Origin: Arthrobacter crystallopoietes
Lineage (GTDB): Bacteria; Actinomycetota; Actinomycetes; Actinomycetales; Micrococcaceae
Length of the DNA: 64,000 bases
Direction of reading: 5' to 3'
Assembly (NCBI RefSeq): GCF_017603825.1
Contig: NZ_CP072014.1
Span: 1,984,001 to 2,048,000 of the forward strand
In this document: positions 1-64,000 of the stretch, one piece after another
Numbering within the stretch: the stretch's first letter is position 1
How the letters are laid out: each line of letters opens with the position of its first letter
Translations under genes and position numbers: made by a program
The notes under the pieces: generated by a model
What the model saw: only the letters and a program-made list of their open reading frames with translations
What the model was told of the DNA's origin: nothing
Database searches by the model: none

Positions 1-539
1 TGATCGGAATGTTCCCGCTGCTGCGGGCGGCCACCGAGCCGGTCATCCAGTTCCTGCGCTCGCTGCCGCCGCCGGTGCTGCTGCCGATCGGCCTGCTGGT
101 GTTCGGCATCGGTCCGTCCATGAACATTGCGATCATCGTTGTCGGCGCCATCTGGCCGACCCTGCTCAATACAATCGACGGCGTCCGCTCGTTGGACCCG
201 CAATTGGGCGAGATGTCCCGCAGCTACAAGCTGACCCCCGGCCAGCGGGTACGCTTCGTGATCCTGCCGAACGCCGGCCCACAGATCTTTGCCGGTCTCC
301 GGACGACGTTGCAGATGTCGATCATCCTGATTGTGGTTTCGGAAATGGTCGCGTCCACCAACGGGATCGGCTACTACGTCCTGAACTCGCAGCAAACCTT
401 CGCGGTTGCCGAAACCTGGGCAGGGACCCTCATCCTCGGCCTGCTGGGCTATCTCGCCAACGTCCTATTCACCCGCCTCGAACGGTACGTGCTGCGCTGG
501 CAGTCCGGCCTTCGAGCAAGCACAGGAAGCGCATCTTGA
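1..539 (+). CDS. ABC transporter permease, SsuC/TauC type (5' truncated)
   Basis: This is the C-terminal part of an inner-membrane permease; the reading frame is already open at the window edge, so the start lies upstream. Several hydrophobic segments are visible (PVLLPIGLLVFGIG, MNIAIIVVGAIWP, LQMSIILIVVSEMVA, TLILGLLGYLANVLF). Between them is a BPD-permease cytoplasmic loop of the EAA type, with a conserved Leu-Pro after RVRFVI. Permeases like this import sulfonates, taurine, nitrate or pyrimidine precursors together with an SsuB-type ATPase. The ATPase gene follows with a 4-nt overlap. The substrate cannot be inferred here because the binding-protein gene is outside the window. Confidence 0.9.
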   Translation, partial: IGMFPLLRAATEPVIQFLRSLPPPVLLPIGLLVFGIGPSMNIAIIVVGAIWPTLLNTIDGVRSLDPQLGEMSRSYKLTPGQRVRFVILPNAGPQIFAGLRTTLQMSIILIVVSEMVASTNGIGYYVLNSQQTFAVAETWAGTLILGLLGYLANVLFTRLERYVLRWQSGLRASTGSAS

Positions 540-1360
540 ACATGACTGAAACAACCGTAAGCGGCCTGACAGCGGGATCGACTGACCGAGACGTTCTGCT
601 GGAGCTGGAGAACCTGCAGAAGAATTACGGCGAGAACAGGATCCTTGCCGGCGTCGACTTCAGCATCTGCCGCGGAGAATTTGTTTGTGTGGTCGGCCCG
701 TCTGGATCCGGCAAGACAACTCTGCTCCGGTGCATGGCCGGATTGTTGGAACCCAGCGGAGGCCGTACCGTGTTCGAGGGCGAGGAAGTCTCGGAACCGC
801 CGGCCAAACTCGCCGTCGTTTTTCAGGACTACAGCCGCTCGCTGCTGCCGTGGATGACGGTGGAACAGAACATTGAACTGCCAATGCGCAACAAGTTCTC
901 CAAGGCGGAGCGTCCGCAGCGGATCGCCCAGGTGCTCGAATCGGTAGGGCTGGCAGGCAAAGGGGCTCTGTATCCCTGGCAGATGTCCGGCGGCATGCAA
1001 CAGCGGGCCGCCATCGCCCGTGGCCTGGCCTACCAGCCGGATGTACTCCTCATGGATGAGCCGTTCGCCGCCGTCGACGCGCAGACCCGGATTGATCTCG
1101 AGGACCTGGTCCTGAAGGTCCGGCGTGACTTTGATACCACCGTCGTCTTCGTTACCCACGACATCGACGAGGCCGTGTATCTCGGAGACCGGGTGATCGT
1201 ACTTTCCGGCGCGCCCACCACCGTCAGCGAAAACATTGAAGTACCGCTGCCACATCCACGGCACCAGGTCACAACCAAATCGCTGCCCGAATACGCGAAG
1301 CTGCGCAGCCGCATCTTTGAACTCATCCAAAACGCCAAATCCCACGCTTCCATCCGCTGA
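536..1360 (+). CDS. ABC transporter ATP-binding protein, SsuB/TauB type
   Basis: This is the ATPase that powers the upstream permease. It has Walker A GPSGSGKTT (residues 54-62), a Q-loop in VVFQDYSRS, the ABC signature SGGMQQRAAIARG (about 151-163), Walker B VLLMDEP and the switch histidine in VTHD. The PWMTVEQNI stretch after the Q-loop is typical of nitrate/sulfonate/taurine importers. The TTG at 536 overlaps the permease stop; an ATG at 542 is an equally good start. The protein is 274 aa, normal for the family. The downstream hydrolase gene starts 12 nt later, so the three genes are probably one transcript. Confidence 0.93.
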   Translation: MNMTETTVSGLTAGSTDRDVLLELENLQKNYGENRILAGVDFSICRGEFVCVVGPSGSGKTTLLRCMAGLLEPSGGRTVFEGEEVSEPPAKLAVVFQDYSRSLLPWMTVEQNIELPMRNKFSKAERPQRIAQVLESVGLAGKGALYPWQMSGGMQQRAAIARGLAYQPDVLLMDEPFAAVDAQTRIDLEDLVLKVRRDFDTTVVFVTHDIDEAVYLGDRVIVLSGAPTTVSENIEVPLPHPRHQVTTKSLPEYAKLRSRIFELIQNAKSHASIR

Positions 1361-1372
1361 AAGGACCATCCC

Positions 1373-2452
1373 ATGAGCAGCCAGTACGTGCCGCTGACCG
1401 CAGAGCAAGCCGCCAAACACCGCACCCGGGTTACCCTCCTGGGCACCGCCGGCGGACCGCCGTGGTGGGACGGCAGCGACCGCAGCGGAATTTCCACCGC
1501 GATTACGGTCAACGACTCCGTTTATTTGATCGACTGCGGCGAAGGCTGGGGTCCGCAGTTCCGCAAGTCCGGTCTGGGCCCGTCGGGTTTCCAGAAGGGC
1601 CTGGACAACATGCGGGCCGTTTTCATCACCCATCACCATTCGGACCACATGGTCGACTACCCGAACCTGCTGCTGCTGGCTTGGCACAACGGATCGGACG
1701 GATTGCGGCGGCCCATCAAAGTGATCGGTCCGGGGGACCGGGGCATGCTGCCGCCGATCTTCGCGGAGGAAGAGCGCGAACACCTGCCGGAAGTGTTCAA
1801 CCCGGAATCCCCGACTCCCGGGCTGGTTGAATCGACTGAACGGCTGCTGCAGGCCTACGCGCTGGACATTAACGACCGTATGCGGGACAACGCCAAGCAG
1901 GACCTGCGCGAAATCTTCGAGTTCGAAGACATCCAACTGCCGGCGGATACCGGAAGGGATCCCAATGGGGATCCCACTCCGCGGATGGAACCGTTCGAGA
2001 TCTACCGGGATGAGAACGTGCGGGTAAGCGCGATCCTGGTGGACCACCGGCCGGTTTTTCCTGCCTTCGCCTTCCGCTTCGACACTCCCGACGGCTCGAT
2101 CGTGATCTCGGGCGACACCGGGGTTTGCCGGAACCTGGTCACTATCTCCGAGGGCGCCGACATTCTGCTGCATGAATGCATCGACATGGACTGGGTGGAT
2201 GGGTTGATGGGGCCGGACTCACCTAAACCGGATCCGAATTTGATGCAGCACATGTTGGCAGCCCACACCGCCATCGAACAGGTTGGACCCCAAGCCGAGG
2301 CAGCCGGCGTCAAGACGCTGGTCCTGACCCATCTGGTGCCCGGAAACACTCCCGTGGAGAAATGGGAAAAGGCGCAGGTCGGCTTCTCCGGAAACCTCGT
2401 GGTGGGGGAGGACCTGATGCACTTCGGGCTAGGCGCGCCTGCGGACGGCTGA
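1373..2452 (+). CDS. Metallo-beta-lactamase-fold hydrolase
   Basis: This 359-aa protein has the metal-binding HHHSDH motif (in THHHSDHMVDYPN), an upstream LLGTAGGPPWW strand typical of RNase Z/ELAC-like and arylsulfatase-like members, and later ligands in ISGDTG and the THL near the C-terminus. It probably binds two zinc ions and hydrolyses an ester, lactone or similar bond. No signal peptide is visible, so it should be cytoplasmic. It lies 12 nt after an SsuB-type ATPase gene, which suggests it acts on the imported compound. The substrate is unknown; RNase Z activity is unlikely given the operon context. Confidence 0.82.
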   Translation: MSSQYVPLTAEQAAKHRTRVTLLGTAGGPPWWDGSDRSGISTAITVNDSVYLIDCGEGWGPQFRKSGLGPSGFQKGLDNMRAVFITHHHSDHMVDYPNLLLLAWHNGSDGLRRPIKVIGPGDRGMLPPIFAEEEREHLPEVFNPESPTPGLVESTERLLQAYALDINDRMRDNAKQDLREIFEFEDIQLPADTGRDPNGDPTPRMEPFEIYRDENVRVSAILVDHRPVFPAFAFRFDTPDGSIVISGDTGVCRNLVTISEGADILLHECIDMDWVDGLMGPDSPKPDPNLMQHMLAAHTAIEQVGPQAEAAGVKTLVLTHLVPGNTPVEKWEKAQVGFSGNLVVGEDLMHFGLGAPADG

Positions 2453-2495
2453 CCGCCACCAGCCAAAGGGCTGTTCGATTTCTGCAGCAATGACG

Positions 2496-2538
2496 ACGCC
2501 GGTGCCTCCTCAGGAGGAGACGCCGGCGGCTTCATTTT
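2496..2538 (+). terminator. Probable intrinsic terminator after the hydrolase gene
   Basis: An imperfect hairpin pairs GCCGG and CCTCC on the left with GGAGG and CCGGC on the right. It is followed by a T-rich stretch (TTCATTTTGG). It lies about 45 nt after the hydrolase stop and before the alcohol dehydrogenase gene. Confidence 0.5.
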
Positions 2539-2637
2539 GGTCAGACGGATGGGCATATGACGCTTCAGAAGGCAGGATGGAGTGCGTGGCCGGCGTCACA
2601 CGCGGCATGCGTACTTTCAGCCAGAGAGGTTCTTTGT

Positions 2638-3798
2638 ATGGTTTCTTCCATTGCACTGCCCCGCATCATGCGGATCGGCGGCGGAGCTGCCGGCGAGCTC
2701 GGCGGCGTTTTAGCCGGGTTGGGCCTTTCCCGGCCACTGCTCGTCACCGATGCGTTCCTGGTCAGCACGGGCGCAGCTGACCGGTTACTCGCCAACCTCA
2801 GGGACGCGGGGCTGGAGGGTGAGGTGTTTTCCGAAACCGTTCCGGACCCTACCACCGACTCGCTTATTGGAGGACTGGAAGCGGTTGCTGCCCACCGTGC
2901 CGATTGCCTCGTCGGCTTCGGCGGCGGCAGCCCGATGGATACGGCCAAGGCTCTGGGGCTGCTCTCGGCCCAGGGCGGCGAAATGCGCGACTACAAGGCG
3001 CCGCGGAACAACAGCGGCCCCGCCCTGCCGGTAATCGCCATCCCGACAACTGCCGGAAGCGGATCCGAAGCCACGCAATTCACGGTCATTACGGACAGCG
3101 CGACTGACGAGAAAATGTTGTGCACGGGCCTGGCTTTCCTTCCCGTGGCCACGATTGTCGACTATGAGCTGACCATCTCGATGCCTTCGAGGCTGACCGC
3201 AGATACCGGGGTTGATGCACTCACCCACGCCGTCGAGGCGTATGTCAGCAGGAAGGCGAACGCTTTCTCAGATGGCTTGGCTCTGACCGCTATCCGCACC
3301 ATCGGTCGGAATATCCGTCGGGCGTATGCGGACGGCGCCGACCTTGACGCGCGTGAAGCCATGATGTTTGCCGCAACGCAGGCTGGCATCGCTTTTTCGA
3401 ATTCCAGTGTGGCCTTGGTGCATGGGATGAGCCGGCCGATCGGGGCACACTTTCACGTGGCCCATGGCCTGTCCAATGCCATGCTGTTCCCAGCAGTTAC
3501 AGCGTTTTCCGTGCATGCTGCCGCTGGCAGATATGCCGATTGCGCACGTGCCTTCGGGGCCGCGGGGCAGGGGGATCCCGACTCTTTGGCCGCTGACAAG
3601 CTGGTCGAAGCCCTTGCTGTCCTCTGCAAGGACCTGGATGTGCCTACACCCCAGAGCTACGGCATTGACCAGGAGAAGTGGGATGAAGTGACCCCGCTGA
3701 TGGCACAGCAGGCGCTCGCGTCCGGGTCGCCGGGCAATAATCCTATAGTCCCCACAGCAAGCCAAATCGAGGATTTGTACGCCCAGATTTACAGCTGA
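2638..3798 (+). CDS. Iron-containing alcohol dehydrogenase
   Basis: This is a group III NAD(P)-dependent alcohol dehydrogenase of 386 aa. It shows the nucleotide-binding GGGSPMDTAK, the IPTTAGSGSEAT motif, and metal ligands in TGVDALTHAVEAY plus the HGMSRPIGAHFHVAHG region. The ATG at 2638 was chosen because an AGAGAGG ribosome site lies 8 nt upstream and the protein then matches the usual 380-390 aa. An in-frame ATG at 2557 would add 27 residues unlike the family. The gene stands alone between a terminator and the convergent kinase gene. The substrate (simple alcohol, diol or hydroxy acid) cannot be told from sequence. Confidence 0.9.
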   Translation: MVSSIALPRIMRIGGGAAGELGGVLAGLGLSRPLLVTDAFLVSTGAADRLLANLRDAGLEGEVFSETVPDPTTDSLIGGLEAVAAHRADCLVGFGGGSPMDTAKALGLLSAQGGEMRDYKAPRNNSGPALPVIAIPTTAGSGSEATQFTVITDSATDEKMLCTGLAFLPVATIVDYELTISMPSRLTADTGVDALTHAVEAYVSRKANAFSDGLALTAIRTIGRNIRRAYADGADLDAREAMMFAATQAGIAFSNSSVALVHGMSRPIGAHFHVAHGLSNAMLFPAVTAFSVHAAAGRYADCARAFGAAGQGDPDSLAADKLVEALAVLCKDLDVPTPQSYGIDQEKWDEVTPLMAQQALASGSPGNNPIVPTASQIEDLYAQIYS

Positions 3799-3826
3799 GA
3801 ACGATACGGGAGATTCGTCTTGACAG

Positions 3827-5401
3827 TCATCCCGCGGGCTGGGCGCCACTGCCCGGGAGGCGGACGGTGAACTCCGTCTTTCCTTCGCTGCTGCTGACGT
3901 CGATGCGGCCGCCGTGGGATTTCACGATGGCATCCACGATGGACAGGCCCAGGCCGTGGGTGCCGCTGCGGTCCGAGCGGGCGGTGTCCGCCCGGGTGAA
4001 GCGGGAGAAGATCTTATCGATAAAGTCCGCCGGAATGCCGGGACCGTCGTCGGCCACGGTCAGGACGGCAGCGCCGGGCTCGGCGGCAAGCGAGGTGACC
4101 ACGGTGGTTCCGGCGCTGGTGTGTTTATGCGCGTTGGTCAGCAGGTTGATGAGGACCTGGTGCAGCTGGCCTGGGTTGGCCCGCACCGTCACGGGGTCGT
4201 CGGGCAGCTGCAGGACCCACCGGTGCTCAGGCGCGGCGGCGCGGATGTCGCTGACGGACTCAACCACCAGCTGGGTCAGGTCGACGTCGTGCTGTTCCGC
4301 CCGGTGTCCTTCCTCCATCCGCGCCAGCAGCAGCAGGTCCTCCACGAGTGCCGTCATGCGTTTGGACTCGGACTCCACGCGCGAGATGGAGGAGCGGCCT
4401 TCTTCGCTGAGGTTCTCGGTCAGCCGGATCATTTCGGAGTAGCCGCGGATGGCGGTCAGGGGAGTGCGCAGCTCGTGGCTGGCGTCGGCGACGAACTGGC
4501 GCAGCTTGGTCTCGCTGCGGTGGCGGGCGCTGAACGCGCCGGCAACGTTGTCCAGCATCAGGTTGAAGGCGTGGCCGAGGCGTCCCACTTCGGTGGCCGG
4601 GACCGCAATCCCGGCCGGCACGCGTTCGGCCATGGCGACTTCGCCTTCACCCAGGGGCAGCCGGGAGACGCGGGTGGCAACGCCGGAGAGTTGCTCCAGC
4701 GGGCGCAGAGTGCGGCGGATAATCAGCGTTCCCAGCAGCGCCGCTGCGGCCAGTCCGGCCGCGGATACCACTGTCATGGTCCGGGTCAGGGAGGCCAGAG
4801 TTTCCTCCTTGGCTATTAGCGGCAGGCCGGTAACGATGGTGTACTCGCGGTCCGGGTTGTAAGTCGCCACCAGCCGGTAGTCGCCCACCGAGAGCGTTCG
4901 GTCAACCGGCGGAACATCCAGGGCGAGGTCGTCGAGGATCTGTTCATCCGCCTTGGTCAGGTCCTGCCTGCCGCCGTCCGGCGTGAAGATGCCGGCGCCC
5001 CGGACACCGCGGTCCCCGATGCGGGCATTCAGCGTTCCCGCCCGGGAGCCTGGTCCGTTCAGCCGGGTCGCAACATTTTCCGAATCCTGGCCGCCGTCGT
5101 CGTATTCTTCGTCGTCCTCTTCGTGGTCTTCATCCGAGTCCCGGCGGAACTCTTCCTGCGACAGGTTGGCACGGGCGGAGGCCTGTGCCAACTGCTCGTC
5201 CAACTGCCCGGTCAGGAACGAGGTCATCGCGGCGTGCGCGGAGAGGCCCACTGCGAGGCAGATGGCGGCAAGCAGCGCCAGCGTGATCAGGACCAGCTTG
5301 GTGCGCAGCTGCCAGTTCCGGAACGGGCGCCATCCGCCGCTGCGCCGGTCGCCGGGGGCAGGCGCCGACGGCGGGCGGGAAGGCCGCTTGTCGCTCTGCA
5401 T
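3827..5401 (-). CDS. Two-component sensor histidine kinase
   Basis: This 524-aa membrane kinase has a transmembrane helix at about residues 36-55 and an acidic extracellular region with an Asp/Glu-rich stretch (DEDHEEDDEEYDDGG). A second helix lies near 213-233, followed by a HAMP segment and HisKA with phospho-acceptor His in SHELRTP (about 310). The HATPase has N-box NLLTNAHKHT, G1 DDGPGIP and G2 GLGLS. Start: the ATG at 5401 has GAGAAG five nt upstream; a TTG at 5416 is also in frame. It is transcribed divergently from an OmpR-type regulator, its likely partner. The acidic sensor loop could bind cations or cationic peptides, which is inference. Confidence 0.93.
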   Translation of the reverse strand: MQSDKRPSRPPSAPAPGDRRSGGWRPFRNWQLRTKLVLITLALLAAICLAVGLSAHAAMTSFLTGQLDEQLAQASARANLSQEEFRRDSDEDHEEDDEEYDDGGQDSENVATRLNGPGSRAGTLNARIGDRGVRGAGIFTPDGGRQDLTKADEQILDDLALDVPPVDRTLSVGDYRLVATYNPDREYTIVTGLPLIAKEETLASLTRTMTVVSAAGLAAAALLGTLIIRRTLRPLEQLSGVATRVSRLPLGEGEVAMAERVPAGIAVPATEVGRLGHAFNLMLDNVAGAFSARHRSETKLRQFVADASHELRTPLTAIRGYSEMIRLTENLSEEGRSSISRVESESKRMTALVEDLLLLARMEEGHRAEQHDVDLTQLVVESVSDIRAAAPEHRWVLQLPDDPVTVRANPGQLHQVLINLLTNAHKHTSAGTTVVTSLAAEPGAAVLTVADDGPGIPADFIDKIFSRFTRADTARSDRSGTHGLGLSIVDAIVKSHGGRIDVSSSEGKTEFTVRLPGSGAQPAG

Positions 5402-5441
5402 GGGCTTCTCTTTCAATCTGACCGCCGCACTGATGGGATGT

Positions 5442-5460
5442 AGTAACTGTAGTAGTTACT
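5442..5460. promoter_or_regulatory. Inverted repeat between kinase and regulator genes
   Basis: AGTAACT and AGTTACT form perfect 7-bp arms separated by 5 nt. They lie in the 102-nt divergent region between the kinase and response-regulator starts. A looser direct repeat (TAACTGTAG / TTACTGTTG, starts 12 nt apart) overlaps it, which would suit an OmpR-type dimer. It is a candidate autoregulatory operator. Confidence 0.45.
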
Positions 5461-5503
5461 GTTGTCTCAGTATCCGCGCAACTTGATACCAGGGGGAGTA
5501 GGA

Positions 5504-6250
5504 ATGGCGGCACAGGATCCCACCGAACTGGTCAGCGGGCTGCCCAAACTGAGGCATCCGGACGGCAGCCCGGTCCGGGCGCTGGTGGTCGACGACGAGC
5601 CGCAGCTTTCGGACCTGGTGCGGATGGGACTGCGGATGGCCGGCTGGAACGTGCACGTAGCCCACGACGGCCCGTCGGCCGTGAAAATTGCCCGCGATGT
5701 CCGCCCGGATGTGCTGGTGCTGGACGTGATGATGCCCGGGTTCGACGGCGTGGAGGCGCTGGTGAAGATCCGGGCATTCTCGCCCAATGTGCCCGCCCTG
5801 TTCCTGACCGCCAAAGATGCCGTGGCGGACCGCATCACCGGCCTGGCCGCGGGCGGGGATGACTACGTGACCAAGCCGTTCAGCATGGAGGAACTCATGC
5901 TGCGCCTGCACCGGCTGGTCCAGCGCTCCGGTGTGGCGGCAGCGGCGGCGGCCGAACTGGTGGTGGGGGACCTGGTCCTGAACCTTGATACCCGCGAGGT
6001 CACCCGCGCCGGGACGGACATCCAGCTCACGGCGACGGAGTTCGATCTGCTGCATTACCTGATGGACAACGTCCGCACGGTGGTCAGCAAGAGCCAGATC
6101 CTGGACCACGTGTGGAACTACGATTTCGGCGGCCAGAACAACATTGTGGAGCTCTACATTTCCTACTTGCGCAAGAAGCTCGACGCCGGCCGTTCGCCGA
6201 TGATCCACACGGTCCGCGGTGTGGGATACGTCCTTAAACCAGCTGTTTGA
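5504..6250 (+). CDS. OmpR/PhoB-family response regulator
   Basis: This is a 248-aa DNA-binding response regulator. The receiver domain spans about residues 25-140, with the acidic pocket VVDDEP, phospho-acceptor Asp74 in LVLDVMMPG and the conserved Lys in VTKPF. A winged-helix Trans_reg_C domain follows, ending in RGVGYVLKP. The ATG at 5504 is preceded by AGGGGGAG at 5 nt spacing; an in-frame codon at 5462 lacks a ribosome site. It faces away from the histidine kinase gene with only about 100 nt between starts, an arrangement that usually means a cognate pair under shared control. Confidence 0.93.
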   Translation: MAAQDPTELVSGLPKLRHPDGSPVRALVVDDEPQLSDLVRMGLRMAGWNVHVAHDGPSAVKIARDVRPDVLVLDVMMPGFDGVEALVKIRAFSPNVPALFLTAKDAVADRITGLAAGGDDYVTKPFSMEELMLRLHRLVQRSGVAAAAAAELVVGDLVLNLDTREVTRAGTDIQLTATEFDLLHYLMDNVRTVVSKSQILDHVWNYDFGGQNNIVELYISYLRKKLDAGRSPMIHTVRGVGYVLKPAV

Positions 6251-6310
6251 TAGCTGGACTGCGGGACGAAGTTGGGCCGATCCGGCGGTGCGCACGGGAA
6301 TCGCAGGGCT

Positions 6311-6340
6311 GCCGGTCCGAAGGGGGCGGTTCGGACCGGC
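6311..6340. terminator. Bidirectional terminator hairpin
   Basis: GCCGGTCCGAA and TTCGGACCGGC form a perfect 11-bp stem around an 8-nt G-rich loop. It lies between the convergent response regulator and the small membrane protein gene. There is no clear U-tract on either side. Confidence 0.6.
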
Positions 6341-6351
6341 AAGACTGATAG

Positions 6352-6600
6352 CTACAGCGGCTGGGTGATGAATTCGAGCAGCCCCGGAATGACCGGCTCG
6401 ATTTTCGTCACCCAGAGATAGATGCCGCAGGCGATCAGCCCTACGGACAGGACGGTCCACGTGAACCACGCCGATGACCAGAAATGCCCGCGGTTCCCCG
6501 TCCAGGGGGAGCCCTCGGGACCGGGGAAGTCCGTGGTCCTGCTGGTCCCGCTCGTCGTGGCCATGGCCCGTGCGCCGGGCTGCCGATGTTTGCTTGTCAT
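6352..6600 (-). CDS. Small single-pass membrane protein, unknown function
   Basis: This 82-aa protein has a Ser/Thr-rich hydrophilic N-terminal half and one hydrophobic helix (AWFTWTVLSVGLIACGIYLWV, about residues 46-66), then a short tail. I do not recognise a family. Neither the ATG at 6600 nor an internal ATG at 6564 has a convincing ribosome site, so the start is uncertain. It lies 33 nt downstream of the DUF418/DUF1624-like gene on the same strand and may be co-transcribed with it. Confidence 0.55.
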   Translation of the reverse strand: MTSKHRQPGARAMATTSGTSRTTDFPGPEGSPWTGNRGHFWSSAWFTWTVLSVGLIACGIYLWVTKIEPVIPGLLEFITQPL

Positions 6601-6633
6601 GTGTTAACCCTGGAACCAGGCCATAAGCGGGTG

Positions 6634-7887
6634 CTATGGCGAACCTGTGAACGTGCTGTGTAGGGAAATGGGCCCGCGGGCCGCCTTGCTGACGGCGGAT
6701 GCCAGCCGTTCCAGAGGACCGCGGCGTGCGGTAAGCCCGTAAGCGAGGCCGACGGCGCTGAAGAGGAGGACCTGGCCCCAGAAGAGCAGGCTTTCGGTGG
6801 CCGTGGTGTCGTTGCCGTTGATGAAACTCATCAGCAGCACGTGCGCAGAATAGAGCGTTAGCGTCATGGCACCTGGACCCGAGAGCACCAGCAGTCCGCG
6901 GCCGGCAACGCGGGCGAGCAGCAGGCACAGTCCCAGCACCATGGCCGCGCTGCCCATGGTGTTGAGCAGGTCCAGCGTAGTCCCGGTGTGCGGGGCGTCG
7001 ACCGCCAGCCACCAGAGAGATGTCGTCTGGTCCACATCGGAGAGGTCCAGCAGCAGCCGTTTATTCCAGTCCACCAGATTCCCGCTATCGGTTTCCCCGG
7101 TGGCCAGCAGGGCATTTGCGCCGCCCAGGCCCTGGAGCAGGAGGGAGCTGGTCAGCTGCGCCGCGACGAGTACGGTGGCGCCTGCGGCGGCCAACCACAG
7201 CTGGACCCGGAGGGAATCCAGCGCCAACCGGCCCAGCAGCAGACCAAGGAGTACATAGTTCAGCCACTGGAACACCGGGTACGACCCGGTGAAAAAAAGA
7301 CTGGAGAGCAACGCGGCCGGATCGGCCAGATTGGTCCAGTTCGGCTCGGTGTCAATGAAGGCATTGAAGGGAGCCTCATCAAGAAGCGGCCGCACGAGAT
7401 AGGCAATGGCGGGGGAGAGCAGCGTCCAGGCGGCGGTGAAGACGGCCAGCTGCCGGATGCTCATTGTGATGAACGGCAGCGCAAGGATGAAGAGCAGTGC
7501 GTAGCAGACGAGGATGATGGCGATGTCGACCTCCAACAACCCCAGCGTCAGACCGACGACGGCGATGACGCCGGCCCGTGCCGCGATTCCGCGCCGGTCG
7601 GCTGAAACATTCCTTCCCCTGTGACCGTGCCGGCCTCCGCTGACCAGGGCCAGCCCGACTCCGGCCATCACCGCGAACAGCGCCGCGGACCGGCCGCTGA
7701 AAACCGCGGCGAGCCAGGACACCGAGCCCGTCTGCTCGTCGTACAGGTTGAAGACGTGGACGGCGATCATGCCGATCACAGCGATGCCCCGCGCGGCGTC
7801 CACGCCGGCGAGACGGGGTGTTTTGGGCGGCGGCCGATCGCCGGGGCCCTCGGACTGTTCGGTAGGTAAGCGCGATGAGAGTGTCAT
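6634..7887 (-). CDS. Polytopic membrane protein, heparan-acetyltransferase (DUF1624/DUF418)-like
   Basis: This 417-aa integral membrane protein has about ten hydrophobic helices. The opening motif RLAGVDAARGIAVIGMIAVHV, followed by GRSAALFAVMAGVGLAL, is typical of the DUF1624 / heparan-alpha-glucosaminide N-acetyltransferase-like and DUF418 families. These are thought to carry acyl groups across the membrane; the conserved His in the first helix (MIAVHV) is the expected acetyl acceptor. A GGGGGAC ribosome site precedes the ATG. Substrate unknown. No cell-wall or polysaccharide genes lie nearby. Confidence 0.75.
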   Translation of the reverse strand: MTLSSRLPTEQSEGPGDRPPPKTPRLAGVDAARGIAVIGMIAVHVFNLYDEQTGSVSWLAAVFSGRSAALFAVMAGVGLALVSGGRHGHRGRNVSADRRGIAARAGVIAVVGLTLGLLEVDIAIILVCYALLFILALPFITMSIRQLAVFTAAWTLLSPAIAYLVRPLLDEAPFNAFIDTEPNWTNLADPAALLSSLFFTGSYPVFQWLNYVLLGLLLGRLALDSLRVQLWLAAAGATVLVAAQLTSSLLLQGLGGANALLATGETDSGNLVDWNKRLLLDLSDVDQTTSLWWLAVDAPHTGTTLDLLNTMGSAAMVLGLCLLLARVAGRGLLVLSGPGAMTLTLYSAHVLLMSFINGNDTTATESLLFWGQVLLFSAVGLAYGLTARRGPLERLASAVSKAARGPISLHSTFTGSP

Positions 7888-7956
7888 GTCCCCCAGCCTC
7901 CGGTGCCCGATTAAGCGGTCCTTGTGGCCTTTCTATGAACCGGCTGTGAAAGGCCG

Positions 7957-10755
7957 TCAGGTTCCGACGGTGATGGTGCCCGCCGCACCGTCGACCGTGA
8001 TGGTATCGCCCGTGGCGATGCGGGTGGTGGCATCGGGGACGCCGACGACGGCGGGGATCCCGTACTCCCGTGCAACGACGGCGCCGTGTGAAATGGGTCC
8101 GCCCATCTCCATGACGAGGGCGCCGGCGGTCAGGAACAGCGGCGTCCAGCCGGGATCGGTGGACGGGGCGACGAGGATTTCCCCAGGCTCCAGGTGGGCG
8201 CCGGCCGGGTCCAGAATGACCCGCGCCTTGCCGGTCACGGTGCCTGCCGAGGCTGGTGCTCCGCTGAGGGTTCCGGGTGGAAGGTGCGCTCCCGCCGTCG
8301 TTGTTGCGGAAGCGCGGGCGCCCATGGCGGCCTCGACGTCCGTGCCATCGGAGAGGAGGAGCCGGGGGATGCGGCGGCGGCGCAGCTCGCGGTTGTAGGT
8401 GCGGCGGCGTTCAGCGGCGAGTTCGTGCAGGTCTGCGCCGCGCAGGCCCACGCGGGCTTCGGCGAGGTCCAGGAAGAAGATGTCGCCGGGGCTGGCGATC
8501 CGGCCCTCGTCTGCCAGCACTGTTCCGACCTGCCGGAGCTGGGCGCGCAGGGCGGCGAGGGCCACGATGAGGCCGAACTTCGGGTACTCGCGCCGGCCCG
8601 CGGTGGTCCTCACCCGGCGCAGGCCGTAGGACACGAGCCTGCCGCGGATCCGGCCTCTGCGCCGCGCGCGCTGGGCCAGTTCGGCGGCTTTGGCTTCGGC
8701 GGTGGCGGCGGCGCGGGCGAACTGCCGGTCCGGTGCCTGGTCCGGCTCGCTTAGGCGCAGGTAATTCGCGAGCACATTAATGATGTGGGCGGGCTCCTCG
8801 GACCAGCGCGGGATGCCGATATCGATCTCCGCCACGGCGCGGTGGCCGTACTTATTCAGGAACGCGGCCAGCTCGTGCTGAGCGGTCGCGGGGAGTGAGC
8901 CTGCGGCATAGCGCCGGGCGAGCTCCTGCGGGTCCTCATCCGTGAGGGCGCGGGCTGCCTCGTCGTCGTCGCGGATGATGGTGGCGGCATGCCAGAGCTC
9001 TAGGTCCATCTGCGTGGTCACGTTGTCGGGCAGCCCGCGCAGGACCGCCTGCAGGTCACCGGGTTGCACCAGCGGACCCAGCAGCCAGCGCACGATGCCC
9101 AGCCAGATGTAGCCGGCCGCAGGCGGCGGAAGCTGCTTAAGCAGGCCTGGCGTGATCATCCCGCCGAGCGTACGTTCGACGAAGTCCAGCCGCCGGGCGG
9201 GCGTGGCCGGCTCGGGCAGCACCAGCATCCGGTGGAATTCCTGCTCGGCCCGCCTGCTGCGTTCCAGTGCGGCCGCCGGCCGGACCAGGCCGTTGAGTAC
9301 TTGGGGAATCATCGCCAGTTGCGGCACGGACTTCAGCGATCCTCTGAGCGACCCCTTGAGCGCGCCCAGTTTCGGCCTGCGGATGATGGAGAACCTCGGA
9401 TCCTCCATCAGGTACCGCAACGCCCCGACCGAGCGGGCATCGGCCGCCCTCATCGCGGCAGGGAAAATGCGCCGTCCGGCCTTGTTGCGCAGCACCGGCG
9501 TCACATCGACGAAGAGCCGGAGCCCGGCTTGGCTGTAGCTGAAGGGGACCGGCGCGCCGTAGGTCCCGCCGGCCGGCCGGTAGGCGTCGGCCAGCACCTG
9601 GAACGCGGACAGCCCCATCGGCGTCAGCGGCCGGGTGAGCCCCTGCAGCAGGCTCGCGCAGAGGTAGGCGCGGGTGGCGCCGTCGCTTCCGCCGTCGTCG
9701 CTCGCGTTCCCGTTGCTGCCCTCGCGGCCTGTAGCGGCGGGCGCGGGCAGCGGGTACAGCGTGGTGATGGGGCGCGACTGCACCAACTGGATCGCGCCGT
9801 CGGGCCCGAAGGCCCATTCCAGATCCTGCGGCTGCCCGAAGTGTTCCTCCGCGCGGGCGCCGAGCGCAGCCAGCGCCAGGACCTGCTCATCGCTCAGGCA
9901 CGCCTCGCCGCTGCCGGAGGGGTTGTCGCCCGCTGTCCGCCCAAGGTTGTCGCCGAGCGTCTGCTCAAGGATCCGTCCGCTGGCGGTGTCCACCACGAAC
10001 TGGTCCGGATTCACGGCCCCGCTGACCACAGCCTCGCCCAGCCCGGATGCCGCATCGACGACGGCCTCGTGGCGCCGGCCGGTGAGCGGGTTGGCCGTGA
10101 ACAGTACGCCGGAAACCTCGGCGTCCACCATCTCTTGGACAACGACGGCGATGCTCACCGAACGCTGGTCGATGCCGTTATCGCTGCGGTAGGCAACCGC
10201 CCGTTCCGTCCACAGCGAGGCCCAGCACCGGCGGACCGCATCCAGCAGCGCGTCCTCGCCGGCCACGTTGAGGTAGGTGTCCTGCTGGCCGGCGAAGCTG
10301 GCATCCGGCAGGTCTTCGGCCGTGGCGGAGGAACGCACCGCCACGGCCAACCGGCCGCCGTCGTTGTTCCCGAGCTCCGCGTAGGCAGCGCGTACGGCAT
10401 CGGCGATGTCGTCCGGCATGGGGGCGGCTTCCAGCGCGGCGCGCGCACGTTCCGCCAGCCCGGCCAACGCGGCGACGCCTTCGGCGGAAGTGTCCCGGTT
10501 CGCGCCGGCGCTTGCCCCGCCACCCGCGCCCGCCTCCAGTTCAGCCAGGACCGCATCCAGGCCGGCCTCCGCCGCGACCCGCTGGTACGCCGTCGTCGTA
10601 ATGCAGAATCCTTCCGGCACCGGCAGCCCCGCGGCGATGAGCACGCCGAGGTTGGCCGCCTTGCCGCCCACCCAGGCGAGCATCCCGCCGTCGAGCTTTG
10701 CCAGCGGGAGGACGGTTCCGGGCCGGTCCAGCAGGTGCCGTGCCGCGCTGTTCAT
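7957..10755 (-). CDS. PEP-synthase-family phosphotransferase, rifampicin phosphotransferase-like
   Basis: The 932-aa protein starts with a PPDK/PEP-synthase ATP-grasp domain (VGGKAANLGVL near the N-terminus, VAVRSSATAEDLPDASFAGQQDTYLNV, QDLEWAFG). A long middle domain follows, and it ends in a phosphohistidine swivel domain with catalytic His about 890 in GGPISHGAVVARE. It lacks the C-terminal PEP/pyruvate TIM barrel of true PEP synthase. This three-domain order is that of rifampicin phosphotransferases and relatives. RPH uses ATP to phosphorylate rifampicin, but the natural substrate of this copy may differ. The ATG at 10755 fits the GAGGAG site better than the GTG at 10758. It is the last gene of a five-gene operon, 12 nt after a CBS protein gene. 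Confidence 0.8.
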   Translation of the reverse strand: MNSAARHLLDRPGTVLPLAKLDGGMLAWVGGKAANLGVLIAAGLPVPEGFCITTTAYQRVAAEAGLDAVLAELEAGAGGGASAGANRDTSAEGVAALAGLAERARAALEAAPMPDDIADAVRAAYAELGNNDGGRLAVAVRSSATAEDLPDASFAGQQDTYLNVAGEDALLDAVRRCWASLWTERAVAYRSDNGIDQRSVSIAVVVQEMVDAEVSGVLFTANPLTGRRHEAVVDAASGLGEAVVSGAVNPDQFVVDTASGRILEQTLGDNLGRTAGDNPSGSGEACLSDEQVLALAALGARAEEHFGQPQDLEWAFGPDGAIQLVQSRPITTLYPLPAPAATGREGSNGNASDDGGSDGATRAYLCASLLQGLTRPLTPMGLSAFQVLADAYRPAGGTYGAPVPFSYSQAGLRLFVDVTPVLRNKAGRRIFPAAMRAADARSVGALRYLMEDPRFSIIRRPKLGALKGSLRGSLKSVPQLAMIPQVLNGLVRPAAALERSRRAEQEFHRMLVLPEPATPARRLDFVERTLGGMITPGLLKQLPPPAAGYIWLGIVRWLLGPLVQPGDLQAVLRGLPDNVTTQMDLELWHAATIIRDDDEAARALTDEDPQELARRYAAGSLPATAQHELAAFLNKYGHRAVAEIDIGIPRWSEEPAHIINVLANYLRLSEPDQAPDRQFARAAATAEAKAAELAQRARRRGRIRGRLVSYGLRRVRTTAGRREYPKFGLIVALAALRAQLRQVGTVLADEGRIASPGDIFFLDLAEARVGLRGADLHELAAERRRTYNRELRRRRIPRLLLSDGTDVEAAMGARASATTTAGAHLPPGTLSGAPASAGTVTGKARVILDPAGAHLEPGEILVAPSTDPGWTPLFLTAGALVMEMGGPISHGAVVAREYGIPAVVGVPDATTRIATGDTITVDGAAGTITVGT

Positions 10756-10767
10756 CACTAAGCTCCT

Positions 10768-11157
10768 CTAAATCAGATCGTCCATCAGCCGGGCGAGGAT
10801 GTCGTTCATGGCAAGCAGGCCGATCAGCGTGTTGCCCTCCACCACCACCATCCGGTTCAGGTGGTAGCGGCTCATCAGCGCCGCGGCCTGGTGCACGGAG
10901 AGATCCTCGCCCACGGTGATCACCGGTTTCGACGCGGCGTCGTACACGTTGAGCAAGTCCACATCGCCCTCCTCGGCAACCACGGTGCGCAGCAGCTCGC
11001 TGTAGGTCAGCAGCCCCCAGGAATCGTGGGGGTGCTGGCGCTCCACCACCAGGCTTTTCACCCGGCGGCCTTTCATCATCGCGAGCGCATCGCGCAGGGT
11101 GCTGTAAGGGGAGATGGTGACGATGTTGCGCACCATGACATCCTTGACGGTCAGCAT
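10768..11157 (-). CDS. Two-CBS-domain protein
   Basis: This 129-aa protein is almost entirely a Bateman module: CBS1 from about residue 5 (VKDVMVRNIVTISPYSTLRDALAMM) and CBS2 from about 75 (KPVITVGEDLSVHQAAALMSRYHLNRMVVV). Such modules bind adenosine nucleotides and act as energy or ligand sensors. No catalytic domain is attached, so it probably regulates a partner. It sits 33 nt after the PII-like gene and 12 nt before the phosphotransferase gene, suggesting control of the transporter or the kinase made from the same transcript. Confidence 0.9.
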   Translation of the reverse strand: MLTVKDVMVRNIVTISPYSTLRDALAMMKGRRVKSLVVERQHPHDSWGLLTYSELLRTVVAEEGDVDLLNVYDAASKPVITVGEDLSVHQAAALMSRYHLNRMVVVEGNTLIGLLAMNDILARLMDDLI

Positions 11158-11190
11158 GTGGTTCCTCCTGTGATCTCGTGTTCTTCAACG

Positions 11191-11541
11191 TCAGGTGTCT
11201 TCACGGCGCATGTGCTCCTCGAATTTGGCTACTTGGCGCAGTTCGATCCCGGTCAAGTGCTCGATGGGAATGCTGAAGGCGAGGCCGCGGGAATCGCCGT
11301 CGTCGACCAGGATGGTGTGCAGTTCCTTCAGGATCGAGGTGGACAGGTGCGAGCCCACCACCATCAGCAGCACGGACTGCGATCCCTCGAACGTCAGCCC
11401 GAAGAACGTCCGCTTGGATTCACCGCCAATGCCTTTGCCCGGCAGGATGGTCACACCTGTGGCGCCGGCACGCTGGGCGTGTTCGATGACCCGGTCCTCA
11501 AGATGGTCCGGGGCGATGACGACAATGGCGGTGAATTTCAT
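11191..11541 (-). CDS. PII-like signalling protein
   Basis: This small 116-aa protein reads as a PII/ferredoxin-like fold: an N-terminal beta strand (KFTAIVVIAP), a helix (DHLEDRVIEHAQRAGATGVTI), and a loop GKGIGGESKRTF in the T-loop position. The C-terminal part matches PII-like proteins that bind nucleotides. The true start is the ATG at 11541, which overlaps the DUF1538 stop by 4 nt (ATGA); the frame stays open further upstream but inside the other gene. Tight coupling to a membrane-protein gene parallels GlnK-AmtB and SbtB-SbtA pairs, so it probably gates the DUF1538 protein. Ligand unknown. Confidence 0.78.
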   Translation of the reverse strand: MKFTAIVVIAPDHLEDRVIEHAQRAGATGVTILPGKGIGGESKRTFFGLTFEGSQSVLLMVVGSHLSTSILKELHTILVDDGDSRGLAFSIPIEHLTGIELRQVAKFEEHMRREDT

Positions 11542-13016
11542 GAGGTTTCCTTCCGCGGAGTGGGAATTCGTTCCAGGAGCATGGCGTAGAGCAGCACGGA
11601 GATGATCGGGAAAATGGACGCGAAGGCGATGAGCCCGAAGCCGTCCATCAGCGCATCGCGGCCCTCGAGCGCGGTCGCCAGCCCGATGCCCAGGGCGGTC
11701 ACGAGCGGGACGGTGACTTCCGACGTCGTGACCCCGCCGAGGTCGAAGGCGAGGGCAACAATGTACTTGGGCGCCAGGAAAACCAGGACAACGACGACGC
11801 CGTAGGACGCCATGACGTAGTAGTGGAATGGCCCGCCCACGAGAATGCGGTAGACGCCCAGCGCGATGCCCGCGGCCACCCCGACGGCGACGACGATGCG
11901 GATAGCGGAGCCGTTGAGCCTGCCGCGCGAGGCGTCCTGGGCCTGGCTGCCGATCGCCACCAGCGCCGGCTCGGCCATGGTGGTGGCGAAGCCGATCAGC
12001 AGTGCGAAGAGCAGGATGAGCACGGGCACGTCGCGCGCGATCAGCTGCTCGGCCATCTGCGTGCCGATGGGGAAGAGCCCGATTTTGAGCCCGACGACGA
12101 AGGCATACAGGCCCACCAGGACCATGACGAAGCCGACCAGCACGCGCACCGGGTGGGCGATTTTGTGCTTGAGCACCAGGTAGTGGAAGAACAGGACCAC
12201 CAGCACGATCGGCAGCACATCGCGCACGGTCTCGGCCAGCCCGAGGGCGAAGTCCGCCGCCCAATGGCCGGACCCGGCCCCGGGCGCGGTGGCAACGGCT
12301 CCGGTGTTGCCGAAAGTGTAGACCCAGACCCCGTACAGCTGCACGCCGATAATCGGCACCATCACACACAGTGCCACCAGGCCGAAGCCGTCCGCCAGCA
12401 TGCTGCGCCCCCTGATCGAGTTGGCCAGACCCAAGCCGATGGCGGCGATCATCGGTACGGTCACGATGTTGGTGGTAACGCCGCCGGAATCGTAGGCGAG
12501 GCCGACAATCTCATCCGGTGCGATGAAGGTGATCGCCAGGGCCAGTGCGTAGCCGCCGATCAGCAGCCGGTGTACCGGCCAGCCCCGCAGGATGCGCAGC
12601 AACCCCAGGACCAGGACGAAACCCACGGACACCGCGACAACCACGCGCAGCGTCAGCCCGTTGATCCTGCCTTCGCTGACAATCTCGGCCTGTTCCGCGA
12701 CGGCGATCAGCGCAGGCTCGGCGACGGCGGCCGCAAACCCGATGGCGAAGCCGAAGGCCAGCAGCGGCCCCAGCGCACCGCGGCGGGTGAACTGGTTGGC
12801 GATGTTCTTGCCCACCGGAAAGACACTGAGGTCCAGGCCCTGCAGGAACATCGCGATGCCCACGCCCACAATCAGCAGCCCAACCACCAGCTGCAGGGGA
12901 TCCTCGGGCAGCCCGCGGAAGACCACTAGTTGGAACACCGCGACCACCGCCACAATAGGCAGGAGGTTCCTCATCGCCTTCAGGAATTCGCGGGCGAAGC
13001 CGGTGAGGTGTTCCAT
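11538..13016 (-). CDS. Tandem DUF1538 integral membrane protein, probable ion transporter
   Basis: This 492-aa polytopic protein consists of two homologous halves, residues about 1-235 and 250-490. Each half repeats the pattern LLPIV...F, LVGLxxVGVGxxxFxxGLxxxxFPxG, AxxExALxAI and DxGGVTTxxVTVP. The repeats LAYDSGGVTTNIVTVP and LAFDLGGVTTSEVTVP are especially clear. DUF1538 proteins are little studied. I recall that a two-gene DUF1538 system (UmpAB) in Halomonas was reported as a monovalent cation/proton antiporter; here both halves are fused. The gene is coupled by ATGA to the PII-like gene and lies 17 nt after the small barrel protein gene. Confidence 0.85.
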   Translation of the reverse strand: MEHLTGFAREFLKAMRNLLPIVAVVAVFQLVVFRGLPEDPLQLVVGLLIVGVGIAMFLQGLDLSVFPVGKNIANQFTRRGALGPLLAFGFAIGFAAAVAEPALIAVAEQAEIVSEGRINGLTLRVVVAVSVGFVLVLGLLRILRGWPVHRLLIGGYALALAITFIAPDEIVGLAYDSGGVTTNIVTVPMIAAIGLGLANSIRGRSMLADGFGLVALCVMVPIIGVQLYGVWVYTFGNTGAVATAPGAGSGHWAADFALGLAETVRDVLPIVLVVLFFHYLVLKHKIAHPVRVLVGFVMVLVGLYAFVVGLKIGLFPIGTQMAEQLIARDVPVLILLFALLIGFATTMAEPALVAIGSQAQDASRGRLNGSAIRIVVAVGVAAGIALGVYRILVGGPFHYYVMASYGVVVVLVFLAPKYIVALAFDLGGVTTSEVTVPLVTALGIGLATALEGRDALMDGFGLIAFASIFPIISVLLYAMLLERIPTPRKETS

Positions 13017-13033
13017 CTCGTCTCAGGACTTGC

Positions 13034-13351
13034 CTACGTGGCCTGCGCGTCCTGCCCGGTGTCCGCCCACAGCACGTCCAGGTTGCGGAAGACGGGCGGC
13101 CCGTCGCACAGAGCGGCGAACTTCTGGGCGAATTCGGAAGTCTCCGGTCGGGCCGAATTTTCCATGGCCGACTCATACGAGTCGAACTCCACAATGGTGT
13201 AGTAGCTGCCGGGCCGGTCCCGGTCCGCGGTGACCTTTACTCCGCGGAAGGAGGCAGGCGTGCTTCCTTCCGCTCTCGAGGGCGTCCCTAGTTTTTCGAT
13301 CTCCTCGATGCGCGAGGTCTTGAACTCGATGATCTGCACAAAGCCAGCCAT
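13034..13351 (-). CDS. Dimeric alpha/beta-barrel protein (ABM-like)
   Basis: This 105-aa cytoplasmic protein has the layout of antibiotic-biosynthesis-monooxygenase and EthD-like barrels: FVQIIEFKTSRIEEIEKL, then a long loop, then SYYTIVEFDSYESAMENSARPETSEFAQKFAAL. These usually form dimers and either bind a small ligand or degrade a quinone or haem-like compound. It is the first gene of the operon with DUF1538, PII-like, CBS and phosphotransferase genes (17-nt gap), so it may sense or modify a ligand for that system. No catalytic residues can be assigned. Confidence 0.7.
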   Translation of the reverse strand: MAGFVQIIEFKTSRIEEIEKLGTPSRAEGSTPASFRGVKVTADRDRPGSYYTIVEFDSYESAMENSARPETSEFAQKFAALCDGPPVFRNLDVLWADTGQDAQAT

Positions 13352-13377
13352 GACGGTTCCTTATTAGCGGTGGATGC

Positions 13378-13389
13378 TGATGCGCATCA
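13378..13389. promoter_or_regulatory. 12-bp perfect palindrome upstream of the DUF1538 operon
   Basis: TGATGCGCATCA is its own reverse complement. It lies 26 nt upstream of the first gene of the five-gene minus-strand operon, where an operator would be expected. No regulator gene is adjacent, so the binding protein is unknown. Confidence 0.35.
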
Positions 13390-13424
13390 CGCTAGACCCA
13401 GCGGGGGAGCGGCGCAATAGTTGA

Positions 13425-13535
13425 TGTCCCGGGCCACCAGGTGGCTGACCGCCCGGGACAAATCCCCCAACAGCCACAGATCAAGCGAACGGTCCCGATC
13501 AATGGTTGCCGGGCAGGAGTGGGGTCCTTCCCGGC
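13425..13535. other. Two hairpins between operons
   Basis: TGTCCCGGG (13425) pairs with CCCGGGACA (13452-13460) and encloses CCACC/GGTGG. GCCGGG with AGGA (13508) pairs with TCCT and CCCGGC (to 13535). They lie after the stop of the unknown gene at 13583 and before the DUF1538 operon. They may terminate the former or form a leader for the latter. I do not recognise a known riboswitch. Confidence 0.35.
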
Positions 13536-13582
13536 TCCTTACATGATCGGGGCAGCATCCCTCGCTAACGCTCAAGGAAAGC

Positions 13583-13957
13583 TCAAGTTTTGTGCAAGAA
13601 ACCGAAATCCGCCAACTGCACGATGCTCCAGCGCCCTACCTGCTGCCGCTCGCCGGGGCTGAACCGCACGGATGCGTCCGCCGCCAGCTCTTCCAAGGCT
13701 CCGCTAGGCCCGGCGTCCTTTGGCGCGGTCGTCGGACCGTCCTCTTTCTCCGCCGGGGTACTTGTCCGCTCCGCCGGCGGCATATAGGTATGCACCAGCT
13801 CCCAGTTGCCCTCGAGCAGCTCGTGGTTATCCAGCGCCTCAGCCAACTGCGCAGCCAGCAAACCCTCGGCGCCACGGTAGACGAAAACGGGAGGCGGGGC
13901 GCCGCCGTCGTTATTGGGGGTTTCTGCTGCCGCGAAATACTCACCCTGAATGCTCAT
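13583..13957 (-). CDS. Hypothetical protein
   Basis: This 124-aa hydrophilic protein has no signal peptide or membrane segment. A central Pro/Thr/Glu-rich linker joins an N-terminal portion (VFVYRGAEGLLAAQLAEAL) to a C-terminal helix and strand region ending in IVQLADFGFLHKT. I do not recognise a family. The ATG at 13957 is preferred over a GTG at 13978. A TACACT -10-like hexamer ends 6 nt before it and there is no ribosome site, so a leaderless message is possible. It is flanked by unrelated genes on the same strand. Confidence 0.55.
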   Translation of the reverse strand: MSIQGEYFAAAETPNNDGGAPPPVFVYRGAEGLLAAQLAEALDNHELLEGNWELVHTYMPPAERTSTPAEKEDGPTTAPKDAGPSGALEELAADASVRFSPGERQQVGRWSIVQLADFGFLHKT

Positions 13958-14040
13958 GCGAGCAGTGTAAGCACACACATAACGACGGCGACAGGCCCTC
14001 CCGCGCTTCCGGTACCAGCTCCTGCCGAGCCGTCAGCAGC

Positions 14041-15702
14041 TTAGGCCCCGCGCGGCGGGAGGGTCACGGCCGCGACCTCCTGCACCCGGGGACGGTCGTG
14101 GTCGCCATTCTCGACGACGCCGCTCTGCCACCAGAACTTCAGCCCGTCCGGGGTGTCTTCGAGGCCGGCCAGGTTGTTGTCGAACCACGGGCCTTTGATG
14201 GTTTGCCAGCTGAACGGCGGATCGGGCACCTTTGCCGAGCGCGCCATCAGGGCGCCCACCGGGCCGGCCACTCCATAGGACATGATGGCGGTGAAGGAAC
14301 GGATCATCCGGGGCAGAGGGTTGCGGATCGGCGAGCAGACCGCCTGCACAATGCGGCTGCCGGCGGGCCGCTGTACCTCGGCGACGTAGGAGAAGTGCAC
14401 GTCGCCGGACAGGAACGTGACGGTTTCCGGGGCCGGACCGCGCTCGCCGTCGGCAACCTCGAGCACCATGGACGCCACCTCCTGGAAGCTCTTCTGGAAC
14501 GCGCCCCAGTGTTCCAGATCGATGGCCTGGCGCAGTTTCTCCCCGAGCTTCGCGGCGGGCTTGCCCCAGACCCCTTCAGAGAGGGCCTCGTTCCAGGACT
14601 CGAGGTGGTGCAGTCCGGTGGGCAGTAGGAACGGCAGCGAGGTTGCCACCAGCACATGCCTGAAGCCGCCCTGCAGCCGGCCGTCCAGCCACGCCATTTC
14701 CTTGTCGTCCAGCAGCGAACGGTGTTCGGGCTCCAGCACGCGTGCCGCGCGGGAGTCCAGCACAATCAGGCGCACGCCGCCGATATCGCGCGAAAAACTC
14801 CACCGGTAGCTCTCGGGATAATGGTCCGCCTTCTCGGCAAAGGCATCCAGCGTCTCGCTCAGATCCAGTTCCTTCTCGCCGTGATGTTCGGCAACCAGCC
14901 TCCAGACGACGTCGTCGGCCCTTTGCTGCGGGGAAAGATTGCCCAGGTGCTGGTAGACCCAGTACGAGGCGAGCCCGGACACGATCCTGCCGTGCCACCA
15001 GGAGGTCTGCTGCATCTGCTGCTTCCAGGTCTGCGAGGCGTTCCAGTCGTCGCGGATGTCATGGTCGTCGAAAATCATGGCGCTCGGCAGGGTTGAGAGC
15101 AGCCACCGGTTGGCTTCGTCCGACCACGCGAGGTTGTAGAGGTGCGCGTACTCCTCGTAATCCTTGAGCTCCTCGCCGGGAGGCTCGCTCATATCGCGCC
15201 GGGCCCGGATGAACTCCTGCATCTGGTCGCTGGTGGAATCGGCGTAGACCTGGTCGCCCAGGAACAGAAGCAGGTCCGGCCAGGACACGTCGCCGCCCTT
15301 GGCCATATGCAGTGCGTAGGCGCGCATGGAGTCGACGCCGTGGGTGCGGTTGCCGTGCTTGTCGTGCGGCACGCTGGTGCGGCAGGTGCCAAAGGCCAGC
15401 CGCAGTGGCTTGTCCGGCTTGAGCGTTGCAATGCACGACGGCGGGAATTCGGCTCCCGCTGCCGGCCAGACTTCCTCGCCGTCGATCTCCACGGTGTAGG
15501 GAGTGACGCTGCCCGGCTCCAAGCCGGCTACTTCCACGAGCGCGTAGTGGTGGCCGTGTACGGCGAACGTCCGGGCGTTCCACGATTGCCCGCCGGCCCT
15601 GACATCAACCCGCGCGGCGTCGCGCGTTTCCACCCAGATACTCGCGGTCGTCTGGTCCACGTACCGCATCATCGGGCCGAGCACGAGGGGCGATGTCGTC
15701 AT
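14041..15702 (-). CDS. PhoD-like metallophosphatase family protein
   Basis: This 553-aa protein has an N-terminal fibronectin-like beta domain (about residues 1-95, SIWVETRDAARVDV) and a metallophosphatase core. Metal-ligand motifs are FGTCR, LFLGDQVYAD, MIFDDHDIRDDWN and SGDVHFSYVAEV. PhoD-family enzymes hydrolyse phosphodiesters and monoesters with Ca/Fe or Mn. Unlike classical PhoD it has no Tat or Sec signal peptide, so it is probably cytoplasmic and its substrate may not be extracellular phosphate. It stands alone on the minus strand. Confidence 0.88.
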   Translation of the reverse strand: MTTSPLVLGPMMRYVDQTTASIWVETRDAARVDVRAGGQSWNARTFAVHGHHYALVEVAGLEPGSVTPYTVEIDGEEVWPAAGAEFPPSCIATLKPDKPLRLAFGTCRTSVPHDKHGNRTHGVDSMRAYALHMAKGGDVSWPDLLLFLGDQVYADSTSDQMQEFIRARRDMSEPPGEELKDYEEYAHLYNLAWSDEANRWLLSTLPSAMIFDDHDIRDDWNASQTWKQQMQQTSWWHGRIVSGLASYWVYQHLGNLSPQQRADDVVWRLVAEHHGEKELDLSETLDAFAEKADHYPESYRWSFSRDIGGVRLIVLDSRAARVLEPEHRSLLDDKEMAWLDGRLQGGFRHVLVATSLPFLLPTGLHHLESWNEALSEGVWGKPAAKLGEKLRQAIDLEHWGAFQKSFQEVASMVLEVADGERGPAPETVTFLSGDVHFSYVAEVQRPAGSRIVQAVCSPIRNPLPRMIRSFTAIMSYGVAGPVGALMARSAKVPDPPFSWQTIKGPWFDNNLAGLEDTPDGLKFWWQSGVVENGDHDRPRVQEVAAVTLPPRGA

Positions 15703-15772
15703 GCATCATTTGTACCTGCCCAAGCGGCCCGCGGCTACTCAATTAGCCTTCCTGAAAATCGGCCGCCATGCT

Positions 15773-16285
15773 TTAGCGTTCCAGCTTGAACTCTTCCGCC
15801 AGGGCAATGCGTCGGCCACTGATCTGCGAGGGCGTGATTTCCACATAGGTGGTTTTGACCGAAGCTGTCCAAGGGCGCAGGGACAGTTGCTCCGCCGTCG
15901 TTATTTCTGCTTCGGTGGTGAGCTCATGGATGGTGCCCTTGACTACCACGCTCCAGACCGAGTGGAGGGAGCGGCCGTCCGCTTCCAGTGCCACCCTGTT
16001 ATTGATGGCCATCGAGACCAGTTTGGTGCCTTCCATGGTGCGGATCAGGATCCGGCGGTCGTGGGCCAGGAAGTTGACTGGGTAGAGCTCCGGCCTGTCC
16101 GCCACGCTGACGGCCAGCCGGCCGAGCATCGTGCCGATCAGCAGGTCCCAGCATTCGTCCTCGGTCAGTTCGATGACGGGGTTGTCCGGATCCGGAATGG
16201 CAGGCAGGCTCGCGTGTGGCTCGTTGCCGGCCGGGCCGTCGTCCGTATGGATGGTCGACGGCGGGCCGTTGTGGTGCCGTGGCAT
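15773..16285 (-). CDS. Pyridoxamine-5'-phosphate-oxidase-fold protein (second of a pair)
   Basis: This 170-aa split-barrel protein has a His/Pro-rich N-terminal tail, then the core ELTEDECWDLLIGTMLGRLAVSV, PVNFLAHDRRILIRT and VALEADG. This signature belongs to actinobacterial PPOX-fold proteins that bind FMN, F420 or haem. The ATG at 16285 was chosen because GAAAGGAAA precedes it; upstream ATGs at 16309 and 16324 lack such a site. It lies 31 nt after a paralogous gene. Specific activity cannot be assigned. Confidence 0.82.
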   Translation of the reverse strand: MPRHHNGPPSTIHTDDGPAGNEPHASLPAIPDPDNPVIELTEDECWDLLIGTMLGRLAVSVADRPELYPVNFLAHDRRILIRTMEGTKLVSMAINNRVALEADGRSLHSVWSVVVKGTIHELTTEAEITTAEQLSLRPWTASVKTTYVEITPSQISGRRIALAEEFKLER

Positions 16286-16316
16286 GGGGTATTTCCTTTC
16301 GGCAGGCATGGCTGGC

Positions 16317-16754
16317 TCAGTCATCGTTTTCGGGTCCGACGGCGATGCGCCGCCCCGTGAGTTCCGAGGGTTCCAGCTCCAAATACAACACCCTGCGGGT
16401 AAGGGTCCAGGGTTTGAGCTGCCGGCGCTCGACCGCCAAGATCTCATCAGGGCCGGTCAACTCGCGCAGCCTGCCCTTGGCCATCACGCTCCAGACGGAG
16501 GAACCGCTACGCCCATCTGCCTCCAGCACTACACGGTGCTCGGCCCGGCGGACGATGTCCCTGACGTGTTCGGACCCGTGGAGCAGAATGCTCTTCTCCG
16601 CCGCCCAGAAGTTGACCGGAATGACGTCCGGCTCATTGCGGTAGCTGACGGCCAGCCTGCCCAGCGTCGTGCCCTCGAGGAGATCCCAACATTCGTCCAA
16701 GCCCAGCCGGAGGGTCGGATTGCCGGCGTCAGGCATCCGCAGATCTTCGCTCAT
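16317..16754 (-). CDS. Pyridoxamine-5'-phosphate-oxidase-fold protein (first of a pair)
   Basis: This 145-aa paralogue of the next gene has the same core: LGLDECWDLLEGTTLGRLAVSY, PVNFWAAEKSILLHG, VVLEADGRSGSSVWSVMAKG. The two proteins align along most of their length, which indicates tandem gene duplication. The ATG at 16754 starts the conserved region; upstream in-frame sequence is unlike the family. No strong ribosome site is visible. It probably binds flavin or F420 and reduces a small molecule or protects against oxidation, which is family knowledge only. Confidence 0.8.
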   Translation of the reverse strand: MSEDLRMPDAGNPTLRLGLDECWDLLEGTTLGRLAVSYRNEPDVIPVNFWAAEKSILLHGSEHVRDIVRRAEHRVVLEADGRSGSSVWSVMAKGRLRELTGPDEILAVERRQLKPWTLTRRVLYLELEPSELTGRRIAVGPENDD

Positions 16755-16987
16755 GGCGCCACTTTGCCATGAAGCGGCCGCGCTGGATAGGGGAGGAGAT
16801 GAACCCTTCAAGAGGAGAGTGCCGGAAAGTTTGTTGGCCTTTTTTCTGCTGCCTCCACCCCGTGGTGTGTGCGGGGGCACCAATTGTCATAGCCCGCGGC
16901 AGTGCCATCCAGCGGCGGCGCGGGGCAAGGCAATTTGTGTCAGATTTCCGCCTTCTGCAGGCCGGCGTCGTCAATTAGATTGAACGG

Positions 16988-17959
16988 ATGAACGCAAAGC
17001 CCATAGTTACCGTCCTTGCAGGGGACAGGCCCGTCATCGGACTGGAGAAGCTGCAGGAGCACGCGGAGTTCAGGATCACGGACATAGAAGGCCTGGGAAC
17101 CGCGCTGTCCGGGGCGGAGGTGCTGTATATGTGGGACTTTTTCGCCGAGGGACTGCAGGACGTGTGGCCGAACGCGGACGCGCTGAAGTGGATCCACGTC
17201 CCGGCAGCCGGTGTGGACAAGTTGCTATTTCAGGAGCTCGTCGAATCGGACGTGATCGTCACGAACGCCCGCGGCATCTTCGACCGGCCGATGGCGGAGT
17301 TCGTCCTGGGCGGCGTCTTGCACTTTGCCAAAGGATTCGGACTGGCCGGTGAGCGGCAGCGCCGGCAGCAGTGGAAAAGCTGGCCGACAACGGAAGTTGC
17401 AGGGGCACGGGTTCTGGTCGCCGGCACCGGGAGCATCGGCCGTTGTACCGCCAGGCTCCTGCGCGCCGTCGGAATGGACGTCGATGGTCTGGGCCGCACC
17501 GCCAGGACCGGGGACCGCGACTTCGGCACGGTGCACGCGAGCGCGGACTTTGCCAAGGTGGCCGGTGGGTATGACTACGTGGTGCTTGCCGCCCCGCTGA
17601 CATCGGCTACAGAGCGAATGGTCAGCCGAGCGGTCCTGGAATCGATGAAGTCCTCTGCCGTGCTGGTTAACGTGGGCCGGGGCAGGCTGGTGGACCAGGA
17701 CGCCTTGGTCCAGGCTCTGCAGGCCGGGCGGTTGGGCGGCGCCGTGCTCGACGTCTTCGAAACTGAGCCACTGCCCCAAGACCATGAGTTGTGGCAGCTG
17801 GACAACGTCCTCGTTACTCCGCATATGTCAGGTGATTCGCAGAACTGGCTGGACGAACTGTCCGCGCAGTTCGAAAGCAACTTCCATGCCTGGCGGCAGG
17901 GGAAACCGCTGGCCAATGTGGTGGTCAAGCGGCTCGGCTTTGTTCCGTGGGACCGTTAG
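16988..17959 (+). CDS. D-isomer-specific 2-hydroxyacid dehydrogenase
   Basis: This 323-aa protein has the two-domain architecture of the family: an N-terminal substrate domain, then the Rossmann motif VLVAGTGSIGRCTARLLRAVGMDVDG (from about residue 139). The catalytic Arg lies in VNVGRGRLVDQDALVQAL, Glu in VFETEPLPQDHELWQLDN and His in VTPHMSG. It should reduce a 2-oxo acid with NAD(P)H or run in reverse. It resembles the glyoxylate/hydroxypyruvate reductase branch more than phosphoglycerate dehydrogenase because no ACT domain is present. The gene is monocistronic. Confidence 0.9.
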   Translation: MNAKPIVTVLAGDRPVIGLEKLQEHAEFRITDIEGLGTALSGAEVLYMWDFFAEGLQDVWPNADALKWIHVPAAGVDKLLFQELVESDVIVTNARGIFDRPMAEFVLGGVLHFAKGFGLAGERQRRQQWKSWPTTEVAGARVLVAGTGSIGRCTARLLRAVGMDVDGLGRTARTGDRDFGTVHASADFAKVAGGYDYVVLAAPLTSATERMVSRAVLESMKSSAVLVNVGRGRLVDQDALVQALQAGRLGGAVLDVFETEPLPQDHELWQLDNVLVTPHMSGDSQNWLDELSAQFESNFHAWRQGKPLANVVVKRLGFVPWDR

Positions 17960-17977
17960 CCAGAGGTCACGTCTGCA

Positions 17978-18553
17978 TCAGTGGTGTCCGTGATCTGAGT
18001 CGTCTCGTTCGTCTTCCCACCGGTCCCGTGACTCATCCAGCCGGTCCTCCCATTGATCCCGGGCCTCGTCCTGTTGGTCCTCCCAGCGGTCCTGGTCTTC
18101 GTCATCCCAGGTGTCCCTGCCGTGGTCGTTGTCCCACTGTTCCCGGTCCTCGGTCCCCTCGGGGTTCCGCCAATCTTCCCGCTCATGGGAGAAGGTGTCC
18201 TCGGGGGCCGGAAGTACTGGCGTTTGGGCCACGTCCGGCTGGGCGGTTTCCCCCGCCAGCACTTCCAAATCGTTGCGGACCGCGGCCAGCGCTTTCGCAG
18301 CTTTCTGCTGCATTTCCGCCGCGATGTGCCCGTCCGTGGCCGCCTTCTCCAAGTCCTTCTCCAGCAGGCCAACTTCGTTCAGGGCAATGGGAAGGTTCTG
18401 CTCTGATGCCAGCTGTTTGATGGTGCTGGCCCGTTCCTGCAAGGTGTCGAGGGCCTTTGCTGCCGCATCTTCCTGCTGGGCGCAACCTGCCAGCACCGCT
18501 GCGGTGACTAAGCCGGCCAGGAGCGTTCGGGTGAGGGCTGCCGGCCGGTTCAT
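17978..18553 (-). CDS. Acidic lipoprotein coupled to a Ser/Thr kinase
   Basis: This 191-aa protein begins with a lipoprotein signal (LLAGLVTAAVLAGC, acylated Cys about 23). A helical region of heptad-like character follows (AKALDTLQERASTIKQLASEQ, residues 30-90). The tail is strongly acidic with repeated RW/QWED units (DRWEDQQDE, DQWEDRLDE, DRWEDERDD) and ends in HGHH. The start overlaps the kinase stop by 4 nt (ATGA), so the two proteins are made together. I do not recognise a domain. The charged tail could bind metal or cell-wall polymers and may form part of the sensing unit for the kinase, which is inference. Confidence 0.75.
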   Translation of the reverse strand: MNRPAALTRTLLAGLVTAAVLAGCAQQEDAAAKALDTLQERASTIKQLASEQNLPIALNEVGLLEKDLEKAATDGHIAAEMQQKAAKALAAVRNDLEVLAGETAQPDVAQTPVLPAPEDTFSHEREDWRNPEGTEDREQWDNDHGRDTWDDEDQDRWEDQQDEARDQWEDRLDESRDRWEDERDDSDHGHH

Positions 18554-19887
18554 GGTGTGAGGCTTTCTTGGAGCTGCTGCAGGTGCGCGTCCAGTTCCGC
18601 AGGCACTGAAGGAGCGGGCGCTTGCACGGGAGCGGACCTCCCGGAGGTGGCGATCACGGCACCGAAGATTAGCGCCGCAACCATGAGGAGCAGGGCCGCC
18701 GTCGCCAGGCCTAGTTGCAACATGGGCGGCTTTCGTTTGCCCCGGGTCCGGGCGACCGCGGACCTGGACTGCGCTGGTCGATCAAGCCCATCGACCGGGG
18801 CCGGTTGCCCCGCCGGCCTTTCCGGCAGGCCCCGCCAGGGCAAGCCTTGGGTGGCGTTGGTCATTTGGCTCGTCTTCAGGACGGGCAGTGCGATGTGTGC
18901 TGTCGGCGGTTCTGGGCCGATGCGGGTACCGGCCGAAGGCACGGCAACGGTACCGGAACCGGCTCTTGCAGCGGCGGGTGCCTCGCTGCCGGAAATCATT
19001 CGGAGGGCCTGGGCGGCTTCGACGGCGACAGGCCGATGCCGGGGGTCCTTGGCCGTCATGGCTTCAAGAAGTCCGGCCAGGTCCGGGCCGAGGTTCCCCG
19101 GTATTCTAGGTGGGTGCGCCAGCCTGGCTCTGGCCGATGCCAAGGGTGGGCCGGGATATTCCAATTCGCCCGTGAGACACTGCAGCAGCACCAGGCCAAG
19201 AGAATAGACGTCCGAAGGAGCTCCAACCGCTGCGCCGGTCACCTGTTCGGGACTGAGATAGCCGGCGGTGCCCAATGTGGTCCCGGAGGGGGCCAGCGGC
19301 ATTCCGTTAATCATTCTGGCGATGCCGAAATCAGCGAGCTTGGGGTGCGGAGCTTCGTCGTCAAAGTAGCGGGCCATGACGATATTGCCCGGCTTAACAT
19401 CGCGATGGACGATGTTGCGCCGGTGGATGTAGTGAAGGGCGGAAGCCAGTTCGGCGCCGAGCCGGACCGTTTCCAGCTGATCCAGCGGTCCGGCATCGAG
19501 GTAGCGTCCGAGGTCGACCCCCGGGATGAGTTCCATAACGAGCCAGGACACGGTCCCGCCGTCGAAAGGGGAGCTGCCGGCATCGTAGAGGGTGACCAGA
19601 CCCGGGTGGTTCAGCCGGGCCAGCGTCGCGATTTCCTCGTGGTGCCAACGGAGCCGTTCCGGGTCAACGGGATCCGGGCGGTAAACCTTGAGTGCCACCT
19701 CGCGGCCAAGGACTTCGTCGCAGGCCCGGTAAACCGTTCCCATGCCACCCAGCCCGATGACCGGACCCACTCGGTAACGGCCGCCCAGAAGACGATCCGA
19801 GGTACCCGGAACCGGGTGGTCCGTCATCAGATTCCCCGTCGTGTCCGGCGAGGTTCTGGTCGCAAAGACGCCGTCTTTAGCTGTCAT
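18550..19887 (-). CDS. PknB-type serine/threonine protein kinase
   Basis: This 445-aa membrane kinase shows the glycine loop GLGGMGTVYRA, Lys in VALKVY, the catalytic loop HRDVKPGN and DFGIARM. A substrate loop (TLGTAGYLSPEQVTG) follows, then a Pro/Ala linker and one transmembrane helix (LGLATAALLLMVAALIFGAVIA) near residue 400. Only about 25 residues lie outside, so there is no PASTA sensor domain; sensing may rely on the coupled lipoprotein. The ATG at 19887 has GGGAGCGG upstream; ATG 19827 with GGGGAA is an alternative start nearer the domain. A small hairpin (AGCCAGA/TCTGGCT, 19905-19925) lies upstream. Confidence 0.92.
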   Translation of the reverse strand: MTAKDGVFATRTSPDTTGNLMTDHPVPGTSDRLLGGRYRVGPVIGLGGMGTVYRACDEVLGREVALKVYRPDPVDPERLRWHHEEIATLARLNHPGLVTLYDAGSSPFDGGTVSWLVMELIPGVDLGRYLDAGPLDQLETVRLGAELASALHYIHRRNIVHRDVKPGNIVMARYFDDEAPHPKLADFGIARMINGMPLAPSGTTLGTAGYLSPEQVTGAAVGAPSDVYSLGLVLLQCLTGELEYPGPPLASARARLAHPPRIPGNLGPDLAGLLEAMTAKDPRHRPVAVEAAQALRMISGSEAPAAARAGSGTVAVPSAGTRIGPEPPTAHIALPVLKTSQMTNATQGLPWRGLPERPAGQPAPVDGLDRPAQSRSAVARTRGKRKPPMLQLGLATAALLLMVAALIFGAVIATSGRSAPVQAPAPSVPAELDAHLQQLQESLTP

Positions 19888-20012
19888 AGCCGTCCGCTCC
19901 CTGCAGCCAGAAATGCTGTCTGGCTTTGCTCGCGTATTTCCCCATGCGGGGCTATGAGTAGGACCTTAGGCGGCCAACCTATGAAGAAGCTGTGACAGTC
20001 CTTTGTCCCGTT

Positions 20013-20471
20013 TCAGGCCTTGGTTGCTGTGTGGCCACGTCCCAGGAGGACACCGAGGCCGAGCATGGCGACACCGAGGACGAAGTGCAGCCAGTTATCG
20101 GCCGTGTTCAGCGGAACGAAGTTGGCCGGGGACTCGTGCCCGATGACCAGCCCGTAGATCCACAGCACCAGGTAGATGGCGCCGCCCCAGATGAGGTAGC
20201 TCCGGGAACCGGACCAACTCCGCGACAGCGCCAGACCGACGGCGCCGAAGAGCAGGTGCACGATATTATGCAGGATTGAAACCTGGAACAGTCCCAGCAG
20301 CATGGCACCGGACTGGTGTCCGGCGAAAGTGAGCTGATCGACCCCGCTGGTAATGCCCGGAACGAAGCCCAGGATCCCGACCAGCAGGAATACCGCGCCG
20401 ACGGCCAATGTAACTGTCTGAACACTGGTCCGCTTGCCCTCACGGATACTGGTTTGATCTGACGTAGTCAT
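20013..20471 (-). CDS. DUF4383 membrane protein
   Basis: This 152-aa protein has four hydrophobic helices in the DUF4383 pattern: AVGAVFLLVGILGFVPG, then SILHNIVHLLFGAVGLAL, IWGGAIYLVLWIYGLV and LHFVLGVAMLGLGVLLGR. The FQVSILHNIVHLLFG motif is diagnostic. Function is unknown in the literature I know. It is divergent from the molybdoenzyme gene, and on the minus strand a promoter element like those of the SigK cluster (20538-20567) lies 67 nt upstream of the ATG. This places it in the same predicted regulon. Confidence 0.88.
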   Translation of the reverse strand: MTTSDQTSIREGKRTSVQTVTLAVGAVFLLVGILGFVPGITSGVDQLTFAGHQSGAMLLGLFQVSILHNIVHLLFGAVGLALSRSWSGSRSYLIWGGAIYLVLWIYGLVIGHESPANFVPLNTADNWLHFVLGVAMLGLGVLLGRGHTATKA

Positions 20472-20537
20472 GATGCTCTTCCTCTCTGATGGACTTGCTT
20501 CCCGGCGGCCGCCTGTTTGTGTGGACTCGCCTGTCCG

Positions 20538-20567
20538 GTATTCGGAGCGGATGCGCAGGTGGTTTGG
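20538..20567 (-). promoter_or_regulatory. Predicted SigK-type promoter for the DUF4383 gene
   Basis: Read on the minus strand the element is CCAAA, 18 nt, CGAATAC, with TCCGAATAC as the extended -10. It has the same spacing and -10 as two plus-strand elements in this cluster. The -10 agrees with the CCGAAT reported for mycobacterial SigK. The leader would be about 60 nt. Confidence 0.6.
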
Positions 20568-20586
20568 ACGTTCCTTGAAGATTCGG

Positions 20587-20616
20587 CCAATACTTTTGCT
20601 CCGCGGCTACGAATAC
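20587..20616 (+). promoter_or_regulatory. Predicted SigK-type promoter for the molybdoenzyme gene
   Basis: The element is CCAAT, 18 nt, CGAATAC. The -10 ends 5 nt before the GTG at 20622, so transcription should begin at or next to the start codon and the message would be leaderless. This also explains why no ribosome site is present. Confidence 0.65.
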
Positions 20617-20621
20617 CGGGT

Positions 20622-22244
20622 GTGAAGAAGCTCAAGAGAATCCCCTTGTCCGTCCTGGCCGCAGCGCTCGCCGGACTGGTTTCGGCCGGAGTGCTGCTGG
20701 GCGTCGCCCAACTGGCCGGCGTCTGGTTCGGTCCGGCCGCGTCGCCGCTGGTCGCTCTCGGCGCGGCCTTCATCGATTTCACCCCGGCCTGGCTGAAGAA
20801 TTTCGCCGTCGAAACCTTCGGCACGGCGGACAAGGCCGTCCTGTTCATCGCGATGGGCGTGGTCACGGCGGTACTGGCCTGCCTGGTCGGATTGCTCGCC
20901 AGGCGCCGCTGGACGTGGGGCGCCGCGGCAGTGATACTGCTGGGCGCAGTGGTCGGTGCCGCCGTAATCACCCGGGCTGGGGCCGGTGTCCAGGATCTAA
21001 TCCCGACGGCGGCAGGCACCCTTGCTGGACTCGTTTCGCTGCGGCTGCTGGAGCGCCGCATTCCGGAGGCAAGAGAAACCGGGGCGGCTGTTGGTCCCGC
21101 TTCGGATGTTCCGGCAGATCCGGACGTTCCGAACAGCCTGCCGGCGCAGGCTGCCCCCGCTGCCTCCCGCCCGCCCACAAGACGTTCCTTCTTTGCCGCA
21201 GCCGGTCTGCTCGCCGTGACCGCCGCCGTCCTGGGGGCGGGCGGCAGCGCGCTCGCCGGTCTGCGCAATAGCGTGGAGGATTTCCGTAAGGCGCTCCGGC
21301 TGCCCTCACCGTTCCGCAAGGCTGAACCACTGCCGGCCGGTGTCCATGCACCCGTAGAGGGGGTGGTCCCTTTCGTCACACCCAACGCGGACTTCTACCG
21401 GATCGATACGGCGCTGGCCGTGCCCCGGATTGATCCACAGACCTGGCAGCTGCGCGTGCACGGCATGGTGGAGGAAGAGTTCACGATGTCCTTCCAGGAG
21501 CTGCTGGATTCCGAACTGCTGGATTCCTACGTGACGTTGACCTGCGTCTCCAACCCTGTCGGCGGGGACCTGGCCGGCAACGCCAAGTGGCTCGGCTATC
21601 CGCTGGCAAAGGTGCTGGAACGCGCCCGCCCGCTACCCGGCGCGGACATGGTGCTGTCCACAAGTGTCGACGGCTTCAGTGCATCGACGCCGCTGGAGGT
21701 GCTGCGCGATGGCCGGGATGCGTTGCTCGCGGTCAGCATGAACGGCGAACCGCTGCCGCTGGACCACGGTTTCCCCGTACGGATGGTGGTGCCCGGGCTC
21801 TACGGCTTCGTTTCGGCCACCAAGTGGGTGGTGGATCTGGAGGTCACAAGGTTCGAGGATAAGACGGCCTATTGGACGGACCGTGGCTGGTCCGAGCGTG
21901 CTCCCATCAAGGCAGCATCACGGATCGAAGCCCCGCGGCCGTTCGCGCGTGTGCCGGCAGGAAAGGTCGCGGTCGGCGGCACCGCGTGGGCCCAGCAGCG
22001 CGGTATCGAACGGGTGGAAGTCCAGGTGGACGAGGGGCCCTGGCAGGAAGCCGAGCTGGCAACCGAAGCCACGGTGGATACCTGGCGCCAATGGTCGTTC
22101 AGCTGGCAAGCCGAGCCCGGGCAGCACTACCTGCGCGTCCGGTCTTATGACGCGGTGGACGGACTGCAGACCGATGAGCGGGCGGACCCGATTCCCAACG
22201 GCGCCTCGGGCTGGCATTCCATCAACGTCACCGTGGAACCCTGA
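20622..22244 (+). CDS. Membrane-anchored molybdopterin-dependent oxidoreductase (sulfite oxidase fold)
   Basis: This 540-aa protein has about four to five N-terminal membrane helices (from SVLAAALAGLVSAGVLLG), a linker with a twin-arginine-like TRRSFFAAAGLLAV, and a periplasm-facing sulfite oxidase-fold domain. The molybdenum-ligand Cys is Cys308 in LTCVSNPVGG. A C-terminal immunoglobulin-like dimerisation domain (VAVGGTAWAQQRGIERVEVQVD) follows. It probably reduces or oxidises sulfoxides or other oxyanions at the cell surface. The GTG at 20622 is favoured because a promoter ends just upstream. It precedes the fasciclin, SigK and RskA genes, as expected for a SigK target. Confidence 0.9.
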   Translation: MKKLKRIPLSVLAAALAGLVSAGVLLGVAQLAGVWFGPAASPLVALGAAFIDFTPAWLKNFAVETFGTADKAVLFIAMGVVTAVLACLVGLLARRRWTWGAAAVILLGAVVGAAVITRAGAGVQDLIPTAAGTLAGLVSLRLLERRIPEARETGAAVGPASDVPADPDVPNSLPAQAAPAASRPPTRRSFFAAAGLLAVTAAVLGAGGSALAGLRNSVEDFRKALRLPSPFRKAEPLPAGVHAPVEGVVPFVTPNADFYRIDTALAVPRIDPQTWQLRVHGMVEEEFTMSFQELLDSELLDSYVTLTCVSNPVGGDLAGNAKWLGYPLAKVLERARPLPGADMVLSTSVDGFSASTPLEVLRDGRDALLAVSMNGEPLPLDHGFPVRMVVPGLYGFVSATKWVVDLEVTRFEDKTAYWTDRGWSERAPIKAASRIEAPRPFARVPAGKVAVGGTAWAQQRGIERVEVQVDEGPWQEAELATEATVDTWRQWSFSWQAEPGQHYLRVRSYDAVDGLQTDERADPIPNGASGWHSINVTVEP

Positions 22245-22272
22245 CCGGTCCCAAAGTTTTTTCCGATCTCAT

Positions 22273-22302
22273 CCAATCCATCCCGGCACCGGTTCCGAAT
22301 AC
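22273..22302 (+). promoter_or_regulatory. Predicted SigK-type promoter for the fasciclin gene
   Basis: The element is CCAAT, 18 nt, CGAATAC, with a full CCGAAT hexamer at 22295-22300. Spacing is identical to the element at 20587. The transcript would have a leader of about 70 nt ending in the AAGGAG ribosome site of the fasciclin gene. Confidence 0.65.
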
Positions 22303-22376
22303 ATCATGACAGCCCGGGAGCGTTGCTTTCGGAACAGGAGGCGGCAGGAGCCGCGCCACCCTCAAGGAGAAAAGCC

Positions 22377-23063
22377 ATGTTGAAGAACAGCAGCAGGAAC
22401 TTTGCAGCACTCGGAATGATCGCAGTGGCGACCCTCGGCCTGTCCGCCTGTGGCGGTGGGTCCGAGGAAACGGACAACGCCGGCGCGGCCCCCGAATCCA
22501 CCACCGGATCCGAGTCGACCACAACGGAGTCCATGGCCCCGGAGTCCGGCGAAGCCATGGATCCGGCCGCCAACCTTGTTGGCCCGGCCTGCGCCGATTA
22601 CGCGGCTGCGGTGCCGGACGGCGCGGGGTCCGTGGCGGGCATGGCGAAGGACCCGGTCGCCGTCGCCGCCTCCAACAACCCGATGCTGACCCAGCTGACG
22701 GCAGCCGTTTCCGGCAAACTGAACCCCAAGGTGGATCTGGTGGACACGCTTAACAGCGGCGAGTTCACTGTCTTCGCGCCGGTGGATGAGGCCTTCGGCG
22801 CCATCCCCGCCGAGACGCTGGAAAGCCTCAAGACCGATGACGCCACACTGAGCACCATCCTGACCTACCACGTGGTGGAAGGACAGCTGAGCCCGGACGA
22901 GATCGTCGGTGAACACACCACCGTGCAGGGCGAGTCCGTCGAGGTCAGCGGCAGCGGCGATGAACTGATGGTCAACGACGCCAGCGTTGTCTGCGGCGGC
23001 GTCCAGACCGCCAACGCCACGGTCTACATGATTGATTCGGTCCTGATGCCGCCGGCCAAGTAG
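22377..23063 (+). CDS. Fasciclin-domain lipoprotein (MPT83-like)
   Basis: This 228-aa lipoprotein has signal and lipobox LGLSACGGG, a Ser/Thr/Glu-rich spacer, then one fasciclin (FAS1) domain. The domain includes [25 protein letters not shown] (H1 region) and [14 protein letters not shown] (H2-like YHVV), and ends in [15 protein letters not shown]. It resembles mycobacterial MPT83/MPT70, which are SigK targets and surface adhesion proteins. ATG 22377 has AAGGAG at ideal spacing. A SigK-type promoter lies upstream and a strong hairpin downstream, so it is probably monocistronic. Confidence 0.92.
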
Positions 23064-23098
23064 CCGGAAAAGCTCCGCCAGGGGAGCGGAATGGGGAG

Positions 23099-23132
23099 AA
23101 CGACGGCGGCAGCCCCGCCTGCCGCCGTCGTT
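23099..23132 (+). terminator. Terminator hairpin after the fasciclin gene
   Basis: AACGACGGCGGCAG and CTGCCGCCGTCGTT form a perfect 14-bp stem with a CCCCGC loop, 35 nt after the stop. The flanks are not U-rich, but the same GACGGCGG/CCGCCGTC arms occur at other gene ends in the window. Confidence 0.7.
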
Positions 23133-23192
23133 CATCGCCTTACGTAGGTTTTGGAAATGCAGGGGCCGACACAGGAACCAAGGAGGTGCGGA

Positions 23193-23804
23193 GTGTCCGA
23201 CGGGCGTGAGAACCTTGAATCAATGCGAATGCCATGGCTGCGGCCCGTGGGGCCGGACGCCCCGCCGACACAGGAGGAGCTCATCCGGCGCGTGGCGCTG
23301 GGGGACGAATCCGCGTTCGAATCGCTCTATGACTCGGTGTCGCCCACCATCTTCGGGCTGGTGCGCAGGGTTGTCAGGGACCCGGCCCAAAGCGAGGAAG
23401 TCACGCAGGAAATCTTTGTCGAAATCTGGCAGAACGCGGCCCGGTTCGACGCGGACCGCGGCAAGGCCCTCTCCTGGATCCTGGTGATCGCCCACCGGCG
23501 GGCCGTGGACCGGGTACGGGCCAGCCAGGCCAGCATGGACCGGGACCTGCGCCAGGGGACCAAGGAATACCAGGCCAGCTACGACGACGTCGCGGATACA
23601 GTTGAACTGCGGCTGGAATCGGAACGCGTGAACAAGGCGCTGGCCAGCCTGACGGACAGCCAGCGCGAGGCGATCACGCTGGCCTACTACGGCGGCCACA
23701 CCCACCGGGAGGTTGCCACGATGCTGCACATTCCGGTGGGAACAGTAAAGACGCGGATCCGCGATGGCATGATCCGCCTACGGGACAAGTTGGGAGTGGC
23801 GTGA
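23193..23804 (+). CDS. sigK: ECF sigma factor SigK
   Basis: This 203-aa sigma-70 family factor has region 2 (FESLYDSVSPTIFGLVRRVVRDPAQSEEVTQEIFVEIWQ, with the DPAQSEEVTQE core) and region 4 (LTDSQREAITLAYYGGHTHREVATML, VGTVKTRIRDGM). It belongs to the SigK/SigJ-like ECF group that is controlled by RskA-type anti-sigma factors. The GTG at 23193 is chosen because AAGGAGG lies exactly 6 nt upstream; an ATG at 23151 has no site. The stop overlaps the rskA start (TGATG). Three matching promoter elements in the cluster are its likely targets; none is seen directly upstream of sigK. Confidence 0.9.
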   Translation: MSDGRENLESMRMPWLRPVGPDAPPTQEELIRRVALGDESAFESLYDSVSPTIFGLVRRVVRDPAQSEEVTQEIFVEIWQNAARFDADRGKALSWILVIAHRRAVDRVRASQASMDRDLRQGTKEYQASYDDVADTVELRLESERVNKALASLTDSQREAITLAYYGGHTHREVATMLHIPVGTVKTRIRDGMIRLRDKLGVA

Positions 23805-24571
23805 TGGACGAGCAGCTGCATCTTTTGACCGGCGCGTACGCCCTCAACGCCTTGGACAACGACGAACGCGATGCCTTTGAACGGCACGCCCTAGGCGCTG
23901 TGGATACCCGCGAGGAAGTCCGCGGATTGAGCGAAACAGCCGCCATGCTGGCCTACGGCACGCCCGCCGTCGCCCCGCCGCCGGAGCTCAAATCCAAGGT
24001 TATGGCCTCCATCCGCAACACTCGCCAGCTGCCCGTCGACGCAGTGGTCGCCGACCTCGATACGAAACGCAGCGAGAAGAAGGCCAGAAGTACGACGGCG
24101 GTGCGCTGGCTCAGTGCCGCGGCCGGAGTTCTGCTGGTGACCACGGCAGCGCTGGGTGGCTGGGCCGTGGGCGTCTCCAATGACCAGGAACGGACCGAGC
24201 AGCGCCTCCAGGCGCTGGCAGAGCAGCAGAGCCAGGTGATGTCGGTCCTGACGGCGCCGGATGCCAAGATGATTCCGGGCCGGATGCCGGACGGTGCCGC
24301 GGTGACCATCGCCTTGTCCGCGCAGGCCGACAAGGGCGCAGTCATCACGCACGACCTTCCTCAGCTGGAGCAGGACCGGACCTACGAGCTCTGGCTGATC
24401 TCGGACGAGGGCGCCCAGCCTGCGGGCCTGATCCAAGGTGACGCCGCGGGGCAGACCAGCATGAGGCTGCTGGAAGGCGTCTCCGATGCCACCCATCTGG
24501 GCATCACGGTGGAACCTGCCGGCGGATCGCCCCAACCCACCACGGATCCGATCATGCTGCAGGAGCTGTAG
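23804..24571 (+). CDS. rskA: Anti-sigma-K factor RskA
   Basis: This 255-aa membrane anti-sigma factor has an N-terminal zinc-free anti-sigma domain (LLTGAYALNALDNDERDAFERHAL), one transmembrane helix (WLSAAAGVLLVTTAALGGWAVGV, about residues 105-127) and an extracellular RskA domain. That domain contains LEQDRTYELWLISDEGAQPAGLI and HLGITVEPAGGSPQPT. RskA holds SigK at the membrane and releases it after regulated proteolysis. The start codon overlaps the sigK stop, giving translational coupling; a GTG one codon earlier (23801) is also possible. Confidence 0.92.
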   Translation: MDEQLHLLTGAYALNALDNDERDAFERHALGAVDTREEVRGLSETAAMLAYGTPAVAPPPELKSKVMASIRNTRQLPVDAVVADLDTKRSEKKARSTTAVRWLSAAAGVLLVTTAALGGWAVGVSNDQERTEQRLQALAEQQSQVMSVLTAPDAKMIPGRMPDGAAVTIALSAQADKGAVITHDLPQLEQDRTYELWLISDEGAQPAGLIQGDAAGQTSMRLLEGVSDATHLGITVEPAGGSPQPTTDPIMLQEL

Positions 24572-24605
24572 GCGGATCCGGTCTGGCTACCAGCCATTAA
24601 GCGAA

Positions 24606-24635
24606 GCGGGCGGCCACCGAAAGGTGACCGCCCGC
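24606..24635. terminator. Bidirectional terminator hairpin
   Basis: GCGGGCGG and CCGCCCGC pair, with CACC/GGTG continuing the stem around a GAAA tetraloop. It lies between the convergent rskA gene and the TPP-enzyme gene. Confidence 0.6.
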
Positions 24636-24660
24636 CGTCGTGAGTCGGACCGAGCAGGGC

Positions 24661-26340
24661 TCAGTAGGCGCGGACCCGCTGCTCGACCACGAGGTGGATG
24701 AGCGCGAAGGTCTTCTGCTCGTCGATCGCCTTCAGGGCCGCTTCGAGGGCGGCGGGCACATCGGCGTCGTTCTCTACCTTGATGCCGAAACCACCGAAGG
24801 CCTGGGCCATCAGCGCGAACTCCGGGTTCTTCAGCTGGGTGCCGGAGATCCGGTCCGGGTAGTGCCGCTCTTGGTGCGTGCGGATGGTGCCGTATTCCTG
24901 GTTGTCCATCACGATCACCAGCGGGGTGGCGCCGTACTGCGCGGCCGTGGCCAGCTCCTGGCCGTTCATCAGGAACTCCCCGTCGCCGGCGATGGTGACG
25001 ACGCGGCGGCCGGGGTGTGCCAGCGAGGCGGCGATGGCGGACGGGATCGAGTAGCCCATGGAACCGTTGCGGGCGCTGAGCATCGAGGCGTACTGCTGGG
25101 TGGGGAAGTAGCGGTGCGCCCAGTTGGTGTGCTCGCCGGCGCCCAGCGTGACCATAGCGTCTTCGGGCAGATCGCGCACCAGGTTGGCCATCAAAGTGTC
25201 CATCCGGGCCTGGCCGGCCGAGGGCTCTGCCGGCGGCAGCGCGGCGAACTTCTCCTGCTCGGCGCGCATGCGCTCGGTCCAGGTCTTCCATTCCGGCTTG
25301 ACCGGCAGATCCATCATCACCAGGTCGCGGACGAAGACATCCGGCTTGGCAACGATCTGGTGGGAGACGGCGCCGGAACGGCCGCGCAGGGAGGAATCAA
25401 TGGTAACGAGGAAGTTCTTCTTCGACCAGTCCTGCCGGACCAGGAAACCGTCGGTGATCACGTCGCCCGGGACGGTGCCGACGAAGATCAGCAGGTCCGT
25501 TTCTTCCAGCAGGTCGTACGTGGGCTTGGGCCGGCCATAGCCGATCGGGCCGACGTAGGACGGCGAATCGAACGGAACAATGCCTTCGCAACGCCACTCT
25601 GCCGCAGCGGCAACATGGTGGTCCTCCAGCCAGTTGGACAGCGCCGTTGCGCCCTCCTGGGTCCAGTCGTTGCCGCCGACCACGAACAGCGGCTTCTCGG
25701 CATCCTTCAGCGCAGCCTTCAGCGCCTTCCAATCCGTGACGGTCATGCCGCCGGTTGCTACGGGGATCTCCGGGTGCAGCGTGGGGTTGATCTGCTCGCG
25801 GATGATGTCTTCCGGCAGACCGACGACGACGGGGCCCGGGCGTCCGCTCATGGCGGCGAACATGGCTTCGGCGACGATTTCGGACGCCCGCTCGGCGTGG
25901 TCCAGCACCATGACGCGCTTGGCGCCGGTGTCGAACCAGGACTTGATGTCGAACTCCTGGAAGGCCTCGCGGTCCCGGTGCTCGAACGGAATCAGCCCGA
26001 CAAAGAGGACCATCGGGGTGGAGTCCTGCCATGCGGTGTGCAGGCCGACGTGGGCGTTTGCGGCACCCGGGCCGCGGGTGACCATGGCGATGCCGGGCAC
26101 CTGGTTCATCTTGCCGTCGGCTTCGGCCATGTAGGCGGCGCCGCCTTCGTGGCGGCAGACCACGGTCTCGATGTCGGACTCATGCAGGCCGTCGAGGACA
26201 TCCAGGAAGCTCTCGCCGGGAACCACATAGGTGCGCTTCACTCCGTGTGCGACCAGCGTGTCCACAATGACGTGTCCGGCTGACTTCAGCAGCGGCTGCT
26301 GCTCCTTGGTGTCGGCTGGTTCCACGGTCAACTGCGTCAT
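24661..26340 (-). CDS. Thiamine-diphosphate-dependent enzyme, acetolactate synthase-like
   Basis: This 559-aa enzyme has the three-domain POX/AHAS layout: an N-terminal PYR domain with catalytic Glu in CRHEGGAAYMAEADGK, a central TPP_enzyme_M domain (KPLFVVGGNDWTQEGATAL), and a PP domain with GDGEFLMN. The Asn that ligates Mg follows in VMDNQEYG. It should decarboxylate or ligate a 2-oxo acid; the subtype is unclear and it is not the housekeeping IlvB. The ATG at 26340 has AAAGAGGA upstream. It is 200 nt downstream of a GntR gene on the same strand and next to a Rieske oxygenase cluster, so it probably handles an oxo acid from that pathway. Confidence 0.85.
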   Translation of the reverse strand: MTQLTVEPADTKEQQPLLKSAGHVIVDTLVAHGVKRTYVVPGESFLDVLDGLHESDIETVVCRHEGGAAYMAEADGKMNQVPGIAMVTRGPGAANAHVGLHTAWQDSTPMVLFVGLIPFEHRDREAFQEFDIKSWFDTGAKRVMVLDHAERASEIVAEAMFAAMSGRPGPVVVGLPEDIIREQINPTLHPEIPVATGGMTVTDWKALKAALKDAEKPLFVVGGNDWTQEGATALSNWLEDHHVAAAAEWRCEGIVPFDSPSYVGPIGYGRPKPTYDLLEETDLLIFVGTVPGDVITDGFLVRQDWSKKNFLVTIDSSLRGRSGAVSHQIVAKPDVFVRDLVMMDLPVKPEWKTWTERMRAEQEKFAALPPAEPSAGQARMDTLMANLVRDLPEDAMVTLGAGEHTNWAHRYFPTQQYASMLSARNGSMGYSIPSAIAASLAHPGRRVVTIAGDGEFLMNGQELATAAQYGATPLVIVMDNQEYGTIRTHQERHYPDRISGTQLKNPEFALMAQAFGGFGIKVENDADVPAALEAALKAIDEQKTFALIHLVVEQRVRAY

Positions 26341-26540
26341 GGGTGTCCTCTTTCGTCTTTGAATGAACAGTTTGGTCGGTTCGTCAATGTGCGGTCGCAT
26401 GGATTTTGCACATTGCGATTGAGCAAAAGTTACATCACGAACGGCCGAGGACGTCAGCGGGCAGGACACAGTGGGGTAATGAATGTGAAACGCGGCACTT
26501 TGGGTTGTTTTGTCCGGTGGCCGCGCTCCGGCGGCCCTGC

Positions 26541-27197
26541 TTAGTCGATCGGCTCGTAGCGGTTGGGGTCTTTCACGTCATGGCAGTGGGCGAGCACTTC
26601 GATGGCTCGGGATATGTCCTGGTCTTTGAGCGCCTGGAGGATGCGGCGATGATCGTGGATGACCTTGGCCTGGTGCTCCGGGCCTTGGCGGTACGTGAGG
26701 GTGATGCGGTGCTGGACGGGATGGTTCCAGATCGACGTGATGACGCCGCGGAGATAGTCGTTGCCCGAAGGCTCGACGAGGGCCAGATGGAACGCCCGGC
26801 CAAGCCGGAAGAGTTCGGCGCTGTCCTGGGGGTCGACAATTTCCGTTTCATCGATGAGGCCCTTGAGTCGGACAAGTTGCTGGGGCGTGTAGGCGCCGGC
26901 GGCACGTTGGACGGCGAGTGATTCGAGGGCATAGCGGACCTCGTAGACATTCTCGATCTCGCGCTCGTCCAACTGGTTGACGATGTAGCCCTTGCCCGGA
27001 ACGAGCGTCGTCAATCCTTCAAGGGTCAATTGGGTCAGGGCGTCCCGCACCGGGGTGCGGGAGACGCCGTACTGGGCGGCGACGGTCTCCTGGGCCAGCG
27101 CCGAACCCGGCTCGATGCTGCCGCTGATGATGTCGGCGCTGATTTGCTCGTACACGCGGACGGCCAGAGGCCTCACATCATTCGGTATGCCGGCCAT
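26541..27197 (-). CDS. GntR/FadR-family transcriptional regulator
   Basis: This 218-aa protein has an N-terminal winged helix (VYEQISADIISGSIEPGSALAQETVAAQYGVSRTPVRDAL). The all-helical FCD ligand domain has Arg and Glu in VRYALE and metal-type residues in FHLALVEPSGNDYL and a final HCHDV. FCD regulators sense small carboxylates. It is divergent from the Rieske oxygenase gene, and a perfect palindrome (GTGTATACAC) lies over that promoter, so it likely represses the catabolic operon. Confidence 0.92.
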   Translation of the reverse strand: MAGIPNDVRPLAVRVYEQISADIISGSIEPGSALAQETVAAQYGVSRTPVRDALTQLTLEGLTTLVPGKGYIVNQLDEREIENVYEVRYALESLAVQRAAGAYTPQQLVRLKGLIDETEIVDPQDSAELFRLGRAFHLALVEPSGNDYLRGVITSIWNHPVQHRITLTYRQGPEHQAKVIHDHRRILQALKDQDISRAIEVLAHCHDVKDPNRYEPID

Positions 27198-27323
27198 GGC
27201 GGTCCTCCTTGGGTCTGATCCATCTTGGCATGAAGTCGCTGCGTTCCACCATCAGCGCTGCCGCCCGCACCTGGCCGGAACGAGAGGCGGGATAGGCCTT
27301 CGCAAATCTCTTTGCAAAAGTGG

Positions 27324-27361
27324 TTGACCTCACACCGATTCACTGAATACAGTGTATACAC
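27324..27361 (+). promoter_or_regulatory. Promoter and operator of the Rieske oxygenase operon
   Basis: TTGACC (27324-27329) and TACAGT (27348-27353), with an 18-nt spacer, form a good sigma-70-type promoter. The perfect palindrome GTGTATACAC (27352-27361) overlaps the -10 edge and the expected start of transcription. GntR/FadR regulators often bind GTATAC-centred palindromes, so this is a likely site for the divergent GntR. A further repeat, GCAAA-N4-TTTGC, lies at 27302-27315. Confidence 0.6.
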
Positions 27362-27382
27362 CCGACCGAGGAGACCGTGAAA

Positions 27383-28444
27383 ATGTATGTGTTGAACACC
27401 TGGTACGTGGCGGCGTGGTCCACGGAAGTGACTCGCAAGCCCGTTCGCCGGGTCATCTGCGAGCAGCCCATCGTGCTGTTCCGTACCCAGGACAATGAGG
27501 CCATCGCACTCGCCGATCGCTGCGCCCACCGTGCTTTCCCGTTGTCCGAAGGCCGCACCGTCGGCGATTCGGTGGAATGCGGTTACCACGGCTTTACGTA
27601 CGGCCCCGATGGTGTGTGCACGAAGGTGCCGGCCCAGTCCTCGATTCCGGAACGCGCAAAGGTGCGCAAGTATCCGGTGGTGGAGCAGGATGGCTGGATC
27701 TGGATCTGGACCGGCGACCCCGAACTGGCCAACCCGGCGGACGTGCCGGACACCCACTGGATGGTCGACCCGGAATGGGCTACGGTGACGCATTCCTACC
27801 ATTTCAAGTGCCGGGCGGACCTGATCCATGACAATCTGCTGGACCTGACCCACGAGTCCTTCCTGCACAAGACCACCGTGGGAGATGACTACATCTACGA
27901 GCACGGCATCACGGTGGAGGTCGAGGGCAACGTGGTCAGCGTCGACCGCCTGATGCCTTCGGTAGCAGCGCCCCCGCTCTACGCCGAGACGATGGATGCC
28001 CGCGGGCTGTTCGACCGCTTCCACTGCACGGAGTTCTTCGTGCCGAACCTGCACGTCCTCCATTCCGGGATCACCGGTGAGGGCAAGCCCCGCGAGGAGG
28101 GTTACCTGATTAAGGTCCTCAACGGCATCACCCCCATCGATGAGCACAATTCCTGGTACTACTACGCTTTCAGCCGCAACTTCGCCGTGGACAACGAGCA
28201 AGCGACCGAGGACCTGCGAGTTGGTTTGGCCACGGTGCTGGACGAGGACGCGTCGGCACTGGAGGCCCAGGAGATCGGCATGCAGACCCGGCCGGAAGGT
28301 GAGTTCGATGTGCTGATCGCCCAGGACGGTGGCGTGGCCAAGGCACGGCGCATTCTCGGTGCCCTGCTGAAGAAGGAGCAGCAGGCGCAGTCCGTCGCCG
28401 GTGCGGCTGTCCGCCGGGAGCCGGTTGCTCCCAGGACAGCGTAG
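27383..28444 (+). CDS. Rieske non-haem iron oxygenase, VanA-like alpha subunit
   Basis: This 353-aa oxygenase has an N-terminal Rieske [2Fe-2S] domain with CAH and CGYHG ligands (about residues 46-69) and a catalytic domain with the mononuclear iron motif DNLLDLTHESFLH. Size and motif place it with vanillate O-demethylase, dicamba O-demethylase and toluenesulfonate monooxygenase. These remove methyl groups or hydroxylate using electrons from a VanB-type reductase, and a VanB-type gene lies 4.3 kb downstream in the same direction. The ATG at 27383 is 9 nt from GAGGAG; a GTG at 27377 is too close. It is the first gene of a long operon. Confidence 0.9.
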   Translation: MYVLNTWYVAAWSTEVTRKPVRRVICEQPIVLFRTQDNEAIALADRCAHRAFPLSEGRTVGDSVECGYHGFTYGPDGVCTKVPAQSSIPERAKVRKYPVVEQDGWIWIWTGDPELANPADVPDTHWMVDPEWATVTHSYHFKCRADLIHDNLLDLTHESFLHKTTVGDDYIYEHGITVEVEGNVVSVDRLMPSVAAPPLYAETMDARGLFDRFHCTEFFVPNLHVLHSGITGEGKPREEGYLIKVLNGITPIDEHNSWYYYAFSRNFAVDNEQATEDLRVGLATVLDEDASALEAQEIGMQTRPEGEFDVLIAQDGGVAKARRILGALLKKEQQAQSVAGAAVRREPVAPRTA

Positions 28445-28452
28445 GTGCCCGC

Positions 28453-28902
28453 ATGTGGATGCTGATCAGAGCCAACGCGCTGGGCGGGGAGACCGCACCG
28501 GAATCCGGTGCCAGGATTCTGGCTGCCTGTCCCGACTCGGCCGAGCGGGGCGACCCGTGGCGCTGGACGGTGGAGCTGGATGAGTCCGGGCCGGAACCGG
28601 CGGTAGCGCTCGACGCCGATGCAAGCTACATCTCCTCCGAAAGCCACCGTTATGCCGGCGGCTACACCGGAGTGCTGCAGCGCGGCGCCGGCGAGCAGCT
28701 GGTGGTCACGGGGCTGGCAGGCGAAGCCCTCGTCGCTGCTGAGGACGGACCATGGGAACGCTGGCTGCGGGCGGGCGACGTCTTCATCGTCGAAGGCGAG
28801 GACGCCGAGAGTATCAGGCTGTCGCTGGCAGCCGGTGAAGCTACTGTCCAGGTCATCACCCTTGCCCCGAGGCAAGCCAAGGTTCTGCGGTGGGTCCCGT
28901 GA
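28453..28902 (+). CDS. Hypothetical protein in the oxygenase operon
   Basis: This 149-aa soluble protein appears mostly beta: WRWTVELDESG, YTGVLQRGAGEQLVVTGLAGEALVA and LRAGDVFIVEGEDAESIRLSL. The RAGDVFIVEGED stretch resembles the second motif of cupin or HutD/Ves-like barrels, but metal ligands are not evident. I do not recognise it securely. It lies 8 nt after the oxygenase and overlaps the deacylase gene, so it is certainly co-expressed and may be an accessory enzyme or ligand-binding protein of the pathway. Confidence 0.7.
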   Translation: MWMLIRANALGGETAPESGARILAACPDSAERGDPWRWTVELDESGPEPAVALDADASYISSESHRYAGGYTGVLQRGAGEQLVVTGLAGEALVAAEDGPWERWLRAGDVFIVEGEDAESIRLSLAAGEATVQVITLAPRQAKVLRWVP

Positions 28903-29960
28903 CCGCCGGCGGCGTCGTTGACGTCGAGCGGCGAACGTCGGGCAAGTCCTTGCACGGGATCGAACCGGGCCGGGCCGGCAAGCAGTTGGGTTTTGCGGGC
29001 CTGTCGCATTCGGACAACGTCTATGACAACGGGCTGATCCCGTTGCCGGTCGCGGTCGTTTCCTCGGGGACCGGACCGACCGCGCTGCTGGTCGCGGGCA
29101 CGCACGGGGACGAATACGAAGGCCAGGTGGTGTTGCATGAACTGATCCGGTCCCTGGAACCGGAGCACCTGAACGGCACGGTGGTCATCGTGCCTGCCGC
29201 CAATGCACCGGCAGTACGGGCCGGCACCAGGGTCTCGCCGATCGACGGCGGGAACCTCAACCGAAGCTACCCGGGACAGAACCGCAGCGGACCCACCGAC
29301 CAGGTTGCCGACCTGATCGCGGGCACGCTGCTGCCCGACGCCGACGTTGTGCTTGATCTGCACTCGGGCGGTTCCAACTCCACCTACCTCCCGAGCATGT
29401 TCATCTACCGCGGGCCGGACCAGCCGACCTGGGAACGGAAAGTCTCCGCTGCGCGCGCGATGGGGCTGCCCTACGTGATCGTGGTACAGCCCCGCCTTGA
29501 ACCTGGTTCGCTCAGTACAGCGGGCGACGACGCCGGCGTGCTGGCACTGTCCACGGAACTAGGCGGGGGAGGCACGGTTGATCCGGGAATCCTGTCCGAC
29601 GCGCGCCGGGGCGTGCGCGCACTGCTGGCCCACGTGGGAATCCTTGCAGCGCAACCGGAGACCGAAGTCCAGCTGGAAACAACGGCAACGGCCGAGCCGA
29701 TCTGGCTGGAGCTGGTGCCCGACTCCCCGGTCATGGCAACCGCTGCGGGCATCTTCGAACCGCTGGTAGCCCTGGGCCAGCGGGTCCGGGCGGGCGATCC
29801 CGTTGCCCGGGTCCATGCCATCGATGATCTGGAGCGCGCACCGCAGGAATACACAGCCCGGGTGGATGGCATCGTCGCCATCTTGCGCCGGCCGGCACTG
29901 GTCGCGCTCGGCAGCTACCTGCTCCATATAGCACCTGAACTTGAAGCACCGAGGCCTTGA
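28899..29960 (+). CDS. Succinylglutamate desuccinylase/aspartoacylase-family deacylase
   Basis: This 353-aa zinc hydrolase has ligand motif HGDEYEG (His and Glu), the substrate-arginine region VSPIDGGNLNRSYPG, and the third ligand His in LDLHSGGSNSTYLP. A C-terminal beta domain follows. The family removes acyl groups from amino-acid-like amides; DoeB of ectoine breakdown and AstE are members. The GTG at 28899 overlaps the previous stop (GTGA) and is preferred; GTG 28890 is also in frame. Its place among an oxygenase and an amino-acid-type importer suggests it deacylates an N-acyl amino acid intermediate. Confidence 0.87.
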   Translation: MTAGGVVDVERRTSGKSLHGIEPGRAGKQLGFAGLSHSDNVYDNGLIPLPVAVVSSGTGPTALLVAGTHGDEYEGQVVLHELIRSLEPEHLNGTVVIVPAANAPAVRAGTRVSPIDGGNLNRSYPGQNRSGPTDQVADLIAGTLLPDADVVLDLHSGGSNSTYLPSMFIYRGPDQPTWERKVSAARAMGLPYVIVVQPRLEPGSLSTAGDDAGVLALSTELGGGGTVDPGILSDARRGVRALLAHVGILAAQPETEVQLETTATAEPIWLELVPDSPVMATAAGIFEPLVALGQRVRAGDPVARVHAIDDLERAPQEYTARVDGIVAILRRPALVALGSYLLHIAPELEAPRP

Positions 29961-30027
29961 TCGTCTCCTGATCAATGCCGGATATCCGTTACCGGACAAC
30001 GCGGTCCGGACCATGAAAGGAAAATCC

Positions 30028-30975
30028 ATGCGTCATTCCCGTCAACGTGCCACCCGGTCAACCATCCTGGCCGGCTCCGTACTGCTGGCCTTGTCCCTCA
30101 GCGCCTGCACCAATGCCTCTCAAGCCGCCCCGGAACCGGCAGGTTCCGGGGCTTCGGCAGGCGCCAATACCGGCGCGGAAGCCGTTGCCCTCAACGAGAC
30201 GGCCAGGGACCTGCTGCCCGAGGAGATCCGGGCCGCCGGAACCCTGCGCGTGGCTTCGGACCCAACGTACGCTCCCTTCGAGTACTACGACACCGACAAC
30301 ACGACCATGATCGGCTACGACGTCGACTTCTCGGACGCCGTGGGCGCCGCGCTGGGCCTGGAGGTCGAGCATGTGCCGGCAACATTCGACACCATCCTGC
30401 CGGGTCTGGCCTCTGGGAAATACGACATGGCCATGTCGACGTTCTCGATCACGCCTGAACGCGAGAAGATCGTGGACTTCGTGGACTACCTCAACGGCGG
30501 CTCCGGCGTCGCCGTCGTGCCTGGAAATCCCCAGCAGATCTCGATGGACCCCTTAAGCATGTGCGGCAAGAAGATCGCCGGGCAGAAGGGCTCGATCCAG
30601 TCCATGGAGTATCTGCCCGCCTTCTCCAAGGAATGCACGGCCGCGGGCAAAGAGCCCATTGTCATTCAGAACTTTCCCGGGCAGACCGATGCCAATCTCG
30701 CCCTGACGTCCGGGCGTGTGGACGCCGTGGTGGCGGACAGCGTCTCGCTGGCCTACCAAGCCAAGGAAGCCGGCGGTCAGTTCGAACTGGCGGCCGGTGA
30801 GGACTACGAACCGATCCCCACCGGTATAGCCCTGGCGAAAAACGCAGGGCTGCAGGAAGCCGTCACCGAGGCCACCCGGGGCATTCTGGACAGCGACTAC
30901 TACGAGGAAATGCGCGCCAAATGGGGTCTCCCGGAGTCCGTCCTGATCACCTCCGAAGTCCTCGACGAGAAGTAG
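30028..30975 (+). CDS. ABC transporter substrate-binding lipoprotein, polar amino acid type
   Basis: This 315-aa lipoprotein has lipobox LSLSACTN near residue 24, then a family 3 solute-binding fold. It contains LRVASDPTYAPFEYYDTDNTTMIGYDVDFSDAV and the hinge segment MAMSTFSITPEREKIVDFVDYL. These bind polar or basic amino acids and related compounds at the cell surface. The ATG at 30028 has GAAAGGA 8 nt upstream; in-frame ATGs at 29941 and 30013 would lengthen the signal unusually. It is followed by permease and ATPase genes. Confidence 0.92.
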   Translation: MRHSRQRATRSTILAGSVLLALSLSACTNASQAAPEPAGSGASAGANTGAEAVALNETARDLLPEEIRAAGTLRVASDPTYAPFEYYDTDNTTMIGYDVDFSDAVGAALGLEVEHVPATFDTILPGLASGKYDMAMSTFSITPEREKIVDFVDYLNGGSGVAVVPGNPQQISMDPLSMCGKKIAGQKGSIQSMEYLPAFSKECTAAGKEPIVIQNFPGQTDANLALTSGRVDAVVADSVSLAYQAKEAGGQFELAAGEDYEPIPTGIALAKNAGLQEAVTEATRGILDSDYYEEMRAKWGLPESVLITSEVLDEK

Positions 30976-30993
30976 CCGAGAGGAAGCAGCCGC

Positions 30994-31932
30994 ATGACTG
31001 CCGTGACTACCCGAAGCGGGCAAACAGCCTCCACCGGCGATGGCTACACCGTCGTCAAGGCCAGACATCCGGGCCGATGGCTCTCCGCCGCCGTCATCAT
31101 CGTCATCGCGGGGCTGTTGCTGCACTCCGTGATGACCAACCCCAACTTTGGTTGGGACGTCGTGGGACTCTACCTGCGCGATGTTTCCATTGGCCGCGGC
31201 ATCCTTGTGACGCTGGGGTTGACGGCGATCAGCATGGCCATCGGCATCGCCCTCGGCGTGGTCTTCGCAGTCATGCGGCTCTCGGCCAATCCGGTTGTCC
31301 GCGGGGCCGCCTTCGCCTACGTGAATTTCTTCCGGGGCACCCCGGTGCTGGTGCAGTTGCTGTTCTGGTTCAACCTGGCGGCGCTCTACCCGGTCATCAC
31401 GCTCGGCATCCCTGGCGTCCATTTGGACGCGAACCAGCTGATCACACCCATGACTGCAGCAATCCTGGGACTGGGTCTGAACCAGGGCGCCTACATGTCC
31501 GAGATCGTCCGGGCCGGAATCCTCTCCGTGGACCACGGGCAGACGGAGGCCGCCGAGGCCCTGGGCATCACCCGGATGCAGACCATGCGCCGGGTGGTGC
31601 TGCCGCAGGCCATGCGGGTGATCATCCCGCCCACGGGTAACGAAACCATCGGGATGCTCAAGACCACTGCCCTGGTCAGCGTGATCTCGGTGCCGGAACT
31701 GCTGTATTCGGCGCAGATCATCTACGCACGGACCTTCGAGACCGTGCCGCTGCTGATCGTCGCCAGCCTCTGGTACCTGCTGATCACCTCGATCCTGACG
31801 GTTGGCCAGTACTACCTTGAGCGGCGGTTTGCCCGGGGCAATCAGCGGAACCTGCCGCCGACGCCGCTGCAACAGTTGAAGAGGTTTTTCGCCACCCATG
31901 ACGCACTCTCCCTGAAAGGCGGCAAAAAATGA
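30994..31932 (+). CDS. Amino-acid ABC transporter permease, HisM/GlnP type
   Basis: This 312-aa protein has an N-terminal extra helix, five core helices, and the EAA loop [33 protein letters not shown], diagnostic of HisM/GlnP permeases. [14 protein letters not shown] is another family signature. It presumably acts as a homodimer because only one permease gene is present. The stop overlaps the ATPase start by 4 nt. Confidence 0.93.
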
Positions 31933-32726
31933 CGGCGATCCACGGCGTTGAACCCATGGTCAAGGCCGATGCCATCTGCAAGAACTTCGGTTCCAACCAG
32001 GTGCTGAAAGGCATTGACCTGCACGTCCAGCCGGGAGAGGTCGTGTGCCTGATCGGCCCGTCCGGATCCGGGAAGAGTACATTCCTGCGCTGCATCAACC
32101 ATCTTGAAACGGTCGACGGCGGCCGGATGTGGGTGAACGGAAAGATCGTCGGCTACGACCTCAAGGGCACCAAACTCTACGAGCAGAGCCACAACGATGT
32201 CTGCCGCAGCCGCTCCGAAGTTGGAATGGTCTTCCAGCAGTTCAACTTGTTCCCGCACATGACGGTGTTGGAGAACCTGATCGAAGCGCCGCGGCTGGTA
32301 CGCAAGGAGAAGAAAGCCAAAGCCGTGGCGCGGGCCATGTCACTGTTGGAGAAAGTAGGCCTGGCCGAAAAGTCCCATGCCTATCCGCGCCAGCTCTCGG
32401 GTGGCCAGCAGCAGCGGGTGGCGATCGCCCGCGCCTTGTGTATGGAGCCGAAACTGATGCTCTTTGACGAGCCCACCTCCGCCCTGGACCCGGAACTGGT
32501 GGGGGAAGTCCTGAAGGTGATGAAGGATCTGGCCAACTCCGGCATGACCATGGTGGTGGTCACGCACGAGATGAACTTTGCCCGCGACGTCGCCGACCGG
32601 GTGGTCTTCATGGCCGATGGCTACGTGGTGGAGCAGGGGCCTGCCCGAGAGGTCATCACCAATCCGCAGAACGAACGCACCAAGGCCTTCCTTGCCTCGG
32701 TGCTCTCCGAACCGGCCGCGGCCTGA
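31929..32726 (+). CDS. Amino-acid ABC transporter ATP-binding protein, GlnQ type
   Basis: This 265-aa ATPase has Walker [11 protein letters not shown]-loop [17 protein letters not shown], signature [15 protein letters not shown], Walker [15 protein letters not shown] and switch His in [15 protein letters not shown]. These are typical of the GlnQ/HisP subfamily. It contains an unusual short insertion ([18 protein letters not shown]) before the Q-loop, seen in some actinobacterial members. It completes the one-permease importer with the two preceding genes. Confidence 0.95.
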
Positions 32727-32747
32727 ACCATCAGTGGTGAATGAATC

Positions 32748-33701
32748 ATGAATGAAGAATTTTTCGACGTCGAGGTCCGCTCGATCCAACGCGAGTCCAG
32801 CAGCGTGGTCTCGCTGCGGCTGGAACATCCCCTGGGGGAGGAGTTGCCGGAGTGGAACCCCGGATCCCATGTGGATGTCCTCCTGCCCAACGGGATCCTG
32901 CGGCAGTATTCGCTCTGCTCAGAGACGGCGGACCGAGCCGCGTGGCGGCTAGGCGTGCTGCGCGAAGCCGAAGGACGCGGCGGCTCCGCCTATGTCCACG
33001 ACGAACTGAAGCCCGGCACCAAGATCCAGCTCCGCGGGCCGCGCAACAACTTCGCGCTGGAGCCCGCTGCCGGCTACGTATTCATCGCCGGTGGCATCGG
33101 CATCACGCCGGTGCTGCCGATGGTCCGCCACGCCGCCGAGCGCGGAGTGCCTTGGCGGCTGGTGTACCTCGGCCGCAGCCGGGAATCGATGGCGTTCTTG
33201 GGGGAAACACTGGCCCTCGGCGGGAACGTCGAAATCCACGCCGATGACGAGAGCGGGCTCTACCCGCTCGCCGGACTGCTCGGCCGGCTCGATGCGGGCA
33301 CCCACGTATACGCCTGCGGACCGGGACCGCTGCTGAACGTGCTCCAGTCCATCGCCGACGGATGGGAGGATCCCGCACGCTTCCATTGCGAACGGTTCAC
33401 CGCCAGCGACCAGGCAGCGGCGCAACTCTCAGATGAATCTTCCTTTGTGGTGGAACTAGCCGACGGCACCCAGGTTTCGGTAGGACAGTCGGAGACCATC
33501 TTGCAGGCGCTGGAGAACGCCGGGATCAACCAGCCGAACTCCTGCCGGGAAGGGATCTGCGGTACCTGCGAGACCGGCGTGCTTGGCGGCGAGATCGACC
33601 ACCGTGACTCGCTGCTATCGGACGATGAGCGCGCGGCCGGAGACACTATGATGATCTGCGTCTCCCGGTGCAAGGGCAAGCGCCTGCTGCTGGACCTGTG
33701 A
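32748..33701 (+). CDS. VanB-type oxidoreductase, Rieske oxygenase reductase
   Basis: This 317-aa protein carries the electron chain for a class IA oxygenase. It has an FMN-binding beta-barrel with RQYSLCS, an NAD-binding domain with GGIGITPVLPM and YACGPGPLLN, and a C-terminal plant-type [2Fe-2S] domain (SCREGICGTCETG plus a final Cys in MMICVSRC). All four cluster Cys residues are present. It almost certainly serves the VanA-like oxygenase at the head of the operon. The gene lies 21 nt after the ATPase gene. Confidence 0.93.
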   Translation: MNEEFFDVEVRSIQRESSSVVSLRLEHPLGEELPEWNPGSHVDVLLPNGILRQYSLCSETADRAAWRLGVLREAEGRGGSAYVHDELKPGTKIQLRGPRNNFALEPAAGYVFIAGGIGITPVLPMVRHAAERGVPWRLVYLGRSRESMAFLGETLALGGNVEIHADDESGLYPLAGLLGRLDAGTHVYACGPGPLLNVLQSIADGWEDPARFHCERFTASDQAAAQLSDESSFVVELADGTQVSVGQSETILQALENAGINQPNSCREGICGTCETGVLGGEIDHRDSLLSDDERAAGDTMMICVSRCKGKRLLLDL

Positions 33702-33793
33702 GGCATCCCCGCTGCTTGTAAGCTGGACGAATGCTTCGACGCCCTGCTGGCCTGTGCCTTGTTCTGTCCGGCCCTGCCGGAAGGGAGTAGCGC

Positions 33794-34747
33794 GTGCACG
33801 AGCTGACGGCACTGGAGCAGCAGATCGTCACTGCACTTCAAATCGACCCGCGCGCGTCGTGGCGGAAAATCGCCTCGGTCCTCAGGGAACCCGAGCGGAC
33901 CGTCGCCCGCCGGGGGAGCGAACTGCTCGAGTCCGGAATCGTCGGCGTGCTCGGGATCCGCTTGCGGCCGACACCGGTCCTGGTTGAAATGCGTTGCGCC
34001 CCGGGGACGGCGCGGGTCGCAGTCCAGGCGATGGCTCAACGAGCGGATACTTCCTTCGTCTATATGGTCACGGGTACTGCGGACTGCCTGGCCGAGATCC
34101 TCACCGACCGTGACCGGCTGCATTCTGCGCTGGCCGATGAGCTGCCCGGAATTGCCGGGCTCCAGCATGTCAACACCTACCCGATACTGCGCTACTTCAA
34201 GACTCTGCGGGCCTGGCAGCCCGGACCGCTCACTGTTGAGCAGCGTGCCGCACTGCAGCCCGTCCCGCTCAGGGATCCGGCAGTGTTCGGCGAATACCCG
34301 GAGATGACCAAGGCAGACGATCAGATAGCCACGGTGCTGTGCGAGGACGGGCGGGCGTCCTTCGAAGCCATTGCCCGGCGGGTGGGAGTCTCCGAGGCAA
34401 CGGCACGGCGGCGCACCGAGTGGCTGCTTGAAACCAACACCGTACACCTGCGCGCCCTGGTCGAGCCGGCAGCACTGGGACTGCCGGTCGAGGCCTTGTT
34501 ATGGATCAAAACCAGCCCCGCCCAGCTCGAAACGCTTGGGCAGCGCTTGGCGGCGCTGCCGGAGACACGGTACGTGGCTGCGATTACGGGGGACTACCAG
34601 ATCCTTGCGGACGTCACCGTGGCGAACAACCAGGCACTCTATGACTTCACCAGCAGCGGCGCCTGGACCGCCGACGTTGCCCAGATCAGCACGTCGCTGC
34701 TGCTGCATGCGCGCAAGCGCGGCGGCCGCCTCACACCCGGGAAATAG
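33794..34747 (+). CDS. Lrp/AsnC-family regulator with two tandem units
   Basis: This 317-aa protein holds two winged-helix plus AsnC-ligand units. The first is at about residues 1-150 (LEQQIVTALQIDPRASWRKIASVLREPERTVARR). The second starts near 175 (ADDQIATVLCEDGRASFEAIARRVGVSEATARRR). Each is followed by an AsnC ligand-binding segment (VTGTADCLAEIL; ITGDYQILADVTV). The double form acts like a preassembled dimer. The GTG at 33794 has AAGGGAG upstream. A perfect 11-bp tandem repeat lies just downstream before the DUF5058 gene. A paralogue sits at 53888. Confidence 0.9.
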   Translation: MHELTALEQQIVTALQIDPRASWRKIASVLREPERTVARRGSELLESGIVGVLGIRLRPTPVLVEMRCAPGTARVAVQAMAQRADTSFVYMVTGTADCLAEILTDRDRLHSALADELPGIAGLQHVNTYPILRYFKTLRAWQPGPLTVEQRAALQPVPLRDPAVFGEYPEMTKADDQIATVLCEDGRASFEAIARRVGVSEATARRRTEWLLETNTVHLRALVEPAALGLPVEALLWIKTSPAQLETLGQRLAALPETRYVAAITGDYQILADVTVANNQALYDFTSSGAWTADVAQISTSLLLHARKRGGRLTPGK

Positions 34748-34813
34748 CAAAACTGCGATCCCGGTGACGCTATCAGCCGCAACTACATCCGGCGGTAGTG
34801 CCTCATGGCGGAA

Positions 34814-34835
34814 TTTGGCAGATTTTTGGCAGATT
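34814..34835 (+). repeat. Perfect 11-bp tandem repeat, candidate operator
   Basis: TTTGGCAGATT occurs twice without a gap (34814-34824 and 34825-34835), and a degenerate third copy lies just upstream. One repeat per helical turn puts equal faces on one side of the DNA. It lies 89 nt before the DUF5058 start and after the AsnC regulator gene. Confidence 0.5.
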
Positions 34836-34923
34836 CCGTCACCTATTGCTTTGTGCAGGCTGAAAGCCGCATTGTGGTTCCAACAAGAAACCGCTTGAGA
34901 CACACATCACATCTTGAGGAACC

Positions 34924-35688
34924 ATGTCACCCACAACCTCCAGCATTGTCTCCGCCGCCGGCGAATCCACTGACATTCTGGCCGTAGCAAACATGCCAGT
35001 GCTGTGGATCTGCGCAGCCGGCGTGTTCGCCGTGATCCTTATCCAGTCCGTCATCTATATGAAGGCCGCCCGCAAAGCCGCCCCGGCGGCCGAGATCACC
35101 GGCCCGGAGCTCAAGACCGCCTTCCGGTCCGGCGCGATTGCCGCCATCGGCCCGTCCCTCGCCGTCGTCATGGTGGCCATTGCGCTGCTGGCGGTCTTTG
35201 GTACACCCGCCGTGCTGGTCCGGATTGGCCTGATCGGCTCGGCTGCCTACGAGACCGGCGCGGCGAGCATCGCAGCCGGTAGCGCCGGGGCCGAACTCGG
35301 CGGACCGACCTACACCCAGAACGTCTTCGCCATCGCCTTCTTTGCCATGAGCATGGGCGGCGCGATGTGGATGCTGGCGACTCTGATCCTGACTCCGTTG
35401 ATGAAACGCGGCGGCACCAAGCTGGCCAAGGTCAACCCGGTTGCCATGTCGATTGTCCCCGGCGCCGCCCTGCTCGGTGCGTTCATCGCCTTGGGCGTCG
35501 CCGAGGTGCCCAAGTCCATGATCCACGTCTATGCACTGCTCACGTCCGCCGCTGTGATGGGCCTGTGCGCGGCAGTGGGCCGTAGCCGGAAACGTGCCTG
35601 GCTGCGCGAATGGGGCCTGGGTTTCGCCATCGTCGCCGGTCTAGTAGTGGCCTACATGGCGCACACAGCCGGAACCCCCGTCGCCTGA
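34924..35688 (+). CDS. DUF5058 membrane protein
   Basis: This 254-aa protein has six to seven hydrophobic helices and matches the DUF5058 pattern: PVLWICAAGVFAVILIQSVIYMKAARKAA, FRSGAIAAIGPSLAVVMVAIALLAVFGTP, GLIGSAAYETGAASIAAG and FAIAFFAMSMGGAMWML. Function is not established. It is followed by a second membrane protein (37-nt gap) and an M20 amidohydrolase, so the two proteins may form a transporter for a peptide-like substrate. GAGGAACC precedes the ATG. Confidence 0.85.
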   Translation: MSPTTSSIVSAAGESTDILAVANMPVLWICAAGVFAVILIQSVIYMKAARKAAPAAEITGPELKTAFRSGAIAAIGPSLAVVMVAIALLAVFGTPAVLVRIGLIGSAAYETGAASIAAGSAGAELGGPTYTQNVFAIAFFAMSMGGAMWMLATLILTPLMKRGGTKLAKVNPVAMSIVPGAALLGAFIALGVAEVPKSMIHVYALLTSAAVMGLCAAVGRSRKRAWLREWGLGFAIVAGLVVAYMAHTAGTPVA

Positions 35689-35725
35689 TCCGCCGCCCTA
35701 CCGGAACGCTCTTAAGGAACGCACA

Positions 35726-36460
35726 ATGTCTGCAACCAGCATCCCTACTCCCATCACAGCGGCCGAGGCCGAATCGGATCTTGCCGAATTCGACCGCACT
35801 ACGTCCCGTTGGGGACGCCTGACCATGATCGCGGGCCTCATCCTCTCGGTGGCCGGGCCGCTGTACCTGGTCTTCTTCACCGGCCTGGACATCAGCGCGG
35901 CCCAGCTCTGGACCGCCTTTGCGGCCGTGGCCGCCGTGTTCGCCATCATCTGGATTGTCGAACCGGTCACCTATTTCCCGATCCTCGGGCCTGCCGCGAT
36001 GTACCAGGCCTTCATGATCGGCAATATCTCCAGCAAGCTGCTTCCTTCGGCCCTGATCGCGCAGACCCGGATCGGCGCCAAGCCCGGCACCCGGCGGGGT
36101 GACTTCGCCGCCGTCGCCGCTATCTGCGGTGCCGCAGCAATCCACCTGGTCTCGCTGGCACTGTTCGTCGGCGTCCTTGGCACCTGGCTGATCAGCATCA
36201 TCCCGGTCGAGATCATCGACGTTGCCCGGCTCTACGTTCTTCCGTCGGTGTTGGGGGCGGTCATCGTCCAGGCGATCCTCACCATCAAGCAGTTGCGGAT
36301 CACCATCATCGCCGTGGCCATTGCACTGTTGGTCCAGTTCGTCCTGTTGCCGCTGGTCCCGGCCATCGCCTTCCTGACCACCGGTATCGCCGTGATCGGA
36401 ACCATTGTCGTTTCCTGGCTGGCCCGCGACCGTAAGCCCGCTGCCGCCGTCGAGAATTAG
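35726..36460 (+). CDS. Polytopic membrane protein, partner of DUF5058 protein
   Basis: This 244-aa protein has six or seven membrane helices (LTMIAGLILSVAGPLYLVFF, WTAFAAVAAVFAIIWIVEP, LVSLALFVGVLGTWLISII and others). The central segment VTYFPILGPAAMYQAFMIGNISSKLLP has polar and Gly residues inside the membrane region, as in transporters. I do not recognise a named family, but the pairing with DUF5058 looks purposeful. It sits between the DUF5058 gene and an M20 amidohydrolase, with 24 nt to the latter. Confidence 0.75.
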   Translation: MSATSIPTPITAAEAESDLAEFDRTTSRWGRLTMIAGLILSVAGPLYLVFFTGLDISAAQLWTAFAAVAAVFAIIWIVEPVTYFPILGPAAMYQAFMIGNISSKLLPSALIAQTRIGAKPGTRRGDFAAVAAICGAAAIHLVSLALFVGVLGTWLISIIPVEIIDVARLYVLPSVLGAVIVQAILTIKQLRITIIAVAIALLVQFVLLPLVPAIAFLTTGIAVIGTIVVSWLARDRKPAAAVEN

Positions 36461-36484
36461 ACCCTTAGAACTACAGGAGAAATG

Positions 36485-37732
36485 ATGAGCAACACCCTCG
36501 ACGCCGTGGTGCAGACCGCCGGGCTTGGCCTCACGCAGCAGCAGCAAGCGCAGCTGCACGAACTCTACCGGCACCTCCATGCCCATCCGGAACTGTCCAT
36601 GCAGGAGCACCGGACGGCGGAATTCATCGAGCAGCAGTTGGACGGGCTGGGCATTGAGAACTTCCGTTGCGGCGGCACCGGTGTGGTGGGCATACTGCGC
36701 AACGGCAACGGCCCCGTCGTCGGCTTCCGCGCCGATACCGACGGCTTGCCGATCAAGGAAGATACGGGTCTGGATTACGCCAGCACGGACACCGGCATCC
36801 TGCCGGACGGCACCGAGGTCCCGGTGATGCACGGCTGCGGCCACGACACCCACACCGCGGTGCTGCTGACCGTTGCCCGCATGTTTGGGGAGTCTCGAGA
36901 GGCGTGGGCCGGGACTTTGGTCCTGATCTTCCAGCCTGGTGAGGAGACCGCCGCCGGGGCGGCCGCCATGGTGGCCGACGGTCTGTGGGAGCGCGCCCCG
37001 AAACCGGAGATTGTCTATGGCCAGCACGTCATGCCCGGGCTCGCCGGGACGGTCTCGCTTTCGGTCGGCAACGCCATGGCCATGGCAGACTCGCTCAAGG
37101 TCACCGTGCACGGACGCCAGTCCCACGGATCACAGCCGCAGGATTCCATCGATCCGGTCGTCCTGGGTGCCCATATGGTGGTCCGGCTGCAGACGATCGT
37201 CTCGCGCGAACTGGATCCCCGGCAGGCTGCCGTGGTCACCGTCGGTACTTTCCACGGCGGGCTGAAAGAGAACATCATCCCCGCGTCCGCGGAGTTCACC
37301 CTGAACATCCGTACCTTCGATGACGGTGTCCGTGCCCAGGTGCTCGCCGCGGTACGGCGCATCGTCTCGGCCGAGGCTGCCGCCTCCGGAGCGCCCGAGC
37401 CGGAGATCGAGGAACTGTACACCTTCCCGGCCTGCTACAACGAGCCCGCCGAGGCCGAAGGCTTGGCCGAGGTGCTGCGGGGCGCGATCGGGCAGGACGC
37501 GGTCTCCGTAGTGCCGGCGCTGATGGGCAGCGAGGACTTCGGCCATCTGGCCGCAGCCATCGATGTCCCGGCCGTGTACTGGTTCTTCGGCGGCCACTCC
37601 GCGGAAGTAGTGAACGGCGACGGACCGGTACCAATGAACCATTCCCCGTTTTTTGCCCCGGTGATGGAGCCCACGCTCTCCACCGGCGTCAAGGCCGCTG
37701 TGGCAGCTCTGCGGTCGCGGCTTGGGCGCTAA
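36485..37732 (+). CDS. M20-family amidohydrolase
   Basis: This 415-aa metallo-hydrolase is of the hippurate/IAA-amino-acid hydrolase group. It has metal ligands in MHGCGHDTHTAVLL, catalytic Glu in FQPGEETAAGAAAMV, later ligands in YGQHVMPG and the C-terminal NHSPFF, and a lid domain with HGRQSHGSQPQDSIDP. It splits N-acyl amino acids. Two ATGs lie at 36482 and 36485; the second has better spacing from AGGAGA. Together with the DUF5058 pair it may import and hydrolyse an acyl-amino acid. Confidence 0.9.
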   Translation: MSNTLDAVVQTAGLGLTQQQQAQLHELYRHLHAHPELSMQEHRTAEFIEQQLDGLGIENFRCGGTGVVGILRNGNGPVVGFRADTDGLPIKEDTGLDYASTDTGILPDGTEVPVMHGCGHDTHTAVLLTVARMFGESREAWAGTLVLIFQPGEETAAGAAAMVADGLWERAPKPEIVYGQHVMPGLAGTVSLSVGNAMAMADSLKVTVHGRQSHGSQPQDSIDPVVLGAHMVVRLQTIVSRELDPRQAAVVTVGTFHGGLKENIIPASAEFTLNIRTFDDGVRAQVLAAVRRIVSAEAAASGAPEPEIEELYTFPACYNEPAEAEGLAEVLRGAIGQDAVSVVPALMGSEDFGHLAAAIDVPAVYWFFGGHSAEVVNGDGPVPMNHSPFFAPVMEPTLSTGVKAAVAALRSRLGR

Positions 37733-38274
37733 GCCCGGGTTCTAAATAACGACGACGGAGGGGCGGGCTTCTGCGGAAGCCCGCCCCTCCGTCGGCTCCA
37801 GGCCATCAGCAGCGCGGTCAACACGGCGGCAGCCAGATGGAAATGGAGCATCAGCATGACGTACTCCGAGTGGGGCCCGGCATGCTCGGCAGAGGCAGTG
37901 ATCGAGGCCGCCAGTTGCGCAGGGTCCACCTCCGAATGATGTGGGTGGGATGGTCCTGAGGATGAGACTGCCGACAGACCTGCCGCTGCCGGCCGTGCGG
38001 CAAAGGCCTCGAAAGCCAGATGCAGCACCTGCTGTGCAACGCCGGCGGCAAGGACAAGCGTCCAGGCCGGGGCGCTGACGCGGGACAGCACTGTTGCGGC
38101 GAGGGTAGTCAGGGCAGTGATGGCGATAAGGACCGGAAGGGCCGGCATAGTCCCGCCCGAGGCGAGATGGGCGACCAGCGCCAGCATCATCGCCAGTCCT
38201 GCCGCCGCCAGGACAGGCACAATTCGCACCTGTTGGTTCCGCATTTCCGAAGGTCTCGTGGAAGCCCTGGCCAT
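37729..38274 (-). CDS. Small polytopic membrane protein, unknown function
   Basis: This 181-aa protein has about four membrane helices (VLAAAGLAMMLALVAHLAS, ALPVLIAITALTTLAATVL, AWTLVLAAGVAQQVLHLAF and MLMLHFHLAAAVLTALLMAW). A His-rich loop (SGPSHPHHSEVD) and further His residues in helices (VAHL, VLHL, MLHFH) suggest metal binding. I do not recognise a family. GGAGGG lies 5 nt upstream of the ATG. The last 20 or so codons run through a strong terminator hairpin, and the stop overlaps the convergent M20 stop, so the original C-terminus may have been shorter. Confidence 0.68.
   Translation of the reverse strand: MARASTRPSEMRNQQVRIVPVLAAAGLAMMLALVAHLASGGTMPALPVLIAITALTTLAATVLSRVSAPAWTLVLAAGVAQQVLHLAFEAFAARPAAAGLSAVSSSGPSHPHHSEVDPAQLAASITASAEHAGPHSEYVMLMLHFHLAAAVLTALLMAWSRRRGGLPQKPAPPSSLFRTRA
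37754..37793. terminator. 18-bp terminator hairpin with UNCG tetraloop
   Basis: GACGGAGGGGCGGGCTTC and its exact complement flank a TGCG tetraloop closed by C-G, an unusually stable RNA hairpin. On the minus strand it is followed by GTCGTTATTTAG. It lies 22 nt past the M20 stop but inside the C-terminal coding end of the opposite gene. Confidence 0.75.
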
Positions 38275-38374
38275 CGTTGCCCTCCGTACCGTTGCTGATG
38301 TTGCGGCCTGTGGGTGGTTCGGAGCCGCCGGCGCCCACGGATTGCATTCTCAGCAGGGAAAATCTGTGAACGGG

Positions 38375-38806
38375 CTACTTCTCGCCGAGGCCGCTGCGGG
38401 CGTCGCTTGGGATCAGCGGCTTTTCGCCCCGGACTTTCAGTTCCTGCACGGCCCACGTATTGCCGTCCGGGTCACTGAACCCGAAGAAGGTCCCGCCGTC
38501 GCGCTTGTCGAAAACGGTGATTTCGCTGGCCTCCACACCGCGGGAGAGGAGTTCCTCGCGGGCGGCTTTGGCATCGGAAACGACCAGCTGGAGGCCGCGC
38601 AGGGAGCCGGGCTCCATTTCGCTCTGGGCAGGCAGGTTGCCGATGACGATTGAGCAGCCCGATCCCCGCGGCGTCAGCTGGGCCACGTTCATGTGCTCAT
38701 TGACGGTGTGGTGGTCCAGGTTGAAGCCGACCTTGTCACGGTAGAACTCGATGGCGCGGTCAATGTCGGCGACCGGCAACAGCACTACTTCCAGTGTCCA
38801 ATCCAT
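38375..38806 (-). CDS. VOC-family (glyoxalase-fold) protein
   Basis: This 143-aa protein has two beta-alpha-beta-beta-beta modules: LEVVLLPVADIDRAIEFYRDKVGF, then LQLVVSDAKAAREELLSRGVE and FFGFSDPDGNTWAVQELK. The end pattern GFSDPDGNxWxxQE is typical of VOC proteins. It could be a glyoxalase, dioxygenase or ligand-binding protein; activity is unassigned. The ATG at 38806 is preceded by AAAAGGAGAT. It is the last gene of an operon with an ArsR regulator and two SRPBCC proteins. Confidence 0.88.
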   Translation of the reverse strand: MDWTLEVVLLPVADIDRAIEFYRDKVGFNLDHHTVNEHMNVAQLTPRGSGCSIVIGNLPAQSEMEPGSLRGLQLVVSDAKAAREELLSRGVEASEITVFDKRDGGTFFGFSDPDGNTWAVQELKVRGEKPLIPSDARSGLGEK

Positions 38807-38834
38807 GGCGTATCTCCTTTTCGGCGGGTGGGAG

Positions 38835-39320
38835 TTAGACGGCGGCAACCCCCGCGAGCAGTTCCTCGAGCCGATCGTAACCTTCGGACATGCCCGTTTC
38901 CATGCCATCGCTCAGATAGCGGTCGCGCGAGGTTAGATCTGGGAAGACAGAGCGCCCGGTCAACCGGGACCGTCCGCCGGGCAGATCCTCGAACGTTGTG
39001 TATTCCAAGGTCACGACATCGGGATAACCCTCGTACTCGAAGGTATTCAGGATGAACTCGTTGTCGCGGAGACTGTGGAAGATGCCGCGGAAGGCGTGTT
39101 CAATGCCGTCGCCGCGGTGCTGGACGAAGCGGAAAGATCCGCCGCTCGTGTAGTCGTGCTCCTCGATCCGGGTGGTCAGGCCGCGCGGGCCGATCCACAG
39201 CCGGTACAGCTCCGGATCGGCATGGGCACGGAAGACCTCGGCCGCCGGGTAGTCGAACTCGCGCTCGTACTCGCTGTAGGGCAGAGCTTCCGGATTGTTG
39301 AGCTTCAGTACGTTAGCCAT
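38835..39320 (-). CDS. SRPBCC (AHSA1-like) protein, second paralogue
   Basis: This 161-aa START/Bet v 1-fold protein of the AHSA1 group has EYEREFDYPAAEVFRAHADPELYRLWIGPRGL, then FEYEGYPDVVTLEYTTFEDLPGGRSRLTGRSVFP, and ends with MSEGYDRLEELLA. It probably binds a hydrophobic ligand. It aligns end to end with the next gene upstream, clearly a tandem duplicate. The ATG at 39320 is 5 nt from GGAGG; an ATG one codon earlier is too close. It is co-transcribed with the ArsR gene, as is usual for such pairs. Confidence 0.88.
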   Translation of the reverse strand: MANVLKLNNPEALPYSEYEREFDYPAAEVFRAHADPELYRLWIGPRGLTTRIEEHDYTSGGSFRFVQHRGDGIEHAFRGIFHSLRDNEFILNTFEYEGYPDVVTLEYTTFEDLPGGRSRLTGRSVFPDLTSRDRYLSDGMETGMSEGYDRLEELLAGVAAV

Positions 39321-39407
39321 CATGTCCTCCCAGCCATTGGCGGGGTGCCCGCTCAAGGCGGGCACCGTCGTCGTACTTTGTTTGTGTAGGTGGAATCAGC
39401 GCCGGAG

Positions 39408-39893
39408 TTATGCCGTCCGCGCGCCGGTGAGTAGTTCGTCCAGCCGCTCGTAGCCCTCTGTCATGCCGCCTTCCATGCCGGATTGGGCCATGCCGTCGCG
39501 GGCCTCCTGGCTGGGGTAGACGGAGTGGCCGATGAGCTTGCAGCGGCCGCCGCCGAGGTCCTCGAAGGTCATGAACTCGATGCTGACGACGTCCGGGTAG
39601 CCTCCGAACTCGAAGGTCTGGACGGCGAACTCGTTCTCGCGGACCGTGTGGAAGACGCCGGAGAAGGAGTAGGCGACGCCGTCCGGACCGGTGTGCAGGT
39701 AGCTGTAGCTGCCACCGGTCCGGAAATCGTAATGGTCGATGTCCATTTTCAGGCCGCGCGGGCCGAGCCACTGCTTGATCAGCTCCGGGTCCTTGTGGGC
39801 GCGGAAGACGTCCGCGACGGGGAAGTCGAACTCGCGCTCGTAATCGATGAACGGCATGCCTTCGGGGACGGAAAGTTTCAGTGCGTTGCTCAT
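39408..39893 (-). CDS. SRPBCC (AHSA1-like) protein, first paralogue
   Basis: This 161-aa protein has the same fold and size as its neighbour: DYEREFDFPVADVFRAHKDPELIKQWLGPRGLKMD, FEFGGYPDVVSIEFMTFEDLGGGRCKLIGHSVYPS and a MTEGYERLDELL tail. The start overlaps the ArsR stop by 4 nt (ATGA), which shows translational coupling, and AAGGAACC precedes it. ArsR/AHSA1 pairs are common in actinobacteria and their ligand is unknown. Confidence 0.88.
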   Translation of the reverse strand: MSNALKLSVPEGMPFIDYEREFDFPVADVFRAHKDPELIKQWLGPRGLKMDIDHYDFRTGGSYSYLHTGPDGVAYSFSGVFHTVRENEFAVQTFEFGGYPDVVSIEFMTFEDLGGGRCKLIGHSVYPSQEARDGMAQSGMEGGMTEGYERLDELLTGARTA

Positions 39894-40246
39894 GATGGTT
39901 CCTTGGTGATGTTGGTTTTTGCCTGGGATTGGAGCACGGCGTCGAGACTGCGGAACTGCCCTTCGCGGACCAGGCGGTACTGGTCGATCCACGCGGTGAG
40001 CGCTTCCAGCCGTGCGGGATTCAGATGGACGGGCCTTCGCTGGGCATCGCGGGTTCGCGTGACCAATTGCGCCTGCTCGAGGACCTGGATGTGCTTCGAA
40101 ACCGCTTGCTTGGTGATTTCGAAGGGCTCCGCCAGTTCGTTGACAGTGGCCGGGCCGCGGCTGAGCCGGGCAATGATGCGGCGGCGGGCCGGGTCGGCGA
40201 GGGCCAGGAAGGCCTTGTCGAGGAGGCTGTCGTCGCTGCGGTCCAT
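39890..40246 (-). CDS. ArsR-family winged-helix regulator
   Basis: This 118-aa repressor has the winged-helix core ALADPARRRIIARLSRGPATVNELAEPFEITKQAVSKHIQVLEQAQLVTRTRDAQRRPVHLN. No paired Cys metal sites are seen, so it is of the SdpR-like group rather than an arsenic sensor. It is the first gene of the SRPBCC/SRPBCC/VOC operon. A cluster of CAACC/GGTTG repeats 25-49 nt upstream of its start is the likely operator. Confidence 0.92.
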   Translation of the reverse strand: MDRSDDSLLDKAFLALADPARRRIIARLSRGPATVNELAEPFEITKQAVSKHIQVLEQAQLVTRTRDAQRRPVHLNPARLEALTAWIDQYRLVREGQFRSLDAVLQSQAKTNITKEPS

Positions 40247-40270
40247 GGCTTAGTCAACTTCTTTGTTTAT

Positions 40271-40295
40271 CAACCTATCGGTTGTTAACAACCTA
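40271..40295. promoter_or_regulatory. Predicted ArsR operator
   Basis: The perfect 14-bp palindrome GGTTGTTAACAACC (40280-40293) overlaps a second inverted repeat, CAACC-TATC-GGTTG (40271-40284). CAACCTA therefore occurs twice in direct orientation 18 nt apart. The site starts 25 nt upstream of the ArsR start codon, right for autorepression. Confidence 0.6.
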
Positions 40296-40430
40296 CGCCC
40301 GGTGCTGGAACTGGTCAAGAGGCGCAGGGAGTGCGATCCACCCGGGGCACAGTGATAGACAGCCTGCTTAATGCCTGTCTACTGTTGCAAGCAGCAGGTT
40401 CACGATTTGTTCTTGCAAGGAGGCATGGCG

Positions 40431-40667
40431 ATGTCCAGTTCCAACCCGGACCCGGAAGAAGATCACATCACGGGACTTGAACCCGGGGGCGGCGTCCCGC
40501 CCGGGGAAACACCGCCGGCGGAAGCGCAAACAAACTTGACCCAAGGGCATGCAGAAGGCGGACCCAAGAGATGGGTGCCGTGGCTTTGGCTCGGCATTAT
40601 CGGCCTGTCAGCCCTCATTGTGGCGCTGCTGTTCCTGGTCTATGCGGGCGTGCTGGCCTTCTCCTAG
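40431..40667 (+). CDS. DUF6480 small membrane protein
   Basis: This 78-aa protein starts with the conserved SNPDPEEDHITGLEPGGGVPPGETPPAE and ends with one transmembrane helix (WLGIIGLSALIVALLFLVYAGV), matching the actinobacterial DUF6480 family. Function is unknown. The ATG at 40431 is 7 nt from AAGGAGG; an ATG at 40425 is too close. An inverted repeat TAGACAG/CTGTCTA (40356-40381) lies upstream and may regulate it. Confidence 0.82.
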   Translation: MSSSNPDPEEDHITGLEPGGGVPPGETPPAEAQTNLTQGHAEGGPKRWVPWLWLGIIGLSALIVALLFLVYAGVLAFS

Positions 40668-40709
40668 CAGGTAAACCCATGAGCACGACCGCGGACCCCG
40701 GTCATCGCT

Positions 40710-41660
40710 TTACTCGCTGCCGTCCACGGCCGATTCGGGGAGGACCGGAACGTCGGGGATCGCGGCGGGATCGGTTTTCTGTGGGGCGGCCGGTGGCTTG
40801 GGCTCCGCCGGCAGGGGTAGTTTGTCTTCGCCGGGCTGGTCGTCGAGGTTCTTGGGCAGGACCTTGTCGCCGGGCAGCTCGGACAGGGGCAGACCCCGCT
40901 GGGCGCCGTCCTGGTTTGGTCTGCCGTCACGCGAAGGAACACCTTCGCTGCGTGTTGCGCCTTCCTCCTTGCCGGATGGGGATGCGCCGGACCGGGATGT
41001 GCCGGCAGCGCCGGTTCCGGATTCACCGGGCTCACGCGATTCACCGGCGTCGCCGGATTCTCCGGAGCGGGAGTCGGTGGAACCGGCGTCGCTGTCCTCG
41101 GCGGGTGCCCGCAGTTCTTTGCCGGTGTCCTCGTCCGTACCCTCGCCATCGCCCTGACCCGGGATATCGGAGGTGGTTTTCTGCACGGACGAGCCGCCGG
41201 CGTCGTTGTTGAAGAAGGAGGCCACCTGCTGGACGGTCTGGTCCGCGGCGTTGCGGAACTCGGGGCTTGCGGCCGCGACGCCGGTAACGCCGAGCCCGGT
41301 GGCGGCGGCGACGGCGACGCCGATAATGGCACCCTTGGCTGCCCGGCGCCGCGGGCGCAGGGGAGTGACCTTCGTCGACATGAAGGCGGCCAGCTCGGCG
41401 GAAGGAGGGGCGGCCTGGGCCGAACCGGCGGCGACGGCGACGCCGATCATGGCACCCTTGGCTGCCCGGCGCCGCGGGCGCAGGGGAGTGACCTTCGTCG
41501 ACATGAAGGCGGCCAGCTCGGCGGAAGGAGGGGCGGCCTGGGCCGAACCGGCGGCACGCAGTTGCAGCAGTGAGTCGTGCAACGTGTCCGAGGAGGGCAC
41601 ATCCGATTCGTCGAGCAACTGCCGGAGGAATTCTTCGTCGGTGAACGCATCGGTCTTCAT
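40710..41660 (-). CDS. Membrane protein coupled to ECF sigma factor (possible anti-sigma), with internal duplication
   Basis: This 316-aa protein has an N-terminal cytoplasmic region (TDEEFLRQLLDESD), a basic stretch LRPRRRAAKGA, one transmembrane segment (IIGVAVAAATGLGVTGVAAAS) and a long Ser/Gly/Asp/Pro-rich outer region. Its start overlaps the sigma stop by 4 nt, the usual position of an anti-sigma gene. A 41-residue segment, from GSAQAAPP to GVAVAA, is present twice in tandem; the only difference is Met versus Ile. The first copy carries a truncated hydrophobic segment. Without it the protein would be 275 aa. Confidence 0.75.
   Translation of the reverse strand: MKTDAFTDEEFLRQLLDESDVPSSDTLHDSLLQLRAAGSAQAAPPSAELAAFMSTKVTPLRPRRRAAKGAMIGVAVAAGSAQAAPPSAELAAFMSTKVTPLRPRRRAAKGAIIGVAVAAATGLGVTGVAAASPEFRNAADQTVQQVASFFNNDAGGSSVQKTTSDIPGQGDGEGTDEDTGKELRAPAEDSDAGSTDSRSGESGDAGESREPGESGTGAAGTSRSGASPSGKEEGATRSEGVPSRDGRPNQDGAQRGLPLSELPGDKVLPKNLDDQPGEDKLPLPAEPKPPAAPQKTDPAAIPDVPVLPESAVDGSE
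41304..41549. repeat. 123-bp tandem duplication inside a coding gene
   Basis: Positions 41304-41426 and 41427-41549 are identical except for one base (A at 41325, C at 41448). The unit is 41 codons, so the frame is kept. The near-identity indicates a very recent duplication or an assembly artefact. Confidence 0.9.
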
Positions 41661-42208
41661 ACCAGTGCCTCCTTCCTTTCAACTAGTGTCTTGAGTTTCA
41701 GCAGGCCGCGGCGCTGCAGCTGCTTGATGGAGCCGGTGGATTTGCCCATGATTTCGGCGACCTGCTCGAGGGAGAGGTCGGCGACGATCCGCAGGAGCAG
41801 GACCTCGCGCTGGTCCGGTGGCAATTCCCGCAGCTTCTCTTCGACGGTGCTTCCGCCCAAGGCTTCCAGTGCCACGGTTTCGGCCGAGTCCGAGGTGCGG
41901 GCGTCGGTTTCCGGGTCGTATTCGGAAACATGGGGCTGGCGGGCACGCTTACGGACTTCGTCGACGTAGCGCGCGTGCGCAACTGAAAAGGCAAAGGTAC
42001 GCAGGCCCTGGTAGCCGCCGCGCACCGTGCCGATGCGGGAGAAAACGGTAAGGAAGACCTCCTGGGCCGATCCTTCCGCATCCTCCATGCCCCGGGCTTT
42101 CAAGTAACCGGATACGCCGGGTGCAAGCGTGTAATAGATCTGGCTGAAGGCTTCCGCGTCGCCGGACTGCGCAGCTGACAGAACGTCGTCTGGGAGCGCT
42201 TGGGGCAA
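41657..42208 (-). CDS. ECF-type RNA polymerase sigma factor
   Basis: This 183-aa sigma-70 family protein has region 2 (AFSQIYYTLAPGVSGYLKARGMEDAEGSAQEVFLTVF) and region 4 (LRELPPDQREVLLLRIVADLSLEQVAEIMGKSTGSIKQLQRRGLLKL). Region 4 has Gln/Leu where many ECFs have Val/Arg, so its promoter set may be unusual. It is followed with a 4-nt overlap by a membrane protein likely to control it, and preceded 71 nt upstream by a secreted Ala/Asp-rich protein gene, a possible target. Confidence 0.9.
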   Translation of the reverse strand: MPQALPDDVLSAAQSGDAEAFSQIYYTLAPGVSGYLKARGMEDAEGSAQEVFLTVFSRIGTVRGGYQGLRTFAFSVAHARYVDEVRKRARQPHVSEYDPETDARTSDSAETVALEALGGSTVEEKLRELPPDQREVLLLRIVADLSLEQVAEIMGKSTGSIKQLQRRGLLKLKTLVERKEALV

Positions 42209-42279
42209 GGGGTGTCCTTCGATCCTGGGCAGGGGTGCGGCGCCACCAGTGTAGCCGCCGCACCTCCGCCGCCCGGAAT

Positions 42280-42903
42280 CTACTTTCCGGCGTCAGCCTG
42301 GCCGGAGACAGCGATGCCGGCTTCCGCACCCGCGTCAATGCCCTTTTCGGACGCGTCGGCGGAAGCCTCGCCGCGGGCGTCGATGTGAGCCTGCGCCTGG
42401 CCATTGGTGGCCGGAACATCCGGCGTGGCCGGAACAGCGGGAACGGCGGGAACATCTACGCCATCGATGCCGGGAACCGCAGGAGTTGCGGGAGTTGCGG
42501 GGCTAACGACAGCGCCGTTGTTGGCTTCCGCGTTCACGTTCGCCTTAGCGTCGGCCTCCACGTCGGCGTCGACATTTGCGTCCGCCCGGCCTTCATTGCT
42601 GATGTCCGCATCGGCATCAACAGCGGCGTCAGCGTCTGCTTCAACGTTGGCCTCGGCCTCGGCCTCGGCGTCACCGGTGGCGGGCACAGCGGGAGTTGCC
42701 GGAACAGCCGGAACCGCATTCTCGGCGTCGTCCGTCGGAACGGCGGGAGTGGCGGGGACTGCCGGAGTGGTGACGGCAGTCGTTTCGGCGGCACCGGTCA
42801 GAGCCGGAGCTGCGACGGCTGCACCCGCACCGCCGACGGCGATGATGGCGGCCAGTGCGGCGCCCTTGGCGGGAAGGCTCAGGGTGCGGAAGCGGTTGGT
42901 CAT
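42280..42903 (-). CDS. Secreted low-complexity Ala/Pro/Asp-rich protein
   Basis: This 207-aa protein has a signal-peptide-like N-terminus (LPAKGAALAAIIAVGGAGAAVAAPA). The rest consists almost only of two repeat types: Pro-Ala units (VPATPAVPA, seen about five times) and Ala-Asp/Glu units (AEAEANVEADADAAVDADAD and similar). No Cys and few aromatic residues are present, so a folded domain is unlikely; it may be an extended cell-wall or surface polymer. GAGGAG lies 4 nt before the ATG at 42903. It is upstream of an ECF sigma gene. Confidence 0.7.
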   Translation of the reverse strand: MTNRFRTLSLPAKGAALAAIIAVGGAGAAVAAPALTGAAETTAVTTPAVPATPAVPTDDAENAVPAVPATPAVPATGDAEAEAEANVEADADAAVDADADISNEGRADANVDADVEADAKANVNAEANNGAVVSPATPATPAVPGIDGVDVPAVPAVPATPDVPATNGQAQAHIDARGEASADASEKGIDAGAEAGIAVSGQADAGK

Positions 42904-43074
42904 GAATCTCCTCATACTCGTCTAGAAGGCTTCGGCGCTGCGGAAAGAAGTGCTGCGCCGGTGCCCGTACACCCAACTAATCGAATGCGGGAGCCGAAAG
43001 GTTACGCCTGGCCTGAAATTCCTTTTGCAGGTCGGGAAACGCATGGCAAAAGAGCGGCTAATCAGGCCCGCTGA

Positions 43075-43116
43075 CAAGCCCAGGGGACGTCCGCGTCCGG
43101 ACGTCCCCTGGGCTTG
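43075..43116. terminator. 18-bp perfect hairpin
   Basis: CAAGCCCAGGGGACGTCC pairs with its exact complement across a 6-nt GCGTCC loop. It lies 23 nt after the stop of the secreted protein gene on the minus strand and is most likely its terminator. Confidence 0.65.
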
Positions 43117-43138
43117 GTCTCAACTGGTTTTTCGTGGG

Positions 43139-43537
43139 CTAGCACCTGACGGGCAACATTCTGCTTGAGTCCCAGCCGTCCTTATAGCTGTAGGAGTGCG
43201 CCTGATATGTCTTGCCACACTGCAGCTTCGTGCCGGACCACTCGAAGTTGCCGTTGTTGGTCCGCAAGTTCTTATGCGCGACTATGTTAGACGTACCGTT
43301 CTTATTGATCCTGACGACTTTCACATAGACCTTCATGGCCTTGTAACCGTTGCCCTTGACTACGAATGTGCCGTTGTATCTGACGTCCAGATCCAGACCC
43401 GTCCCGTATGAAGCGGCAGCGACCGAACCCGGTGCTGCAGCGGTTGCTGGGGCCGAGAGGCCCACACCGGCGAGCAAGCCCAGAAGGATTCCCGCGACCA
43501 GAATCAGCAATCGCCAGGTAATTGGTTTCTGCATCAT
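43139..43537 (-). CDS. Small secreted protein, unknown function
   Basis: This 132-aa protein has a clear Sec signal (WRLLILVAGILLGLLAGVGLSAPATA, cleaved near residue 35). The mature part of about 95 residues is rich in Lys, Asn, Tyr and Thr, with two Cys (LQCGKTY and the final C) that could form a disulfide. The Asn/Lys content and lower GC differ from neighbouring genes and suggest recent acquisition. I do not recognise a domain; the beta-rich pattern (DLDVRYNGTFVVKGNGYKAMKVYVKV) suggests a small barrel. Confidence 0.7.
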   Translation of the reverse strand: MMQKPITWRLLILVAGILLGLLAGVGLSAPATAAAPGSVAAASYGTGLDLDVRYNGTFVVKGNGYKAMKVYVKVVRINKNGTSNIVAHKNLRTNNGNFEWSGTKLQCGKTYQAHSYSYKDGWDSSRMLPVRC

Positions 43538-43941
43538 GACTTTGTTCTTTCGCGAACACCATGTGGAGTACTGCTAGTCAGGCCAACGGATTGTATCGAT
43601 GCCCGGAGCCGGCCGGATACCCGGCGGTACCAAGCCTGTTATTTTCCCAACCCCTGGTTTGGATCAACCTCCGCCAAGGGTAAGGCAAACATTAAACGGC
43701 GCTGAGGGAACGGCAACAGCCCAACATTGGGGGTTGCGAACCACCAAACCTGGGTATTCACAAGTCTGTAGTACTGAATCCAACGGCCGCATTGCTGGGC
43801 CGCGATGCGGATTAGGCAGCCAATGCGAGACCCGACGGCGTCTGTGCCGGAGCTGCCGAAGCGCTGACACTTAGCCGGCATTCGGGCTGGCCGGGGGGAT
43901 CCGCACGTGTGAGCATTCCAGGTCCATCTGGACGAGGGCCT
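43538..43941. other. 404-nt intergenic region, lower GC
   Basis: Short open frames occur on both strands, but none has a ribosome site or a recognisable protein. The composition is less GC-rich than the flanks. I see no promoter, repeat or RNA structure that I can support; it may be a remnant of lost sequence. Confidence 0.5.
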
Positions 43942-44322
43942 TCAGTCTACCGCTCGCCGGGCGCCCACCTCGGCCAGCTCGCGCCGGGCAGAGGGCCAAA
44001 CGGGCAGTTGTTCCTCCACGGGCTTGCGGAAGCTCTCGCGGTCAGCCTCGGGAACGAGGTTGAAGTAAACGGGATGGGCAAAAATGTGCTTGCGGACTTC
44101 ATGGCAGAACGGCAGGACCTCAAGCCGGCGGCGGTGTGCATCGGCCAGCGCATTCCGGATCAGGCCGGTGCCAAGACCCTGGCCGCGGTGCGTATCGTCC
44201 ACGGCAGTATGGAGAAGCCACAGCTGATCACCCTGCATCTGATAGTGCAACGATCCCGCTACCGCTCCATCGATGTACGCATCGAACTGAGACGCTCCAA
44301 AATTATTGTGAATCACATGCAT
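43942..44322 (-). CDS. GNAT-family N-acetyltransferase (YjdJ-like)
   Basis: This 126-aa protein matches the small YjdJ/Gcn5-like group: DAYIDGAVAGSLHYQMQGDQLWLLHTAVDDTHRGQGLGTGLIRNALADAHRR, with the acetyl-CoA-binding RGQGLG, then LEVLPFCHEVRKHIFAHPVYFNLVP. The target is unknown. The ATG at 44322 has GGAGAG upstream. About 125 nt upstream lies a GCTTAC-N3-GTAAGC palindrome that also occurs upstream of the neighbouring TetR gene, so TetR may control this gene. Confidence 0.85.
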   Translation of the reverse strand: MHVIHNNFGASQFDAYIDGAVAGSLHYQMQGDQLWLLHTAVDDTHRGQGLGTGLIRNALADAHRRRLEVLPFCHEVRKHIFAHPVYFNLVPEADRESFRKPVEEQLPVWPSARRELAEVGARRAVD

Positions 44323-44447
44323 GCTTCTCTCCTCACTTTTCACTCCGTGGTGAGGCGATCAGTGCCGCATGTAGCGCTGCGCACCTGTTCCGCCCCGCCC
44401 GGATGTGACAGCGTCAGGGCTGTTGCCCATAAACTGCAATCGGATTG

Positions 44448-44475
44448 GCTTACGACGTAAGCTAAGCATGCTTAG
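44448..44475. promoter_or_regulatory. Predicted TetR operator and adjoining palindrome
   Basis: GCTTACGACGTAAGC (44448-44462) has perfect 7-bp arms around one base. It directly adjoins a perfect 14-bp palindrome CTAAGCATGCTTAG (44462-44475). The first shares its half-sites with the palindrome at 45378. Both flank the tetR gene, which points to one regulator binding both. Confidence 0.55.
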
Positions 44476-44519
44476 TTATTTCCGGCAAAACGGCGCCGAC
44501 GAACGGATTGCGTCTGTGC

Positions 44520-45233
44520 CTAAGCCTGGAGGGCCTCCAACCTATCGAGCAGGCTCTCCAGGGCCTCCTCGAATTCCTGTTCCGAACGGTCTTCCGACAG
44601 CCGCTCCTGCAGGCGCTGCAGGAGCGGGTAGCCGTTCAGGTCCGTGCTCTTCGGCGGACGGGGCTCCGCTTCATCCACCGGCCCCACGTCGGCGCCCATG
44701 GCGGCGACTTCCAAGAGCAGATGGCCCAGCAGGAAACTGCTGAAGGCGCGGTAGGCATCAACAGCGGCCTGATCGGAAAAGCCTGCTGAAGTCAGCGCTT
44801 TGAGGAAGGATTCGACCCAGCGCAGGCTGCGAAGGGGCGGGCGCACCCAGGGTGCCTCGGTCGGCCGTGTGGCTATCAGGGGGAACACCTGAGGGTGCGC
44901 CAGAGCCAGCCGGCGCAGTCCATGGGCCAACCGCAGGAGATAGTCCTGCCAGCCGTGACGCGGCTCGGAGTAGACTTCCGGGTCTTTGTAGAGGTCGTCG
45001 ATGACGACCTCGACGATACCGTCAAGCAGGTTTTCCCGGGATGGAACGTAGCGGTAAAGGGACATCGCCTCGACGCCCAATTGCGTACCGAGCCGACGCA
45101 TGGATAGGTGGCGCGGGCCGAACTGTTCAATAAAAGCGGCGCCGGCCTCGAGAATGCGCTGGCGGTCCAACCGCGGTTTCTCCGCGGTCGCTGTTCCCCT
45201 GTCCCCGCTATCGCGCTTTTCAGGTTCCGACAT
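44520..45233 (-). CDS. TetR-family transcriptional regulator
   Basis: This 237-aa repressor has an N-terminal helix-turn-helix (RILEAGAAFIEQFGPRHLSMRRLGTQLGVEAMSLYRYVPSRENLL). A TetR_C_1-type ligand domain follows, with Arg-rich helix LRLAHGLRRLALAHPQVFPLIATRP. It resembles regulators of efflux or catabolic genes. The ATG at 45233 has GGAGGGAG upstream; further in-frame sequence to 45428 has none. Two matching palindromes lie upstream of it and past its 3' end before the GNAT gene. Confidence 0.9.
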   Translation of the reverse strand: MSEPEKRDSGDRGTATAEKPRLDRQRILEAGAAFIEQFGPRHLSMRRLGTQLGVEAMSLYRYVPSRENLLDGIVEVVIDDLYKDPEVYSEPRHGWQDYLLRLAHGLRRLALAHPQVFPLIATRPTEAPWVRPPLRSLRWVESFLKALTSAGFSDQAAVDAYRAFSSFLLGHLLLEVAAMGADVGPVDEAEPRPPKSTDLNGYPLLQRLQERLSEDRSEQEFEEALESLLDRLEALQA

Positions 45234-45377
45234 CGATCGCTCCCTCCATGCGTTCTCCCACCCTACGCCGCCGGAAACGGCTTCGTCACCTGCCAAAGCT
45301 GCGGTGGGGTCTTCGTGTGGACGGTCCGCGTGCAGGCAGAGAGTTCGCGAGCGGCTGAAAGGGTTATCCCAGGGAAG

Positions 45378-45392
45378 GCTTACATTGTAAGC
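45378..45392. promoter_or_regulatory. Predicted TetR operator over the tetR promoter
   Basis: GCTTACATTGTAAGC has perfect 7-bp arms around one base. On the minus strand it contains TTACAA, a plausible -35, with GATAAC 16 nt further as -10. Binding here would block tetR transcription. The half-sites match the palindrome at 44448. Confidence 0.6.
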
Positions 45393-45486
45393 TGGGCGGA
45401 GGCGGCGTCCGCCGGCGGCTGTCGGCACGCCTGGTTGGATTCATACCCGGACGCCTGCCCGGACTGACTGATTGGATGAGTAAGTG

Positions 45487-45711
45487 ATGGACGACGAGTT
45501 GAAGCAGGTATGGGCCGCCTCGGCGGCGCTGGAAACACTTCAGGTTGAAATGGATCAGGCTCAGCTTTCCCTGAAGGAAGCTATCGACGAGGCGGCCAAA
45601 GCCGGGGCGGATCCAGAATCGATCGACGAGGCTGCGCAGTTGACCTCGGTGGAGTTGAGTGAGCCGGTGGAGCTGGCCGAGCCGAGCGGCGCCGAGCTGG
45701 AACTCAGCTAG
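45487..45711 (+). CDS. Small acidic protein, unknown function
   Basis: This 74-aa hydrophilic protein is predicted helical in its first half (DDELKQVWAASAALETLQVEMDQAQLSLKEAIDEAAKAG), with heptad spacing that suggests a short coiled coil, then a Glu/Leu-rich tail. The ATG at 45487 follows a GTG at 45484. No strong ribosome site is seen, so it could be spurious, though codon use fits the genome. It is divergent from tetR and shares the region containing the operator. Confidence 0.5.
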   Translation: MDDELKQVWAASAALETLQVEMDQAQLSLKEAIDEAAKAGADPESIDEAAQLTSVELSEPVELAEPSGAELELS

Positions 45712-45759
45712 CTCTTTTGCCCTGTGCGACCTGCTAAACGCGTTAAAACGCGGCACGGC

Positions 45760-45792
45760 CGTTGCAACTCCCAACGCGTTGGTGTTGCAACG
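45760..45792. terminator. Long imperfect hairpin between convergent genes
   Basis: CGTTGCAAC and GTTGCAACG flank the perfect palindrome CCAACGCGTTGG. Together they form one extended stem. It lies between the small acidic protein gene and the convergent monooxygenase gene and probably terminates both. Confidence 0.55.
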
Positions 45793-45863
45793 ACCGCCTG
45801 GACCGAAGCTCCTACGGCGAGCCCCGCCGTCGTGCTTTGAGACCGGTAGCCGACCGGAGTGCC

Positions 45864-47652
<1,789 letters not shown>

Positions 47653-49290
47653 TTACTTGGCCAGCACGCGGCCGTTATCGACTTCCCAACGGGTATCCAG
47701 CCGGACGTTTTCGAGCAGCCTGCGGTCGTGGGAAACCAGCAGCAGGGCGCCGTCGTAGCTTTCGAGTGCTTCCTCAAGTTGTTCGATGGCAGGCAGGTCC
47801 AGATGGTTGGTGGGTTCGTCGAGCACCAGCAGGTTAACCCCGCGCGCCTGCAGCAAAGCGAGGGCAGCACGCGTGCGCTCGCCAGGGGAGAGGGCGCCTA
47901 CCGGACTGCTCACCTGATCGGCCTTCAGACCAAATTTAGCCAGCAGCGTGCGGACCTCGGCTTGGTTCAGCTGGGGCACCAGCGATTCGAAGGCTTCGCC
48001 CAGCGGCTTCGTGTCCGCCAGCTGTCCGCGGGCCTGGTCGATCTCGCCGACGGCAACGCTGGACCCCAGGCTGGCGGCGCCGTCGTCGGGCGCAAGATGG
48101 CCGAGCAGCAGCTTCAGCAAGGTGGACTTGCCTGCGCCGTTGGGGCCGGTGATGCCGATCCGCTCGCCCGCGTTGACCTGCAGGGAAACGGGGCCGAGGG
48201 TAAATTCGTCGCGACGCACGGTGGCCTGGTTCAGGGTGGCGACCACGGAGCTGGAACGCGGGGCGGTGCCGATGCTGAACTGCAGCTGCCATTCCTTGCG
48301 CGGCTCTTCGACCTCGTCCAGGCGCGCGATGCGCGATTCCATCTGCCGGACCTTCTGCGCCTGCTTCTCCGAGGATTCCATGCTGGCACGGCGGCGGATC
48401 TTGTCATTGTCCGGGCTCTTCTTCATGGCGTTGCGCACGCCCTGCGAGCTCCACTCGCGCTGCGTCCGTGCCCGCGAGACGAGGTCCGCCTTCTTGTCGG
48501 CGAACTCCTCGTAGGCCTCGCGGGCATGGCGCTTGGCGACGGCCCGCTCCTCCAGGAAGGCGTCGTAGCCGCCGTCGTACACCGCCACTTTGTTCTGCGC
48601 GAGATCGAGCTCCACTACCTTGGTGATGCAGCGGGCCAGGAATTCGCGGTCGTGCGAGACGAGGACGACGCCGCCGCGGAGCCCCCGGACAAAGTTCTCC
48701 AGCCGTGCCAGTCCGGCAAGGTCCAGATCGTTGGTGGGCTCGTCGAGGAGTACGACGTCGAAGCGGCTTAGCAGGAGGGCGGCGAGGGCCACGCGCGCGG
48801 CCTGTCCACCGGAAAGGCCGGTCATGTGGGCGTCGGGCCCGGCTGCCAAGTCAAGCTCGGCCAGCACGGCCGGAATCCGGTCCTCAAGATCCGCTGCGCC
48901 GGAGGCCATCCAGCGGTCCAGCGCAACGGCATAGGCGTCCTGGGCCTGCTTGGTCCCGGAGCCGAGGGCCTCGGCAGCGGCTTCCATTTCAGCAGTTGCG
49001 GCTGCGGAGCCGGTGCGGCGGCCAATGTAGCCGGCGATGGTCTCGCCGGGAATGCGCTCGTGTTCCTGCGGCAGCCAGCCGATAAACGCGTCCGAGGGAG
49101 CGGCGCTGACCGTGCCGGCCATCGGTGCGTCCACCCCTGCCAGAAGGCGCAGCAGCGTCGATTTCCCTGCCCCGTTGGCACCAACGACGCCGACAACGTC
49201 TCCCGGGGCGACGGTCAGGTTCAGATTGGCAAACAGGGTGCGGTGGCCGTGGCCGCCGGAAAGGTCTTTCGCCACGAGAGTTGCAGTCAT
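47653..49290 (-). CDS. ABC-F family ATPase
   Basis: This 545-aa soluble protein has two ABC domains and no membrane region. Domain 1 has GANGAGKST, signature LSGGQAARVALAALL and VVLLDEPTNDLDL. Domain 2 has GPNGAGKST, LSPGERTRAALALL and LLVLDEPTNHLDLP. The linker (residues about 230-320) is charged and helical, as expected for the part that reaches into the ribosome exit site. ABC-F proteins act in translation control or in protecting ribosomes from antibiotics; which applies is unclear. Confidence 0.93.
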   Translation of the reverse strand: MTATLVAKDLSGGHGHRTLFANLNLTVAPGDVVGVVGANGAGKSTLLRLLAGVDAPMAGTVSAAPSDAFIGWLPQEHERIPGETIAGYIGRRTGSAAATAEMEAAAEALGSGTKQAQDAYAVALDRWMASGAADLEDRIPAVLAELDLAAGPDAHMTGLSGGQAARVALAALLLSRFDVVLLDEPTNDLDLAGLARLENFVRGLRGGVVLVSHDREFLARCITKVVELDLAQNKVAVYDGGYDAFLEERAVAKRHAREAYEEFADKKADLVSRARTQREWSSQGVRNAMKKSPDNDKIRRRASMESSEKQAQKVRQMESRIARLDEVEEPRKEWQLQFSIGTAPRSSSVVATLNQATVRRDEFTLGPVSLQVNAGERIGITGPNGAGKSTLLKLLLGHLAPDDGAASLGSSVAVGEIDQARGQLADTKPLGEAFESLVPQLNQAEVRTLLAKFGLKADQVSSPVGALSPGERTRAALALLQARGVNLLVLDEPTNHLDLPAIEQLEEALESYDGALLLVSHDRRLLENVRLDTRWEVDNGRVLAK

Positions 49291-49346
49291 TAGTCCATCT
49301 TAGAGACGGAACTGCCGACCTACGCCCCGTCCCGCCCGGAGCAAAA

Positions 49347-49376
49347 GGCGGCAGGCCATGTGGGTGACCTGCCGCC
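49347..49376 (-). terminator. Intrinsic terminator of the penicillin acylase gene
   Basis: On the minus strand GGCGGCAGG pairs with CCTGCCGCC across a 12-nt loop and is followed by TTTT. It lies 18 nt after the acylase stop. Confidence 0.75.
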
Positions 49377-49394
49377 GTCGTTCTTCCTGCCGTG

Positions 49395-51857
49395 CTACTT
49401 CAGTACCGTGGTGCTTTCCAGATTCGCTTCGAGCTGCTGCGGGTACAGGTTCTCGCTCTTGCATTCGAAATCCGCATACATCTGCAGCTGGTCCGCATAG
49501 TGCTCGGACTTGGTGCCGTCGGGAGCGATGAAGCCGCTCTGCCCCGGCGGCGCGACCGTGCACATGCTGGCGTCCGAACCAAAGAGCGAGACGATGTCGT
49601 TCTGCGTGCCGCGGTTCATGTACGCGGGACCGGTCAGGTTTTCTTCCGCGGTCGCCTGCGGGACCCCAATGAAGTTCTTGTAGGAGAACTCATGCTGGGG
49701 TGCCGGCACGCTCCATGCGGAGCGGTCCGCGCCCTGCTCGGCGGCCAGCTGGGCGAGCGCTTGGCGGTAGGTGTCCAGCAGCACCTGCTGCTTGTCGGCG
49801 CCGTTGAAGAAGTCAACGCTCTGCTCGACGCCGGCGTCCTCGCCCAGTAGGGCGTTGTAGACGAGTTTGCTGCCGTTGGCGGGCCGCGCCAAGCCGGTGC
49901 CCTGAGCGTAGTTCTCGAACACCGACGCCGGAAGGTCGTCCTCGAGCACGGTTTCGAACAGGATGGGCAGCCAGGTATTCATGATCGCTGCCTGCGGCCC
50001 ATCCAGATCGCCGTCGCCGTCCCCGTCGCGCCGCTGGCCGTCCCACTCGGTGAGCAGCCGGACATCCTGCACCAGGGCATCCTTGGCCGGAAGCGTCTTC
50101 ACCGCATCCTCAAGGAACGGGCGGAAGTAGCGGATATTCAGGTCAGCGAAGGATGTTTCTTCGTTGATGTCCCAGATCTCGTCGGTGGTGAACTTCTGCT
50201 TTTCCTCCAGCCGCTCGATGATCTCGTTCACCCGGTCCACGGGGGACCAGTTGCCGGAGCCCGCGTTGAACCCGGCGGCCGACTGGTTGTTCCAGTTGAC
50301 GATGTAGCCCTGTTTGGGGTTGTAGACCTTGGGGTTCTCGGAGAAGGGGCGGATGCCCTCCCACTCCATGGAGCCATCGCCGACGGCGGGCAGCCGGGGA
50401 TCGTGGCCTTGGGCGCGGACCGGCAGCTTTCCGGGGGAGACGTAGCCGATGTTGCCTTCCTTGTCGGCGTAGTACCAGTTGATGGTGATGCCGACCTTCT
50501 CGGCCTGCTCCAGGTACTCCTCCCAGTTCTGCGCCTTCATGATCTTGATCCAGGCCATGAACGACTGGATTTCCGTACCCGCCCAGCTGCGTTTCTTCGA
50601 GTAGGCGGTGTTGTTCGCTGCGTCGAAGCTGGTTACGTAGCCGTGCACGGTGGAGTAGACCTGATGCTCGACAGGTTCCTGCCCGGCGACCTCGATCTTT
50701 TCGGTGCGCACGTCCATGGGACGCCACTCGCCGTCGTACCGGTACCGGTGCGGGTTCTCCGGGTCCAGATGTTCCTGGTAGACGTCATTGACATCAAGCG
50801 GCCCGGCGGTTGAACCCCAGCTGATGTCCTTGTTGGTGCCGAACAGGATGGTGGGGTGTGCAAACGGGGTGTTGCCGGTGACGTCGAACCCGGCTCCATG
50901 CAGGCCGATGCCGTAGACATACGAGGGGTTGAACCAGGAGAACTGCGGGCCGTTCAGGAGGACGGAGCCCTTCTCCTTGGACTTCTTGTCGCCCACGATC
51001 CAGAGGTTGCTGGCTTCCGGCTTGACCGCGGGCCAGTCACCGCCGCCGAACTGCTTCATGGAAGCCAGTCCGCTATCCTCCAGATCCGGGGAGACCTTGG
51101 CAAGATCGGCCAGCTGCGAGGGGCTGTCCACGGCCAGCTTGTTCGGGTGCTTCTTGTCCTCGCGGGGAACCGTGGTTGGCGCCGTCGGATCTTCGGTCCA
51201 CTGCAACTGGTCAAACAGCAGCTGGCCCTGCTCCGCACCGTACTCGGTGGTGAGCTGCTGGAGGACCTGGAGGTTGGACAACTCGCCGGCGCTGTCCGAG
51301 AAGCGGTTGGCCATGGTGCCAACCCAGATCATGGCGACGTCGTAGGCGCTCCAGGTGGTGGGCTCGAAGCCGTAGTCGGTGAACTGCTTCGGCAGCAGCT
51401 CCTCCTGGTTGGCCATGACCTCACCGACGCGCTCGTTGAAGCCGGCCGCATAGCCCTCGAGGATGTCGCGGTCTTCCTGCGGCAGGGCCTCGATCTGCGC
51501 CTTAATGGCCTCAGGATCGAAGGAAGCACGGGAACGCTTGTCAATTTCCACGTAGTCGGGGCCGAGCACCTCGGCGGAGGTTCCGAGCACGGCCCGTTTG
51601 GCCATTTCCAGCTGGAACATCCGGTCCTCGGCGACGGCGTAACCATAGCCGTAGAAAAGGTCCCGGGTGGTGTCCGCGTAAACATGGGGGACGCCGTAGC
51701 TGTCCCGTTTGATGGTTGCCTTTCCTGTTTCGGACACCTGTGCGTTGACCTGCGCTGCCGCTGGTTCCTGGGCTACGGCGCCTGGAGCGGCGACCCCGGC
51801 AACCAGGCCTGTTGAAAGGATTAAGGAAAGTGCCGCTAATGCGGACTTCTTCTTCAT
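49395..51857 (-). CDS. pac: Penicillin G acylase
   Basis: This 820-aa secreted Ntn-hydrolase precursor has a signal peptide (KKKSALAALSLILSTGLVAGVAAPGAVAQ) and an alpha chain starting ATIKRDSYGVPHVYADTTRDLFYGYGY. A spacer follows, then the beta chain opening at catalytic Ser in SNLWIVG. The next part (VLLNGPQFSWF, YGIGLHGAGFDVTGNTPFAHP, ISWGSTAG) matches E. coli penicillin G acylase closely, not just the broad family. It would cleave phenylacetyl amides including penicillin G. The ATG at 51857 has GAGGAG upstream. The gene is monocistronic with a clear terminator. Confidence 0.92.
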   Translation of the reverse strand: MKKKSALAALSLILSTGLVAGVAAPGAVAQEPAAAQVNAQVSETGKATIKRDSYGVPHVYADTTRDLFYGYGYAVAEDRMFQLEMAKRAVLGTSAEVLGPDYVEIDKRSRASFDPEAIKAQIEALPQEDRDILEGYAAGFNERVGEVMANQEELLPKQFTDYGFEPTTWSAYDVAMIWVGTMANRFSDSAGELSNLQVLQQLTTEYGAEQGQLLFDQLQWTEDPTAPTTVPREDKKHPNKLAVDSPSQLADLAKVSPDLEDSGLASMKQFGGGDWPAVKPEASNLWIVGDKKSKEKGSVLLNGPQFSWFNPSYVYGIGLHGAGFDVTGNTPFAHPTILFGTNKDISWGSTAGPLDVNDVYQEHLDPENPHRYRYDGEWRPMDVRTEKIEVAGQEPVEHQVYSTVHGYVTSFDAANNTAYSKKRSWAGTEIQSFMAWIKIMKAQNWEEYLEQAEKVGITINWYYADKEGNIGYVSPGKLPVRAQGHDPRLPAVGDGSMEWEGIRPFSENPKVYNPKQGYIVNWNNQSAAGFNAGSGNWSPVDRVNEIIERLEEKQKFTTDEIWDINEETSFADLNIRYFRPFLEDAVKTLPAKDALVQDVRLLTEWDGQRRDGDGDGDLDGPQAAIMNTWLPILFETVLEDDLPASVFENYAQGTGLARPANGSKLVYNALLGEDAGVEQSVDFFNGADKQQVLLDTYRQALAQLAAEQGADRSAWSVPAPQHEFSYKNFIGVPQATAEENLTGPAYMNRGTQNDIVSLFGSDASMCTVAPPGQSGFIAPDGTKSEHYADQLQMYADFECKSENLYPQQLEANLESTTVLK

Positions 51858-52374
51858 CGGACTCCTCATCGAATCTAATGGAGCACGCCTTAAGGCGATG
51901 CGGGAAGGGGAGGGGAGGGAAGGCGCCGGCACGGCGGGGCTTATGGCGCGCAGGGCCGGCGGAGCCGCGGCAGGGCTGGGATGGCTTCCCGCCGCGAGCG
52001 TACCTAGTGTTGCGACGAAAAGATCGGATGGCAAGCTAGCTGGTCTTAATTCCTGACCGGCCGTTCATTTGGACGGGTACCCTTGAAAAACGAAGGTCAG
52101 GTCTATTAATCTTCCCGGCCTCTGCTCTGCCCATACTTGCCGTCATCAGGGCGCTGCTGCGCATCGTCCCTCGTCCGACGGGCCGTACAAAGCCAGGTGG
52201 GATAGCCACAACAGGCTGCTTGTGATGGTTCCATGGCAACAGCTGGCAGAAAGCGCCATATCATTGGCCATTTCCCCCACTGTGAGCTGAATCATGGTTC
52301 GAGCTTCCGCTGACGCTCCGGCAGGTCCAGACTTTGAAAGAAGCTGAAAACCTTGCGTATTGGAGTAAGTAGGA
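51858..52374. other. 517-nt divergent intergenic region
   Basis: It separates the penicillin acylase and amidase genes and should hold both promoters. An inverted repeat, CCTGACC (52052) and GGTCAGG (52095), is present with wide spacing. Open frames here are short or antisense to the amidase and lack ribosome sites. I see no recognised RNA or protein. Confidence 0.5.
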
Positions 52375-53814
52375 ATGACCGAAATATTGGAGCTGACCGC
52401 AGCCAAGCTGGTGGAGGGTATTCGCCGCCGGGACTTTTCCGCACGCGAGGCCGTTGCCGCGCATCTGGCGCGGATCGACGAAGTGAATCCGGCGATTAAT
52501 GCCGTCGTCACCCTCGATCCTGAGGCTGCGTTCGCCGCTGCGGACGCGGCCGACCGGCTGACCGTCAGCGGGGTGGACCTGCCACCGCTGCACGGGCTGC
52601 CGATGACGCATAAGGACACGCACCGGACCAAGGGGATGCGGACGACGCAGGGGTCGCTGATCTTCAAGGACGACGTGCCCGACGAGGACGACCTCATCGT
52701 GGCACGGCTGCGGGCGGCCGGAGTGGTGGCTACGGGTAAGACGAACGTTCCCGAATTCGGCGCCGGTTCACACACCTTTAACGAGGTATTCGGCACCACC
52801 ACCAACCCGTACGCGCCGTCCCGCAGCGCTGGGGGTTCGTCCGGCGGTGTGGCTGCCGCCATAGCCGCCGGCATCCAGCCCTTGGGTGAAGGCTCGGATA
52901 TGGGCGGGTCGCTGAGGATTCCGGCCTCCTTCTGCAATGTGGCCGGATTCCGGCCCTCGTACGGCGTTATCCCGATGCCCGCGCCGAACAATGCCTGGGC
53001 ATGGCTGGGCCGGACCGGTCCCATGGCCAGGGAGATTTCGGATATCGCGCTGTTTATGTCCGCAGTGGCCGGACCGTCGCGCAAACTGCCGACTCCGGCA
53101 CCGCTGGACGGGAAGGCGTTCGCGGGTGTTTTCGACGGCGACCTTCGTGGCGTCCGAATCGGCTGGAGCCCGGATTTCGGCATCGGCATCCCGGTGGAAC
53201 CGGCAGTACTGGAGGTGCTTCAGCGCCAGTTGCGGGTCTTCGAGGAGGCCGGGGCGATCGTGGAAGAGGCCACACCGGACTTCTCCGAAGCGGACCAGGT
53301 CTTCCAAGCCACCAGGGCGACGGACTTTGCCGCAGAGCTGGGACCGCTTGTGCGCAGCCACCGGGATTTGATCAAGCCGGAAGTGATTTGGAATGTAGAG
53401 CTTGGCTGGTCGCTCAGCGCCCAGGACCTGATCGAAGCGACTGCGGCGCGGACGCGGCTGGAAGCTTCCGTGCAGAACTTCTTCGGGCGATACGACCTGT
53501 TCCTGAGCCCGGCGGCCCAGGTGCTGCCGTTCGACGCCACGATGCGCTACCCCGGTGAGGTGGCCGGTGTGAAGTCCCGGACCTATCTGGACTGGATGCG
53601 TTCGGCATGCGTCCTGTCTGCTACCGGCCTGCCCGTGCTGGCGGTCCCTGCCGGCTTTACCGCCGAGGGTCTCCCGGTTGGCTTCCAAATTGCCGCGAAC
53701 CACTATCAGGACATGGCCCTGCTGCGCCAGGCCAAAGCATTCGAGGATCGGACGCGCTGCGTGGACCGTCGGCCGGAGCCGAGCCGGCCTGCGGCTTCCC
53801 CTGCGACTTCCTGA
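52375..53814 (+). CDS. Amidase-signature-family enzyme
   Basis: This 479-aa amidase has the Ser-cisSer-Lys triad: Lys in THKDT (about residue 80), cis-Ser and nucleophile Ser in RSAGGSSGGVAAAIAAG and SDMGGSLRIPASFCNVAGFRPS. Substrate range in the family is wide (aliphatic and aryl amides, amidated peptides). It has no signal peptide. The gene is divergent from a penicillin acylase gene and convergent with an AsnC regulator. The last 20 residues are Arg/Pro-rich and not conserved, which may be a lineage-specific tail. GGAGTAAGTAGGA precedes the ATG. Confidence 0.9.
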   Translation: MTEILELTAAKLVEGIRRRDFSAREAVAAHLARIDEVNPAINAVVTLDPEAAFAAADAADRLTVSGVDLPPLHGLPMTHKDTHRTKGMRTTQGSLIFKDDVPDEDDLIVARLRAAGVVATGKTNVPEFGAGSHTFNEVFGTTTNPYAPSRSAGGSSGGVAAAIAAGIQPLGEGSDMGGSLRIPASFCNVAGFRPSYGVIPMPAPNNAWAWLGRTGPMAREISDIALFMSAVAGPSRKLPTPAPLDGKAFAGVFDGDLRGVRIGWSPDFGIGIPVEPAVLEVLQRQLRVFEEAGAIVEEATPDFSEADQVFQATRATDFAAELGPLVRSHRDLIKPEVIWNVELGWSLSAQDLIEATAARTRLEASVQNFFGRYDLFLSPAAQVLPFDATMRYPGEVAGVKSRTYLDWMRSACVLSATGLPVLAVPAGFTAEGLPVGFQIAANHYQDMALLRQAKAFEDRTRCVDRRPEPSRPAASPATS

Positions 53815-53821
53815 CAGTGCC

Positions 53822-53852
53822 GGCAGCTGTGGCCGCCGTTGCCACAGCTGCC
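53822..53852. terminator. 12-bp terminator hairpin between convergent genes
   Basis: GGCAGCTGTGGC and GCCACAGCTGCC form a perfect stem with a 7-nt loop, 7 nt after the amidase stop and 35 nt from the AsnC regulator stop. It probably acts in both directions. Confidence 0.65.
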
Positions 53853-53887
53853 AGGGCCTGCAGCCGGCTTGGGTAGACGTTGCCTAG

Positions 53888-54868
53888 TCAGGGTGCGGGC
53901 AGGAGCCGGCCGCCGCGTTTACGCGCCTGCAAAAGCATGGTCGTCTCGATTCTGTCGGCCTCGGCAGCCCACGGCGAATCGGTTGTGAAACGGTAGAGCT
54001 CTTCCTGATCGCTGACCGTCACATCCGCTACCAGTTGGCGGTCCCCGGCGACTGCGGCCGCATACCGGACCGCGGGTTCCCTGCCCAGGGCGCGGCCGAT
54101 CGCATCGACTTTGCCGGGCGCAGCCTTTATCCAGAGGAACGCCTCGAGGGGCAGTCCCAGCGAAGCGGGCTCAACGATGGCACGGATGCTGACTAAATTA
54201 TTGCGCAGCAGCCACTCGCTTCGGCGCCTGGCTGTCGTTTCCGAAACTCCGGCGCGGCGTGCCAAGGCTTCCAAGCTGGAACGGCCGTCTTCGACCAACG
54301 CGTCCAGCAGACGCAGGTCCTGGCCCGACAGCGGGGAGGGCACCGCCGACTGCAGCGGACGCAGGGCATGGTTCGCGGTGAAGTCGACGGTGAGGTCGGA
54401 CCGTAGGGCCATGCTTTCGGCGTCGGTCAGCACACCGGAGTTCCATCCTCGGATGGATCGGAAATAGCGCAACACGGGGTAGCTGGCGGCCCGCAGCAAT
54501 CCCACGGTGGACGGTACCTCAGTGGCCAAGATGTTACTGACCTCCTGCGGATCCATCAACAGTTCGGCCACGCAGTCCGCCCCGCCCGTCATGAGGTAGC
54601 TGAAAGTGGAATCACGGCGCTGCGCGAGAGCCTCGGCCGCAGCCCGGCTCGTGCCAGGCATGCACTCAAGGCGCAGCAGGGCCGACGATTGCCGGGTCCG
54701 CAGCCCAACGACGGCGACCTCGCCGGCCGCCAGCAGGTCAGAGCCGCGGCGGGCGACCGTGCGTTCCGGCTCGCCTAGCACGGCGGCAATTTTTCGCCAG
54801 GGCGCCCGGCCGTCCACCATCAGGGCCGCGGCTATGCGCTGCTCGAGTTCGTCCAGAATGCGCGGCAT
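53888..54868 (-). CDS. Lrp/AsnC-family regulator with two tandem units
   Basis: This 326-aa regulator has the same two-unit layout as the gene at 33794: LEQRIAAALMVDGRAPWRKIAAVLGEPERTVARR, then DLRLLDALVEDGRSSLEALARRAGVSETTARRR, each followed by an AsnC ligand segment. The first units share WRKIA-VL-EPERTVARRGS-LL with the other paralogue. The ATG at 54868 has AAGGAG about 11 nt upstream; the frame is open further but without a site. It lies 82 nt downstream of the AccDA gene and may be the last gene of the malonate-type operon, or have its own promoter. Confidence 0.9.
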   Translation of the reverse strand: MPRILDELEQRIAAALMVDGRAPWRKIAAVLGEPERTVARRGSDLLAAGEVAVVGLRTRQSSALLRLECMPGTSRAAAEALAQRRDSTFSYLMTGGADCVAELLMDPQEVSNILATEVPSTVGLLRAASYPVLRYFRSIRGWNSGVLTDAESMALRSDLTVDFTANHALRPLQSAVPSPLSGQDLRLLDALVEDGRSSLEALARRAGVSETTARRRSEWLLRNNLVSIRAIVEPASLGLPLEAFLWIKAAPGKVDAIGRALGREPAVRYAAAVAGDRQLVADVTVSDQEELYRFTTDSPWAAEADRIETTMLLQARKRGGRLLPAP

Positions 54869-54950
54869 CGACTGGATTCTCCTTGCTGTTATCGGATGCT
54901 GCCCCGATCCTATGCCGGAGTAACCTGGAAGCCGTCGATCCGCGCCTGAC

Positions 54951-56456
54951 TCAGCACCCAAGCTGCCGGAATTTCTCCCAGCGTCGCTCCACGCGTTCGG
55001 CCATGGGGATGCTGGCGGCGGCGCACAGTTCATATTCGATAGCACGCGCCATCCGACGGCAGAAGTCCTTCGGTTCGACCGCGGCATCGGGGCGTTCGTC
55101 CACGATATGGTCCACCAAGCCATTGCCGTACAAGGAAGTAACGTTGACTCCTTGCTGAACCGAGATTGACGGCGCGTATTCGGTGGTGCGGTGCAGGATG
55201 GCGCTGGCGCCTTCGGGCGGCAGCGGCGACAGCCAGGCATGGTGGGCGGCGATGACCCGGTCCGCTGGCAACAAGGCGAGGGCGCCGCCGCCGGCACCCT
55301 GGCCGAGCAGTACCGATACGCTGGGGGATTGCAGTCCGACCAGATCCTGCAGCGATCGGGCGATTTCTCCAGCCAGTCCGCCTTCCTCTGCTTCTTTGGA
55401 CAGGGCGGCGCCTGCGGTATCGATGACCGTCAGCAGGGGCAGGCCGAGCTCTTCGGCCAGCTTCATGCCTCGGCGGGCCTCGCGCAGCGATCCCGGTCCC
55501 ATGGCGGGAGCGCTCGGATCCCGCGGTCGTTCGTGGCCGAGCACCACGCACGACTGTCCGCCAAAGCGGGCCAGCGCGAGCAACAGTCCGGGGTCGTTCT
55601 CGCCCTGTCCCGTCCCATTCAGCGGTAATGCATCATCAGCGCCTGCAGCCAGCAACCAGCGCAGGTCCGGCCGGCGGGAGTTCCGGGAGATTTGGATCGA
55701 TGTCCAGGCGTCTGCGCCGGCGGGCCGCGTTTCAAGGGTTTCCGGCTCCGGAACAGGATCGACCGATCCCGGCAGCAGGATGTTCAACGCCCGGTCCAGG
55801 ATTTCCGCTAGTTCCTGCGGCGGAGCGACCGCGTCGATCAGCCCCTTGTGGAAGAGGTTTTCGGAAACCTGCACGCCTGCCGGGAACGGTTCGCCGTTCA
55901 GCGCCTCGAATACCCGAGGACCGAGGAACCCGAGGAGCGCACCCGGCTCGGCGACTGTCACATGGCCCAGTGAGCCCCAGGACGCCATCACCCCTCCCGT
56001 GGTGGGGTGGCGTAGATAGACCAGGTAGGGCAAGCCTTCCTGCCGATGGCGGTGCACCGCCGCCGTGATCTTGACCATCGCGAGGAAAGCGAGAGTTCCT
56101 TCCTGCATGCGGGTGCCTCCGGAGGCAGGGCCGGCGAGCAGCGGAAGACGTTCAGCCGTGGCCCGTTCCATCGCGGCGGTGATTCGCTCCGCGGCGGCTT
56201 GCCCGATCGAGCCGGCCAGGAAGGTGAACTCCGAGACGATCACGGCCACCCGCCGGCCACGGATCAGCCCCTCCCCGGTCAGGATGGACTCGTCCGTTCC
56301 GCTCTTCCGGGCGGCGGCATCCAGTTCCTGTCGGTATTTCCCGTCCGCCGCAGGTTGCGCCGGCGGTGTATCCCAGGATCTGAAGGAGCCCGGATCCAAA
56401 ACGGTGTCAAGAAGTTCGACGGCGTTCAGGTGGCGTGCCTGTTGCAACGTCTGCAT
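54951..56456 (-). CDS. Fused AccD-AccA-like carboxyltransferase
   Basis: This 501-aa protein joins an AccD-like crotonase-fold half (residues about 25-240: VIVSEFTFLAGSIGQAAAERI, SGGTRMQEGTLAFLAMVKI, HPTTGGVMASWGSLGHV) to an AccA-like half (about 260-500: VIDTAGAALSKEAEEGG, VLLGQGAGGGALALLPADRVIA). The N-terminal zinc ribbon of bacterial AccD is missing. It may act as the carboxyltransferase of a malonyl-CoA decarboxylase, like MdcD-MdcE of malonate decarboxylase, or as acetyl-CoA carboxylase with BCCP made elsewhere. The start lies 1 nt past the CoA-transferase stop, so translation is coupled. Confidence 0.82.
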   Translation of the reverse strand: MQTLQQARHLNAVELLDTVLDPGSFRSWDTPPAQPAADGKYRQELDAAARKSGTDESILTGEGLIRGRRVAVIVSEFTFLAGSIGQAAAERITAAMERATAERLPLLAGPASGGTRMQEGTLAFLAMVKITAAVHRHRQEGLPYLVYLRHPTTGGVMASWGSLGHVTVAEPGALLGFLGPRVFEALNGEPFPAGVQVSENLFHKGLIDAVAPPQELAEILDRALNILLPGSVDPVPEPETLETRPAGADAWTSIQISRNSRRPDLRWLLAAGADDALPLNGTGQGENDPGLLLALARFGGQSCVVLGHERPRDPSAPAMGPGSLREARRGMKLAEELGLPLLTVIDTAGAALSKEAEEGGLAGEIARSLQDLVGLQSPSVSVLLGQGAGGGALALLPADRVIAAHHAWLSPLPPEGASAILHRTTEYAPSISVQQGVNVTSLYGNGLVDHIVDERPDAAVEPKDFCRRMARAIEYELCAAASIPMAERVERRWEKFRQLGC

Positions 56457-56457
56457 C

Positions 56458-57693
56458 TCAATTCGCCTCTTCTTCGCCGGCGAGCCAGGCCCGGATAGTT
56501 TTACCGTCTGCATCCAGCATCGGTGGGGCCTGATGGGTCCTGCGGGTGGTTTCCTCGGCGCTGGCCGGGTTGAAGAACCGCAGCGGCGGTCCCGGAAGAG
56601 TCACCTTGCCCAGGACCTGATGCTCGACGTCGACGAGCAGGCCTTGGGACTTGACCTGGTCCCAGGCGTAGACCTCGTCCAGGCTGCGCACCTTGCCCGC
56701 AGGGATCCCGGCGTCGTCCAGTTTCTTCAGCAACGTTGCCGCGTCATAGGTGGCGAAAGCGCCTTCCACCTCCTGGATGAGGAGGGACCTGTTGTTGACC
56801 CGGTCCGCGTTGGTGGCGAATTCCGGGCGCGAGCCGTCGACATCGAAGGCTTTGCTGAAAGCGGCCCACAGTTTTTCGCTGCCCACACTGATCTGGACCT
56901 TGCCGCCACGGCAACTGAACAATCCGTAGGGTGCGATGGAGGGGTGGTGGTTGCCTTGCGCCTGGGGCACTTCTCCGGCCACCGTGGCCCGGGTGCCTTG
57001 GAAAGCATGGACTCCCACCATCGCCGCGAGCAAGGACGTGCGGACCACCTGTCCGCGTCCGGTACGTTCGCGTTCCATCAGAGCGGCCAGCGCGCCGTAG
57101 GCACCGTACATACCGGAGAGCAGATCCGCGATCGGTACGCCCACGCGCTGCGGGTCATCTGGTCCGGAGCCGGTCAGGGACATCAGGCCGGCTTCGCCCT
57201 GCAGGATCTGGTCGTAGCCACTGCGGTGCGACTCAGGGCCGTCGTGCCCGAACCCGGTAATCGAGAGGATCACCAGTCCGGGGTTGCGTTCGTGCAGCCG
57301 GGCGGCGTCGAAGCCCAGCCGGTCGAGTACGCCTGGGCGGAAGTTTTCGATCAGCACGTCCGCACGCCGGATGAGTTCGGTGAGGACTTCTTTGCCGTCG
57401 TCGCTCTTCAGGTCCAGTGCAATGGATTCCTTGTTCCGATTACAGGACAGAAAGTACGTGGCCTGTGCGTTATCCTCCGGTCCGACGAAGGGCGGGCCCC
57501 AGCCGCGGGTGTCATCCCCGTGGCCCGGGTTCTCCACTTTGATGACGCGGGCGCCCAGATCGGCCATCATCATGCCGGCATGCGGGCCCGCCAGTGCACG
57601 GCTGAGGTCAACTACGGTAAATCCAGTCAGTGGCCCCGCCGTTTCGGTTGCGTCCAGGGATGTCCCGGTGCGATGGTCGGTTGCAATGCTCAT
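56458..57693 (-). CDS. Class III (CaiB/BaiF) CoA-transferase
   Basis: This 411-aa enzyme has family markers FTVVDLSRALAGPHAGMMMADLGARVIKVENPGHGDDTRGWGPP, then VLIENFRPGVLDRLGF and the catalytic-Asp segment SGYDQILQGEAGLMSLTG. Such enzymes move CoA between carboxylic acids, for example malonate, succinate, oxalate or carnitine. AAAGGAATCGAT precedes the ATG. It is located between the MatC carrier and the AccDA gene, so malonate (as malonyl-CoA) is the simplest substrate guess. Confidence 0.9.
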   Translation of the reverse strand: MSIATDHRTGTSLDATETAGPLTGFTVVDLSRALAGPHAGMMMADLGARVIKVENPGHGDDTRGWGPPFVGPEDNAQATYFLSCNRNKESIALDLKSDDGKEVLTELIRRADVLIENFRPGVLDRLGFDAARLHERNPGLVILSITGFGHDGPESHRSGYDQILQGEAGLMSLTGSGPDDPQRVGVPIADLLSGMYGAYGALAALMERERTGRGQVVRTSLLAAMVGVHAFQGTRATVAGEVPQAQGNHHPSIAPYGLFSCRGGKVQISVGSEKLWAAFSKAFDVDGSRPEFATNADRVNNRSLLIQEVEGAFATYDAATLLKKLDDAGIPAGKVRSLDEVYAWDQVKSQGLLVDVEHQVLGKVTLPGPPLRFFNPASAEETTRRTHQAPPMLDADGKTIRAWLAGEEEAN

Positions 57694-57736
57694 ATCGATT
57701 CCTTTGGTGTGGATCTGCAGTTGGAGGGTCGGCGGG

Positions 57737-59095
57737 TCACAGCCAGCCGGGCAGTACCAAGGTCAACCAGGCCAGGACGGGCCCGGCCACCACGACGATG
57801 CCGCCGTAGCCCAGGATCTGCTTGTAGAAACGGTCTTTGTCGGTGCCTTCCGGTGCGTTGGCCAGCACCAGGGCTCCGTTGGTTGAGAACGGCGAGACGT
57901 CGACAATCGTGGAGGCGACTGCCAGGGCGCAGACCACGCCGACGGCGCTGATCTCGCCGGAGTCGAGGAACGGGATGGCCAGCGGGATCAGTGCGGCCAG
58001 GATGGCCGTGGAGGAGGCAAAGGCGGAGACGACGGCACCGATGTAGCAGATCAGCAACGCAGCCAGCAGCGGAACACCCAGGTTGGCGACGCCGTCCGAA
58101 ACGTAGTCGATTGTGCCGGCTTCTTGCAGCACGCCGACGAAGGTCAGCATGCCGCAGATCAGCAGTACGGTTGACCAGCTGATCTTGTTGACAGCGCCTT
58201 TCTGGGCCTTCGGTGACACGAGCGCGAGGACCACGGCGATGGTGATGGAGACGAATCCGACGTCGACTTTGAAGCCCAGGGCCACGACGGCGAGTACGAT
58301 CAGGCCTGCAATGGTCAGCAGCTGCGGCAGGCGCTCGCCGGACGGCTTGGAGGAGCCGTCGCCTGCAGGATCCCGTGGCCCATAGGTGCCGCTGCCGGCT
58401 CCCTTGAATGTGACGTCGCTGGCCCTGTTGCCGACGCTCACAGACATCCGTGCCTCAGCTACCTGCTCGACGAACTGTCCCACCCTTGTCATGGACAGGC
58501 TGCGGCCACCGAGCACGAGGAAGAGCACCAAAGCAATCACCAGGTTGAAAGCGAAGCTCGTCAGGAACAGGGCTGTGGGGCTGAAGGCAAAGCCGGCGTC
58601 CGTAATGAGCCCGTTGACGATAACCCCGTAGACGGCAATGGGGGAGAAGCCTCCGGCCTGCGCGCCATGGACTACCAGCATGCCCATCATGAGCGGGTTG
58701 ATCTTGTATTTGGCAGCGAAGCCGAGAGCGATCGGGGCCATAATGGCCACCGCAGCAGGGCCCAGCGCGCCGACCGCTGTGATCGCGGCCGTGATGATGA
58801 ACATGACCCACGGGATGAGGGCAATTCTGTTGTCGACGAGCTTCACTGCCCGACTGATCAACAAATCGATGGTGCCGTTGTTCTGCGCAATAGCGAACAG
58901 GTAGGTGACGCCTACCAGCGTCAGGAAAAGGCCGCCGGGGAAGTTGGCCAAAATGGTGTCGGTGTCCATCCCCAGGAAGACGGCTCCGAGCAGAAAGGCG
59001 CCGACGAAGGCGAGTGCGCCCATGTTGATGGGCAGGACCGTGGCGATCAGGAACATCGCCGCCAGAACGATGATTGATAAGACGGGAGCGGACAT
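57737..59095 (-). CDS. MatC-type dicarboxylate (malonate) carrier
   Basis: This 452-aa membrane protein has about eleven helices. The N-terminal region matches the MatC_N family: PVLSIIVLAAMFLIATVLPINMGALAFVGAFLLG, then VGALGPAAVAIMAPIALGFAAKYKINPLMMGMLVVHGAQAGGFSPIAVYG. MatC of rhizobia imports malonate. It also resembles the ion-transporter superfamily (arsenite/Na carriers). The ATG at 59095 has GGAGG upstream. It is first in the operon with CoA-transferase and AccDA genes and divergent from a GntR regulator. Confidence 0.88.
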   Translation of the reverse strand: MSAPVLSIIVLAAMFLIATVLPINMGALAFVGAFLLGAVFLGMDTDTILANFPGGLFLTLVGVTYLFAIAQNNGTIDLLISRAVKLVDNRIALIPWVMFIITAAITAVGALGPAAVAIMAPIALGFAAKYKINPLMMGMLVVHGAQAGGFSPIAVYGVIVNGLITDAGFAFSPTALFLTSFAFNLVIALVLFLVLGGRSLSMTRVGQFVEQVAEARMSVSVGNRASDVTFKGAGSGTYGPRDPAGDGSSKPSGERLPQLLTIAGLIVLAVVALGFKVDVGFVSITIAVVLALVSPKAQKGAVNKISWSTVLLICGMLTFVGVLQEAGTIDYVSDGVANLGVPLLAALLICYIGAVVSAFASSTAILAALIPLAIPFLDSGEISAVGVVCALAVASTIVDVSPFSTNGALVLANAPEGTDKDRFYKQILGYGGIVVVAGPVLAWLTLVLPGWL

Positions 59096-59130
59096 CGGCG
59101 TTCCTCCAGAAGATTTAATAGTGAAGTGGG

Positions 59131-59146
59131 TCACTGGCTCACTGGC
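59131..59146. repeat. 8-bp tandem repeat in the matC/GntR intergenic region
   Basis: TCACTGGC occurs twice in direct succession. On the minus strand it covers the expected -35 of a promoter whose -10 may be TATTAA. It could be the GntR binding region. Confidence 0.35.
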
Positions 59147-59219
59147 CTAGCCTCCTAGACACTGAGTCTCTTGTCAATAGGTGTACTGTGGAGGCAATTC
59201 CGATGAGGGGAGGAACGGT

Positions 59220-59918
59220 ATGGCTGGAAAGCCTGCTTCACTCTTGGGCCGCGTGGCTCGGCCAAGGCTCTATGAGCAGTTGATGAAGCAAATCCTGAGT
59301 TACGTTGAGTCCGAGCAGTTGGGGCCGGGTGATCACCTTCCGGCTGAGCGTGACTTGGCTGAACAGCTCGGAGTCTCGCGAGCCACCCTGGCGCAGGCGC
59401 TCGTGGCTCTGGAGGTACTCGGCGTGATCAGCGTCCAGCACGGCACGGGCGCGGTGCTGGTCTACCGGCCCAGCATTGCCACCGTGCTCCGGGACTTACG
59501 TGAGCATCAGAACCGCCTGCCGGAAATCGTTGAAGCGCGCAGCACCCTGGAGGTGAAGCTTGCCGCCTTAGCAGCAACGAGACGGACGGACGAAGATCTG
59601 GCCGGCATTGAGAAAGCCCTGAGCGTCATGGAAGACGAAGTCGGCAAGGGCGACCGGGGCGCCCACGGAGATGAGCTTTTCCACCAGGCAGTCACGGAGG
59701 CCGCGCACTCGCCGGTGCTTGCGCAGCTGATGACCTTCATCGCCGAAATGGTCCTCGAAACCCGCCTTGAATCATTGGGGCAGCCTGGCCGCCCTGAGCA
59801 GTCGTTGGCATCCCACCGCAAGATCGCCGATGCCATCCGGGCCCAGGACCCGGATCTGGCCGCTGCAGCGATGTTGTCCCATATCGAACTGGTCTCGGAT
59901 GTAGCCCTGCTCAAGTAA
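59220..59918 (+). CDS. GntR/FadR-family transcriptional regulator
   Basis: This 232-aa protein has a winged-helix domain (LYEQLMKQILSYVESEQLGPGDHLPAERDLAEQLGVSRATLAQAL) and an FCD domain (EARSTLEVKLAALAATRRTDEDLAGI, DELFHQAVTEAAHSPVL, SHRKIADAI). FCD ligands are often organic acids, which agrees with a dicarboxylate operon. The ATG at 59220 has GGAGG six nt upstream. It is divergent from matC (124 nt between starts) and presumably represses it until malonate or a related acid is present. Confidence 0.92.
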   Translation: MAGKPASLLGRVARPRLYEQLMKQILSYVESEQLGPGDHLPAERDLAEQLGVSRATLAQALVALEVLGVISVQHGTGAVLVYRPSIATVLRDLREHQNRLPEIVEARSTLEVKLAALAATRRTDEDLAGIEKALSVMEDEVGKGDRGAHGDELFHQAVTEAAHSPVLAQLMTFIAEMVLETRLESLGQPGRPEQSLASHRKIADAIRAQDPDLAAAAMLSHIELVSDVALLK

Positions 59919-59989
59919 GAAAGCTGGAGGCCTGACCGAGATTAGGATCTGTCCGCGCCAGCCGTCGTCGTGGTTGGATTGGGGATTTT

Positions 59990-60898
59990 TCAGTGCAGGT
60001 CGAACGCAGGCGGTTCGAAGATCCACGGCTCGGTAGGCAGCTGACCGGGCGAGAACGCCTTGAGTGCCTGCTCCAGCGGCCCGGCCGGGAGGCCGACCGA
60101 ACTCAGGACCATGTCCCGCACACTGTCCGGACCAATCCCGGCCAGGGCGAGAGTGCGCAGGGAAATGGCGCCGTCGCGCTTGGCGATCCGGCGGTGATGG
60201 GTATTCAACACCAGCGGCACATGGGCATATTGGACTGGCGTCAGACCAAGCAGGGACGCCAGGTAGGCCTGCCGGGGCGTGGAACTGAGCAGGTCATCGC
60301 CGCGGACCACCTGGTCGATGCCCTGCTCCGAGTCGTCGACGACGACGGCGAGGTTGTAGGCCGGCACGCCATCGTTGCGCAGCAGCACCAGGTCGTCGAC
60401 GACGCCGGTGTACTCGCCGTGCAACCGGTCCGTCACGGTGTATTCGGTGACTCCGGCCCGCAGCCGGAGGGCAGCGGGCCGTTCCTGCCGCCGTCGTTCG
60501 CGTTCTGAATCACTGAGGTTCCGGCAGGTTCCGGGGTAGGCGCCGGACGGGGCGTGCGGAGCGCTGGGGGCTTCGGCGATCTCCCGGCGGGTGCAGAAGC
60601 ATTCGTAGACCAGGCCTGCGTCGGCCAGGGCGGTGATGGACGCGCGGTAGAGGGGGAAGCGGTCCGTCTGGCTGAGCACGTTGCCGTCCCACGTAAGCCC
60701 GATGGCGGCCAGATCCTCCAGCACTTTGTCTTCCGCCCCGGCGCGGGCGCGGTCCAGATCCTCGATCCGCAACAGAAAATCGCGGCCGGTGCTGCGGGCG
60801 AAAAGCCAGGCGAGGATGGCGGTGCGCAGGTTTCCCACATGCAGTTCGCCCGAGGGGCTGGGGGCGAAGCGGCCGGCTCCGGCATCGATAGGAGGCAC
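59990..60898 (-). CDS. gluQ: Glutamyl-Q tRNA(Asp) synthetase
   Basis: This 302-aa truncated GluRS paralogue has HIGH-like PSGELHVGNLRTAIL, zinc ligands CFCTRRE with YPGTC, KMSKS-like IAKRDGAIS and catalytic region LLRNDGVPAYNLAVVVDDSEQGIDQVVRGDDLL. It lacks the C-terminal anticodon domain, as expected for GluQRS. The enzyme attaches glutamate to queuosine-34 of tRNA(Asp). It starts 9 nt after the LLM oxidoreductase stop and may share the TPP-riboswitch transcript. Confidence 0.92.
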   Translation of the reverse strand: MPPIDAGAGRFAPSPSGELHVGNLRTAILAWLFARSTGRDFLLRIEDLDRARAGAEDKVLEDLAAIGLTWDGNVLSQTDRFPLYRASITALADAGLVYECFCTRREIAEAPSAPHAPSGAYPGTCRNLSDSERERRRQERPAALRLRAGVTEYTVTDRLHGEYTGVVDDLVLLRNDGVPAYNLAVVVDDSEQGIDQVVRGDDLLSSTPRQAYLASLLGLTPVQYAHVPLVLNTHHRRIAKRDGAISLRTLALAGIGPDSVRDMVLSSVGLPAGPLEQALKAFSPGQLPTEPWIFEPPAFDLH

Positions 60899-60907
60899 GG
60901 GTCCAGT

Positions 60908-62248
60908 CTATAAAGCGGAGCCGGCGGTTTCTGCCCTTCCTCTAGCCGCGGCAGCCGGACGGTCCAGTCCCAGATGCTCGCGCAGCGTGCTGCCGGTGTA
61001 GGAGGTGCGGAACAGCCCCCTGCGCTGCAGCACCGGAACGACGCGGTCCACGAACTCGTCCAGGGAGTCCGGCAGCAGCGGCGGCATCAGGTTGAATCCG
61101 TCCGCGCCGCCGGAGGTGAACCACAGCTCGATCTGGTCCGCCACCTGTTCGGGCGTGCCGGCCATGGTGCAGTGTCCGCCGCCGGCCGCGAGCCTGCCGA
61201 GCAGTTGGCGCACGGTCGGCTTTTCGGCGTCGATAATCCGCAGGATGGTGGTGTAGCGGCCCTGCGGGCCGGTGAATTCCGACGCCGGCGGCAAGCTGGG
61301 CACGGGAGCGTCCAGCTCCCAGCCGCTGCAGTCCTGCTGGATGAAGGTGCCCAGCTGGGCCAGGGAATGTTCCGTGGGCAGCAATGCATCGGTTTCCGCC
61401 TGCTTGGCCTTGGCTTCCGCCGTTGTTGTCCCGAGGTAGGTCACCAGGCCGGGCATGACGGCGACCTTGTCCGGGTTCCGTCCGGCGGCGGCGATCCGGC
61501 GCTTCACATCCGCGTAGTAGGCCTGCGCGTTGGCCAGATCGTAGGCGACGGCATAGATGCCTTCGGCATAACGGGCGGCGAGGTTGCGTCCCTGCTCCGA
61601 GGCGCCGGCCTGGAATAGCACGGGCCTGCCCTGCGGGGAGCGCGGAACGGTGAGCGGGCCGTCCACCAGAAAGTGCCGTCCCTCATGGTGGAGCGGGAGG
61701 ACTTCGGCCGGATCCGCATAGTAGCCCTGCCGGTCGAGGACGAGCGCGTTGTCGGTCCAGGAATCCCACAGCCGCAGGGCGACGTCGATGAATTCGGCGG
61801 CGCGTTCGTAGCGTTCCTGATGCCCGGGCATGGCCGCCATGCCGTGGTTGCGTGCCTCGGCGTCGAACATCGACGTGACGACGTTCCAGCCGACGCGCCC
61901 GGCGCTGATGTGGTCCAGCGAGGCCAGCATGCGGGCGGCATGGAACGGCGTGTAGAAAGTAGCCGAAACCGTGCTGACCAGGCCGATCCTGCTGGTGGCC
62001 CGGGCCATGGCTGACAGGGCGGTGAGGGGTTCCATGTGCCAGAGTGGACCCGCGCCCAGATTGCCGGTGGAGTGCCCGTCGGCGAAGAAAACGGCGTCGA
62101 ACAGGCCTTGCTCCGCGGTTTGGGCCAACCGCTCGTAGAAGGCGATGTCGCCGAGCTGCTTGATGGGTGACTGCGGCCGGCGCCAGGCTGCGCTGTGGTG
62201 GCCGCAGCCGAACAGGAACGCGTTGAAATGCAGTTGCCGCGCCGCCAC
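60908..62248 (-). CDS. LLM-class FMN-dependent monooxygenase, NtaA/DmoA type
   Basis: This 446-aa enzyme has the NtaA/SnaA/DszA signature: LHFNAFLFGCGHHSAAWRRP at the N-terminus, FDAVFFADGHST, SRIGLVSTVSATFYTPFHAARMLASLDHISAGRVGWNVVTS and PVLFQAGASEQGRNLAARYAEGIY. Members use reduced FMN from a partner to oxidise sulfur or nitrogen compounds. The GTG start overlaps the SDR stop by 1 nt, so the two are coupled. Control by a TPP riboswitch suggests a substrate linked to thiamine, such as a thiazole or pyrimidine fragment, which is inference. Confidence 0.88.
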   Translation of the reverse strand: MAARQLHFNAFLFGCGHHSAAWRRPQSPIKQLGDIAFYERLAQTAEQGLFDAVFFADGHSTGNLGAGPLWHMEPLTALSAMARATSRIGLVSTVSATFYTPFHAARMLASLDHISAGRVGWNVVTSMFDAEARNHGMAAMPGHQERYERAAEFIDVALRLWDSWTDNALVLDRQGYYADPAEVLPLHHEGRHFLVDGPLTVPRSPQGRPVLFQAGASEQGRNLAARYAEGIYAVAYDLANAQAYYADVKRRIAAAGRNPDKVAVMPGLVTYLGTTTAEAKAKQAETDALLPTEHSLAQLGTFIQQDCSGWELDAPVPSLPPASEFTGPQGRYTTILRIIDAEKPTVRQLLGRLAAGGGHCTMAGTPEQVADQIELWFTSGGADGFNLMPPLLPDSLDEFVDRVVPVLQRRGLFRTSYTGSTLREHLGLDRPAAAARGRAETAGSAL

Positions 62249-63012
62249 TAGTTCATCACCAGTCCGCCGTCGACCATCAGGTTCTGTCCGGTCACCGAGC
62301 GGGCCCAGGGCGACGCGAAGAACAATACCGCGTCGGCGAGTTCTTCCGGAGTCGTTACTCTGCGCAGCGGAGTGGAGGCGGCGATCAGGTCGAAGACCTC
62401 ATCCGGGGTGGCCGCGCTGGCATCGGTGGTGCGGAGCAATCCGCCGGAGACCATGTTGACGGTGACGTTGTGCTGGCCCAGGTCCGCCGCCAGCGTCCGG
62501 GTCAGCGAGAGCAGGGCCGCCTTGGCCGCGGTGTAGTCGTGGTAGGGAACTACCGGATTCTGGAAGAGGTTGGTGCCGATGTTAATGATCCGGCCAAACC
62601 GGCGGCCGCGCATTCCGGGAAGTGCCTGCTGAGCGGTGTTCAGCGCGCCGCGCACGCTGCCGGAAAACTGGGTTTCGAACTCGGACCAGGAAATATCGGC
62701 GGCGCTGGAGCGGGCATCCCCGTTGAAGGAGAAATCCGCCAGCGCGTTGTTGACCACCGTAGTCACTGCGCCACCAAAATGGGCTTCGGCACGGCTGAAC
62801 AGCTCCGCCACCTGCCCGGCATCGGTGACGTCCGCCTGCATAGCCACGGCCTGTTCCGGCCCGAACTTGGCGGCCAGCTCCTCCGCGGCGGAGCCGCTGT
62901 TGCGGTAATTGATGATTACCCGGGCGCCGGCTTCCGCGAAGGCTGCGACGATCCGGGCGCCGAGGCCACGGCCGCCGCCGGTTACCAGTACGGTTTGTTC
63001 TGCGAGCTGCAT
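62248..63012 (-). CDS. Short-chain dehydrogenase/reductase under TPP riboswitch
   Basis: This 254-aa SDR has NAD(P) motif VTGGGRGLGARI, the Asn region VVNNAL and active site Ser with YxxxK in HDYTAAKAALLSLTRTLAADL. The C-terminus (SVTGQNLMVDGGLVM) is typical of FabG-like members. The last base of its stop is shared with the next start. It lies directly downstream of a TPP riboswitch; I recall that an SDR of this kind has been noted before as thiamine-regulated, but I cannot confirm. The reaction may be a carbonyl reduction in thiamine or precursor metabolism. Confidence 0.87.
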   Translation of the reverse strand: MQLAEQTVLVTGGGRGLGARIVAAFAEAGARVIINYRNSGSAAEELAAKFGPEQAVAMQADVTDAGQVAELFSRAEAHFGGAVTTVVNNALADFSFNGDARSSAADISWSEFETQFSGSVRGALNTAQQALPGMRGRRFGRIINIGTNLFQNPVVPYHDYTAAKAALLSLTRTLAADLGQHNVTVNMVSGGLLRTTDASAATPDEVFDLIAASTPLRRVTTPEELADAVLFFASPWARSVTGQNLMVDGGLVMN

Positions 63013-63038
63013 TGAGGTTCTCCACCTTGATTAAGGCG

Positions 63039-63076
63039 AAAAGATGGGTGCAGCGCACCGCACGGCAGCCGCTGCA
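63039..63076 (-). terminator. Candidate riboswitch expression-platform terminator
   Basis: On the minus strand TGCAGCG pairs with CGCTGCA and is followed by ACCCATCTTTT. It starts 3 nt after the TPP aptamer, so it can compete with or follow aptamer folding and stop transcription when TPP is bound. Confidence 0.6.
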
Positions 63077-63078
63077 TG

Positions 63079-63152
63079 ACATCCCTTCGCTAGTACGAAC
63101 TAGATCAGGTTCAACGGGTTTGCTCTCAGCCCCTCAAGGGGCACCCCGTGTC
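63079..63152 (-). ncRNA. TPP riboswitch (THI element)
   Basis: Read on the minus strand this shows every conserved block of the TPP aptamer: GGGGTGCCC, then GGCTGAGAG, ACCC, GAACCTGATCT, GTACTAGCG and AAGGGATG. CTGAGA (63124-63129) and ACCTGATCT (63102-63110) bind TPP. It lies 66 nt upstream of the SDR start, followed by a terminator-like hairpin. It should switch the SDR/LLM operon off when thiamine is plentiful. Confidence 0.95.
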
Positions 63153-63229
63153 ACTGCCTGCGAGTCTACCTGCGCGAGCCGGCTACTGCAGCAACGCCAC
63201 CTCCAGACGGTCAATGAAGCTCCGGATCG

Positions 63230-63574
63230 TTACGCCCGGTAGTCGAACACCACCTCAGAAGGCGGTCCCTGAGCCAGCATCTCCTTGGTGACCCCATGGA
63301 GCTCCAGAATCCTGTCCTTGAACCAGACGTCGAAAGGCTCCTCGGACGCAGCCAGCTTGCTGAACCCCGCGGAGACACTGTCGCCCTCGTGGAACAAAGC
63401 GGCGAAGTCGCCTTCGGGACTCTGCACCAGGCCGATCACTTCACGGCTGGCTCCCAGGCGCTGCCTGGACTGGGCGAAATCGTCCTTCCGCGGGCCTTTG
63501 ATCTCCTCCACGAAAGCCCTCCACTCCTCGAGCTTCCCGGGCAGGATGGGCACAAACCAGGTAATACATTCCAT
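63230..63574 (-). CDS. Hypothetical protein, possible dimeric barrel
   Basis: This 114-aa protein begins CITWFVPILPGKLEEWRAFVEEIKGP and continues RRQRLGASREVIGLV-like sequence to FDVWFKDRILELHGVTKEML. The opening WFxPILPGKxxEWxxF and the VQSPEGDFAALFHEGD stretch suggest a small alpha/beta-barrel of the ABM/DUF6176 kind, but this is uncertain. The ATG at 63574 has GAAGGAT upstream. It is on the same strand as, and upstream of, the riboswitch operon but separate from it. Confidence 0.65.
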   Translation of the reverse strand: MECITWFVPILPGKLEEWRAFVEEIKGPRKDDFAQSRQRLGASREVIGLVQSPEGDFAALFHEGDSVSAGFSKLAASEEPFDVWFKDRILELHGVTKEMLAQGPPSEVVFDYRA

Positions 63575-63837
63575 GACAGATCCTTCTTTTGCTGCTGCAG
63601 GGAACTCATGGTGCGAGCCGGTGTAGGGCTCATCGTAGGCTCGACCTTGGAACGCCAACACCCTCAATCTGAGGGATGCGGCGGAGGTAGGAGCGTCCAT
63701 CCCGGGTAGCCGTCGGCAGTCCGTCCTGGGACCAGGCGCCGAAGCTGGGCCCGGAGGAAGATTCCTTCCGGGAGCGCAGGCAAGGCTGATTGGCCATCTC
63801 TCCCGGCTGGTCGGCGTTGCTGACGCCCCGGGGTGGC

Positions 63838-64000
63838 TCAATCCTCCAGGTAAGCGGGGGTGAAGAGCAGGTTCAGTCCTTCGGCAATGGTCGGATGGGT
63901 GATGACGGCGTCCCGGACCGCGGTGAAGTCCAGCCCCGCCAGCATGGCCATCTGGACCACGGCGGTGGCTTCGCTGGCCTCGGTGCCCAGCAGAGCCACG
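63838..64000 (-). CDS. Pyridine nucleotide-disulfide oxidoreductase, Mer-like (5' truncated)
   Basis: Only the C-terminal 53 residues lie in the window. They read VALLGTEASEATAVVQMAMLAG, then TAVRDAVITHPTIAEGLNLLF, matching the dimerisation domain of mercuric-reductase-like and dihydrolipoamide-dehydrogenase-like flavoproteins. The THPT motif includes the catalytic His position. The redox Cys pair would lie upstream, outside the window, so specificity cannot be judged. Confidence 0.82.
   Translation of the reverse strand, partial: VALLGTEASEATAVVQMAMLAGLDFTAVRDAVITHPTIAEGLNLLFTPAYLED

Follow-up and report, generated by a model that had tools for sequence, protein, structure and literature searches.

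A TPP riboswitch heads an SDR–monooxygenase gene pair

Close to one another on the minus strand of the window (the whole stretch of DNA that was analysed, 64,000 nt) lie a TPP riboswitch, an SDR gene and an LLM flavin monooxygenase gene. The features of the locus are listed below by coordinate; those named as coming from the sequence-only reading were called in an earlier look at the letters of this DNA.

60908..62248 (-): LLM flavin monooxygenase gene, NtaA/DmoA type (TIGR03860), 446 aa, GTG start; open reading frame and profile
62248..63012 (-): SDR gene, NF006393/PRK08642 family, 254 aa, ATG start; open reading frame and NCBIfam
63019..63042 (-): predicted sequestor hairpin of 10 pairs, with the SDR Shine-Dalgarno in its 3' arm; RNA minimum-energy fold
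63035..63047 (-): anti-sequestor partner, overlapping the 5' arm of the sequestor hairpin; predicted pairing
63047..63063 (-): terminator-like hairpin named in the sequence-only reading; pattern scan
63065..63158 (-): TPP riboswitch aptamer (THI element, RF00059); Rfam cmscan, found again in a whole-genome search
63078..63093 (-): aptamer 3' end, predicted anti-sequestor partner of 63035-63047 when no TPP is bound; RNAduplex, prediction only

The aptamer spans 63158..63065 on the minus strand and covers the Rfam model completely (RF00059 by cmscan: 74.5 bits, E 8.1e-13, model positions 1-105 of 105); it is the sole match at gathering score in the 64,000-nt window. The sequence-only reading had placed it at 63079-63152, which falls inside the Rfam-defined element, and the minus-strand check against the Rfam model that it proposed came out above the gathering score of 54.3 bits.

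The two genes are tightly packed: the G of the SDR's TAG stop opens the GTG start of the LLM gene, so that one base is common to both reading frames. An SDR and an NtaA/DmoA-type LLM sharing a single base had been called from the letters, and the assignment is borne out by the reading frames and by both profiles: the SDR scores 438.9 bits against NF006393 (PRK08642), above the equivalog cut-off of 292, and the LLM 537.9 bits against TIGR03860, above the subfamily cut-off of 279.7. In the SDR, Thr147, Tyr160 and Lys164 are invariant in 18/18 aligned orthologs; from common SDR motifs we take these to be the catalytic positions, Thr147 standing where SDRs usually have Ser. The structure model of the SDR is of moderate quality (pLDDT 77.3), with segments below 50 that include residues 149-160. 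The genomic context of this protein speaks for a thiamine role over the 3-oxoacyl-ACP reductase activity suggested by its family name.

The AlphaFold2 model of the LLM (pLDDT 87.5) finds its nearest solved folds in BdsA, CmoJ and NtaA, with a best query TM of 0.85-0.86 at 38-41% identity. Judged by identity, the LLM is orthologous to none of NtaA, CmoJ, BdsA or RcaE: its best solved relatives reach at most 41%, less than the out-group LLMs at roughly 44-51%. Among the reading frames listed for the window, no flavin reductase gene adjoins the pair.

Predicted control at the level of translation

Folding of the leader places the Shine-Dalgarno of the SDR gene in the predicted sequestor, while the competing helix between the aptamer's 3' end and 63035-63047 reaches -15.8 kcal/mol in RNAduplex (z -2.0 against shuffles). 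To set this in context, 73 TPP-positive leaders were tried and 56 scored, with shuffling of single letters; the other 17 were dropped for leader length (12), lack of a start codon (2) or lack of an aptamer end (3). The anti-sequestor pairing has a mean z of -2.0 over the 56 scored leaders, falling below -2 in 28 of them and failing to do so in 28. In 40/56 leaders, pairing takes up six or more of the ten bases from -14 to -5. The sequestor's fold energy barely beats shuffles (mean z -0.98, 56 leaders), and the whole-leader fold of the window locus does not go beyond them (z -1.11).

A terminator scan of 651 bases listed three sites, two of which are one and the same hairpin at 63063-63047, against 0.4 in shuffles. 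By eye, in the leaders compared, this hairpin is shared with none but the closest relatives (L109 and L110). The terminator-like hairpin reported after the aptamer does exist, but the main expression platform is probably another structure: since the Shine-Dalgarno-masking hairpin and its competing helix recur more widely, a terminator as the main switch is less likely, and the fold predictions make translational control likelier than termination.

The pair travels with the riboswitch

Genome searches scored the best 14, 22, 5 or 9 first-look candidates per genome. Among the matches listed for the best 14 and best 22 candidates, 34 of 120 Micrococcaceae genomes carry both SDR and LLM, one the SDR only, none the LLM only, and 85 neither. 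Among the matches listed, a TPP riboswitch precedes the gene or stands at the operon head in 35/35 Micrococcaceae SDR loci. Two of these riboswitches (L090 and L091) were missed by a regular expression and score 59.5 and 59.9 bits by Rfam. In one genome (G001) SDR and LLM lie apart, each under a TPP riboswitch of its own (68.1 and 67.5 bits). For the 34 Micrococcaceae LLMs and six orthologs from the order sample, taken as best candidates, the gene lies next to an SDR or ADH gene or carries a TPP element of its own, the exception being two contig-end pieces in G098. The cassette is also found in Rhodococcus, Cryobacterium, Marinobacter, Oceanimonas and Alcaligenes, partly with thiM, thiE and thiD or with transporter genes under TPP control nearby.

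Across 80 named SDR-family loci, of which 28 have no TPP element, the LLM adjoins the SDR in 44/50 testable TPP-positive and 0/28 TPP-negative loci. These counts use TPP model R1, whose E-values are rough and whose 21 source elements come in many cases from these same SDR loci; L167 and L139 were corrected, and L154 and L183 were dropped because the contig ends in or soon after the SDR. Among the 44 is L122, titled Sporosarcina, which we do not accept as a member from Bacillota: with 66% G+C and an SDR that groups with Arthrobacter, it looks mislabelled or contaminated. In f74/g233, 17/19 SDR loci have no TPP element within the roughly 1.5 kb scanned on either side.

Over 67 loci, distances between SDRs go with those between LLMs (Spearman 0.65; 0/500 permutations as high). 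An independent-pairs test of co-change of TPP element and LLM on the SDR tree, with two well-supported pairs only, is not significant; it coded as TPP-negative L090 as well as L071, L072, L167, L191, L193 and L195, whose TPP element is at the operon head, and as LLM-less L139, whose LLM match is in two pieces.

Conservation of the pair without THI elements had been named as grounds for doubting a thiamine link. Such conservation is mostly not seen, as the zero count at TPP-negative loci illustrates; the one exception is G462 (L248), where the 15 kb examined hold the LLM gene with a zinc dehydrogenase gene but no TPP element. Out-group LLMs, at about 44-51% identity, already differ in context and in some of the residues fixed in the TPP-linked clade. 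Of two that are about 50% identical, L098 lies with ABC permease genes and a gene for an NMT1-type binding protein, L097 with a TauD gene; a third (L099) has other neighbours.

Thiamine genes adjoin the pair at several loci, and in two genomes a zinc dehydrogenase gene stands in for the SDR

Several loci join the pair physically to thiamine genes. It is connected with thiM-thiE-thiD at L071 and L072; the gene order is TPP-thiM-thiE-SDR-LLM at L251 and TPP-SDR-LLM-TPP-thiD-MFS-thiM-thiE at L077; thiYXZ-like genes lie alongside at L112 and L114; and at 12 proteobacterial loci a divergent sodium symporter gene is under TPP control. TPP control and thi linkage thus recur in unrelated genomes, the pattern by which we would recognize a thiamine salvage module.

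Immediately upstream of both SDR-less LLM genes (L247 and L248, in genomes G532 and G462) lies a gene for a zinc alcohol dehydrogenase, and one of these two ADH-LLM pairs is downstream of thiO-thiG-thiF. In G532 the LLM gene follows thi genes, with the ADH in place of the SDR. As both LLMs without an SDR have this upstream neighbour, the partner step of the LLM is probably an alcohol/carbonyl conversion.

Thiamine biosynthesis in the host and its relatives

The window's genome has no ThiC match and no ThiM match over the cut-off; it has ThiG, and a ThiD-TenA fusion under TPP control. On this inventory only the pyrimidine (HMP) branch needs outside supply. A ThiC match is absent in 75/120 Micrococcaceae genomes. 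Intact thiC occurs in 8/35 SDR-bearing versus 34/85 SDR-less genomes of the family (p = 0.09) and in 9/23 further genomes, or 7/18 where the LLM adjoins an SDR or ADH. Because these include genomes with both the SDR and intact thiC, the module is no simple substitute for ThiC, and a pure replacement is not supported.

Only ThiG hits with E under 1e-80 were counted. Among the matches listed, most genomes have weaker ones to a stretch of about 60 residues. The combination of ThiG without intact ThiC is found in 22/35 SDR-bearing and 21/85 other genomes (Fisher p = 0.00013, in a post hoc comparison that ignores kinship). The narrower pattern of ThiG with neither ThiC nor ThiM (13/35 versus 19/85) is not clearly enriched and, at p = 0.11, is no evidence alone.

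A candidate salvage route and its alternatives

We propose that the pair is a TPP-repressed salvage module for thiamine precursors, likeliest on the pyrimidine (HMP) side, and put the chance of this at about one in two. Salvage of thiazole, pyrimidine or oxidised thiamine had been suggested from the letters; the link to TPP and thi genes holds, but the three are not equally likely, as the context leans towards the pyrimidine. We infer the following scheme for what the pair acts on, for how its reactions are ordered and directed, and for how it is regulated. When TPP is low, the leader would free the ribosome-binding site and SDR and LLM would be produced together. With O2 and FMNH2 supplied by an unlinked reductase, the LLM would oxidise the methylene carbon of a (4-amino-2-methylpyrimidin-5-yl)methyl-X compound, where X may be an amine, a pyridinium or thiazolium nitrogen, a thioether or a sulfonate; products of thiaminase or sulfite and damaged or analogue thiamines are candidate sources. 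Cleavage of the C-N or C-S bond would release a hypothetical pyrimidine-5-carbaldehyde, to be reduced to HMP by the SDR or, in G532 and G462, by the zinc alcohol dehydrogenase. HMP would then be phosphorylated by ThiD and coupled to thiazole phosphate by ThiE. Breaking C-N or C-S bonds under TPP shortage makes sense only if the substrates differ from thiamine itself.

Put more specifically, LLM and dehydrogenase may form an as yet unrecognized O2-dependent source of the thiamine pyrimidine, running from pyrimidine-CH2-X through HMP aldehyde to HMP and most useful in bacteria that have no ThiC; we hold this at somewhat below even odds. Its substrates possibly include the pyrimidine methanesulfonate formed with sulfite, or thiaminase adducts.

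A role on the thiazole side, in which LLM and SDR turn a modified or oxidised hydroxyethylthiazole (thiazole acetaldehyde, or an S- or N-modified thiazole) into HET for ThiM, seems unlikely. The adjacency of ThiM in several loci fits it equally well: in several genomes ThiM and ThiE are neighbours of the pair or of the SDR, ThiM is somewhat commoner with the SDR (20/35 versus 33/85 without), LLM relatives often act on sulfur compounds, and the settings of the out-group L098 and L097 point the same way. However, 15/35 SDR-bearing Micrococcaceae genomes, the window's and 14 others, have no ThiM match over the cut-off, so ThiM could not phosphorylate HET there; all 15 have ThiG at E under 1e-80, so the thiazole can be made. 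It is also improbable, a little more so, that the true thiamine enzyme is the SDR, with the LLM as an operon accessory that has an unrelated substrate, for example in sulfur scavenging. In its favour, 34/78 testable named loci have the SDR without the LLM. TPP-positive SDRs with no adjacent LLM occur at L076, L111, L116, L121, L151, L167, L175, L189, L190 and L191-L196, and thi-gene settings surround such TPP-linked SDRs at L116, L121, L167, L191 (TPP-thiT-TPK-SDR-thiD-thiM) and L255. Yet the LLM of G001 has its own TPP riboswitch, that of G532 follows thi genes with an ADH and no SDR, and apart from the G098 pieces the 34 + 6 orthologous LLMs keep to an SDR or ADH or to their own TPP element.

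TPP-starved cells would express importers, which might also admit thiamine analogues, and dealkylation of a pyrimidine-CH2-pyridinium lies within the chemistry known for LLM relatives; both would suit detoxification or recycling of pyrithiamine-like or bacimethrin-like antimetabolites, with recovery of HMP incidental. We give this roughly the weight of a long shot, as TPP control and linkage to thiD, thiM, thiE and transporters suit nutrition over defence. Least probable of all is an O2-dependent synthesis of HMP from a common metabolite in place of the missing ThiC. It would agree with the lack of a ThiC match in the window's genome and in six other LLM-bearing order-sample genomes checked (G532, G462, G570, G583, G663 and G680), and with the SDR-bearing G048 and G083, where only pieces of thiC are left; against it stand the intact ThiC of 8/35 Micrococcaceae SDR genomes and 9/23 others, the salvage kinases and transporters among the neighbours, and the want of an evident precursor.

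Many bacteria of soil and sea have no ThiC and subsist on pyrimidine remnants of thiamine. If pyrimidine-side salvage by the pair is true, the B1 economy would gain a step through a widespread oxidative route under TPP control, a function could be assigned to the SDR family that at present bears the name 3-oxoacyl-ACP reductase and to a branch of vitamin-linked LLMs, and the question of which degraded forms of thiamine are re-usable would become testable. With a zinc ADH in the SDR's place in two genomes, the carbonyl/alcohol step becomes a sharp and testable prediction. Should the O2-dependent source of pyrimidine be real, Actinomycetota and Pseudomonadota would have an oxygen-requiring branch of B1 metabolism in common.

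Comparison with known systems

A FabG-like oxidoreductase gene, oarX, was reportedly associated with THI elements by Rodionov et al. in 2002; we do not equate it with the SDR of the window. The main text of PMC3766115, as accessible, contains none of the words 'oar', oxidoreductase, monooxygenase or dehydrogenase. In C. glutamicum, cg0825 encodes a putative short-chain oxidoreductase of speculative function, and RNAseq supports a TPP riboswitch in its leader (PMC3890552, accessible text). It resembles the window SDR in being an oxidoreductase gene under a TPP leader; unlike at the window locus, no LLM partner is mentioned in the accessible text of that paper. The C. glutamicum control genome has an NF006393 match, which we do not equate with cg0825. 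Since the cg0825 leader is in print (PMC3890552, accessible text), the claim of the sequence-only reading that neither gene has a known role in thiamine metabolism was too strong for the SDR. For the LLM it stands: no link between an LLM monooxygenase and a TPP riboswitch was found in the open PubMed Central papers searched (PMC9870897, in its accessible part, is unrelated), nor was a description of the pathway, which had been supposed possibly undescribed.

Relatives of the LLM offer chemical precedents: according to the accessible texts, CmoJ breaks a C-S bond with formation of an aldehyde (PMC10863075), and alkanesulfonate LLMs yield aldehyde and sulfite (PMC8234197). CmoJ/YtnJ, the alkylcysteine sulfoxide monooxygenase of Bacillus subtilis (6ask, 1tvl, 1yw1), has subfamily, fold and flavin chemistry in common with the window LLM; it is 39-41% identical in structural alignment and serves cysteine salvage. 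We know of no TPP control of CmoJ/YtnJ. Riboflavin lyase RcaE (5w48, 5w4y, 5w4z), 31% identical, has the same LLM fold and cuts the N-CH2 bond of a vitamin; unlike the proposed pair it is catabolic, for riboflavin, and to our knowledge has neither an SDR partner nor TPP control. Similar in purpose is the salvage of base-degraded thiamin by ThiXYZ, YlmB and TenA, which is under TPP control and regains HMP from altered pyrimidines of thiamine. Transporter genes of the thiYXZ type or a TenA domain are found close to the pair or elsewhere in genomes that carry it. That route runs on hydrolases, by deformylation and deamination, whereas the pair proposed here would combine an O2- and flavin-dependent cleavage with a reductase.

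Characterization of the TPP-controlled gene pair

63158..63065, minus strand: TPP riboswitch (Rfam, full-length match, 74.5 bits; gathering score 54.3)
62248-63012, minus strand, 3' of the riboswitch: SDR gene (NCBIfam NF006393/PRK08642, 438.9 bits, cut-off 292)
60908-62248, minus strand, 3' of the riboswitch: LLM monooxygenase gene (TIGR03860 NtaA/DmoA, 537.9 bits, cut-off 279.7)

The sequence-only reading had placed a TPP aptamer ahead of an SDR and an NtaA/DmoA-type LLM gene sharing one base, and both points are borne out: the riboswitch is the sole match in the window to reach the Rfam gathering score, both genes pass their family cut-offs, and the G closing the SDR stop codon TAG also opens the LLM start codon GTG. 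Tyr160 and Lys164 are kept in all 18 aligned SDR orthologs, as is Thr147, at a site where serine is the usual residue in SDRs.

A GluQRS (tRNA glutamyl-Q(34) synthetase) gene, 59990-60898, begins on the same strand 9 bases past the LLM stop and may be co-transcribed with the pair; a GluQRS relative likewise lies 3' of LLM in genome G105. Immediately upstream of the riboswitch is a 114-codon ORF (63230-63574) with no match in Pfam or NCBIfam. Further along the minus strand (54951-59918), carboxyltransferase, class III CoA-transferase and MatC-like dicarboxylate carrier genes, with a divergent GntR/FCD regulator gene beside them, look like a set for malonate or dicarboxylate use.

The terminator-like hairpin reported after the aptamer is also present in the leader, as a pattern of a putative terminator. 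In the predicted fold, the Shine-Dalgarno sequence sits within a 10-pair hairpin (63019-63042), and a segment overlapping its 5' arm (63035-63047) could pair with the aptamer 3' end (63078-63093). Among 56 leaders scored of 73 tried, pairing of the latter type has a mean z of -2.0 (28/56 below -2), while the fold energy of the Shine-Dalgarno hairpin barely beats shuffles (mean z -0.98). Such a hairpin with a competing aptamer pairing predicts that TPP would repress the pair at the level of translation.

Conservation of the pair and its riboswitch

Among 120 Micrococcaceae genomes, 35 carry an ortholog of SDR (E no higher than 1e-60) and 34 an LLM ortholog (at least 58% identity, fragmented in a few genomes); all 34 fall within the 35, G079 having SDR without LLM. 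A TPP element precedes SDR or heads its operon in all 35 SDR-bearing genomes; at the Rfam gathering score it is found in 29 of the 30 SDR loci L039-L068, in G035 it stands at the operon's head, and it is also present at the SDR locus in G061, G118, G001, G098 and G092. In G001 the pair is split into TPP-SDR-thiM-thiE-thiD and, elsewhere, TPP-LLM-VTT-FTHFS, the elements scoring 68.1 and 67.5 bits respectively. There, LLM is followed behind its own element by VTT-domain and formate--tetrahydrofolate ligase genes (L088 8431-10698), a neighbourhood whose formate link would fit some substrates.

LLM matches of at most 51%, present in many genomes and mostly without SDR, were handled as an out-group. 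No TPP match was found in 20 such loci (L202-L221) scanned about 1.5 kb to each side. Of the out-group LLM genes, two at about 50% identity lie beside permease and NMT1-type binding-protein genes (L098) or a TauD gene (L097), and a third is flanked by different genes (L099).

A wider search, run with the SDR alignment, confirmed 594 loci, the best 80 of which were analysed with a TPP model built from 21 TPP elements. A TPP element lies upstream of SDR in 52 of these 80, and LLM directly 3' of SDR in 44 of the 50 testable TPP-positive loci (43 by script plus L139, whose LLM match is in two pieces; L154 and L183, which end too soon, were excluded); L111, L116, L121, L151, L167 and L175 have a TPP-positive SDR without adjacent LLM. 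LLM is absent from all 28 TPP-negative loci among the best 80, mostly Xanthomonadales, ten of which were scanned and gave no TPP element at the Rfam gathering score. Occurrence of the pair elsewhere without THI elements, which would refute the sequence-only reading, was seen in 0/28 of these loci; LLM in G462, next to a zinc alcohol dehydrogenase gene instead of SDR, is an exception. These locus counts are not phylogenetically independent, and an independent-pairs test, with only 2 pairs on well-supported branches, was not significant. SDR and LLM distances correlate (Spearman 0.65 over 67 loci; 0/500 permutations as high), as expected if both were inherited together. The TPP-SDR-LLM arrangement occurs in Arthrobacter, Rhodococcus, Cryobacterium, Citricoccus, Glutamicibacter, Marinobacter, Oceanimonas, Alcaligenes and Pseudochrobactrum.

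With 66% G+C and an SDR that clusters with Arthrobacter, the contig of locus L122, titled Sporosarcina beigongshangi, is probably mislabelled or contaminated. Xanthomonadal SDRs of the same family lack both TPP and LLM, and an ORF adjoining one (L133 7740-8162) resembles, by eye, a MerR-type regulator. SDRs of genus g233 (L253, L254, L230, L236, L240; 62-69% identical to that of the window) are mostly without a TPP element, which is absent from 17 of the 19 f74 SDR loci scanned about 1.5 kb to each side. G552 and G579 each hold one TPP-linked SDR and a second copy, which may reflect a changed role.

Association with thiamine genes

The pair or SDR is found with thiM, thiE or thiD in L071, L072, L076, L077, L082, L116, L121 and L167: in L167 a TPP element heads thiM-thiE-thiD-SDR. 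It heads thiM-thiE-thiD-SDR-LLM in G035, the order is TPP-thiM-thiE-SDR-LLM in L251 and TPP-SDR-thiM-thiE-thiD in L255, and a distant SDR class in L191 shows TPP-thiT-thiamine diphosphokinase-SDR-thiD-thiM (thiD and thiM named by similarity to seeds). Transport genes also adjoin: in L112 and L114, ABC genes of thiYXZ type that have a TPP element to themselves, and, in 12 proteobacterial loci, a TPP-controlled sodium:solute symporter gene divergent from the pair or SDR (the L150 protein and 11 others at 58-80% identity to it). Fewer than 200 bases separate the two TPP elements in 8 of these loci; in L150, L156, L163 and L172 the gap is 1.4 to 4.1 kb. In many loci, that of the window's genome included, the pair has no other thi gene beside it.

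Three further TPP elements lie in the window's genome (one contig, 99.88% complete). Judged from their translations, the genes near them are a putative thiD-tenA fusion, a YkoEDC-like ECF transporter, and thiO-thiG with thiF, and thiE; family searches confirmed the TenA domain and ThiG. ThiG and TenA are present, and the genome search gave no ThiC and no ThiM match; the genome can make thiazole, while salvaged hydroxyethylthiazole is not phosphorylated by ThiM and HMP, the thiamine pyrimidine, is not supplied by ThiC.

Thiamine gene content of SDR-bearing (35) and SDR-less (85) Micrococcaceae genomes
ThiG without ThiC and ThiM: 13/35 vs 19/85 (p = 0.11)
ThiM without ThiC and ThiG: 5/35
Only intact ThiC missing: 9/35
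ThiC, ThiG and ThiM all present: 6/35
ThiC and ThiG without ThiM: 2/35
Intact ThiC: 8/35 vs 34/85 (p = 0.09)
ThiM: 20/35 vs 33/85
ThiG without intact ThiC (HMP alone missing): 22/35 vs 21/85 (p = 0.00013; post hoc, phylogeny uncorrected)

Of 23 further genomes, 9 have an intact thiC and 1 has a fragment; 18 of the 23 have LLM beside SDR or an alcohol dehydrogenase, with thiC intact in 7 of these 18. Of the four genomes in which thiC was found in pieces only (G048, G083, G096 and G684), SDR is present in G048, in G083 and in G684, to which L112 belongs.

Proposed reaction

At the level of the order, 11 of 297 genomes have an LLM match of at least 60%, and SDR was also found in nine. The other two, G532 (LLM 69%) and G462 (LLM 63%), gave no SDR match in the genome search and none within 14-15 kb around LLM. 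The gene directly upstream in both (L247, L248) encodes a zinc alcohol dehydrogenase (ADH; PF08240 and PF00107) and adjoins or overlaps the LLM start. In G532, ADH and LLM lie downstream of genes in the same orientation that resemble thiO, thiG and thiF (Pfam DAO, ThiG, ThiF). The TPP element of these genes, at 53.3 bits, falls slightly below cut-off (E 1e-8); G462 has no TPP match in 15 kb around LLM. Because two unrelated dehydrogenase folds occupy one position, the partner step of LLM is suggested to be an alcohol/carbonyl conversion.

A structure model of LLM (pLDDT 87.5) best matches BdsA, CmoJ and NtaA (query TM 0.85-0.86 for the best chains, 39-41% identity); riboflavin lyase is also a structural match, at 31% identity. 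The bonds broken by NtaA and riboflavin lyase are N-CH2 bonds. CmoJ splits a C-S bond, releasing a sulfenic acid and an aldehyde whose oxygen is supplied by O2 (PMC10863075), and the products of alkanesulfonate LLMs are aldehyde and sulfite (PMC8234197). We infer a route in which LLM would act on a pyrimidine-CH2-X compound to yield pyrimidine-5-carbaldehyde, which SDR or ADH would convert to HMP, the substrate of ThiD.

Relation to known systems

A FabG-like gene under THI control, oarX, was reportedly noted in 2002. For the C. glutamicum SDR gene cg0825 a TPP leader has been published, and its authors call a thiamine-dependent role an attractive speculation (PMC3890552). No publication that connects LLM monooxygenases with TPP riboswitches turned up in open-access full text. 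We file the SDR-LLM cassette as a variant of TPP-controlled thiamine-precursor salvage, new in this form.
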